Position numbers and translations under genes: made by a program. This document shows, in pieces, positions 1 through 34,132 of a stretch of DNA of 34,132 nt. This stretch comes from Candidatus Gastranaerophilales bacterium (GTDB lineage: Bacteria > Cyanobacteriota > Vampirovibrionia > Gastranaerophilales > Gastranaerophilaceae), in contig CALUWB010000018.1 of NCBI GenBank assembly GCA_944324375.1, positions 1 through 34,132 on the forward strand, read 5' to 3'. Positions within the stretch are counted from its first letter, which is position 1; each line of letters starts with the position of its first letter. The notes beneath the pieces were generated by a model. It saw only the letters and a program-made list of their open reading frames with translations. It was not told the DNA's origin and searched no databases.

Positions 1-505
1 GTGACAAGAAACAAATTAATTGATTACAATCATCAATAATTTCTCTGTTGCAAACCCTTGAAGCATCAGCTAGAGTCATCATTGCTCTATCAGCATGCTC
101 TACAATATTAGGAACGCCTATTAACTGGTCTTGGACATCACTAGGTTGTTGTCCTATGGTTTGAGGTAAAATAACTTTTAATTTTTGAGGATTTGCTTTC
201 ATAGCACCTCTTATAGCAGCAGCATTTGTTCCATATGAACCACCAGATGTAATAATAGTATTACCTTGTCCAACAAGTGCTGTTGTTAATGTTTCAATCA
301 TTTGTTGGTGTGTAATTGCAAGGTTTCTTGAACCAATTATAGCAATTCTTTTAGCAGGTTGCTTAATTGTAGCTAATTCCATTGATAATTCGTCAACAGT
401 GTCAGGCGAAGAATCACTTACATCCATTTTATCATCAATGGGAACCATAATAGATGATGCTTGGTTTTCATTATTATTATCTGCTAAATTAATTGTATCT
501 GACAT
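1..505 (-). CDS. DprA-like Rossmann protein (cyanobacterial 'DNA recombination-mediator protein A' family), C-terminus cut by window edge
   Basis: I translated this frame directly from the sequence; it is open to base 1, so the C-terminus is missing. It starts at the ATG at 503-505, with AGAAGGTG as ribosome binding site. After about 45 variable, acidic residues comes a Rossmann-type core: KRIAIIGSRN, then a GNTIITSGGSYGTNAAAIRGA stretch typical of DprA/LOG folds, then KVILPQ and, near the edge, CNREIIDDCNQLICF. The pattern fits a short cyanobacterial family annotated as DNA recombination-mediator protein A, which is distantly related to the DprA loader of RecA onto transforming DNA. It diverges from the helicase gene at 586. 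The true biochemical role in this family is uncertain; a nucleotide- or DNA-binding function is inference from the fold. Confidence 0.8.
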   Translation of the reverse strand, partial: MSDTINLADNNNENQASSIMVPIDDKMDVSDSSPDTVDELSMELATIKQPAKRIAIIGSRNLAITHQQMIETLTTALVGQGNTIITSGGSYGTNAAAIRGAMKANPQKLKVILPQTIGQQPSDVQDQLIGVPNIVEHADRAMMTLADASRVCNREIIDDCNQLICFLS

Positions 506-585
506 TTTTTCACCTTCTAATTGCAATGTACATTCTTTTCGTGTATGGTAATGATATCATAAAACTTTGATTTTGGAAATAGGGG

Positions 586-3147
586 ATGGAAAATTTATTA
601 GCTAATTTAAATGAACAGCAGTTAGAGTCTGTTAAAACGACTAAAGGTTCTTTACTTATTCTTGCAGGTGCTGGTAGTGGTAAGACTAAAGTTTTAACTT
701 CTCGTATAGCTTATATGATTAAAAGTGGTGTAAGAGCCCATAATATATTGGCAGTAACATTTACTAATAAAGCAGCGAAAGAGATGCGTGAAAGGCTTTC
801 AGCTATTTTAGGAGAAGATGTTGTTAAGTATATGTGGGTTGGAACATTCCATAGTATTTGTGGTCGTATTTTAAGACAAGATATTGATAATTATTCTTTC
901 CAATCAGGTAAAAAGCTTGATAAAAATTTTACTATTTATGATGAACAAGATTCTATTGCTGTTATAAAACAAGCTATAAAAAAATTAAATCTTGATGATA
1001 AAACATATCAACCAAAACTTGTAAAAGCTGTTATTTCAAATGCAAAGAATAAAATGCAAGATGCTTATACATTTGCAACTTTTGCGAGAGATTTTAAATC
1101 TCAACGTATTGCTCAAATTTTTGAAGAATATGAAAATGCTTTAAATAATAATAATGCAATTGATTTTGATGATATGTTAATGCTTTGTGTAAAACTTTTA
1201 GAGCAAAATCCGGAGGTTAGAGAAAAATATTATTCACGATTTGAACATATATTAGTTGATGAATTTCAAGATACTAACCAAGCTCAATATAATTTAGTAA
1301 GAGCTTTGTATACAAATTATATTCCAGAAAATGAACTCCCTGAAAACCGTTCATTATGTGTTGTAGGCGATGTTGACCAATCTATTTATAGTTGGCGTGG
1401 GGCTGATTTTAAAATTATTTTAAATTTTCAAAATGATTTCAAAAAATGTAAGTTAATAAAATTAGAACAAAATTATCGTTCAACAGCTGCAATATTGAAG
1501 GCTGCAAATGCTATTATTGAAAATAATCAAGAACGCGTTGACAAGGTTTTATACTCAAATAAAGGTGATGGAGAAAAAATTACCTATTATGAAGCAGATG
1601 ATGAAGCTGATGAAGCTAATTTTATTGCATCAACTATAAAGAAAACTTCTGCAAATTATAATCAATTTGCGATTCTTTATAGAACAAATGCTCAATCTCG
1701 TTCATTAGAAGAAGCCTGTATTGCAGCTGGAATTCCTTATAAAATTTATGGGGGCTTAAAATTCTATGATAGAAAAGAAATTAAAGATGCTATTGCGTAT
1801 TTAAAATTGATTTATAATACAAATGATTCGCAAAGTTTTAAAAGAATTGTAAATGTGCCAAAGCGTTCTATTGGAGAAACGACCTTAAAACATTTGCAAG
1901 AATATGCAGATGAAAATGATATAAGTTTATTTCAGGCAGTAGAAAGAATAGAAGATATTTCTGCAATTACTGCAAAAACTCGTTCAAAATTGATTGATTT
2001 TGCAAAATTAATTACTAATTTTAAAGCAGTAGAAAAGAATTATCCATTACATGAATTTATTGGGCTTGTTATTGATAAAAGTGGTTATGTAAGAGAATTA
2101 GAGCAAGATGGATCTCCTGAAGAGCTTGCAAGAATAGAAAATTTACAGGAATTAGTAAATGTTGCAAGTGAGTTTGAACCTGAAGATAAAGATAATAGAT
2201 TAGGCGAATTTCTTGCTCAAGTTGCTTTGGTATCTGATATTGATGGAATGGAAGAAATTAGTAATAATGTTACATTAATGACTCTTCACTCTGCTAAAGG
2301 ATTAGAATTTCCAATAGTATTTTTAGCTGGTGTTGAAGAAGGAATATTCCCTCATTCAAGAACGTTTAATTCATTATCAGAGTTAGAAGAAGAACGAAGA
2401 TTGATGTATGTTGGTGTTACACGTGCAGAAGAAAAACTTTACATATCATCAGCTAAAAGAAGACAAATGTGGGGTGAATATAAATACTATAATCCAAGTA
2501 GATTTATAGAAGAAATTCCTCCTCAATTGTTAGATTCAACATCATCAAATGGTGAATATTCATCTGAAAGAACATTTAGAAGTGCTGTTAATAAAATAAA
2601 AGCAAATAATTCTAAATCAGAGTGGGGTAGTAGTTCAAAATCAACCTCTATTCCAACAGGAAGTTTTGGAACTAATTTTGTAGCACCTAAAGGTGTTCAA
2701 AGTTTAAGTACACCACAACGAAAATCTAATTCAGGGTTTGGTTCAGATTTTGTTGCTCCAAAAGGTGTTGGTGGTCTAAGTAATCGTTCTAATCGAACTC
2801 CTCAAAGGACAATTTTGGTAAAAAGTCAAAAAAATAAAGAAATGGCACAAAAAAGAGCAGAAGAAAGTGCTAAAAAGTTTTTTGAAAACAATTCGATAAA
2901 GAAAATGTTAGAAGAAAAAAGACAACAAGAAGCAATGCAAGCTCAGCAAATTAAAGAAAAAGAAGAAAAACAATCTCAAATCGAGTATTTCTTTAATGTT
3001 GGAGAAAGAGTATTTCACGAGAAATTAGGAATAGGACATATTTTAGACATTACACAAATTGGTGAAAGCACAATGTATACTATAGATTTTGGTAAAATGG
3101 GTAAAAAGGCAATGGACGCTGCTTATGCTCATTTAAAGAAATTTTAA
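586..3147 (+). CDS. pcrA: UvrD/PcrA-type superfamily 1A DNA helicase
   Basis: This is a 3'-5' ATP-dependent DNA helicase used in excision repair, replication restart and clearing of nucleoprotein. The 853-residue protein has the full SF1A motif set: Walker A GAGSGKT at residues 28-34, a DEFQD Walker B at 225, GDVDQSIYSWRGAD, the QNYRST motif, TLHSAKGLEF, and ERRLMYVGVTRAEEKLY. The last ~50 residues (VGERVFHEKLGIGHI onward) match the C-terminal Tudor-like domain of PcrA/UvrD that contacts RNA polymerase, which argues against Rep. Between the helicase core and this domain is a low-complexity linker. It contains a near-exact 15-residue duplication (residues ~694-708 and ~718-732) and then a Lys/Glu-rich predicted helix. 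The ATG follows GGAAATAGGGG. Confidence 0.97.
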   Translation: MENLLANLNEQQLESVKTTKGSLLILAGAGSGKTKVLTSRIAYMIKSGVRAHNILAVTFTNKAAKEMRERLSAILGEDVVKYMWVGTFHSICGRILRQDIDNYSFQSGKKLDKNFTIYDEQDSIAVIKQAIKKLNLDDKTYQPKLVKAVISNAKNKMQDAYTFATFARDFKSQRIAQIFEEYENALNNNNAIDFDDMLMLCVKLLEQNPEVREKYYSRFEHILVDEFQDTNQAQYNLVRALYTNYIPENELPENRSLCVVGDVDQSIYSWRGADFKIILNFQNDFKKCKLIKLEQNYRSTAAILKAANAIIENNQERVDKVLYSNKGDGEKITYYEADDEADEANFIASTIKKTSANYNQFAILYRTNAQSRSLEEACIAAGIPYKIYGGLKFYDRKEIKDAIAYLKLIYNTNDSQSFKRIVNVPKRSIGETTLKHLQEYADENDISLFQAVERIEDISAITAKTRSKLIDFAKLITNFKAVEKNYPLHEFIGLVIDKSGYVRELEQDGSPEELARIENLQELVNVASEFEPEDKDNRLGEFLAQVALVSDIDGMEEISNNVTLMTLHSAKGLEFPIVFLAGVEEGIFPHSRTFNSLSELEEERRLMYVGVTRAEEKLYISSAKRRQMWGEYKYYNPSRFIEEIPPQLLDSTSSNGEYSSERTFRSAVNKIKANNSKSEWGSSSKSTSIPTGSFGTNFVAPKGVQSLSTPQRKSNSGFGSDFVAPKGVGGLSNRSNRTPQRTILVKSQKNKEMAQKRAEESAKKFFENNSIKKMLEEKRQQEAMQAQQIKEKEEKQSQIEYFFNVGERVFHEKLGIGHILDITQIGESTMYTIDFGKMGKKAMDAAYAHLKKF

Positions 3148-3187
3148 ATTAACTAGCAAAAATATATTTTATTTGTTTTAAATAAAT

Positions 3188-3748
3188 ATGACCCCAATTA
3201 ATTTTAAAGCTAGTTTTTTAAAAACTGTATATATTCCTAAAAAAGTATCTGATTCTAATTATAAGAAACAGGAAGTTTCAATTGTTGAATTAGATCCTAA
3301 AAATAAAAAAGATGTAATGGCATTAGCAGAAACTGCTTGTAAGTGGGAGAATGTAGCTCCTGGTTATTCATCTGAAATATATAACGAAGCTCTTAAAACA
3401 AAAATGTATCCAGATGTTATTGCTGAACATTATTACGCATTAACTAGGCAAAATGAAGACTATGAAAATTTGTCTGCTGATAAAATATTAGGTTTAGCTT
3501 TATATTCTGAAAAAAATGATATTCATAATGAATTAAATTGGTTGCAAGTAAATCCTGAAACTAATAAAAAGAATTCTACAGAGAGAAAGTATAAAAATAT
3601 AGGAACTGAATTAGTTAATTATATAAAGCAAATTGCAGATAAACCGATATATGTTCAATCGGCAGATGATGCTATGAAATTTTACGAAAAAAATTCCTTT
3701 AAGCATATTGATTCAAGTTATCAAGCAATTATGCTTTGGCAAGGTTAA
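3188..3748 (+). CDS. GNAT-fold acetyltransferase-like protein with N-terminal INFKA motif
   Basis: This 186-residue protein starts 40 bp after the helicase. The C-terminal half resembles a GNAT acyl-CoA transferase core: a beta strand ELNWLQVNPETN, then YKNIGTELVNYIKQ, which sits where the acetyl-CoA pyrophosphate-binding loop and following helix occur, then PIYVQS and AMKFYEKNSFKHI, the usual GNAT 'yekxGF' ending. The pyrophosphate loop is degenerate compared with the Q/RxxGxG/A consensus. The substrate is unknown. The N-terminus MTPINFKASF carries a short motif that recurs in other unrelated proteins here. No Shine-Dalgarno is obvious. The GNAT assignment is by motif order only, so catalytic activity is not certain. 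Confidence 0.65.
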   Translation: MTPINFKASFLKTVYIPKKVSDSNYKKQEVSIVELDPKNKKDVMALAETACKWENVAPGYSSEIYNEALKTKMYPDVIAEHYYALTRQNEDYENLSADKILGLALYSEKNDIHNELNWLQVNPETNKKNSTERKYKNIGTELVNYIKQIADKPIYVQSADDAMKFYEKNSFKHIDSSYQAIMLWQG

Positions 3749-3783
3749 ATTTTTTTATTAAAAAGTTTAATTAATAGATTATT

Positions 3784-3812
3784 TTGTAACAAAATGTTAA
3801 GATAATTATAAT
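3784..3812 (+). promoter_or_regulatory. Promoter TTGTAA-17-TATAAT for the 4067 gene
   Basis: TTGTAA at 3784-3789 and a perfect TATAAT at 3807-3812 are 17 nt apart, the best-spaced consensus pair in this gap. Transcription from it would start near 3819 and leave a leader of roughly 250 nt before the ATG at 4067. Confidence 0.6.
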
Positions 3813-3818
3813 CCTTTG

Positions 3819-4066
3819 GTTAATATAATAAAATTAATGAAAATGTCTAAGATCCTTTATTGATAAGGTTTTTCTTGCTTTTATGTTTTTTGATGATAAA
3901 TTTGAACTTTGATTATAAAAAGTAGCTTAAAACCATGTAGGGACATGGTTTTAAGCCTCTTTACTATTTGCTCTTAGACCATATGGTCTATAAATAGTTT
4001 AATCTTTGGGTTGATGTTCCATCTGTATAAAACATGTACTCTATCATTAGGGAGAGAGAAAAATTC
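3819..4066 (+). promoter_or_regulatory. Long 5' leader with two ACCAT/ATGGT dyads
   Basis: The 318-base gap between 3748 and 4067 holds no convincing gene. After the promoter it contains a perfect 14-bp inverted repeat (3925-3938 with 3943-3956, loop AGGG), and then a perfect 16-bp palindrome TAGACCATATGGTCTA (3975-3990). Both dyads share ACCAT/ATGGT half-sites. No run of T follows either, so they do not look like intrinsic terminators. They could be a structured leader or protein-binding operators; the sequence alone does not decide. Confidence 0.45.
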
Positions 4067-5116
4067 ATGAAAAAAGTATTTTTAGTATTATTTATTAGTT
4101 TATTTACTGCGATGTCTGTATTGGCATCTGATAACGTGCTTCAAAGTGTTCAAATTGAACCAATGGGTGATAGTTTTAATATTGTATTAGTGGCTGATAA
4201 TTCTGTTTCAATCAAGAAAACAGTTCAAGCTCCTAATAGAATAATGTTAAGTTTGAAAGGTATAAGAGCTTCAAAAACATTAAGTACAATATATAAAAAT
4301 GTTTCAAATGTGGACAATATTATTGTTGAACCATTTGGGGTAGATGGTTTAAATATTATGTTTCAAGCAGAGAATGCATCAAATGCTTCTGTAACGTTTG
4401 ATTCTATTGTTTCTTCTGTAAAAGTTCAAGATAGAGCAAATCCTAAAAAAGAAATATTATTAAATGCTCCAATAAATACTTATTCTCCAATATATAAACA
4501 AGAAGAAGATACAACAAAATCATCTGTATTATCAAATATTCATTATTCTGGTTTAATATCATTGATTAAAAGAAGTTTATCAGGAAAAACAACTGGAACA
4601 ATGTTAACATTTGGATTTTTCGGCCTTTTATTCTTGTTAGGTGCTAAATTAATAAGAGGTAAGGATAATGAAATAACAGTTGGTTTATCTCAGGGTTTGC
4701 GTAATAGAGATATTAACAACACAAAAGAGGTTGTTAATCTTACTCCAGGGTATAAAAATGCTACAAACAAGCCATATACAACAATGAATTATGGATTAAG
4801 AGCATATCAAAACAGTACTCAATCTCCTTATTTACAACATAATAATAGTTCTTTAACAGCTCAAAAATTATCTTCATTGCCTAAAAGGAATTTAATGGCT
4901 GATTCAGTATCTAGTAATAATTCTGTAAGAAGAAATGTATCTTCTCAAACAAGAGTTCCTAGGCCACAACAAAATGTTGCAACTCAAACAAAAATTCAGC
5001 CAAAACGAGTTGACAGTATGAAATTTTTAGAATCAATGTCTGAAATTTATGAAAAAAGTGGACGTCCTGATTTAGCAAATGGTATAAGAACTAAATTAAC
5101 TAAAATTAATAGATAA
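4067..5116 (+). CDS. AMIN-like exported protein with internal membrane helix
   Basis: I take the ATG at 4067, which follows GGGAGAGAG at good spacing and gives a clean signal peptide (MKKVFLVLFISLF, ending about ALA-S). The in-frame ATG at 4034 would put charged residues ahead of that signal. The mature N-terminal region (about residues 22-130) alternates short beta strands in the manner of AMIN domains, the periplasmic peptidoglycan- or envelope-binding modules of PilQ and AmiC. A hydrophobic helix near residues 175-195 (FGFFGLLFLLGAKL) is followed by a long Asn/Ser/Gln-rich tail and a short terminal helix (MKFLESMSEIYEKSGR). No PilQ secretin domain is present. A role in envelope organisation is inference. 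Confidence 0.6.
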   Translation: MKKVFLVLFISLFTAMSVLASDNVLQSVQIEPMGDSFNIVLVADNSVSIKKTVQAPNRIMLSLKGIRASKTLSTIYKNVSNVDNIIVEPFGVDGLNIMFQAENASNASVTFDSIVSSVKVQDRANPKKEILLNAPINTYSPIYKQEEDTTKSSVLSNIHYSGLISLIKRSLSGKTTGTMLTFGFFGLLFLLGAKLIRGKDNEITVGLSQGLRNRDINNTKEVVNLTPGYKNATNKPYTTMNYGLRAYQNSTQSPYLQHNNSSLTAQKLSSLPKRNLMADSVSSNNSVRRNVSSQTRVPRPQQNVATQTKIQPKRVDSMKFLESMSEIYEKSGRPDLANGIRTKLTKINR

Positions 5117-5145
5117 TAAAATACATTTTATAATAAGCACATTTA

Positions 5146-5173
5146 AAGCCGGTTAAATCACCGGCTTTTTTTT
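5146..5173 (+). terminator. Intrinsic terminator after the AMIN-like gene
   Basis: AAGCCGGT (5146-5153) pairs with ACCGGCTT (5160-5167) around a 6-nt loop, followed by eight T (5166-5173). It lies between convergent genes. On the minus strand only a short T run follows, so it serves mainly the plus strand. Confidence 0.85.
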
Positions 5174-5192
5174 CTAAATAAAATTTAAATAT

Positions 5193-5477
5193 TTAACCAA
5201 TAGTGTGCATAGTATCAAAGATTTCTTTTCTTTGTACCCATATTTCCATTCCTAAATTTTCTCCTTCTTTATGAAGTTTATCTTTTATATCTTTAAAAGA
5301 AACTTGAGAATTGTTAATATCACAAAGCATAAACATTACAAAATGTCCTTGCATAAGTGTTTGTTTAATGTCTTCAATATTAACATTCAATTCTGCTAAT
5401 ATAGTAGCAACTTTTGCAACTATTCCAACTTTATCAGTTCCTGATACTGTAATTATAATTTTATTATTAGTTGTCAT
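5193..5477 (-). CDS. Stand-alone ACT domain protein (UPF0237-type)
   Basis: The 94 residues form a single ACT-type regulatory domain. They begin KIIITVSGTDKVGIVAKVA, continue ELNVNIEDIKQTLMQGHF, and end WVQRKEIFDTMHTIG, the characteristic finish of the UPF0237 family. Relatives include the GcvR-like regulators, and ACT domains generally bind amino acids. It is the last gene of a three-gene minus-strand unit, 11 bp after the TPR gene, with AGGAAAGGAT as ribosome binding site inside the end of that gene. The ligand and target are unknown. It should not be taken as the small subunit of the acetolactate synthase homologue at 14.5 kb, which it resembles only in being an ACT protein. Confidence 0.85.
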   Translation of the reverse strand: MTTNNKIIITVSGTDKVGIVAKVATILAELNVNIEDIKQTLMQGHFVMFMLCDINNSQVSFKDIKDKLHKEGENLGMEIWVQRKEIFDTMHTIG

Positions 5478-5488
5478 AATATCCTTTC

Positions 5489-7081
5489 CTATGAGAATAA
5501 ACTATTAATTTTATCCACAATATCTTGAGGGTCAATTTCGTTTGTTACTTTATTTATATCTTGAGCTATTTGATATAATTTAGCAGCTTCAATTTTATCC
5601 CCAACGATAGTGATAGCTCTTGCTAGATTAAAATGAGCTAACGCATAGTTAGGATTTGTTTCTGCAGATTTTTTGAATAACTCAATAGCTTTTTGAACTC
5701 TACCTAAATCATCAAGATAAATAACTCCTAAATTGTTGTATGCAATATCATAATTTTCGTCATATTTGATAGCTAGTTCGTATTCTTTAATAGCCTCTTC
5801 AGTATTGCCTTTACCCCAATGTAAGAATCCTAAATTACAATGTATTTTAGCATTTTCAGGTTCAAGTTCTAATGCTTTTCTGTATACATTAACAGCATTA
5901 TCATAATCTTCTTTATCATAGAAGGCACTACCAAGGTTAATATATATATCAATATCTTCAGGAGTTAAAGTATACGCATTTTGATACGAGCATATTGCTG
6001 CATCAAGATTGTTTTGATTTTCTTGATATACAAACCCTAATGTTTGAGCTATAACACTTGTCCATCGTTTATTTGGATTTAATGTTATTGCAGCTTGATA
6101 TTGTGAAATTGCTGCAGGTATTTCACCTTTAACATAGTATAAATTTGCTAAATTTGAATGAAAATCAGGAACTGTTGGCATTATAGAAATAAGTTTTAAA
6201 TAAATATCTATTGCTCTGTCATAGTCTCCTTGTTCTTCATAGGCTTGGCATAGATGTCTATATGCAGGGATATTTAAACTATCTAGCCATACAGCCATTT
6301 TGTATTCTGTTATTGCATCTTCAAAATGTCCTATAGCTAAATATGCGTCACCTAATAAACAATACAAAGGTACAAAACCTGGGGCTTTTTCAATAGCATT
6401 GTTATATAAATATATTGCTGCTTCAATGTTTCTTATTTGTATATAATAAAAACCTTTTATTAAAATAGGGAAAAATCTTAAATAAGAGATTGTTCTATAT
6501 AAATTAGAAATAGCTTTTTTATCAAAAATAAATGTTGTAATTGATAAAAGTTGTTCTAATCTAGATTTGAATGTTTTTTTGAAATCTCTAAATGATGATG
6601 CTTGATATAGTTTGTGTAACAAGTAATGAGCACAAGAATTTCTAAAAGGTTTATATTTTACTGCTAATTTTGCAGCATTAATCGCTTCAAAAAAGTATGC
6701 TTTTCTCGTATATGTTTCAGCTAACATATAGTACGCTTTAGCATATTTAGGATTTTTTTCTATTGCTAGGTTTAAATAATTAATAGCTTTATCTAAATCC
6801 CCTTTATAAAATTGAGCTTTTCCAATTTTATAGTATATTTCAGCAGAATTCATATAAGTTTCTAATGCACATTGATATTCTGTAATTGCTTCATCTATAT
6901 ATTGACAAGAATTGAAAATATCTAAATGCCATTGTAAATACAAATCTCCTAATTTGATATGAAGTTTTGCATTGTTAGGGTCTTTTTGTAAGTCCAATTG
7001 GCAGCGTTCAATAGCTTTTTTTACTTTATTATTTTTATTTTCAGTAGTTGTGTTATCAATCATATTCATATTATCTTCCAT
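5489..7081 (-). CDS. Multi-TPR protein
   Basis: This 530-residue protein is almost entirely tetratricopeptide repeats, roughly ten to twelve. Clear units include YYKIGKAQFYKGDLDKAINYL, PLYCLLGDAYLAIGHFEDAI and KIHCNLGFLHWGKGNTEEAI. A less regular stretch near residues 165-215 (around LRFFPILIKGFYYIQI) breaks the array into two blocks. There is no signal peptide, so it is probably a cytoplasmic scaffold. Its ATG overlaps the stop of the PilZ gene as TAATG, indicating translational coupling. A second ATG at 7069 (residue 5) has a better Shine-Dalgarno (GGAAG, 5 nt away) and may be the real start. Co-transcription with a c-di-GMP-type receptor suggests a signalling or surface-assembly role, which is inference. 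Confidence 0.9.
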   Translation of the reverse strand: MEDNMNMIDNTTTENKNNKVKKAIERCQLDLQKDPNNAKLHIKLGDLYLQWHLDIFNSCQYIDEAITEYQCALETYMNSAEIYYKIGKAQFYKGDLDKAINYLNLAIEKNPKYAKAYYMLAETYTRKAYFFEAINAAKLAVKYKPFRNSCAHYLLHKLYQASSFRDFKKTFKSRLEQLLSITTFIFDKKAISNLYRTISYLRFFPILIKGFYYIQIRNIEAAIYLYNNAIEKAPGFVPLYCLLGDAYLAIGHFEDAITEYKMAVWLDSLNIPAYRHLCQAYEEQGDYDRAIDIYLKLISIMPTVPDFHSNLANLYYVKGEIPAAISQYQAAITLNPNKRWTSVIAQTLGFVYQENQNNLDAAICSYQNAYTLTPEDIDIYINLGSAFYDKEDYDNAVNVYRKALELEPENAKIHCNLGFLHWGKGNTEEAIKEYELAIKYDENYDIAYNNLGVIYLDDLGRVQKAIELFKKSAETNPNYALAHFNLARAITIVGDKIEAAKLYQIAQDINKVTNEIDPQDIVDKINSLFS

Positions 7082-7680
7082 TATTGTTGTAAATCAAGTT
7101 CGCAAAAATCTAATAAAACTTGTTTGTCTTTATATGCAATTTTGTGAATAACCATTCTATAGACTCCAGCTGGTAGTCCTTTGTTATCTTTTACTTGTCC
7201 TTTAAATAATATTTTTTTATTTGTTGGTTTTAAAAGTAATTTACAATCAAAAATAGAACCAGCTTCAAGAGGGACATCTGAGTAATACCTTAAACCTCTT
7301 GTACTTATATCAATAATTTGGGTTTCTACATTTCCAAGAAGAGGTCTAAAAATGATTAAATCACAGCTTGCTGAATATCTTTTTATTCTTCTTCTATTAT
7401 TAATGTTAATATTCTCAGAGTCATATTCAATCGTAAATTCTTTTTCAGTTGGAGAAGTTAAAACAATAGATTCTTGTTCTAAGATTCCAAGATGAGAAAA
7501 AACGTTAATAGTAAGTTTTGTTCCTGTTTGTAGATATTGATTATAACGTTCTGCGGCTTTGGGCAAATTAATTTTTAATCTGTCATAATAAATTTTTTCA
7601 ATGTAGCAATCCATTTCAATAATTTTATTATCAGCTTCAAAGATTATTTTTGCCTTTTGGTTTTCCTGAAACAATGCCAT
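7081..7680 (-). CDS. PilZ-domain protein (YcgR-like two-domain layout)
   Basis: Residues ~1-90 form a beta-rich N-terminal domain like the YcgR N-domain. Residues ~95-195 are a PilZ domain with the c-di-GMP signature: an Arg-rich RRRIKR, corresponding to RxxxR, followed by DISTRG, corresponding to D/NxSxxG. The protein is therefore a candidate c-di-GMP receptor. It is the first gene of a PilZ-TPR-ACT operon. There is no Shine-Dalgarno before the ATG at 7680; instead a promoter TTGCTT-17-TAAAAT ends 6 nt before the ATG, suggesting a leaderless mRNA. No flagellar or cyclase gene is nearby, so the output (motility, exopolysaccharide, pili) cannot be named. Confidence 0.85.
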   Translation of the reverse strand: MALFQENQKAKIIFEADNKIIEMDCYIEKIYYDRLKINLPKAAERYNQYLQTGTKLTINVFSHLGILEQESIVLTSPTEKEFTIEYDSENININNRRRIKRYSASCDLIIFRPLLGNVETQIIDISTRGLRYYSDVPLEAGSIFDCKLLLKPTNKKILFKGQVKDNKGLPAGVYRMVIHKIAYKDKQVLLDFCELDLQQ

Positions 7681-7686
7681 AAGTTT

Positions 7687-7715
7687 ATTTTAATTAATAT
7701 AAACCAAAAAAGCAA
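7687..7715 (-). promoter_or_regulatory. Promoter of the PilZ operon, apparently leaderless
   Basis: Read on the minus strand, TTGCTT (7715-7710) and TAAAAT (7692-7687) are 17 nt apart. Only six bases separate the -10 box from the ATG at 7680, so transcription should start at or within a base or two of the start codon. Confidence 0.55.
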
Positions 7716-7747
7716 GATATCTATTTATATATAAGTAAAAATAAAAG

Positions 7748-7776
7748 CCCTCGTTAAAAAGGAGTTATAACGAGGG
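7748..7776 (-). terminator. Hairpin, probable minus-strand terminator
   Basis: CCCTCGTTA (7748-7756) pairs perfectly with TAACGAGGG (7768-7776) around an 11-nt loop. On the minus strand it is followed by CTTTTATTTTTA, a T-rich tract. No minus-strand gene lies just upstream, so it would stop transcripts from the GH13-like gene at 8.8-10.2 kb after they run antisense through the TPR gene. The plus-strand loop holds AAAGGAG, a good Shine-Dalgarno sequence with no start codon after it. Confidence 0.5.
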
Positions 7777-7879
7777 TATAATCAGTAAAAGAGACATTTA
7801 TAATATTGTTTCATGTTTTTTTTTAGAATTCCAATAAGAATTAGTGGATTAATATAATAATTTAGAATATAATTTTATT

Positions 7880-8794
7880 ATGCGAAAAATTATATTAACA
7901 CTTTTATTATGTATACTTTGTACTAACTCCTCTTTTGCAGAAATTCGTGTTCCAAAAGTTACACTTCACAAATCTAATTCTTCAAGTAAAGAAGTGGAAA
8001 CTAAAGAAATTGAGAAAGTTGATAAGGTAGAATCAAAGCCAATTAAAAAAAATATTAAAAAAGAAACCAAAATAAGATCAAAAGATTCTAATACAAAATC
8101 AAATATTAAAGAGGTTAAAACCCCCAAACAAATAAAGGATTTATCTAAAAAATCAAGTACAGTAAATTCTAATTCTGATCAACAAATAAAAAAAATAAAT
8201 ATAAAAAATCCTTTTAAAAAAGATAATATTTCTATCGGCGAAGAAATGGTATCAAAAGAGCAAATAAAAGAAGAATTAAAAAGGGTTCAAGATTTATCTC
8301 AGCAAGCTCTTGCATTGTATAATGATAATAGTTTAGATGAAGCATTAAGTGTATATTTAAAAATTCCGGAAAAGTATAGAACGGCACAGGATAATCTTTT
8401 AATAGGTAATATATTATTAGATTTAGGTAGACGAGAAGACGCTATTTTCATGTACAAACGAGCTATTCTAGTGGATGAGTATTATTATAAACCTTATTAC
8501 AATATTGGTAATATATGCTTAAATGATGATAAGTATTTTATGGCAATAGATTATTATAAAAAAGCAATAAAATATGGGCCCGACTTTTCATATGCATATT
8601 ATAATTTAGCCTGTGCATATATAAAAACAGGAGATTTAAAGAGGGCAAAGTCAAAATTAATAAAAGCTATAGAATTAAAAAACACAGAGCCAGATTTCCA
8701 TTATAATTTAGCTTATGTATATAAAAAATTAGATAAACCTAAATTGGCTCAAATTTATTTAGATAATTATAATAAATTAACTAACGGTCAATAA
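7880..8794 (+). CDS. Exported TPR protein
   Basis: A clear signal peptide (MRKIILTLLLCILC, cleavage after SSFA) is followed by about 100 Lys/Ser/Asn-rich, probably disordered residues. Residues ~130-300 then carry four to five TPR units, for example AQDNLLIGNILLDLGRREDA, KPYYNIGNICLNDDKYFMAI and FSYAYYNLACAYIKTGDLKRA. It is likely periplasmic or outer-membrane-facing and acts as a protein interaction scaffold; the partner is unknown. There is no Shine-Dalgarno; TATAAT at 7868-7873 sits six bases before the ATG. The gene converges on, and overlaps by 14 bp, the GH13-like gene. Confidence 0.85.
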   Translation: MRKIILTLLLCILCTNSSFAEIRVPKVTLHKSNSSSKEVETKEIEKVDKVESKPIKKNIKKETKIRSKDSNTKSNIKEVKTPKQIKDLSKKSSTVNSNSDQQIKKINIKNPFKKDNISIGEEMVSKEQIKEELKRVQDLSQQALALYNDNSLDEALSVYLKIPEKYRTAQDNLLIGNILLDLGRREDAIFMYKRAILVDEYYYKPYYNIGNICLNDDKYFMAIDYYKKAIKYGPDFSYAYYNLACAYIKTGDLKRAKSKLIKAIELKNTEPDFHYNLAYVYKKLDKPKLAQIYLDNYNKLTNGQ

Positions 8795-10238
8795 CATTAA
8801 GAAATTCATGATACATCCCCATTCTATAATCTCTAGCAGCTTGTGAGGTATTAAAAGTATTATTATAATTACTTTCATGATCACCATAAGTTGTTCTATT
8901 ATATGAATTCATCATTTCATTATGAGTGTTTGTGTATGGAGAAAGTGGAAATAAATCGTGCATTTGCATAAATACTGGTAATTTATATCCAATATCTTCA
9001 TAAGCATTAAGAGCATTTCCTAATCTATTTCTTCTTTGTTCAAAAGAGATTGCACCATTGTCATTGTCATCAGAAATAATTGGGCCAGCTGCATATTCAT
9101 CGTTCCAACGTTGTTTTTTATATTCGTGCATGACACTTTCATAGTTGTCTGCTCTTCCCCAATCATTTCCGGCTGTTAACCCTAAATTATTAAATCTGGA
9201 ATCGTCATTACATTTTTCTCCAATAAGTGATATATCTTGACGTCCTGTTTTTTCTCGGATTTGACTTGTAATCCATTGCATTTGCTTATAATTTGGGACT
9301 CTACCATTTCCACAGTAATTTCCCATATCATAGTCTCCGACATGCTTTGCGCTATCAAAATATATTGCGTCAAAACCTAAATCAACAGCCCAACAGCATG
9401 CATCGATGAATGCCTTTTCATCTTTGTCCCAGTTAAATGGTCTTCCTTGAACGGTCATTTGTCCTTCAGATAAAGGCATTCTAATCCCTGTTTTTAAACC
9501 TCTAATATGAGCTAAATCATTAAAAGCTTTAACTTGTTCATCATCTCCCATTCTTTCTTGTCCTCTAGAGAGATTTTTTGATAAAAGAGTTCTAGAGATT
9601 CCAGAATGTAAATCCACCGTGTATAAAGAACCATATCCTGTTTTTCCATCATTATCTCTATACATAGGTGGGTATAGTTCAGATAAAATTACACAATTAG
9701 CAATACTTTTACTAGATGGAGGAATTGCAGGAAGAAGTTTTAGCGTATTTAACAATCCTTCTTCTTTAGTATCTCCATATGCTTGTGCAATAGTTCTAGG
9801 ATTAATTTCTATATAATTAGCACGACGCCCCCATTTATCTCCGTAATTTGGAGATAAAACATATCCAGGAATATCCAAATGATTATTAAGTGTACAAATG
9901 CTTTGGATTGCTTGTTCAGGTGTTCTTTTAAGTAAATCTTCAGGGTTTGTTGTTACCCATTTTTTATTTGTACCTGTATAATATGTATTATAATCAGTTT
10001 CATTATCTCTATATATTTGGTTTCTTCCTGTTAAAATCCAGAATAATTTTTTAGCAGGTTGTTGATTCCCATAATATCCTTTAAATTTTATTCCTGCTAC
10101 ATTATAGTTGGCAAGAGTTTCCATTCCTTCTTGGTTATTATTGGTTTCGAAATTTTCACTAACATGCTTAACGTCAGATTTATTATTTGACGTATTTTGT
10201 TGATAGTTCATTCGGATATTATTTTTTCTGATTTCCAT
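8781..10238 (-). CDS. Putative GH13-like (alpha-amylase superfamily) TIM-barrel protein
   Basis: The 485-residue protein has three stretches that resemble GH13 catalytic regions in the right order: GFDAIYFDSAKH (D295, region II nucleophile-like), LIGEKC (E341, region III acid/base-like) and VFMQMHD (H427-D428, region IV). The usual region I (D-x4-N-H) is not recognisable and spacing is wider than normal, so this is a divergent family or a non-catalytic homologue. There is no signal peptide. About 50 Asn-rich residues precede VAGIKFKGYYGN, a motif shared with other proteins here. The start is uncertain: the first ATG has no Shine-Dalgarno, and an ATG at codon 39 follows AGAAGGA. With the GH57 gene at the right edge it hints at glucan metabolism. 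Confidence 0.5.
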   Translation of the reverse strand: MEIRKNNIRMNYQQNTSNNKSDVKHVSENFETNNNQEGMETLANYNVAGIKFKGYYGNQQPAKKLFWILTGRNQIYRDNETDYNTYYTGTNKKWVTTNPEDLLKRTPEQAIQSICTLNNHLDIPGYVLSPNYGDKWGRRANYIEINPRTIAQAYGDTKEEGLLNTLKLLPAIPPSSKSIANCVILSELYPPMYRDNDGKTGYGSLYTVDLHSGISRTLLSKNLSRGQERMGDDEQVKAFNDLAHIRGLKTGIRMPLSEGQMTVQGRPFNWDKDEKAFIDACCWAVDLGFDAIYFDSAKHVGDYDMGNYCGNGRVPNYKQMQWITSQIREKTGRQDISLIGEKCNDDSRFNNLGLTAGNDWGRADNYESVMHEYKKQRWNDEYAAGPIISDDNDNGAISFEQRRNRLGNALNAYEDIGYKLPVFMQMHDLFPLSPYTNTHNEMMNSYNRTTYGDHESNYNNTFNTSQAARDYRMGMYHEFLNVIDR

Positions 10239-10301
10239 ATATATTATATAAAACCAAATATTATAAAAATTGCTAGAATTATTTAAATTGTTTTTATATT
10301 T

Positions 10302-10499
10302 TTACAAAATAAAATCATCATCAATATCGACTTCTAAATTATCGTCATCTGATTCATCAAGTATAGAATTTTTATCGTCGTTTTCTTTGTTTTTATCTTC
10401 TTTTTTCTTTCTTTTAACATATACTCCCATACTTCCACCTGCTTCAGCATTTGAAGAATATGGTTTAAAAGGATCTGCGCCACCAATTCCAAAACTCAT
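10302..10499 (-). CDS. Small protein with basic patch and acidic tail
   Basis: The 65-residue protein begins MSFGIGGADPFKPYSSN and has a Gly-rich segment, then a basic patch KRKKKE, then a tail rich in Asp and Glu ending DIDDDFIL. A good Shine-Dalgarno (AGAGGT) lies about 8 nt before the ATG. Codon choice and the charged, low-complexity composition favour this strand over the opposite frame, which reads as Ser/Phe. The segregated + then - charges would suit a nucleic-acid or ribosome-associated small protein, but no family is recognised. It diverges from mutL. Confidence 0.65.
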   Translation of the reverse strand: MSFGIGGADPFKPYSSNAEAGGSMGVYVKRKKKEDKNKENDDKNSILDESDDDNLEVDIDDDFIL

Positions 10500-10579
10500 A
10501 ATTTATACCTCTTTTTTATTATTATAATTTATTTGTTACAAAAGTGCTATATCTTTTTTTTTAAGTTAGAATATTTTTA

Positions 10580-12370
10580 ATGGGAAGAATTAAACAATTA
10601 TCAAAACATATTATAAATCAAATTGCAGCAGGTGAAGTTATTGAGAGACCTTTTTCTGTTGTAAAAGAGTTGGTAGAAAATTCAATAGATGCTGGAGCAA
10701 CTAAAATTAGTATAGAAATTTCTAATGAATGTCGCGATATTAGAATTGCTGATAATGGTTCTGGTATTCATCCAGATGATATTATTCTTGCATTTTCAAA
10801 ACATGCTACAAGTAAAATTAGTGATACTAATGATTTATATAATATAAGAACTTTAGGTTTTCGTGGTGAAGCATTATCAAGTATAATTTCTATTTCCAAG
10901 TTAACTTGTATTACTCGTACGAAAGATTTTGAAGTTGGAACAAAGGTAACATGTGAAAATTCAGAAGTTCATAAAATTGAAACAGGTTGTGCTATTGGTA
11001 CAATTATGGAAGTAAAAGATTTATTTTATAATTTACCAGTAAGATTAAAGTTCCTAAAAAATCCCAAAACAGAATTCGCTTATATCTCTGAATTAGTTTA
11101 TTCTTTAGCAATAGTAAATCCCAATATAGGTTTTGAATTAAAGAATAATGATAAAGTTGTATTAAAAACCAATGGTTTAGGATCTTTACCTGAAGTGATA
11201 AAAACAATGTATTCAAAAACATTGTTTGACAAACTAAGAGCTGTAGAAGGAATTGATAATTTATCTGGATTTAAAATAACAGGGTATGTAAGTAATCCTG
11301 ATTTTACTCGTTCAAGTAAAAAGGATTGTCATATATATGTAAATTCAAGAACAGTAAAATGTCCTGTATTTTTGAAGGCAATCGATACTGCATATAGAAA
11401 TATGTTGCCAACAGGAAAGTATCCTTTTGTTGTTCTTAATTTAAAGATTCCAACAGATGAAATAGATGTAAATGTTCATCCTACCAAAAAAGAAGTTAAG
11501 TATAAAAATCCAAATCAAGTATTTAATTTCATAAGAGCCTCAATTGAAAATTCATTATCAAATATTGAACGTATAAATACATTGCAAAATAGAAATAAAA
11601 ATGAAGACGATGTTCAAGTAGAAGAACCAGTAAATGAAGTAATTCAAAATTTGTTATTTAATTCTAATGAAAGTAATTCCGATAATGATCAAAATTATAA
11701 AGAAGTAATTCATCCAAATTTTATAAAACCTGTAAAAGTTTATACTCCAGAGTCTGTAAAAAGTAATGGTTTTATTGAAAGACCGAAAATTGTAGGACAA
11801 CAAATTGAAATAAAATCAGATGAAAATATAATAGGTCAGTATAAAAAAACTTATATATTAATTGAAAAGGATGAAGGTTTAGAAATAGTAGATCAACATA
11901 TCGCAGATGAAAGATATATTTATGAAACGCTAAAAAGTCAAAAAGAACCTGCGTCACAATTACTGTTCATTTCAGATATAATCGAACTGTCACCTATTGA
12001 GGCAGAATTAGTTCGTAATAATATAGAAAAATTTACAAAATTCGGTTATGGGATTGAATTTTTAAATGATACGGATATTATGTTTAAAAAAGTTCCTCAG
12101 TTATTGTCAAAAGTATCTCCCAAAGAAATTATAAAGGATTTGTTAGAAAATTTGGAAGGAGATTTAGACAATTTAGAAGAAAAGATTTTGATAACAACAT
12201 CTTGTAAAGCTGCAGTAAAAGCTAATACTCCGTTAAATATGTTTCAAATGCAAGAGATAATTAAACGTTGGAGGAATTGTAATCACCCATATACTTGTCC
12301 ACATGGGCGTCCGATATCAAAAATTTTATCTCATAATGAAATAGCATCATTTTTTATGAGGAATAAATAA
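10580..12370 (+). CDS. mutL: DNA mismatch repair protein MutL, endonuclease-type
   Basis: MutL couples MutS mismatch recognition to strand removal. The N-terminal GHKL ATPase is complete: INQIAAGEVIERP, the catalytic-base segment KELVENSIDAGA (E33, N34), the ADNGSGI loop and TLGFRGEALSSI. The C-terminal domain has the metal-dependent nicking motif as DQHIADERYIYE near residue 438, with Ile in place of the usual Ala after DQH but the D, H and both E positions kept. It also has SCKAAVKAN near 541 and CPHGRP near 573. So it is an incising MutL, as in bacteria without MutH. At 596 residues it is of usual length. No Shine-Dalgarno is visible; TAGAAT lies 7 nt before the ATG. mutS is not in the window. 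Confidence 0.97.
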   Translation: MGRIKQLSKHIINQIAAGEVIERPFSVVKELVENSIDAGATKISIEISNECRDIRIADNGSGIHPDDIILAFSKHATSKISDTNDLYNIRTLGFRGEALSSIISISKLTCITRTKDFEVGTKVTCENSEVHKIETGCAIGTIMEVKDLFYNLPVRLKFLKNPKTEFAYISELVYSLAIVNPNIGFELKNNDKVVLKTNGLGSLPEVIKTMYSKTLFDKLRAVEGIDNLSGFKITGYVSNPDFTRSSKKDCHIYVNSRTVKCPVFLKAIDTAYRNMLPTGKYPFVVLNLKIPTDEIDVNVHPTKKEVKYKNPNQVFNFIRASIENSLSNIERINTLQNRNKNEDDVQVEEPVNEVIQNLLFNSNESNSDNDQNYKEVIHPNFIKPVKVYTPESVKSNGFIERPKIVGQQIEIKSDENIIGQYKKTYILIEKDEGLEIVDQHIADERYIYETLKSQKEPASQLLFISDIIELSPIEAELVRNNIEKFTKFGYGIEFLNDTDIMFKKVPQLLSKVSPKEIIKDLLENLEGDLDNLEEKILITTSCKAAVKANTPLNMFQMQEIIKRWRNCNHPYTCPHGRPISKILSHNEIASFFMRNK

Positions 12371-12481
12371 TATCAATATTTATTAATTTGTTAACTAATG
12401 TAACAGATTAATAAAAGTATCTAAAGAAAAGTCTATTATATACCGTTAACAATTTTGTATAAGAATTTGGAAACGGGAAAA

Positions 12482-14509
12482 ATGGGATTATCGTCATCAC
12501 AGGCAAGATTGTTGTCTTTGACATCAAGAATGCACGATATAGAATATAAAGCACAGAAGCTTGAAGCACAAAAACTTCAAATGGCTAATGAATCAACTCA
12601 TGTATACCAAGAGTATGAAAATGCTTTAAATTCAACAAAAATCCAATATAAAACAATTGGTGCAGATGGCTCTGCAAATTTTGTAGATGCCTCATATGCT
12701 TCATTATGCACTTATCAAGCAGGTTCTTATACACAATATGCATTAGCAGATACCCGAACAAATTTTATATACGTACCACAAAACATTGCAGATGAATTCA
12801 ATAAAGCAACATCAGGTGAAGACTTTGCATTAAAAATGTCAGGTTTAACAACTATTCCAAACGGTGGTGATACTACAGGAGGTGAACTTAAACCTGTAAA
12901 CCCAGATACAACCGGTAATATTGCACTAAGCAGAGGACAAAAAACATCTGCAAATATAAATACTACACCAATAACATTAACCCTAAAAAATCCATTAGGT
13001 GGCAGCAACTATACATACACTATTTCTTCTGATACAAATACAAAAGCAAATTTTGAATTTTTAAACAATGGAAGACTAGTAATCAAAGGTAGTGGATTAA
13101 AAATAGATGCATCTGCAAGTTCTACACAAAATGATGATATTATCCTTTTAGGTAGTAATAATACTTTAAATACAAATGGAGGAAATGATATTGTAAGAAT
13201 TGGAACTGTTTATGGTTTTGAAGGTAATTATCATACTAGAAGTTCTAATAATACAATAAATACAGGAGCAGGAAATGATTATATAACAAATTATGGTAAT
13301 AACAATATTATTGATGGAGGAGCTGGACAAGATTCATTTATGATTTTATCAGGTGTTCCACCTGTAATAAATGGAATTGAAGAAAGATATACAAGTAGAG
13401 GTATGACTCTTGATGGACAAGATGGTTGGGTTACTCAAGGTGGACTAGGAGATTGTAGATTATTATCACTAATGAATAGTTTAACAATGAATAACAAAAG
13501 TTTAGCTCCATACGTAACTATTAACCAATCAGGAAACAACTATACTGTAACATTTAAAAATTATACAGCAGGAAATAACAGCATTACTGTTAATATTAAT
13601 GATGTGAATGGTTCAGGTTATTCTGGTGGGGATTTAGATATAAGAGTTATGGAATATGCATTAAACAAATTAATGCAAAATAATGGAGATGGAAATTTAG
13701 AAAATTGTACTTGGAATAAATTATCTGAATATATTATAGGCAATAGCAAGATGGGTGTATATGGAAACTCATCAACAAAATTTAATCAAATATGGAATGA
13801 TTATAAAGCTGGAAGAATTAACAATATGCTTGTATCAACAGCTAAAACATCAAATACTGCTGAAGGAATTGTAAATAACCATGCTTATGCAGTAAAGAAT
13901 GTAACTGCTGATTATGTCGAATTAATAAATCCTTGGGATGATAAAGATATTGTGAAAGTTCCAATGACAGATTTTTATACATACTTTTCTCATGTTGCAG
14001 TTTTTGGAAGTGCATTATATGATGAACCATATATATATACAAATGGAACTGGAGGAGTTTCAAATGACTCATCTATCGTAGATATATACGCAGGTGATGA
14101 TGCTTCTGATTTAGCAAAATACAATTATTATATAAGATTGTATAATGCAATAGTAGAAGCTGGTGGTTGTACTGTAATTCAAGATGATATGTTAAATAAT
14201 ACTGATTGGGTTACTAATATGATAAATGGAGGTTTTGTTTATATAAAAGCTGTAGATTATGATGGTGATTGGTATGATACAAATGTAGCTACTAATACCG
14301 GTTTACAAGAAGTAAGTAATGATATAAAACTTAAAAAGGCAGAAGCAAAATATGAAGCTGATATGAGAAAAATTGATGCTAAAGATAAGAAGTATGATAC
14401 AGATTTAGCAGCATTAGAAGCAGAAAGAAATGCTATAAAAACAGAAATGGATACATTAAAAACAGTAGCAAATGATAACGTAGATAGAACATTTAAATTA
14501 TTTAGTTAA
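12482..14509 (+). CDS. Calpain-like cysteine protease with RTX-like repeats and helical end modules
   Basis: I choose the ATG at 12482, preceded by GGAAACGGGA, over an in-frame TTG at 12455; this gives 675 residues. Residues ~1-55 are a polar helix with heptad-like spacing (GLSSSQARLLSLTSRMHDIE...). After a Thr/Gly-rich stretch, residues ~215-290 hold RTX-like repeats (NGGNDIV, TGAGNDYI, DGGAGQDSF). Residues ~315-500 match the calpain (C2) core: TQGGLGDCRLLSLMNSL with oxyanion Q319 and nucleophile C325, H467 in NNHAYAV, and N483 in LINPWDD. The last ~65 residues are a Lys/Glu/Ala coiled coil ending VDRTFKLFS. There is no signal peptide. RTX repeats suggest a Ca2+-dependent secreted protein, but the export route is unclear. 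No inhibitor or dedicated secretion gene adjoins it. Confidence 0.7.
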   Translation: MGLSSSQARLLSLTSRMHDIEYKAQKLEAQKLQMANESTHVYQEYENALNSTKIQYKTIGADGSANFVDASYASLCTYQAGSYTQYALADTRTNFIYVPQNIADEFNKATSGEDFALKMSGLTTIPNGGDTTGGELKPVNPDTTGNIALSRGQKTSANINTTPITLTLKNPLGGSNYTYTISSDTNTKANFEFLNNGRLVIKGSGLKIDASASSTQNDDIILLGSNNTLNTNGGNDIVRIGTVYGFEGNYHTRSSNNTINTGAGNDYITNYGNNNIIDGGAGQDSFMILSGVPPVINGIEERYTSRGMTLDGQDGWVTQGGLGDCRLLSLMNSLTMNNKSLAPYVTINQSGNNYTVTFKNYTAGNNSITVNINDVNGSGYSGGDLDIRVMEYALNKLMQNNGDGNLENCTWNKLSEYIIGNSKMGVYGNSSTKFNQIWNDYKAGRINNMLVSTAKTSNTAEGIVNNHAYAVKNVTADYVELINPWDDKDIVKVPMTDFYTYFSHVAVFGSALYDEPYIYTNGTGGVSNDSSIVDIYAGDDASDLAKYNYYIRLYNAIVEAGGCTVIQDDMLNNTDWVTNMINGGFVYIKAVDYDGDWYDTNVATNTGLQEVSNDIKLKKAEAKYEADMRKIDAKDKKYDTDLAALEAERNAIKTEMDTLKTVANDNVDRTFKLFS

Positions 14510-14552
14510 TAATATTTTAACTTATTTTATTTTTGATATACAATCAACAGGT

Positions 14553-16193
14553 ATGGTATCTGAAACAAAAACTAATATTATAAATGGGGCAAAATTAATT
14601 GTAGATTTTCTAGAATCAGAAGGAGTAGACAAAATTTTTGGCTATCCAGGAGCTGTAGTTCTACCAATTTATGATGAATTAGGGAAGTCAAATAAGATTA
14701 AGCATTATTTATGTAGACATGAACAAGCTGCTGTTCATATGGCTGAGGGTTATGCTCGTGTTAGTAATAAAATAGGTATTGTATTAGTAACCTCTGGCCC
14801 CGGTGCTACTAATACAGTTACGGGTATATTAAATGCATATGCTGATAAAACCCCTTTAGTTATTATTGCTGGACAATGTGAAGAAATGGGATGTAATAAT
14901 TTCCAAGAGGCAGATATGTCTAAAATTACAAGTTCTTGTACCAAGAAAAATTTTGTAATTACAGATGTAAAAAATATCTTATCAGTTTTAAAAGATGCTT
15001 TTAAAATAGCTCAAATGCCTCCCAAAGGACCTGTTGTAATATCTGTATCTAAAAATATTTTAATGCAGGAGTTTCAATGCAATCCTATAAAAAAAGAATT
15101 TATTCCAAATTTAACAGTTGAAACATCACAAACAAATATTATAAGAATGATTGATTTAATGAAAACATCAAATCGTCCAACAATACTTGTTGGTGGTGGC
15201 GCATATGCATCTTCTACATTAATAAGAGAATTAGTCCATATATGTAATTTCCCTGTTTTACATACATTAATGGGAAAAGGAATTGTTGATGATTTATCAA
15301 TAGGAATGGTAGGTGTAAATGGTTCTAACTTGGCTAATGCTATTTTAGAAGATTCTGATTTATTAATAGTTTTAGGATCCAGACTTGATAGCAGAATTAC
15401 AGGAAAATCTGAGATTTTTTTACCTCATACTAAAATTATAAACTTAAATGTTGAAGCTAATACTAGTTTAAATGTTAATATACATCAAGAAATAAATGGC
15501 GACTTAAATATAATATTACAACAATTATTATGTAATATTAAATCTCATCAAATAATGTTCAATTTAAAATTTGATTGGATTGATAAAATTGAGTCGCTAA
15601 AAAAATTATATTCTAATGAAAATTTAAGTTATATTTCTTCTGTAGATGATAGATTAGTTACAGAAACAGTTTTAAGTATTATTCACGATTATACGCAAAA
15701 ATATAATCCAATTATTACAACTGATGTTGGGCAACATCAAATTCTTACTAGTAAAATATTTAAATCAAAGACTCCATATAATTTTTTAACTTCAGGTGGT
15801 CTTGGGGCTATGGGATTTGGTTTTCCTGCTGCAATTGGTGCTTATTTAGCTAAACCTGATTCTTTAATTATGAATATTACAGGAGATGGTTCATTTCAAA
15901 TGAACATGCAAGAATTAGGAACTTGTTTGGAATATAAAATTCCGGTAAAAATTCTTATTATGAATAATTCTTCGTTAGGATTAGTCAAACAAGCCCAAGG
16001 AAGATTTTATGGAGGGCGTTATTATCAGTCAGATATGATTAATCCTGATTTTGTACAAATTGCATCTGCTTATAATATTAAAGGTATAGCCATAAGAACA
16101 GTAGATGAACTAAAACAAGCATTAAACAAATATATTACAAAAAATATTCCTGTAATTTTTGATATTCATACAGTTAATACTGAAATTGTTTAG
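14553..16193 (+). CDS. ilvB: Acetolactate synthase large-subunit-like ThDP enzyme, divergent
   Basis: The 546 residues follow the acetohydroxyacid synthase layout. The N-terminal PYR domain has IFGYPGAVVLPIYDEL and the catalytic Glu in CRHEQAAVHMAEGYAR. A central domain carries GKGIVDD and LGSRLDSRITG. The C-terminal PP domain has TSGGLGAMGFGFPAAIGA and the ThDP/Mg site GDGSFQMNMQELG...NN. The family makes acetolactate or acetohydroxybutyrate for branched-chain amino acids. Two deviations stand out: A481 replaces the conserved Trp of the VKQWQ segment (here VKQAQ), which selects 2-ketobutyrate, and the usual GQVP segment reads GQCEE. No ilvN, ilvC or ilvD lies nearby. It may be a pyruvate-only or otherwise specialised enzyme. 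TACAAT lies 8 nt before the ATG. Confidence 0.85.
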   Translation: MVSETKTNIINGAKLIVDFLESEGVDKIFGYPGAVVLPIYDELGKSNKIKHYLCRHEQAAVHMAEGYARVSNKIGIVLVTSGPGATNTVTGILNAYADKTPLVIIAGQCEEMGCNNFQEADMSKITSSCTKKNFVITDVKNILSVLKDAFKIAQMPPKGPVVISVSKNILMQEFQCNPIKKEFIPNLTVETSQTNIIRMIDLMKTSNRPTILVGGGAYASSTLIRELVHICNFPVLHTLMGKGIVDDLSIGMVGVNGSNLANAILEDSDLLIVLGSRLDSRITGKSEIFLPHTKIINLNVEANTSLNVNIHQEINGDLNIILQQLLCNIKSHQIMFNLKFDWIDKIESLKKLYSNENLSYISSVDDRLVTETVLSIIHDYTQKYNPIITTDVGQHQILTSKIFKSKTPYNFLTSGGLGAMGFGFPAAIGAYLAKPDSLIMNITGDGSFQMNMQELGTCLEYKIPVKILIMNNSSLGLVKQAQGRFYGGRYYQSDMINPDFVQIASAYNIKGIAIRTVDELKQALNKYITKNIPVIFDIHTVNTEIV

Positions 16194-16197
16194 ACTT

Positions 16198-17778
16198 TTA
16201 AACTTGTTTTTTTAATTTCTTTTCTATACTTTTAGGAGATCTTACAAGTAACATTAATGGTAAGATTGCAAAAGATGCAATTGCAAAAACTCTAAAAGTA
16301 TCAATATAAGCCCATAAATGAGATTGTTGAACTAATTGTTGATAAAGTCTTGCTTGAGCCATAAATGTTGCAGTCATTGGTTCTGTTAAGCCTGAAAAAG
16401 ATGCTGCCAATGCTTGTACTCTTTCAATAAAAATACTATTTGTATCTGCTAAATTTCCCACCATCATATATTGATGAACCTGAGCAAATCTTGATACACA
16501 AGTAGTAACTATAGATGTACCAACAGCAGCACCAATATTTTTGAGTAAATTTTGAACACCACTTGCATTAGTTAATTGTTCATTTTTCAACGTACAACAA
16601 GATAAATTTATCAACGGTACTAATGCCATAATCATTCCCATACCAAATAGAAAGTTTGGTAATGCAATATTAGAAAGTGCTATTTGAAGATTTATTTCTC
16701 CGAATGCTAAACTTCCTAAACCAAGGACTATTAACCCCATTATAACCATTGGTTTTTCACCAATTATAGGTGTTAATGTTGCATTCAAAACTGTTGCAAC
16801 AAGACAACCTGCACCTCTTGGAACCATTGATAAACCACTTAAGAAAGATGTATAACCCATCATACTTTGTAACATTGAAGGAAGCATTGCTGCAGAACCC
16901 ATCATTGCACCCATTAAGAATACCTGAATAATTGTACCAAATAAATAATTTTTATCTTTCATTATACTTAAATCAACCAAAGGATTTTTTTTATTAAAGA
17001 CCTGTGAAATAACAAAAAATATAAAACCCAAAGTTGAAATTGCAAATGTCCAACATATCCAAGTAGCCCCAAACCAGTCTGCATCATTTCCTTTATCCAA
17101 AAATACTTGAAATGCAATTAACCATACACATAAGAAAAAGAATCCTACAAAATCCATTGAAACATTTTTTTGTTTCTTAGCATAAGGAGGTTCTTCCAAT
17201 AGTTTTGGTGCTATTGATAATACAAATATACCAAATGGCAAATTAATATAATAAATAAATGGCCAAGACCAGTTTTCAGTAATCCAACCTCCTATAGCAG
17301 GGCCTATAATTGGAGCAACAATTACTCCTAAACCAAACAATGCCATAGCTTGCGCCCTTTGATGTTTAGGAAAACTTTCTAACATTATAGCTTGTGTTAA
17401 AGGTAAAATTCCTCCTCCACCCAATCCTTGTAAAAACCTTGAAAATATCATCATACCTATAGAATGAGATATACCACAAAGGAATGATGCAACAGTAAAA
17501 ATAAATAAACTAAACATAAAATAATTATTTCTACCCATTAATTTACAGAAAAAATCACTTGTCGTAATGATAATACCACTTGCGATTAAATAACTTGTAA
17601 TAATCCAAGTAGATTCTGTATGGCTAACAGAAAAGCTACCTGCCATATATGGTAATGCAACGTTAGATATTGTTTCATCTAACGCATACATAAATACTGC
17701 AATCATTAGAGGTGCAGCTATTAACCAAGGATTTTTACTAGGTTTCCATTCTTCTGTAATTGTATTTGCTTCGCTCAT
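16198..17778 (-). CDS. DHA2-family (EmrB/QacA-type) drug efflux MFS transporter
   Basis: This 526-residue inner-membrane antiporter has the size and about 14 hydrophobic segments of the DHA2 family. The motif LDETISNVALP in helix 1 corresponds to the family's LDxTIVNVALP, SRFLQGLGGGGILPLTQA follows in helix 4, and the motif C antiporter signature GLGVIVAPIIGPAIGGW is in helix 5. Proton-driven export of lipophilic drugs, dyes or bile-like compounds is expected; the substrate is not predictable. It lies 16 bp downstream of a MarR regulator and has its own Shine-Dalgarno (AAGGAAGAAA), so the pair is one operon. EmrB proteins usually work with an EmrA adaptor, and none is adjacent. The gene ends 5 bp from the convergent ilvB-like gene. 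Confidence 0.93.
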   Translation of the reverse strand: MSEANTITEEWKPSKNPWLIAAPLMIAVFMYALDETISNVALPYMAGSFSVSHTESTWIITSYLIASGIIITTSDFFCKLMGRNNYFMFSLFIFTVASFLCGISHSIGMMIFSRFLQGLGGGGILPLTQAIMLESFPKHQRAQAMALFGLGVIVAPIIGPAIGGWITENWSWPFIYYINLPFGIFVLSIAPKLLEEPPYAKKQKNVSMDFVGFFFLCVWLIAFQVFLDKGNDADWFGATWICWTFAISTLGFIFFVISQVFNKKNPLVDLSIMKDKNYLFGTIIQVFLMGAMMGSAAMLPSMLQSMMGYTSFLSGLSMVPRGAGCLVATVLNATLTPIIGEKPMVIMGLIVLGLGSLAFGEINLQIALSNIALPNFLFGMGMIMALVPLINLSCCTLKNEQLTNASGVQNLLKNIGAAVGTSIVTTCVSRFAQVHQYMMVGNLADTNSIFIERVQALAASFSGLTEPMTATFMAQARLYQQLVQQSHLWAYIDTFRVFAIASFAILPLMLLVRSPKSIEKKLKKQV

Positions 17779-17794
17779 TATTTCTTCCTTATCA

Positions 17795-18262
17795 CTAATT
17801 AAATGAAATATTTTCTATTTCTGTAACTGCTTTTCTAAATTTTCTTAATTTTTCTTTCACTTCTTGTATTTCATTTTTTGGTATTGTTTCATGTATTCTA
17901 TCAAATTGTTCTTTTGTCTTTAGTCTTAATTCATCATAAGTTTTTTTACCTAAATCGGTCATTACAGGAATTTTTACCATTCGTGAATTTTTTGTATCGT
18001 ATAATCTAGTTATCAATCCTTTTTCTTCTAAAGAATCTAAAAATTTTCCAGTATGAGCTTTTCCTTTTAGTGTTGCATTTGCAAGCTCTATTTGAGAAAA
18101 GTTCTTATTGCAATCTATTGTGTCTAGTATTATAAATTCTTCTAATGATAAATACTTTTGAGTATGTTTTTCAAACAATCTTTTAAAAGTTTCATGGCAT
18201 ACTCTTGCTGATAATTCAAGTTCATATCCTAGAGAATCTATAAAGTGTTTATCAAATTCCAT
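17795..18262 (-). CDS. MarR-family transcriptional regulator
   Basis: The 155-residue protein has the MarR winged-helix layout. N-terminal dimerisation helices are followed by the HTH (SLEEFIILDTIDCNKNFSQIELANATLKGKAHTGKFLDSL region, residues ~40-80). The wing is ITRLYDTKNSRMVKIPVMT, where the 'D..N.R...I.LT' pattern is diagnostic. The C-terminal helices then complete the dimer. It starts at an ATG preceded by GGAGGAG. It probably represses itself and the efflux pump downstream and releases when a ligand binds, because an inverted repeat overlaps the -10 region of its promoter. The ligand is unknown. Regulation is inferred from the site layout. Confidence 0.92.
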   Translation of the reverse strand: MEFDKHFIDSLGYELELSARVCHETFKRLFEKHTQKYLSLEEFIILDTIDCNKNFSQIELANATLKGKAHTGKFLDSLEEKGLITRLYDTKNSRMVKIPVMTDLGKKTYDELRLKTKEQFDRIHETIPKNEIQEVKEKLRKFRKAVTEIENISFN

Positions 18263-18270
18263 TGCTCCTC

Positions 18271-18310
18271 CATCAGTAGAAATTTTTACGAGTAGATTTT
18301 TCTACTAATG
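18271..18310. promoter_or_regulatory. Likely MarR operator (inverted and direct AGTAGA half-sites)
   Basis: CATCAGTAGAAA (18271-18282) and TTTCTACTAATG (18299-18310) are inverted copies matching at 11 of 12 positions. An extra AGTAGA at 18291-18296 makes a tighter dyad with the right arm (AGTAGA, 4 nt, TCTACT). The right arm overlaps the -10 box, which is the classic position for autorepression. Confidence 0.65.
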
Positions 18311-18335
18311 TATCAAAAGAATATTTTTTTGTCAA
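18307..18335 (-). promoter_or_regulatory. Promoter TTGACA-17-TACATT of the marR-efflux operon
   Basis: On the minus strand a perfect TTGACA (18335-18330) is followed after 17 nt by TACATT (18312-18307). The start site would fall near 18300, inside the inverted repeat, about 40 nt ahead of the marR ATG. Confidence 0.75.
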
Positions 18336-18337
18336 AT

Positions 18338-18371
18338 AAAAAGACCTACATCTTTATGATGAAGGTCTTTT
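18338..18371 (-). terminator. Intrinsic terminator after valS
   Basis: AAAAGACCT pairs with AGGTCTTTT, with an inner ATC/GAT pair, around a short loop. On the minus strand it is followed by TTTTTATTT. It lies 18 bp beyond the valS stop and abuts the -35 box of the marR promoter, separating the two units. Confidence 0.8.
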
Positions 18372-18388
18372 ATTATAATGAATATAAG

Positions 18389-21049
18389 TTATTCAGAAAG
18401 CGATTTTATTAAATCATTAATCACATTTTCTTGTATTTCTATTTCTGAAATTCTTTCTTTTGTTTGTTTAATTAATTCTTCAGGAGCATTAGCAACAAAT
18501 TTTTCATTTTTCATTCTGCCTTCTAAAGAATTCTTTTCATTAGTTAGTTTTGCAAGTTTCTTTTCTTGTCTTGCTATTTCAGATTTAATATCAATCAAAT
18601 CTGCTAAAGGAACAATTAATTTTGAAGCAGAAACAACTGCTGTAGCAGATTTTGGAGGAAGTGGTAATGTTTCTTCTCCATATGATATATTAGCTACTTT
18701 TGCTAGCCTATGAATATAAGATTCTATAGCTTCAAAAATAGGTTTTTCATCTTTTTCAGCTCTAATTTCAACATTAATTTCAGTTGATGTTGGAATATTA
18801 AAACTTTGTCTTAAATTTCTTAATGAAGATATAGTATTGAATACTAATTCCATTTCTTTAGCTTCTTTAGGGAATGCTAAATTTTCTTCGTATTGTGGGA
18901 ATTCAGAAACAATAATTGCAGATGTATTGCAACTGTTAGTTTTTGGAATTAATTGCCAAACTTCTTCTGTAATATGTGGCATTATAGGGTGTAACATTCT
19001 TAAAGACATATCAAGAACATATCTTAAAACTCTTTGAGTATTAAGTTTTAATGCTTCATCTTTCAATTGAATTTTAGCAATTTCAACATACCAGTCGCAA
19101 TAAGAATTCCAGAAGAAATCATAAAGAACGTGAGCCGTTTCACCAATTCTGTATTCTTTAATATTGCTGTTAACAAGTTTTGCAACAGAATTCATTTTGT
19201 CAATAATCCACTTGTCAGCTATAGTAAGATTATTCATATCAACATCTTTTTCATCAACACCTTCAAGGTTCATTAATACAAATCTTGAAGCGTTCCAAAT
19301 TTTATTTGCAAAATTTCTACCATATTCAAACTTGTCATCAGATACTTTAATATCTTGCCCCCCATAAGTACATAATGATGTCATTGTAAATCTTAAAGCA
19401 TCACAACCGTATTTATCTATAATTTCAACAGGATCGATTGTATTACCTTTTGATTTAGACATTTTTTGTCCTTTTTCATCTCTTATAAGTCCGTGAATAT
19501 ATACAACAGGGAATGGAGCTTTTCCTGTGAACTCTAATCCCATTGTAATCATTCTTGCAACCCAGAAGAAAATAATATCAAAACCTGTTACAAGAACAGA
19601 TGTCGGATAGAATTTTTTAAAGTCATCTGTTTCAGCATTTGGAAATCCCATTGTTGAGAAAGGCCATAATCCTGATGAGAACCACGTATCAAGACAATCA
19701 GAGTCTTGAACGTAATTTTCTGGATCTGGATTTTCTTTTGCAACAACCATTTCTCCTGTTTGCTTGTGATAATATGCTGGAATTTGATGTCCCCACCATA
19801 ATTGACGAGAAATACACCAATCTCTTATATTTTCCATCCATCCTAAATAATCTTTTTCCCAACGTTGAGGAATAAATTTGATACGACCATCTTTTACAGC
19901 AGCAATAGCTTCTTTAGCTAATGGTTCCATTTTTACAAACCATTGTTCAGATAATAGTGGCTCAATTGTTGTACCACAACGTTGACATTTTCCTACATTA
20001 TGTTCGTGATCTGTTGTTCTTAATAAGAATTTATTGTATTCAAGCATTCCAATTAATTTTTCACGACATTCATACCTATCTAAGCCATGAAATTCTTGAG
20101 GAACTTCGCCACATTCTTTCATTTTACCTTCTTCATCAATAACCCAAATTGGATTTAAGTTATGACGTTTACCTACTTCATAATCATTAGGGTCGTGTGC
20201 TGGTGTAATTTTTACAGCTCCTGTTCCAAATGATTTGTCTACATATTCATCAGCAATGATTGGGATTTCTCTACCTGATAAAGGTATAATGACTGTTTTT
20301 CCAATTAGTTCAGAATATTTATGATCGCTAGGGTGAACTGCAATAGCAACATCCCCAAAGATTGTTTCAGGTCTTGTTGTGGCAACTATAATTGCTCCAT
20401 GTTCACCTTTTACCGGATAAGAAATTTCCCATAAATGACCTTGTTCTGTTTTATATTCTGTTTCAACATCAGAAATTGCAGACATACATCTAGGACACCA
20501 GTTAACAATATACTTACCTTTGTAGATTAATCCTTTTTCATAAAGTTTTACAAATACTTCTTTAACAGCTTGAGAACAGCCTTCATCAAAAGTAAATCTT
20601 TCTCTTGAACGGTCAAATGAAGCTCCTAATCTTTTGAATTGGTTTAAGATAGCTGATTTGTGTTCATTTGCCCAATTCCAAGTTTCTTCTAAGAATTTTT
20701 CTCGTCCTAAATCATAACGTGATAAACCTTGTTCTCTTAATTTCTTTTCTACAACATTTTGTGTTGCAATGCCGGCATGGTCTGTTCCTGGAACCCAAAG
20801 AGCTTCGTAACCAGCCATTCTATGATATCTTGTTAAAATATCTTGTAATGTTCCATCAAGAGCATGTCCCATATGAAGAACACCTGTGACATTTGGAGGA
20901 GGAATAACTATTGAATATGGAGGTTTTTTACTTTTATTATCAGCTTTAAAATATTCTCCATCTTCCCAAAACTTATAAATACGACTTTCTGTTTCTTGGG
21001 CATCGTATTTTGTTGGTAAATCCTCAATTTTAATTTTTGTTGTTGTCAT
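18389..21049 (-). CDS. valS: Valyl-tRNA synthetase
   Basis: ValRS charges tRNA-Val in the cytoplasm. The 886-residue protein is a full-length class Ia synthetase. It has PPPNVTGVLHMGHAL with the HIGH-type motif near residue 58, the ValRS-typical VPGTDHAGIATQ, and an editing domain around TTRPETIFGD. Next come Zn-type Cys pairs in NWCPRC and KCQRCG, KMSKSKGNT near residue 526, an anticodon-binding domain, and the C-terminal coiled coil (EIARQEKKLAKLTNEK) that marks ValRS. The ATG follows AGGAAGAGGAAAT. It is not obviously in an operon; an inverted repeat lies in its upstream region. Confidence 0.98.
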   Translation of the reverse strand: MTTTKIKIEDLPTKYDAQETESRIYKFWEDGEYFKADNKSKKPPYSIVIPPPNVTGVLHMGHALDGTLQDILTRYHRMAGYEALWVPGTDHAGIATQNVVEKKLREQGLSRYDLGREKFLEETWNWANEHKSAILNQFKRLGASFDRSRERFTFDEGCSQAVKEVFVKLYEKGLIYKGKYIVNWCPRCMSAISDVETEYKTEQGHLWEISYPVKGEHGAIIVATTRPETIFGDVAIAVHPSDHKYSELIGKTVIIPLSGREIPIIADEYVDKSFGTGAVKITPAHDPNDYEVGKRHNLNPIWVIDEEGKMKECGEVPQEFHGLDRYECREKLIGMLEYNKFLLRTTDHEHNVGKCQRCGTTIEPLLSEQWFVKMEPLAKEAIAAVKDGRIKFIPQRWEKDYLGWMENIRDWCISRQLWWGHQIPAYYHKQTGEMVVAKENPDPENYVQDSDCLDTWFSSGLWPFSTMGFPNAETDDFKKFYPTSVLVTGFDIIFFWVARMITMGLEFTGKAPFPVVYIHGLIRDEKGQKMSKSKGNTIDPVEIIDKYGCDALRFTMTSLCTYGGQDIKVSDDKFEYGRNFANKIWNASRFVLMNLEGVDEKDVDMNNLTIADKWIIDKMNSVAKLVNSNIKEYRIGETAHVLYDFFWNSYCDWYVEIAKIQLKDEALKLNTQRVLRYVLDMSLRMLHPIMPHITEEVWQLIPKTNSCNTSAIIVSEFPQYEENLAFPKEAKEMELVFNTISSLRNLRQSFNIPTSTEINVEIRAEKDEKPIFEAIESYIHRLAKVANISYGEETLPLPPKSATAVVSASKLIVPLADLIDIKSEIARQEKKLAKLTNEKNSLEGRMKNEKFVANAPEELIKQTKERISEIEIQENVINDLIKSLSE

Positions 21050-21063
21050 TTATATTTCCTCTT

Positions 21064-21110
21064 CCTTATTTGTGATATTAATTAAAAATTATCACAAAAA
21101 CGCAATAAGG
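21064..21110 (-). promoter_or_regulatory. Nested inverted repeats upstream of valS
   Basis: TTGTGATA (21070-21077) pairs with TATCACAA (21090-21097), and an outer CCTTATT (21064-21070) pairs with AATAAGG (21104-21110). This could be a leader hairpin or an operator. The outer left arm overlaps the valS ribosome binding region (AATAAGGAAGAGG on the mRNA), so folding could affect translation. No T-box consensus is present. Confidence 0.4.
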
Positions 21111-21149
21111 TAAAGCAAAAAGGGAAATATAATAGGTGAATTTCTTTAC

Positions 21150-22235
21150 TTACATTCCAAATTGATAATCTGGTGCATAAGGAAATTCTTCTCTTAGTTT
21201 GTTTAGATTGTCTTTATAATCATTTAAAGTAATTCTTTCTGCTTCTCGTGCTTTTATTTCTTTATAATTATTTCTATAATCTTCATAGTTGACATCTGCT
21301 TTTACATAGTTTTTTGTAGCTAGTATGTATCTTTTTGTTTCTTCATTATGTTGTTCTTTTGGTTTTCTCATTTCGGCTCTTTGGTATCCGTGTTCTTTTT
21401 CATGTGCAGTAGTTTCTATAATTTGTTCTTTTGTTTTAAGTGTTTTTTTATTTAAATTGACTTTACCATTGAAAAAACCATAACTAATATTGTCATCAGC
21501 AGGATTTGGATACTTATTATACCATTTTATAATTGTAAATGGTGATGAATGTTTAGGATTTTCAATAATATGTGGTGCAATTTGTCTAAATTGTTTTATT
21601 GAATATAAATGTAGTGGTAAATATTTATCTGTAGATAAGTCTATCATTTCATCAAAATGAGTTTTAAAGTCTCCAAATTTAAATAATCCTGAATCATTAT
21701 TTCGTATATAGTTTTTTAGATAATAACCTTTTTTACAATCTTTGCTATATTCATAAAGGGATTGGTTTTCTTTTTCGACTGCAGGATATCCTGTTGTAAA
21801 AGATTCAATTTTTGAAATTGTTACTCTTGGATTAGAATTAGTTTTAGGATATGTTTGAATTTCTTCTGATTTTGAAAAAAAGTTTCCATTTTTTTTAGTA
21901 ATACTACTAATTTTTCTACCACCCACAAGTAAAAAATTATAACTTTCTGGTTCAAAAATAGCAGTATCTTTATATTTTATATAATTTTTTTTTGTTTCAG
22001 TTAATTCATTAGGTGTTTTGTGTGTAATATTTCGTTGAAGTATTTCGCCATTCTTATCTCTAAAAGTAATTATTTCTGTATTATTAGTTAAAGGTTTAAA
22101 ATCATGCCCAATTTGAACAATATCATAACTTTTAGCTTTTTGTGGGTATTTAATCCCTTTCAATTTTTTTGTTATAGCAATACCTGTTTGTTTAGTTATT
22201 AAGCAATGACCTGCAGAATTAAATTTTAACACCAT
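21150..22235 (-). CDS. Putative zincin metallopeptidase-like protein (HEKEH)
   Basis: I take the ATG at 22235, 7 nt after AAAGGTG, rather than an in-frame GTG at 22244; this gives 361 residues. The family is not recognised. The key feature is TTAHEKEHGYQ (H278, E279, H282), an HExxH zinc-binding and catalytic motif. It is followed about 45 residues later by KEIKAREAER, whose Glu residues could give the third ligand. The N-terminal two thirds is beta-rich with many Lys and Asn. The N-terminus MVLKFNSAGHCLITKQTGIA loosely resembles the xxFK motif of other proteins here. There is no signal peptide or membrane helix. It follows an XRE-type gene and an 18-bp palindrome, so it may be under that regulator. 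Confidence 0.6.
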   Translation of the reverse strand: MVLKFNSAGHCLITKQTGIAITKKLKGIKYPQKAKSYDIVQIGHDFKPLTNNTEIITFRDKNGEILQRNITHKTPNELTETKKNYIKYKDTAIFEPESYNFLLVGGRKISSITKKNGNFFSKSEEIQTYPKTNSNPRVTISKIESFTTGYPAVEKENQSLYEYSKDCKKGYYLKNYIRNNDSGLFKFGDFKTHFDEMIDLSTDKYLPLHLYSIKQFRQIAPHIIENPKHSSPFTIIKWYNKYPNPADDNISYGFFNGKVNLNKKTLKTKEQIIETTAHEKEHGYQRAEMRKPKEQHNEETKRYILATKNYVKADVNYEDYRNNYKEIKAREAERITLNDYKDNLNKLREEFPYAPDYQFGM

Positions 22236-22241
22236 AAAACA

Positions 22242-22266
22242 CACCTTTACTATTATAATAAAGGTG
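22242..22266 (-). promoter_or_regulatory. Inverted repeat covering the ribosome binding site of the HEKEH gene
   Basis: CACCTTTA (22242-22249) and TAAAGGTG (22259-22266) are perfect inverted copies. On the minus strand the proximal arm contains the Shine-Dalgarno AAAGGTG, and the loop contains TATAAT. If transcription starts upstream, the stem hides the ribosome site; if it starts from that TATAAT, the repeat is a DNA operator over the -10 box. Confidence 0.45.
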
Positions 22267-22292
22267 CGTAAATAAAAAAATTGCTATTGGGG

Positions 22293-22310
22293 TAAATTTA
22301 TATAAATTTA
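22293..22310. promoter_or_regulatory. 18-bp perfect palindrome, candidate operator
   Basis: TAAATTTATATAAATTTA is its own reverse complement over all 18 bases. It lies between the XRE-type gene and the HEKEH gene. The base composition makes AT palindromes common, but 18 perfect positions next to an HTH gene suggest a binding site. Confidence 0.4.
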
Positions 22311-22335
22311 TCTTTGTTTGCTTTTCAAATTTAAA

Positions 22336-22554
22336 TTAATCAAAATCTATTAATGTAGAAACTTTTATTTCAAGTATATCAGCAAGTTCAAACAATTTTC
22401 TAAGACTAAGATATTTTTGTCCTCTTTCAACTCTACAAATATACTCAGTTGATAAATCCAACTTTTCAGCTAAATCTGCTTGGCTGATTTGTTTTTTATT
22501 TCGATATTTTTTTATATTTTGTCCTAAAAAAGTAATCTTGACATATGAACTAAT
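22336..22554 (-). CDS. Short XRE-family helix-turn-helix regulator with no canonical start in frame
   Basis: I translated this frame directly; it is open from just after a TAA at 22557-22555 to a TAA at 22338-22336. It encodes a complete HTH_3 domain: LGQNIKKYRNKKQISQADLA, EKLDLSTEYICRVERGQKYL, then LRKLFELADILEIKVSTLIDFD. No ATG, GTG or TTG precedes the domain in this frame; only ATT codons do. The ATG at 22544 is one frame off and would join the domain if the T6 tract (22520s) had seven T. So this is either a +1-shifted gene (mutation, slippage or base-call error) or an ATT-started one. It follows plsY by a few bases. Codon use and domain integrity argue that it is or was functional. Confidence 0.7.
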   Translation of the reverse strand: MSSYVKITFLGQNIKKYRNKKQISQADLAEKLDLSTEYICRVERGQKYLSLRKLFELADILEIKVSTLIDFD

Positions 22555-22560
22555 TTATCA

Positions 22561-23163
22561 CTATCGAACTTTGTTTTCTTCACCTCTAATTAATCTTCCG
22601 ATATTTGAACGGTGAAGGTATATAATATAAATTGCTCCTAATGCACAATATGCAATATACGCAATAGGATTATGTAAATACCACATAATAAATGGTGATA
22701 GTGCAAGAGCGATAATAGAACCTAATGAAACATATTTAGAAATATATGTTATTACACCCCAAATAGCAGCAATTATTATGCCGACTTGCCAATTTAGAGC
22801 TAATATTGTCCCAACTCCTGATGCAACTGATTTTCCTCCTTTAAAATTTAAAAATATTGGCTTACTATGACCAACAATAACAGCAATAGCAGCTATAACA
22901 GGATAAATTCCTGTTGATGAATGTAAAAATTGACTTGCTAAAACTACAGGTAATGCGCCTTTAAGTGCATCTAGTAGCATAACTATAAAAAACCAATTTT
23001 TACCTAGAACTCTTTTTACATTAGTTGCTCCAGTAGATCCTGAGCCAACATTTCTTATGTCTTGTCCAGTTTTTGATTTTACAATTAGATATCCTGTTGG
23101 TATTGAACCAATTAAATAAGCTATAACAGTAGTAATTCCAGCATTAATTAAACTATTAATCAT
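22561..23163 (-). CDS. plsY: Glycerol-3-phosphate acyltransferase PlsY
   Basis: PlsY transfers acyl groups from acyl-phosphate to sn-glycerol-3-phosphate, the first step of phospholipid synthesis, in the inner membrane. I start it at the ATG at 23163, preceded by GAGGAAAGAG, giving 200 residues, the normal family length. An upstream in-frame start at 23298 adds an unrelated, non-membrane stretch. The three PlsY motifs are present: YLIGSIPTGYL, with NVGSGSTGATNVKRVLG close after it; GHSKPIFLNFKGGKSVASGVG; and a C-terminal loop ending LHRSNIGRLIRGEE. The acyl-phosphate maker PlsX is not in the window. Confidence 0.95.
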   Translation of the reverse strand: MINSLINAGITTVIAYLIGSIPTGYLIVKSKTGQDIRNVGSGSTGATNVKRVLGKNWFFIVMLLDALKGALPVVLASQFLHSSTGIYPVIAAIAVIVGHSKPIFLNFKGGKSVASGVGTILALNWQVGIIIAAIWGVITYISKYVSLGSIIALALSPFIMWYLHNPIAYIAYCALGAIYIIYLHRSNIGRLIRGEENKVR

Positions 23164-23201
23164 CTCTTTCCTCTTTGTATATTTTTGTATCAATCTTGTA
23201 T

Positions 23202-23221
23202 TAATTACACTAGTAATTATA
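23202..23221 (-). promoter_or_regulatory. Inverted repeat and -10-like box upstream of plsY
   Basis: TAATTAC (23202-23208) and GTAATTA (23213-23219) are inverted copies 4 nt apart. They overlap a minus-strand TATAAT (23221-23216). No good -35 is seen. This is a candidate operator at the plsY promoter. Confidence 0.35.
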
Positions 23222-23374
23222 TCAAAAAATGTTATAATAAGAATATCCCTGTTTGTTAAGTTAAGGTTTGTAAAAATTATTTGCCCCATTGAAATCATGT
23301 ATGAATAAATGGACTTTATTAAGGTAAGTGATTTAACACATTTAATTTAAGAGTATCGTAGTATAAAGGCACAC

Positions 23375-23671
23375 ATGGTTAATATTTCAAAAATAAATTG
23401 GTTATCTATTGGAACATCCAATGTTGGTAAAACTCAACCAACTAATATTGGGGGTGCGAATGTTAAGCCTTTACACGGAGAAAATACATTACAAAACCGA
23501 TTAGAAGCTATTGATCGTGGAGATTTTTCATCTTTATCTTCTTTAAGAATGTCCTCTAGTAATAATTTAGGGAGTGGTAGTTCTTTATTAGATAGATTAA
23601 ATGCAATAGGTACAGGTGAACTTTCACCTAACTATGGTTCTAATGAACGAAAACTTGATTTTATGATGTAA
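23375..23671 (+). CDS. Small Gly/Ser/Asn-rich protein with internal duplication
   Basis: The 98-residue protein has a proper ribosome site (AAAGG, 5 nt before the ATG). It has no known domain, signal peptide or membrane helix. Two copies of a short helical unit are visible: LQNRLEAIDRGDFSSLSS (residues ~40-57) and LLDRLNAIGTGELSPNYG (residues ~70-87), sharing L-x-x-R-L-x-A-I-x-x-G-[DE]-[FL]-S. Between them lies a Ser/Asn/Gly linker. The repeat could be a short peptide-binding or docking motif. It precedes the TPR-glycosyltransferase on the same strand by 71 bp, but that gene seems to have its own promoter. Confidence 0.6.
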   Translation: MVNISKINWLSIGTSNVGKTQPTNIGGANVKPLHGENTLQNRLEAIDRGDFSSLSSLRMSSSNNLGSGSSLLDRLNAIGTGELSPNYGSNERKLDFMM

Positions 23672-23727
23672 TTTTTATTTATTATGATTAATTCAATTAT
23701 TTAAACTATTTAACTGAATTTAACTTA

Positions 23728-23736
23728 TGTTAAAAT
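23728..23736 (+). promoter_or_regulatory. Extended -10 element for the TPR-glycosyltransferase gene
   Basis: TG-T-TAAAAT at 23728-23736 is an extended -10 box ending six bases before the ATG at 23743. There is no Shine-Dalgarno, which points to a leaderless transcript. Confidence 0.45.
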
Positions 23737-23742
23737 TTTTGT

Positions 23743-25110
23743 ATGAAAGAATTATTAATTTCTGCATTTAATTTGCATAAACTTGGGAAGGTTGATGAAG
23801 CAGAGAAAATTTACACCCAAATTTTAGAAAAAGAACCTAATAATATAAATGCTTTAGATTTACTTTCAAGAATTTTATTAGACAAAAAGGATTTTATTGC
23901 TTCAATTAATATTAATAAAAAAATATTAGAATTAGATTCTAGAAATCAAGATGCATTATTTGATATCGCAATAGCATATAAAAACATTGCAGATTTTGAA
24001 AATGCAATTTATTTTTATAAAAAAGTTATTGATTATTATCCTAATCTAATTCAAGCATATTATAATTTAGCAAGCATATATTCTGATTTAGGAGATATGA
24101 ATAATGCAATTTATTATTTTAACAAAGTGTTAGAATTCACACCTGAAGATAAAGAAACAAAATATTTTATTGCTATTGCATATATGAAAAATCGCCAATA
24201 TAAAAAAGGATTAGAATTTTTTGAAAATCGTTTGTGTCGAAAAAGTGCAGTTTTAACACAAGAACATACATATCCTAACATTATGAACAATGCTAAATTA
24301 TGGCAAGGTCAAGATATCAAAGACAAAACTATATATACATATTATGAAGCAGGTTTTGGTGATGTTTTAATGTTTTCAAGATATTTTATTTTATTGCAAG
24401 AAAAATGTAAAAAAATAATTTTTAAACCACAAGTTCAACTTACAGAACTTTTTAGAGAAAATTTTCCAAATATGCATGTAATGGATTACTTTGAACCTGA
24501 AGAAAAATTAGACTTTGATTATCACATACCTATATTAAGTTTGCCTTATGCTTTAGGTTTGAATGAAGATAACATGTTTATTGCTAAAAAATCATATTTA
24601 AAATCAAATAAAGAAAAAGCTGAAGCATATCACAAAAAATTTTTCAATAATAATAAATTTAAAATCGGAATAAAATGGCAAGGAAATACGATGTATGATT
24701 GGGAAAGAGTTATTGATGTTAAAGAATTTATAAAATTATTTAAAATTCCAAATACAAAATTCTATTCTTTCCAAACATTTGAAGGTTCAGAAGGGATAAA
24801 TGAGTTAAAAAAATATTATGATATTATTGATATTGGAAAAACATTAAATAATTTTTCGGATACAGCAGGAGCAATAGAAAATTTAGATTTAGTAATATGT
24901 AATGATACATCTTTAGCTCATTTAGCAGGGGCAATGAACAAACCTTGTTGGGTGTTATTACCATATTTATACAACTGGCGTTGGCACCAAGATTTATCGA
25001 GATGTGATTGGTACGACTCTGTTAAATTATTTAGACAATCAAATCCAAGAGATTGGGATTCTGTTTTTGATAAACTTTATGATAATTTATTGGCTATCTC
25101 CAATACTTAG
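23743..25110 (+). CDS. TPR protein with C-terminal glycosyltransferase (GT-B, GT9/GT41-like) domain
   Basis: Residues ~1-150 hold about four TPR units (AEKIYTQILEKEPNNINALD, LIQAYYNLASIYSDLGDMNN and so on). Residues ~190-455 match the glycosyltransferase-like domain often fused to TPRs in bacteria: YYEAGFGDVLMFSRYF, GIKWQGN near residue 309, and NDTSLAHLAGAMNKPCWVLL near 386. These are followed by the diagnostic NWRWHQD...WYDSVKLFRQ and GRDW-type ending (NPRDWDSVF). The donor-binding face is the C-terminal part. The acceptor is probably a protein or surface glycan recruited by the TPRs, but this is inference. No signal peptide. The 3' end overlaps the convergent gene by 17 bp. Confidence 0.8.
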   Translation: MKELLISAFNLHKLGKVDEAEKIYTQILEKEPNNINALDLLSRILLDKKDFIASININKKILELDSRNQDALFDIAIAYKNIADFENAIYFYKKVIDYYPNLIQAYYNLASIYSDLGDMNNAIYYFNKVLEFTPEDKETKYFIAIAYMKNRQYKKGLEFFENRLCRKSAVLTQEHTYPNIMNNAKLWQGQDIKDKTIYTYYEAGFGDVLMFSRYFILLQEKCKKIIFKPQVQLTELFRENFPNMHVMDYFEPEEKLDFDYHIPILSLPYALGLNEDNMFIAKKSYLKSNKEKAEAYHKKFFNNNKFKIGIKWQGNTMYDWERVIDVKEFIKLFKIPNTKFYSFQTFEGSEGINELKKYYDIIDIGKTLNNFSDTAGAIENLDLVICNDTSLAHLAGAMNKPCWVLLPYLYNWRWHQDLSRCDWYDSVKLFRQSNPRDWDSVFDKLYDNLLAISNT

Positions 25111-27289
25111 GTGTAAATATAACTAAAGGTAATTTATTTTCTACTGCAAAATCTAAAAGTTCATCGTTAATATAACTACCTTTTAGTTGAAAAATTCCTG
25201 TTAATTCAGGATTTGACAATAAACTTTCTGAATAAGAATTATTTCTATCAAGAATATATTCTAATGCATAATTTGTTGCTTTTAGTATTTTAGGATCATT
25301 TTCTTTAATAAAATCATATGAAATAGTTTTACCATTAGCTTTTGTTTTTAAATCAATGATTCTCTTTAAGTATTCTGCTTTGTTAATTTGTAATAATGAA
25401 GGAATATAACATGTAGCATTGGCTATAAAAGAGGACATATTATTTGGAGATATTTCTTTTAATTTTGAAGGAATATATCCAAATTCATATATCATATCTG
25501 ATTCACTTTTTGATAATGAAAAAATATCTTTTTCACTGTTAACAAAAATTTTCCCTAGTTTCCCTTTTAAAATTAAACCATTTTTATCATTTAAAGATGT
25601 TCCTGCAGTTGTATAATGGTTCCTTCCTACAAGACTTGCACAAATCACCTTATCATTTAATGGAAGTTGAAAAGCTTTAAAGTTTTTCAATTTCATAAGT
25701 TTTGTATTTCTTAGTCCATAATTTGCAAAACCAATATTATGAGTATGAACGTATGCATAGAAATTTGGAATATCATTAGCATTAGCAACCATTATTTTTC
25801 GACCATTAATAATTTCTTCATGGGCATATTTTAAAATGGTTTCTTTGTCTGTTTGTGGGATAATTTCCTCACAAGCGTTTAACTCATTGATTACATTTTT
25901 TAATTTTTTATCTAAAAATCTTGTTAAACCTTCTTTTTCTTTTGTTGAATATAACATTTGAGCCATTTCATAAGAATTACCTTCTCTTAAATCTTTTGCA
26001 GCAGAGAAAAATTCAAAAACTCTATCTGTAGAATAGATTGTCGATTTTCTTCTATTAATTGATATTATTTTATTATTAGTGGACATAAATCTTTCAGTCA
26101 AATCAGAATGTTTAATAATATTTGCAAGTTTTTCTGATTCATTCGTACTAAATCCATATTTTTGAGCAAAAATATAACTATCAAAAGCTATATCCTTCAA
26201 ATTACTTTCTGATGTATTATGTAATAATCCTGCAATTGTTATTAATTGTTTATCTTTTTCTGATAATTTATTAAACTGAGGATTTGAATATATTTTTCTC
26301 AATGAAATTATTGTATCAATATTAAGTTTTCTTCCATCTGTAAAAATTTCAGATAAAGTCTTTTCGATATCAGTTAATTTTTCTTGACTAATATTAGTTA
26401 AATCAGATTTTATAAAATTATTTAATTTAGATCTAAATTTATCAACATGATTTTTATCTAAAGGTTTCATTTCTTTAGTAATATCATCAACTAATTTATC
26501 TATTAAAGAAATATATTCTTTTTCTGAAGTTGGAAGAAGTTTGGATTCAAAAATATTTTTTTCTTTTAATAGTTTTCCAGCATAACCACTTGCAGTTATG
26601 CAATCTAATAAATTATTTTTTTCTGCTAAAGTTAGTTCTTCAATTGTTTTATTTTTTGGCAATTGTACAAAACTAGAAGTAATACTTTTTAGTATTGTTT
26701 TAATATCTTGATCTTGTGCTTCATTTTTATCATCAAATATTGCATTATCAATAAGATTATTAATTCTTTCAGTTTCTTCTTTATCTTGTTTAAGTTTTAA
26801 TGTCTTTGAATGCTTTAAATTTAGTTTTTTTACTTCTTGTTTTTGTATTAATTCTGCTTCAATTTTTTTATACGACTCTTTTTCTAAATTAGAATAATAA
26901 TCATACATATCAGCATAATTCCAAGTATTTTGTTTTTCTCTTGGTTTTAAATTTTTATCAATAGTTTCTGATGATAATTTATTCTTATTATTTATAATAG
27001 ATTTTATTTTTTGATATATATTTTGCGCTTCTTCTGTTGGTTTAAGTTCTTGATTAGGTAATTTTACTATTTTTTTCCACTTTTTATTTCGTATCATGTA
27101 AAAACCTGCAATTGCAGTTGTACCAATACTAACTAATAAATACTTTGCACCTTGATTTGTTTTTTTGTTATTATCAGAGTTATTACTAGCTACAGGCTTA
27201 GATTGAGGAACATTTTTAAATTTTAAATTTTGTTCCTTTGTATTATTACCTAATAAATTTGATTTAATATTATTTATATTTGAAATCAT
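25094..27289 (-). CDS. Large membrane-anchored protein with degenerate HD-like segment
   Basis: I prefer the ATG at 27289 (731 residues) to an in-frame GTG at 27298, though a Shine-Dalgarno is poor for both. Near the N-terminus is NLKFKNVPQ, a motif echoed in other proteins here. It is followed by a hydrophobic helix AKYLLVSIGTTAIAGFYMI and a basic stop KKWKK. A long Lys/Glu helical region spans residues ~70-330. Residues ~335-400 resemble an HD phosphohydrolase, with LITIAGLLHNTSE and IIKHSDL, but the metal-binding HD reads HN, so it is likely inactive or a chance likeness. The C-terminal ~230 residues match nothing I know. It has no partner gene on this strand nearby. Confidence 0.6.
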   Translation of the reverse strand: MISNINNIKSNLLGNNTKEQNLKFKNVPQSKPVASNNSDNNKKTNQGAKYLLVSIGTTAIAGFYMIRNKKWKKIVKLPNQELKPTEEAQNIYQKIKSIINNKNKLSSETIDKNLKPREKQNTWNYADMYDYYSNLEKESYKKIEAELIQKQEVKKLNLKHSKTLKLKQDKEETERINNLIDNAIFDDKNEAQDQDIKTILKSITSSFVQLPKNKTIEELTLAEKNNLLDCITASGYAGKLLKEKNIFESKLLPTSEKEYISLIDKLVDDITKEMKPLDKNHVDKFRSKLNNFIKSDLTNISQEKLTDIEKTLSEIFTDGRKLNIDTIISLRKIYSNPQFNKLSEKDKQLITIAGLLHNTSESNLKDIAFDSYIFAQKYGFSTNESEKLANIIKHSDLTERFMSTNNKIISINRRKSTIYSTDRVFEFFSAAKDLREGNSYEMAQMLYSTKEKEGLTRFLDKKLKNVINELNACEEIIPQTDKETILKYAHEEIINGRKIMVANANDIPNFYAYVHTHNIGFANYGLRNTKLMKLKNFKAFQLPLNDKVICASLVGRNHYTTAGTSLNDKNGLILKGKLGKIFVNSEKDIFSLSKSESDMIYEFGYIPSKLKEISPNNMSSFIANATCYIPSLLQINKAEYLKRIIDLKTKANGKTISYDFIKENDPKILKATNYALEYILDRNNSYSESLLSNPELTGIFQLKGSYINDELLDFAVENKLPLVIFTPKYWR

Positions 27290-27375
27290 AGAAAACACAA
27301 AAACTTAACCTACTATATAATAAAGTTTTTGTATATAAAAAAATTGCCTAAAATATTAAATATTAGCTAATTATC

Positions 27376-28023
27376 CTATCCTTTAATTAATATTTTTTTA
27401 GCTTCATTGATTGGTATTGCAAATCCTATTCCTATATTCGATACATTGTCATCAGGATTATAAATTGCTTGATTAATTCCTATAACTTCTCCTGTTGTAT
27501 TAACTAAAGGTCCTCCTGATGATCCTGGGTTTATAGCAGCATCAGTTTGAATTTTATTTTTTTTGTAATCAATTCTTGAAACGATGCCTTGAGTTAAAGT
27601 ACCATTAAAACCAAATGGATTTCCTATTGCTAAAACTTTTTGACCTACTTTTATATTTGATGAATCTCCAAATTTAACTGTTTTTAATGGGTGTTTTGGC
27701 GTAATTTTAATTAAAGCTAAATCTTTGCTTAAACCAGTTTGTTCAATAATTAATGCATCATATTTTTCACCATTTGCAACTGTTACTTCAATATTATTAC
27801 TATTATCGATAACATGTGAGCTTGTTAAAATTGTTCCATTTTTATCAATAATACACCCTGAACCACTCGATACTCCAGTAGGTATCTTTGCATCAATTGC
27901 AACTATTGCTGGATTAATTTTTTCATAAACATTTATATTCGTTATTTCTTCTCTTTCAAACGAAAAACAATTTGGTATAAAATTTATTAAACAAAACAAA
28001 CTTATTATTATTCTTTTTAACAT
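27376..28023 (-). CDS. Exported HtrA/DegP-type trypsin-like serine protease without PDZ domain
   Basis: This is a periplasmic or surface serine protease of the S1C (HtrA) group, 215 residues. A signal peptide (MLKRIIISLFCLINFI, ending near CFS) is followed by the protease domain. The catalytic triad is visible: H70 in LTSSHVI, D101 in SKDLALIKI and S169 in NPGSSGGPLV. Family marks GSGCIID, AIGNPFG and IGFAIPINEAKKIL are also present. Normal DegP/DegQ proteins continue into one or two PDZ domains that gate activity; this one stops right after the protease domain. The stop falls naturally, so it looks like a short form and not a truncation. The start follows GAGGAGAT. Confidence 0.9.
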   Translation of the reverse strand: MLKRIIISLFCLINFIPNCFSFEREEITNINVYEKINPAIVAIDAKIPTGVSSGSGCIIDKNGTILTSSHVIDNSNNIEVTVANGEKYDALIIEQTGLSKDLALIKITPKHPLKTVKFGDSSNIKVGQKVLAIGNPFGFNGTLTQGIVSRIDYKKNKIQTDAAINPGSSGGPLVNTTGEVIGINQAIYNPDDNVSNIGIGFAIPINEAKKILIKG

Positions 28024-28097
28024 AAGATCTCCTCATATATATTTTGCTTTTAATATAAATAAATAACATCTTAAAAGAGAGATTCTAAAGAATATTA

Positions 28098-28126
28098 TTG
28101 TTAGCTTTAAAATTTTATTTTATTAT
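28098..28126 (+). promoter_or_regulatory. Promoter of comF
   Basis: TTGTTA (28098-28103) and TATTAT (28121-28126) are 17 nt apart. Nine bases separate the -10 box from the ATG at 28136, which leaves no room for a Shine-Dalgarno. Confidence 0.55.
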
Positions 28127-28135
28127 TGAAATAGT

Positions 28136-28780
28136 ATGAAAAATGTTATTAGAAACTTATTAGATTGGATTTATAAAAGAAGATGTTATTGTTGTTCGTC
28201 TTCTAAAGAAAGTTTACCTATATGTTCAAAATGTTATAGTGAATTAGATTTTAATTCTCCAATGGTAGATAGAATAATTGCTGGCGTAAATGTTTATATT
28301 GCTGGTTCTTATGATAAGAATATGCAAAAAATTATTAGAGGTATAAAATATCATAATAAAAAAGAACTTGCATATTATCAAGCAAAATTCATGTATGAGT
28401 ATTTTAAAATGTTAGATATTAATAAACAGTTTCAAGTTGTTCCTGTCCCTTTGCATCAAGATAGACAGAGGAAGAGAAAATATAATCATATGGAGCTTGT
28501 GGCAAAAGAATTTTGTGAAATGACAGGTTTTATACCAAATTTTGAATTGATAAAAAGAATAAAAAATACGAAACCTCAATATAAATTATCAAGAGTAGAA
28601 AGAATGAATAATTTAAATAAAGCTTTCATAATTGATTTATCCAAATATGTAAATTTACCAATTTTGCTATTTGATGATATATGTACATCTGGGGCAACCT
28701 TTGAATCTTTAATATTAGAGCTTAATAAAAATAATATAAAAAATATTACTTGCTTTGCAACAACAAGTCCTAATTTTTAG
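28136..28780 (+). CDS. comF: ComF-family phosphoribosyltransferase-like protein
   Basis: ComF proteins belong to the competence machinery in many bacteria and have a type I PRTase fold. The 214-residue protein has an N-terminal zinc ribbon (RRCYCCSS...LPICSKCYSEL, two CxxC-type pairs). It continues with the ComF-typical AYYQAKFMYEYF, QVVPVPLHQDRQRKRKYNHMELVAKE, and the PRPP-binding loop LLFDDICTSGATF. Together with the DprA-like gene at the left edge it suggests DNA uptake or processing ability, though no comEC or pilus gene is in view. The 3' end overlaps a small convergent gene by 4 bp. Confidence 0.93.
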   Translation: MKNVIRNLLDWIYKRRCYCCSSSKESLPICSKCYSELDFNSPMVDRIIAGVNVYIAGSYDKNMQKIIRGIKYHNKKELAYYQAKFMYEYFKMLDINKQFQVVPVPLHQDRQRKRKYNHMELVAKEFCEMTGFIPNFELIKRIKNTKPQYKLSRVERMNNLNKAFIIDLSKYVNLPILLFDDICTSGATFESLILELNKNNIKNITCFATTSPNF

Positions 28781-29046
28781 TTATTATGCATAACAATAAA
28801 AGCTGATATTGCAAGAATAACAAGAATAGTTGCAGTTATAAGTTCTATAACAACAGAATTAATAGGAGTATTATTTAAACAACATTGTATTTGATACCCC
28901 ATTACTAAAACTTCTTTAAGAATATATATACATCCACAGAATAATCCTATCCTTAAACCAGAAGAAATAATTTCAACAAATGAATCCCAACTAGATTCAT
29001 TTTCATCAAATTCAAGGGGTTTATTTTCATTATTATTATATTCCAT
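28777..29046 (-). CDS. Small two-helix membrane protein
   Basis: The 89-residue protein has an acidic, Asn/Glu-rich N-terminus (~25 residues). It then has two hydrophobic segments, IGLFCGCIYILKEVLVMGYQ and VVIELITATILVILAISAFI, separated by a short Cys-containing loop, and ends MHNN. AGGAT precedes the ATG. No family is recognised. The hairpin layout would place both ends on the same side of the membrane. It converges on comF and is divergent from the exported protein at 29135. Confidence 0.65.
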   Translation of the reverse strand: MEYNNNENKPLEFDENESSWDSFVEIISSGLRIGLFCGCIYILKEVLVMGYQIQCCLNNTPINSVVIELITATILVILAISAFIVMHNN

Positions 29047-29122
29047 ATTTATAAATCCTATATTATTATATTAGCATATGTTTCTACTATGTAAAGATAT
29101 GGAAAGTTTTTTATAAGATAGG

Positions 29123-29128
29123 TATAAT
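29123..29128 (+). promoter_or_regulatory. -10 box TATAAT six bases before an ATG
   Basis: A perfect TATAAT at 29123-29128 lies six bases before the ATG at 29135, with no Shine-Dalgarno between. No clear -35 hexamer is seen at 16-18 nt. Confidence 0.4.
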
Positions 29129-29134
29129 AAAAAT

Positions 29135-30286
29135 ATGAATAAAGGTTTAGTACGTTTTTTAATAATAACAATGTTATGTTCTAATCTGTCTTGCTTTGCA
29201 GAAGATGTTTTTCAAGGGCATGCTCAAAAAGATGAAGAAAAACAACTTGATCAAAGTGAACTTTTTACCGGAAAAGTTGAAACCTTAGATAAACATGATG
29301 TTATTAAAATGACAGTTTCTCAAGTTATTGATGGAAGTTATTCATTAGAAGGTGATGAGTTTTTTGCAAAAGTTACCAGTGATGTATTGGGTGATAAAGG
29401 TGTCATAATTCCTAAAGGTACAATAGCACATGGAACTATTTATCAGACCTCAGAAGCAAAAAGACTAGGCCGTGATGGATATGTAAGTTTAAAATTTGAT
29501 TATTTAATAACTCCAGATGGGCGAGAAATTCCTATAGAAGGTAATATGTCAACCAAAATGCATCCTGTGAAAGCTGTTGGTAAAATCGTTGCTACTGATT
29601 TAGGTTATACTGCAGCTGGTGGTGTTATTGGTGGATATACAGCACTTAATGCTTTGGGTATAGAAGCTGCTATTGCATCTCAAGGATATACTGTTGCAGG
29701 AGGTGCAGCTATAGGAGGAACTGTTGGACTTGCAATGTCTTTATATCGTAAAGGAAAAAATGTTCTAATTTCTCCAGGTGATGAAATTAGAGTAAAGGTT
29801 TCATCTTCAATGAACCTTCCTGTATATAAAGAAGAAGCTTTAAAGCAAAAAGAAATAGATTTCCCTGGTTTAAAAGTAAGAATTGCAAATATTCTATTTG
29901 AAAAAGATCCATTTGGAGAACTAAATACTGTAACTTTATCAATGTCTATTTCTAATATGTCAAAAACCGTATTTTCTGGAATGGATGTTGCTTTGGTAAA
30001 TGATTTAGGACAAACATTTAATCCTACAGTTTTTGGTGATACTAAATTAATGTTTTCACAAATTAAACCAGGAGATAGAGTTGCAGGAAGAATGTCTTTT
30101 TCTGTAAATAATGTTAATGATTCTTTTTGGCTAACTTTTTATGATAGAATGACCAAAAAAGAAGTTGCTAAAATTTCACTTGATAATGCATATAAGCATG
30201 TATCTGACAAAACAAAGAAAAAGAATGATAAAATTCGCAAAAAGAAAACTAATTATTATAAAGAAAATTCTCCATTTGATGAATAA
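29135..30286 (+). CDS. Exported protein with VirB10-like beta domain and glycine-zipper segment
   Basis: A signal peptide (MNKGLVRFLIITMLCSNL, cleavage after CFA) starts a 383-residue protein. Residues ~55-150 have a pattern like the VirB10/TrbI beta-barrel fold: GDKGVIIPKGTIAHGTI, KRLGRDGYVSLKFDYL and REIPIEGN. Residues ~155-205 are Gly/Ala-rich (AAGGVIGGYTALNALG, AGGAAIGGTVGLAMS), like a glycine-zipper membrane element. After ISPGDEIRVKVS comes a beta-sandwich-like region (~245-355) resembling DUF4352-type envelope domains, and then a Lys-rich tail. It probably sits in the periplasm or outer membrane. No other type IV secretion gene is present, so I do not call it a conjugation protein. Confidence 0.65.
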   Translation: MNKGLVRFLIITMLCSNLSCFAEDVFQGHAQKDEEKQLDQSELFTGKVETLDKHDVIKMTVSQVIDGSYSLEGDEFFAKVTSDVLGDKGVIIPKGTIAHGTIYQTSEAKRLGRDGYVSLKFDYLITPDGREIPIEGNMSTKMHPVKAVGKIVATDLGYTAAGGVIGGYTALNALGIEAAIASQGYTVAGGAAIGGTVGLAMSLYRKGKNVLISPGDEIRVKVSSSMNLPVYKEEALKQKEIDFPGLKVRIANILFEKDPFGELNTVTLSMSISNMSKTVFSGMDVALVNDLGQTFNPTVFGDTKLMFSQIKPGDRVAGRMSFSVNNVNDSFWLTFYDRMTKKEVAKISLDNAYKHVSDKTKKKNDKIRKKKTNYYKENSPFDE

Positions 30287-30302
30287 TATTTTTTATAAAA
30301 AT

Positions 30303-30331
30303 AAAAAGCTCCGATTAATTCGGAGCTTTTT
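30303..30331. terminator. Bidirectional intrinsic terminator
   Basis: AAAAGCTCCGA (30304-30314) pairs with TCGGAGCTTTT (30320-30330) around a 5-nt loop, with A and T runs on the two sides. It separates the exported-protein gene from the convergent min operon and can serve both. Confidence 0.88.
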
Positions 30332-30362
30332 ATTAATAAAATCAAACGAAATAAGTTTTATT

Positions 30363-30881
30363 TTATTTAGTTTCATTATCTTCTATTTCTTCTATGTTTT
30401 CATCATTATCTTCTTCTATATCTACATTTTCTTCACCATCATCATCTGAAGAAAAATCATCATCATCATCTTCTTCTTCAAAATTATCTTCTTGAGAATC
30501 TGTATCATTATTCTCATCATCATCTTCTTCTTGTGACTCTTTATTTTTTTCTTCATCTTCAGCTTTAAGGATTTCTTCAATTTCTTTCTCGTCTTTTGCT
30601 CTGATAACAGGAATAGAAAGCATTAAAGCCATTTGATCATCTTCTTGTGCTAAATTTAAATCAAGAAGCTCTCTATCTAGTTCAAGATATTTTGATAGTA
30701 AATCAATAAGCTCATTTCTCATTCTTTCCATGATTGCAGGAGAAAGATTTGTTCTATCTTGCATTAAAACTAATTTAAGTCTATTGCAAGCAACATCTTT
30801 TGCAGATTCTTTATCCTTACTTTCAGCTTGATGAAAGAAACTTAAGACTTTATTATATAAACTTGCAAAAAGATCTTTCAT
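30363..30881 (-). CDS. minE: Cell division topological factor MinE with long acidic tail
   Basis: MinE stimulates the MinD ATPase and drives the Min oscillation or gradient that keeps the Z ring at mid-cell. Residues ~1-100 are MinE: an amphipathic N-terminal helix (MKDLFASLYNKVLSFF), the anti-MinCD helix ACNRLKLVLMQDRTNLSP, the dimer domain MRNELIDLLSKYLELD, and MALMLSIPVIRA at its end. Normal MinE stops at about 80-100 residues. Here about 65 more (108-172) are almost all Asp, Glu, Asn and Ser. The gene begins 1 nt after the minD stop with AAGGTG as ribosome site, so it is the third gene of minCDE. Confidence 0.9.
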   Translation of the reverse strand: MKDLFASLYNKVLSFFHQAESKDKESAKDVACNRLKLVLMQDRTNLSPAIMERMRNELIDLLSKYLELDRELLDLNLAQEDDQMALMLSIPVIRAKDEKEIEEILKAEDEEKNKESQEEDDDENNDTDSQEDNFEEEDDDDDFSSDDDGEENVDIEEDNDENIEEIEDNETK

Positions 30882-30882
30882 C

Positions 30883-31695
30883 TTACACCTTACCTTTCAA
30901 TTTAGTAAATAAGTTTTTAATCTTTTCTACAAAGCCCTTAGGTTGTCTTAAATCAAGGAAAGGAACATCTTCTCCCATGATACGTCTTGCAACATTTCTA
31001 TATGCTTGACCAGCAAGAGATTCATCGTCATTGACTATAGGTTCTCCTTTGTTAGTTGATGTTATAATTCCAGTATCTTCTGGTATTACGCCAATAAGTT
31101 CTGCTGATAATATTTCTACAACATCTTCTACACTCATCATATCATTTGATTCAATAAGATTTGGACGAACTCTATTAAGAAGAAGTTTATAGCTTTCAAT
31201 TTCTTCACGAGCCTCTAATAATCCAATAATTCTATCAGCATCTCTTACTGCAGACATTTCAGGTGTTGTGACAACAATAGCTTCAGAAGCTCCTGCCACT
31301 GCATTTTGGAAACCTTGTTCGATACCTGCAGGACAATCAACTAAAATAAAATCATATTTTTTCTTTAATTGTTCGCATATATCTTTTAATTGATCAGCAT
31401 TAACAGATGTTTTATCTCTTGTTTGTGCAGCTGCTAATAATGAAAGATTAGGATTCTTTTTATCTTTTACCAATGCTTGTCTAAGTTTACATCTTTCTTC
31501 TACTACATCAACAATTGTATAAACAATTCTATTTTCTAACCCTAATAACAAATCAAGGTTTCTTAATCCTATATCTGTATCTATTAAAACAACTTTATTT
31601 CCAGCTTTAGCAAGTGCAGTACCAATATTAGCACTTGTTGTTGTTTTACCAACTCCACCTTTACCTGATGTTATAACTATTACACGACCAGTCAT
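30883..31695 (-). CDS. minD: Septum site-determining ATPase MinD
   Basis: MinD is a membrane-cycling ATPase of the ParA/MinD group that recruits MinC to block FtsZ rings away from mid-cell. The 270-residue protein has the deviant Walker A KGGVGKTTTSAN near residues 11-18 with the signature Lys, the LIDTDIGLRNLDLLLGLE motif, and DFILVDCPAGIEQGF as Walker B. It ends in a basic amphipathic helix GFVEKIKNLFTKLKGK, the membrane-targeting sequence. Its ATG overlaps the minC stop (TAATG), so the two are translationally coupled. Confidence 0.98.
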   Translation of the reverse strand: MTGRVIVITSGKGGVGKTTTSANIGTALAKAGNKVVLIDTDIGLRNLDLLLGLENRIVYTIVDVVEERCKLRQALVKDKKNPNLSLLAAAQTRDKTSVNADQLKDICEQLKKKYDFILVDCPAGIEQGFQNAVAGASEAIVVTTPEMSAVRDADRIIGLLEAREEIESYKLLLNRVRPNLIESNDMMSVEDVVEILSAELIGVIPEDTGIITSTNKGEPIVNDDESLAGQAYRNVARRIMGEDVPFLDLRQPKGFVEKIKNLFTKLKGKV

Positions 31696-32732
31696 TAATC
31701 TTCTCTCCTTAATGTTTTATAAACTACTATTTGTTTATTGTTAATTCTTGCCTCTTCTGGCGTAAATTCATTTGTTTTTTGTACATATGGTACATTTATT
31801 GTGTCATTTCTTCTTGAATATAACCCTGCGATTCTTAATTGAATTGGATTTAATTTTAAAGCTCTTACTTTTGCATTAATATTTCCAGCTGAACCGGCAT
31901 GAGCAATTCCTCCCAAAATCCCCCAAACTGAAATATCTCCGGTTGCGATTACCTCACTTCCTGGATGAGCATCTCCAACGATAAATATATTCCCTTCGTA
32001 AGTTACAGTTTGCCCAGAACGAAGTGTTTGAGTTAAGTATAATGTAGGTAAATCAGCAGTGTTTTCAGTGTTTTCTTCTAAATCATCTGGTGTAATTCCT
32101 TCAGTATCCAAAAGTACATACTTACCTTCTGAACTTCTTTCATTTGTTACTGATTCTTCAAAATCTTTACCAATACTTTTAGGCTCAATTAATTCAATAT
32201 TTGTTTTTACAAAATCTTCACTAGTTTTAACTTCTGGTTCTATACCCAATACTTTATCTAATGCTTTTTGAACATCAGGATTTGATAGGATATCATCTTC
32301 TGATTTTTCATTATTTGAACTCTTGGTTTCTAAATTATTATTATCTATTGTAGTAATATTTTCTTGAAAATTTGTTGTTGCAAATGTATTATTCAAATCA
32401 TCTAAATGTTCTGAAATTGTATTATTAAAATGGTTTTCCATATTAATAAGTTGAGTTTCTGTTTTTATTTGAATTCCTAAACTAACAGCAGATGCTTCTG
32501 TCATTGCTGATTTAGTTATAATAGAATTTAGATTTGATTCAATAGATTCTATTAAGGCTTTAATACTTAATAATTGTGATTGTTTTAAGTCTAAATCTCC
32601 TAAATTTAAACAAATATTTTTTTGTTTTGCATCATTTGTTTCTAATATTGTATTTAACTCAGTTGCAAGATGTGCAGTATTTTTTGTTTCGCTTAAATTA
32701 ATTACGAAATCTTTTTCTGTGTAATTTTCCAT
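31695..32732 (-). CDS. minC: Septum site-determining protein MinC
   Basis: MinC inhibits FtsZ assembly and is brought to the membrane by MinD. The ATG at 32732 fits MENYTEKDFVINLSE; an in-frame GTG at 32744 lacks a ribosome site. The N-terminal domain spans residues ~1-100. A long, acidic Asn/Glu linker (~105-235) follows and is much longer than in E. coli MinC. The C-terminal right-handed beta-helix carries RSGQTVTYEGNIFIVGDA, GSEVIATGDISVWG, GIAHAGSAGNINAKV and IAGLY. It is the first gene of minCDE; a weak promoter TTGAAC-17-TATCCT may lie upstream. Confidence 0.93.
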   Translation of the reverse strand: MENYTEKDFVINLSETKNTAHLATELNTILETNDAKQKNICLNLGDLDLKQSQLLSIKALIESIESNLNSIITKSAMTEASAVSLGIQIKTETQLINMENHFNNTISEHLDDLNNTFATTNFQENITTIDNNNLETKSSNNEKSEDDILSNPDVQKALDKVLGIEPEVKTSEDFVKTNIELIEPKSIGKDFEESVTNERSSEGKYVLLDTEGITPDDLEENTENTADLPTLYLTQTLRSGQTVTYEGNIFIVGDAHPGSEVIATGDISVWGILGGIAHAGSAGNINAKVRALKLNPIQLRIAGLYSRRNDTINVPYVQKTNEFTPEEARINNKQIVVYKTLRRED

Positions 32733-32823
32733 ATCCCTACCCACATTAACTAATACTATTTAAGGATAGCTTAAATATATATGTTGTTCAATAAAATGTA
32801 AATCACAATTACAATAAAGTTAC

Positions 32824-32861
32824 AAAAAAAGACTTAGAAATTTTCTAAGCCTTTTTTTTTT
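32824..32861 (-). terminator. Intrinsic terminator after the GH57 gene
   Basis: CTTAGAAA and TTTCTAAG form a stem extended by A/T runs with one mismatch. On the minus strand TTTTTTT follows it. It lies 20 bp past the GH57 stop and ahead of the min operon; the plus side also has a long T run, so it may work both ways. Confidence 0.82.
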
Positions 32862-32880
32862 GTATTTATATTAATTGAGA

Positions 32881-34132
32881 TTAATCAACATATAACGGAG
32901 CTAATTTCTTTTCTTGTTGAGGAATAACTCCTTCTTCTATTGGCAAATAAACTCTGTAATCAATTACAGGGAAACAATTATCAATACTTTCAATTTCTTG
33001 AAGTTTTGCATCATCAATATTTCCAGAATCAATCATATCACATATTGTTTCAAATCTTTCAACATGTTCTCTAAATCTATCAGTAGCATAATCTTTAGCT
33101 TGCCATGTTGTAATTAAGAAAGGCCAATCTGAACTTTGTAGAAGTAAGTTTTCTCTAGCCATTTGATTTAATGCTCTATGTAACAACTTATCTTCAGGAA
33201 TTGTTTCATATCTTGAAGCAATTTCAGTAATTCTTTTTTCACAAGAATGAATAATTGGCCACATCCATTCTGTTAAGTGGTTTTGCCATACATAGAAATG
33301 TCCACCTTGTCCCCAAGAACTTTCAGGGATTTGAATTGCTTCTGATGGTGGATATTTTTCTACATATTCACCTGCTGTCATTCTTTCAACTTCTGGTAAG
33401 TAAGTATTGAATTTTTTAATTACTTGTTTAATAAATTCAACACCTTCAAACCACCAGTGACCAAATAACTCTGTATCAAATGAAACCATAACTAAACCAT
33501 CTTTACCATTATGAGCTTTTTTATAATCATTTAATAAATGGTAAATTAATGTAGTATAGTGATCAGAATTTTCATTGATTTTATTTAATGCTAATACTGG
33601 ATCATAAAGCATCTTGTCTCCTAAATCAGTTGTAGGAGAAGTTATTCTCCAGTAATGCATTCCTGATTTATCATCTTTTTTATGGAATTCTCTGAAACAT
33701 CCATCACCAGGATATCCATCAGCAGCAGACCAAACTTGATATCCAGCTCTGTCATTTCTTCCCATAACTGCAACTTGTGCATCAGGTAACCAATAAGCTG
33801 AATATGTATCATAACCTGTTGCTTCTCTTTCAGGTAATGGAATATATTCGATATTTCCATATACACCTATTACACGTCTATTTCCAATAGAATTACCACC
33901 TTCAATTACGTGTGATTCAGTAAAGAAATATTTAATATCATTATTTTGAAGAGTGACTTCAATAGCTGGTCTCCAATGTTTTTTACCATCTTTACCTACA
34001 AATTCATAACCTTGTCTATAAGCACATTCAGGCAACCAGCAACCTGATGCTTTTTTACCAAATAATCTTTTTGTTGTATCTGAACCTACTTTGAATTGTG
34101 CATTTAAGTTATTATCAGTTGCTAATAATGGT
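32881..34132 (-). CDS. GH57 family 1,4-alpha-glucan branching enzyme, N-terminus beyond window edge
   Basis: The reading frame stays open to the window edge, so the N-terminal part is missing. An apparent start at 34035 is only an internal TTG (Leu) in GCWLPECAY. Upstream residues such as FKVGSDTTKRLFGKKASG are plainly coding. GH57 branching enzymes form alpha-1,6 branches in glycogen. The conserved regions visible are WLPECAYRQG (region 3, nucleophile Glu, codon at 34029-34027), SFDTELFGHWWFEG (region 4, acid/base Asp) and LLLQSSDWPFLI (region 5). The C-terminal helical domain is complete, ending at 32881. Cyanobacteria and relatives often carry this GH57 type. Confidence 0.92.
   Translation of the reverse strand, partial: PLLATDNNLNAQFKVGSDTTKRLFGKKASGCWLPECAYRQGYEFVGKDGKKHWRPAIEVTLQNNDIKYFFTESHVIEGGNSIGNRRVIGVYGNIEYIPLPEREATGYDTYSAYWLPDAQVAVMGRNDRAGYQVWSAADGYPGDGCFREFHKKDDKSGMHYWRITSPTTDLGDKMLYDPVLALNKINENSDHYTTLIYHLLNDYKKAHNGKDGLVMVSFDTELFGHWWFEGVEFIKQVIKKFNTYLPEVERMTAGEYVEKYPPSEAIQIPESSWGQGGHFYVWQNHLTEWMWPIIHSCEKRITEIASRYETIPEDKLLHRALNQMARENLLLQSSDWPFLITTWQAKDYATDRFREHVERFETICDMIDSGNIDDAKLQEIESIDNCFPVIDYRVYLPIEEGVIPQQEKKLAPLYVD

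Follow-up and report, generated by a model that had tools for sequence, protein, structure and literature searches.

The region ahead of an AMIN-like gene in a Gastranaerophilales genome raises the question of whether it holds an operator or a structured RNA. Gastranaerophilales are a non-photosynthetic lineage beside the Cyanobacteria; the window (the whole stretch of 34,132 nucleotides that was analysed) is contig 18 of a 103-contig, 2.03 Mb genome. The preliminary description listed a promoter, a perfect 14-bp stem with a 4-nt loop and a perfect 16-bp palindrome with ACCAT/ATGGT half-sites in common with the stem, and proposed a cis-regulatory RNA, a small RNA or a two-site operator. These elements are all present and the common half-sites are real. 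An operator is the kind of element that we favour, although the partner of the palindrome is a dyad at 4001–4016 and not the hairpin.

The palindrome (TAGACCATATGGTCTA; 3975–3990) is perfect over 16 bp. The window contains 3 perfect palindromes of at least 16 bp compared with a shuffle mean of 1.7, and 1 with at least 6 G/C compared with 0.15 in shuffles; given the AT-rich window, palindromy alone is near chance and the real support comes from conservation. The palindrome core is the dyad GACC-N4-GGTC (3977–3988, unstranded), centred about −66.5 from the predicted transcription start. The proximal dyad, AATC-N4-GGTTGATG (that is, AATC-N4-GGTT and then GATG; 4001–4016, + strand), follows 24 bp downstream of the palindrome. 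Exactly 20 nt after the GATG stands the −10-like hexamer TACTCT (4037–4042, + strand), with a weaker −10-like hexamer 6 nt further down as an alternative. Judged from these positions, transcription could start at about 4049, or at about 4055 with the second hexamer, and the predicted leader (4049–4066, + strand) would comprise 18 nt, including the Shine–Dalgarno sequence AGGGAGAG. Class II activator sites are usually found near −41.5, overlapping the −35 region; the proximal dyad would be centred at about −42.5 if the predicted start at 4049 is correct.

We aligned the locus in 8 genomes of the genus, with all loci oriented alike. Over the stretch that begins at the hairpin and reaches the start codon, the palindrome core, the GATG and the Shine–Dalgarno sequence are fixed. 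GACC-N4-GGTC is unchanged outside the N4 in all eight genomes, and TTAGGGAGAGAG within the predicted leader is the same in 8/8. The −10-like hexamer reads TACTCT in seven genomes and TAATCT in one. This stretch is strongly conserved although three of the eight genomes have different upstream genes.

The same layout is found at other AMIN-like loci. The gene was detected in 54 of the 58 genomes searched, and 30 loci were returned; a TANNNT-type hexamer lies 19–21 nt after GATG in 27 of them, and at exactly 20 nt in 26. Among 27 AMIN rows, in which the GATG is fixed by the row selection itself, most have AAYC-N4-GRTY before the GATG, and the flanks of the proximal dyad are conserved. The best upstream dyad lies 22–27 nt (24 rows) or 33–34 nt (3 rows) before the GATG, two gap classes about a helical turn apart, and fits RAYC-N4-GRTY strictly in 25 of the 27 rows. 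A stricter automated rule, drawn from the same loci that it accepts (some of them near-identical), takes 26 of the 30 AMIN loci compared with 6 of 6,000 dinucleotide shuffles; because the eight genus loci and L017/L018 are close relatives, the 26 accepted loci are not independent. The rule misses L028, which has a 21-nt spacer; L030, which has GATG-20-TATTCT without a scoring upstream dyad; L031, which begins inside the gene; and L032, whose layout does not fit. When 288 genomes of the family were scanned with the strict core pattern GRTTGATG-N13-AAA-N4-TANNCT, there were 50 matches and 1 control match. An AMIN homologue (blast or phmmer) lies behind 25 of the 30 core-pattern loci that were inspected; those without one are L099, L100, L101, L106 and L127, of which L106 is AMIN-like by eye. 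A MerR-type operator within the long spacer was considered and dropped, as the columns of the 20-nt spacer hold no dyad.

The architecture also recurs 5′ of other genes, and does so in front of orthologues. TAGACC-N4-GGTCTA occurs without mismatch exactly twice in each of the 8 genus genomes, once 5′ of the AMIN-like gene and once 5′ of SLT-flgF (8/8). With one mismatch, the genus has 21 sites compared with 14 for the reversed pattern, and imperfect sites are therefore hardly in excess. A sequence-only profile (R1), trained on 12 AMIN rows, 1 regulator row and 2 flagellar rows, returned 107 matches at E ≤ 1e-3 in 58 genomes, a count that includes these 15 training rows: 39 are 5′ of the AMIN-like gene, 15 are 5′ of a regulator gene and 53 are elsewhere. 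We inspected 41 of the 53 (12 lie outside the inspected set) and found 18 in front of the SLT-flgF operon, of which 8 belong to the genus, 8 in front of a TPR gene, 4 in front of a gene for a small protein, 2 in front of a FliMN-domain gene and 9 in front of none of these. Six weaker matches (E of 0.001–0.0053) were divided between the TPR gene (3) and none (3). A conserved protein of about 112 amino acids is encoded behind the operator in L178, L191, L195 and L201; the one member scanned had no Pfam match.

The second operon in this genome opens with SLT and then a gene for a FlgEFG-family protein; it includes FlgA and FlgN, identified by Pfam, and flgG, flgH, flgI, flgJ, flgK and flgL, named by eye. 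Genome-wide, R1 matches the regulator promoter (C52, E = 0.06), the TPR gene (C46, E = 0.10) and the FliMN-FliO-FliP-FliQ-X-FliR cluster (C28, E = 0.235), and scores better at places without a sensible target (C20:9328, E = 0.0035; C52:8274, E = 0.0053, within coding sequence). As the three matches are weak alone, the membership of these genes rests on their orthologues. When this genome was searched for the tandem arrangement at fixed spacing, allowing up to 3 mismatches, the window site was the sole match; the flagellar site, with a gap of 33, is invisible to such a pattern. With 1 mismatch allowed, GGTTGATG-N20-TANNCT gave 5 matches in this genome compared with 9 in the control, and one of the five is the FliMN site.

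One of the genes that R1 points to encodes a response regulator of the NarL/FixJ type, with receiver and GerE (LuxR-type helix–turn–helix) domains; at E ≤ 1e-60, 54 of 58 genomes contain it. The homologue in G030 matches Response_reg at 9e-24 and GerE at 3.6e-20, and the truncated copy in this genome does so at 2.7e-18 and 1.3e-19. The gene order here is regulator, histidine kinase, flgB, flgC, fliE. The regulator gene falls at a contig break (the end of C52 and the start of C20), and its operator was therefore assigned from relatives. Across 30 regulator loci the recognition helix (ISETTVKTHVN) is invariant, as the operator motif is conserved too. A script-based examination of 13 regulator promoters showed GATG-20/21-TANNNT in 12 of them, with a spacing of 21 nt in nine, and a full upstream dyad in only one, that of G030; by eye, the regulator promoters of the genus have a TATAGACC half-site and then an imperfect partner. 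A second −10-like hexamer, 6 or 7 nt downstream, can also be seen by eye in flagellar and regulator promoters. The kinase matches the FlgS model weakly (48.7 bits; cut-off 600), and other kinase models score higher.

On these sequence comparisons, we think it probable that the region is a double-stranded-DNA operator–promoter, with tandem dimer sites for a NarL/FixJ regulator that activates a flagellar and type III export regulon. A dimeric activator would bind both inverted repeats, GACC-N4-GGTC and AATC-N4-GGTTGATG, and, acting as an activator and not a repressor, would recruit RNA polymerase to a promoter that has a −10-like hexamer and no standard −35. Transcripts of the AMIN-like gene would then begin at about 4049 and have a very short leader. 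The most likely activator is the NarL/FixJ response regulator whose gene precedes the histidine kinase and flgB-flgC-fliE, and its targets would be its own promoter, the flagellar rod/hook operon, the FliMN-FliOPQR cluster, the TPR gene and the window gene.

The operator–promoter could be real and have another ligand: either a different transcription factor or a sigma factor specific to the lineage that recognizes GATG(TT) as a −35 at 20-nt spacing. In favour of this, the distance from the GATG to the −10 varies less than the spacing of the dyads, and the sites that we assign to the regulator could be occupied by some other DNA-binding protein that these genomes share. We nevertheless consider such a ligand unlikely, because the two-fold symmetric upstream dyads, at gaps of 22–27 or 33–34 nt, fit a dimeric activator, because the spacing of 20 at AMIN-like genes becomes 21 at 9 of 12 regulator promoters, and because R1 matches the region upstream of the regulator gene itself in 15 genomes.

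Far less credible is a cis-regulatory RNA or small RNA that starts from the TTGTAA–TATAAT promoter and uses the hairpin and palindrome as stems. The sequence TTGTAA-17-TATAAT is indeed present (3784–3812), but 3000–5300 contains 12 promoter-like sites compared with a shuffle mean of 15.7, and the match alone is therefore not evidence; a promoter at TATAAT (3807–3812) is possible. What speaks for an RNA is the strong fold around the hairpin (3905–3975; −22.9 kcal/mol, z = −4.7) and a block at about 3791–3821 that is conserved in the genus, including the three genomes with a different upstream gene. A tentative third, distal dyad, AATC-N4-GGTT (3810–3821, unstranded), overlaps the TATAAT; its AATC is retained in 8/8 genus genomes, those with a different upstream gene included, and its other half is less retained. 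Several results count against an RNA. Rfam has no match at gathering score in the window, the palindrome region (3962–4066) folds no better than shuffles (z = −0.66), and the palindrome recurs at the promoters of other genes. Covariation, which the preliminary description had suggested as a check of the leader, is not above shuffles for the hairpin by any measure in the 8 genus sequences, and three hairpin pairs are broken in 3–4 of the 8 rows. Nor was the hairpin spotted by eye, in a search that was not systematic, in the printed upstream regions of other genera. A structured leader is also unlikely with a core promoter downstream of the palindrome: the predicted starts at about 4049 and 4055 both lie downstream of 3990, a position of the start that the preliminary description itself had set against a leader. 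The small RNA is unsupported in the same way, with no Rfam match and neither covariation nor a palindrome-region fold above shuffles.

The hairpin (GCTTAAAACCATGT-AGGG-ACATGGTTTTAAGC; 3925–3956, unstranded) is well above chance. The window has 2 places with a stem of at least 14 pairs and a loop of 3–8, whereas 60 shuffles produced no such stem. The other long perfect stem, at 30300–30334 (15 bp, loop of 5), lies between converging open reading frames and looks like a terminator. The arms of the hairpin carry ACC/GGT, 12 nt apart; across the 8 genus genomes 85.7% of the hairpin cells are paired, and three pairs are altered on both sides. Repeats of CATG half-sites (AGCATGGT and GAGCATGATTGAG types), both inverted and direct, resemble the hairpin arms and are found in several other genera, where they stand 5′ of the regulator gene (L073, L076, L077, L083, L086 and L087). 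Given these similar half-sites, the hairpin is possibly a further binding site; it may equally be a weak terminator or insulator, or have no role.

We give a little less than an even chance to the reading that the hairpin is unrelated to the operator and insulates the AMIN promoter as a terminator, either weak or bidirectional; this reading concerns the hairpin alone and is compatible with the operator–promoter explanation. A simple terminator scan marks the hairpin on both strands, upstream genes differ in 3/8 genus genomes, and T-rich stretches lie 3′ of the hairpin in G001, G004 and G006. The earlier observation that no T run follows is correct for the + strand taken strictly, as CTCTTTACTATTT comes next and there is no U tract directly 3′ of the stem in the window, but it is at odds with the scan. 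The missing U tract argues against a terminator, as does the inner CATG of both arms, which is fixed in 8/8 genomes, beyond the needs of a terminator.

The AMIN-like gene (4067–5116, + strand) encodes 349 amino acids without a Pfam match at 0.001. The product has a signal peptide (by eye), a confidently modelled beta domain, a long helix that, in the model, is likely to span the membrane, a low-confidence linker and conserved C-terminal helices. The best structural match of the modelled beta domain is the AMIN region of AmiC (4bin residues 33–133; Z = 8.0 over 96 residues, r.m.s.d. 3.2 Å), with a Z at the edge of unrelated folds, followed by chain Qa of the pilus machine 3jc8 (Z = 6.6), which we take to be PilQ. 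In the sampled family, the long form of the gene (open frame of 360–441 amino acids) is found in 19/19 genomes with two FliP genes and the short form (196–334 amino acids) in 69/69 genomes with one; one genome without a FliP match has the short form. The sampled genomes are related, yet genus g22 holds both states. AMIN length thus tracks FliP number, and the C-terminal half accompanies a second FliP. AMIN matches occur in 100 of 115 genomes with FliP compared with 2 of 30 without, a co-occurrence on which we do not rely because it follows the tree, because 15 FliP genomes of other families have no AMIN match and because, outside the order, the matched part is mostly about 100 residues within a longer protein.

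One FliP gene (G000:C5:35026–35601; L239) lies in FliP-FliQ-FliR and matches TIGR01103 with 280 bits; another (G000:C28:14049–14624; L235) lies in FliMN-FliO-FliP-FliQ-X-FliR and matches it with 228 bits. Both pass the FliP cut-off, and the C28 protein is closer to SctR than is the C5 protein. The second FliP could serve either the flagellum or another export system. In G013, which has one FliP, the regulator and a shorter kinase are kept with no flgB-flgC-fliE behind them (L240), and a FliMN-FliP-FliR cluster has the order of the second type (L241). R1 matches the G013 AMIN site (L242, E = 6.9e-8) and has no match at E ≤ 1 in the stretches with the regulator or the FliMN cluster. It is conceivable, although we lean somewhat against it, that the NarL/FixJ two-component regulon of this lineage controls a second export cluster of the FliP type as well as the flagellum, and that it outlived the latter. 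Relatives with one FliP would, on this equally tentative account, keep the regulator, a kinase, the second export cluster and the AMIN gene together with its operator, and the AMIN protein would lose its membrane/cytoplasmic half. The lack of R1 matches in L240 and L241 counts against this account.

Flagellar genes have been reported in the Gastranaerophilales group (Di Rienzi 2013; PMC3787301). According to Soo 2014 (PMC4040986), only 3 of the 9 Gastranaerophilales genomes then available had complete flagellar sets, and the other 6 had only a subset, insufficient for a functional flagellum. A shared operator, if true, would mean that the retained subset is still regulated, which bears on the puzzle posed by these genomes (PMC4040986). 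Among open-access titles and abstracts on flagella, type III secretion, two-component systems and NarL, we found no description of this regulon or of any flagellar regulator in Melainabacteria or Gastranaerophilales. What appears to be new here is a flagellar regulon linked to a putative NarL/FixJ regulator, with tandem repeats that have 4-nt spacers. For the non-photosynthetic relatives of Cyanobacteria, it provides a testable regulator of flagellar and type III export genes, together with a candidate binding site and a list of candidate targets.

Several known systems resemble the proposed one in part. FlgS/FlgR of Campylobacter and Helicobacter is a two-component system tied to flagellar genes, and the kinase in this genome weakly matches FlgS; however, FlgR is of the NtrC type and acts with sigma-54, whereas the regulator here is of the NarL/FixJ type and its promoter has a −10-like hexamer. 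DegU is itself of the NarL/FixJ type. At the Bacillus subtilis fla/che (flgB) promoter, as described in PMC2245950, this response regulator of a two-component pair has two inverted-repeat-like sites, but the spacing within them is 11 and 2 nt, their positions are −95/−69 and +119/+136, and DegU acts there with SwrAA. The system proposed here has 4-nt-spaced repeats at about −66 and −42 from the predicted start, and the regulator gene stands next to the kinase gene and flgB-flgC-fliE. According to PMC4797271, ComA of Bacillus subtilis shares its HTH superfamily with NarL, and a 4-nt spacer is optimal for its binding to inverted repeats. It has a second binding unit shortly downstream, as the window site would; it differs in its half-site (TTGCGG), in its quorum regulon and in its second unit, where the repeat is direct and the spacer 5 nt long (PMC4797271).
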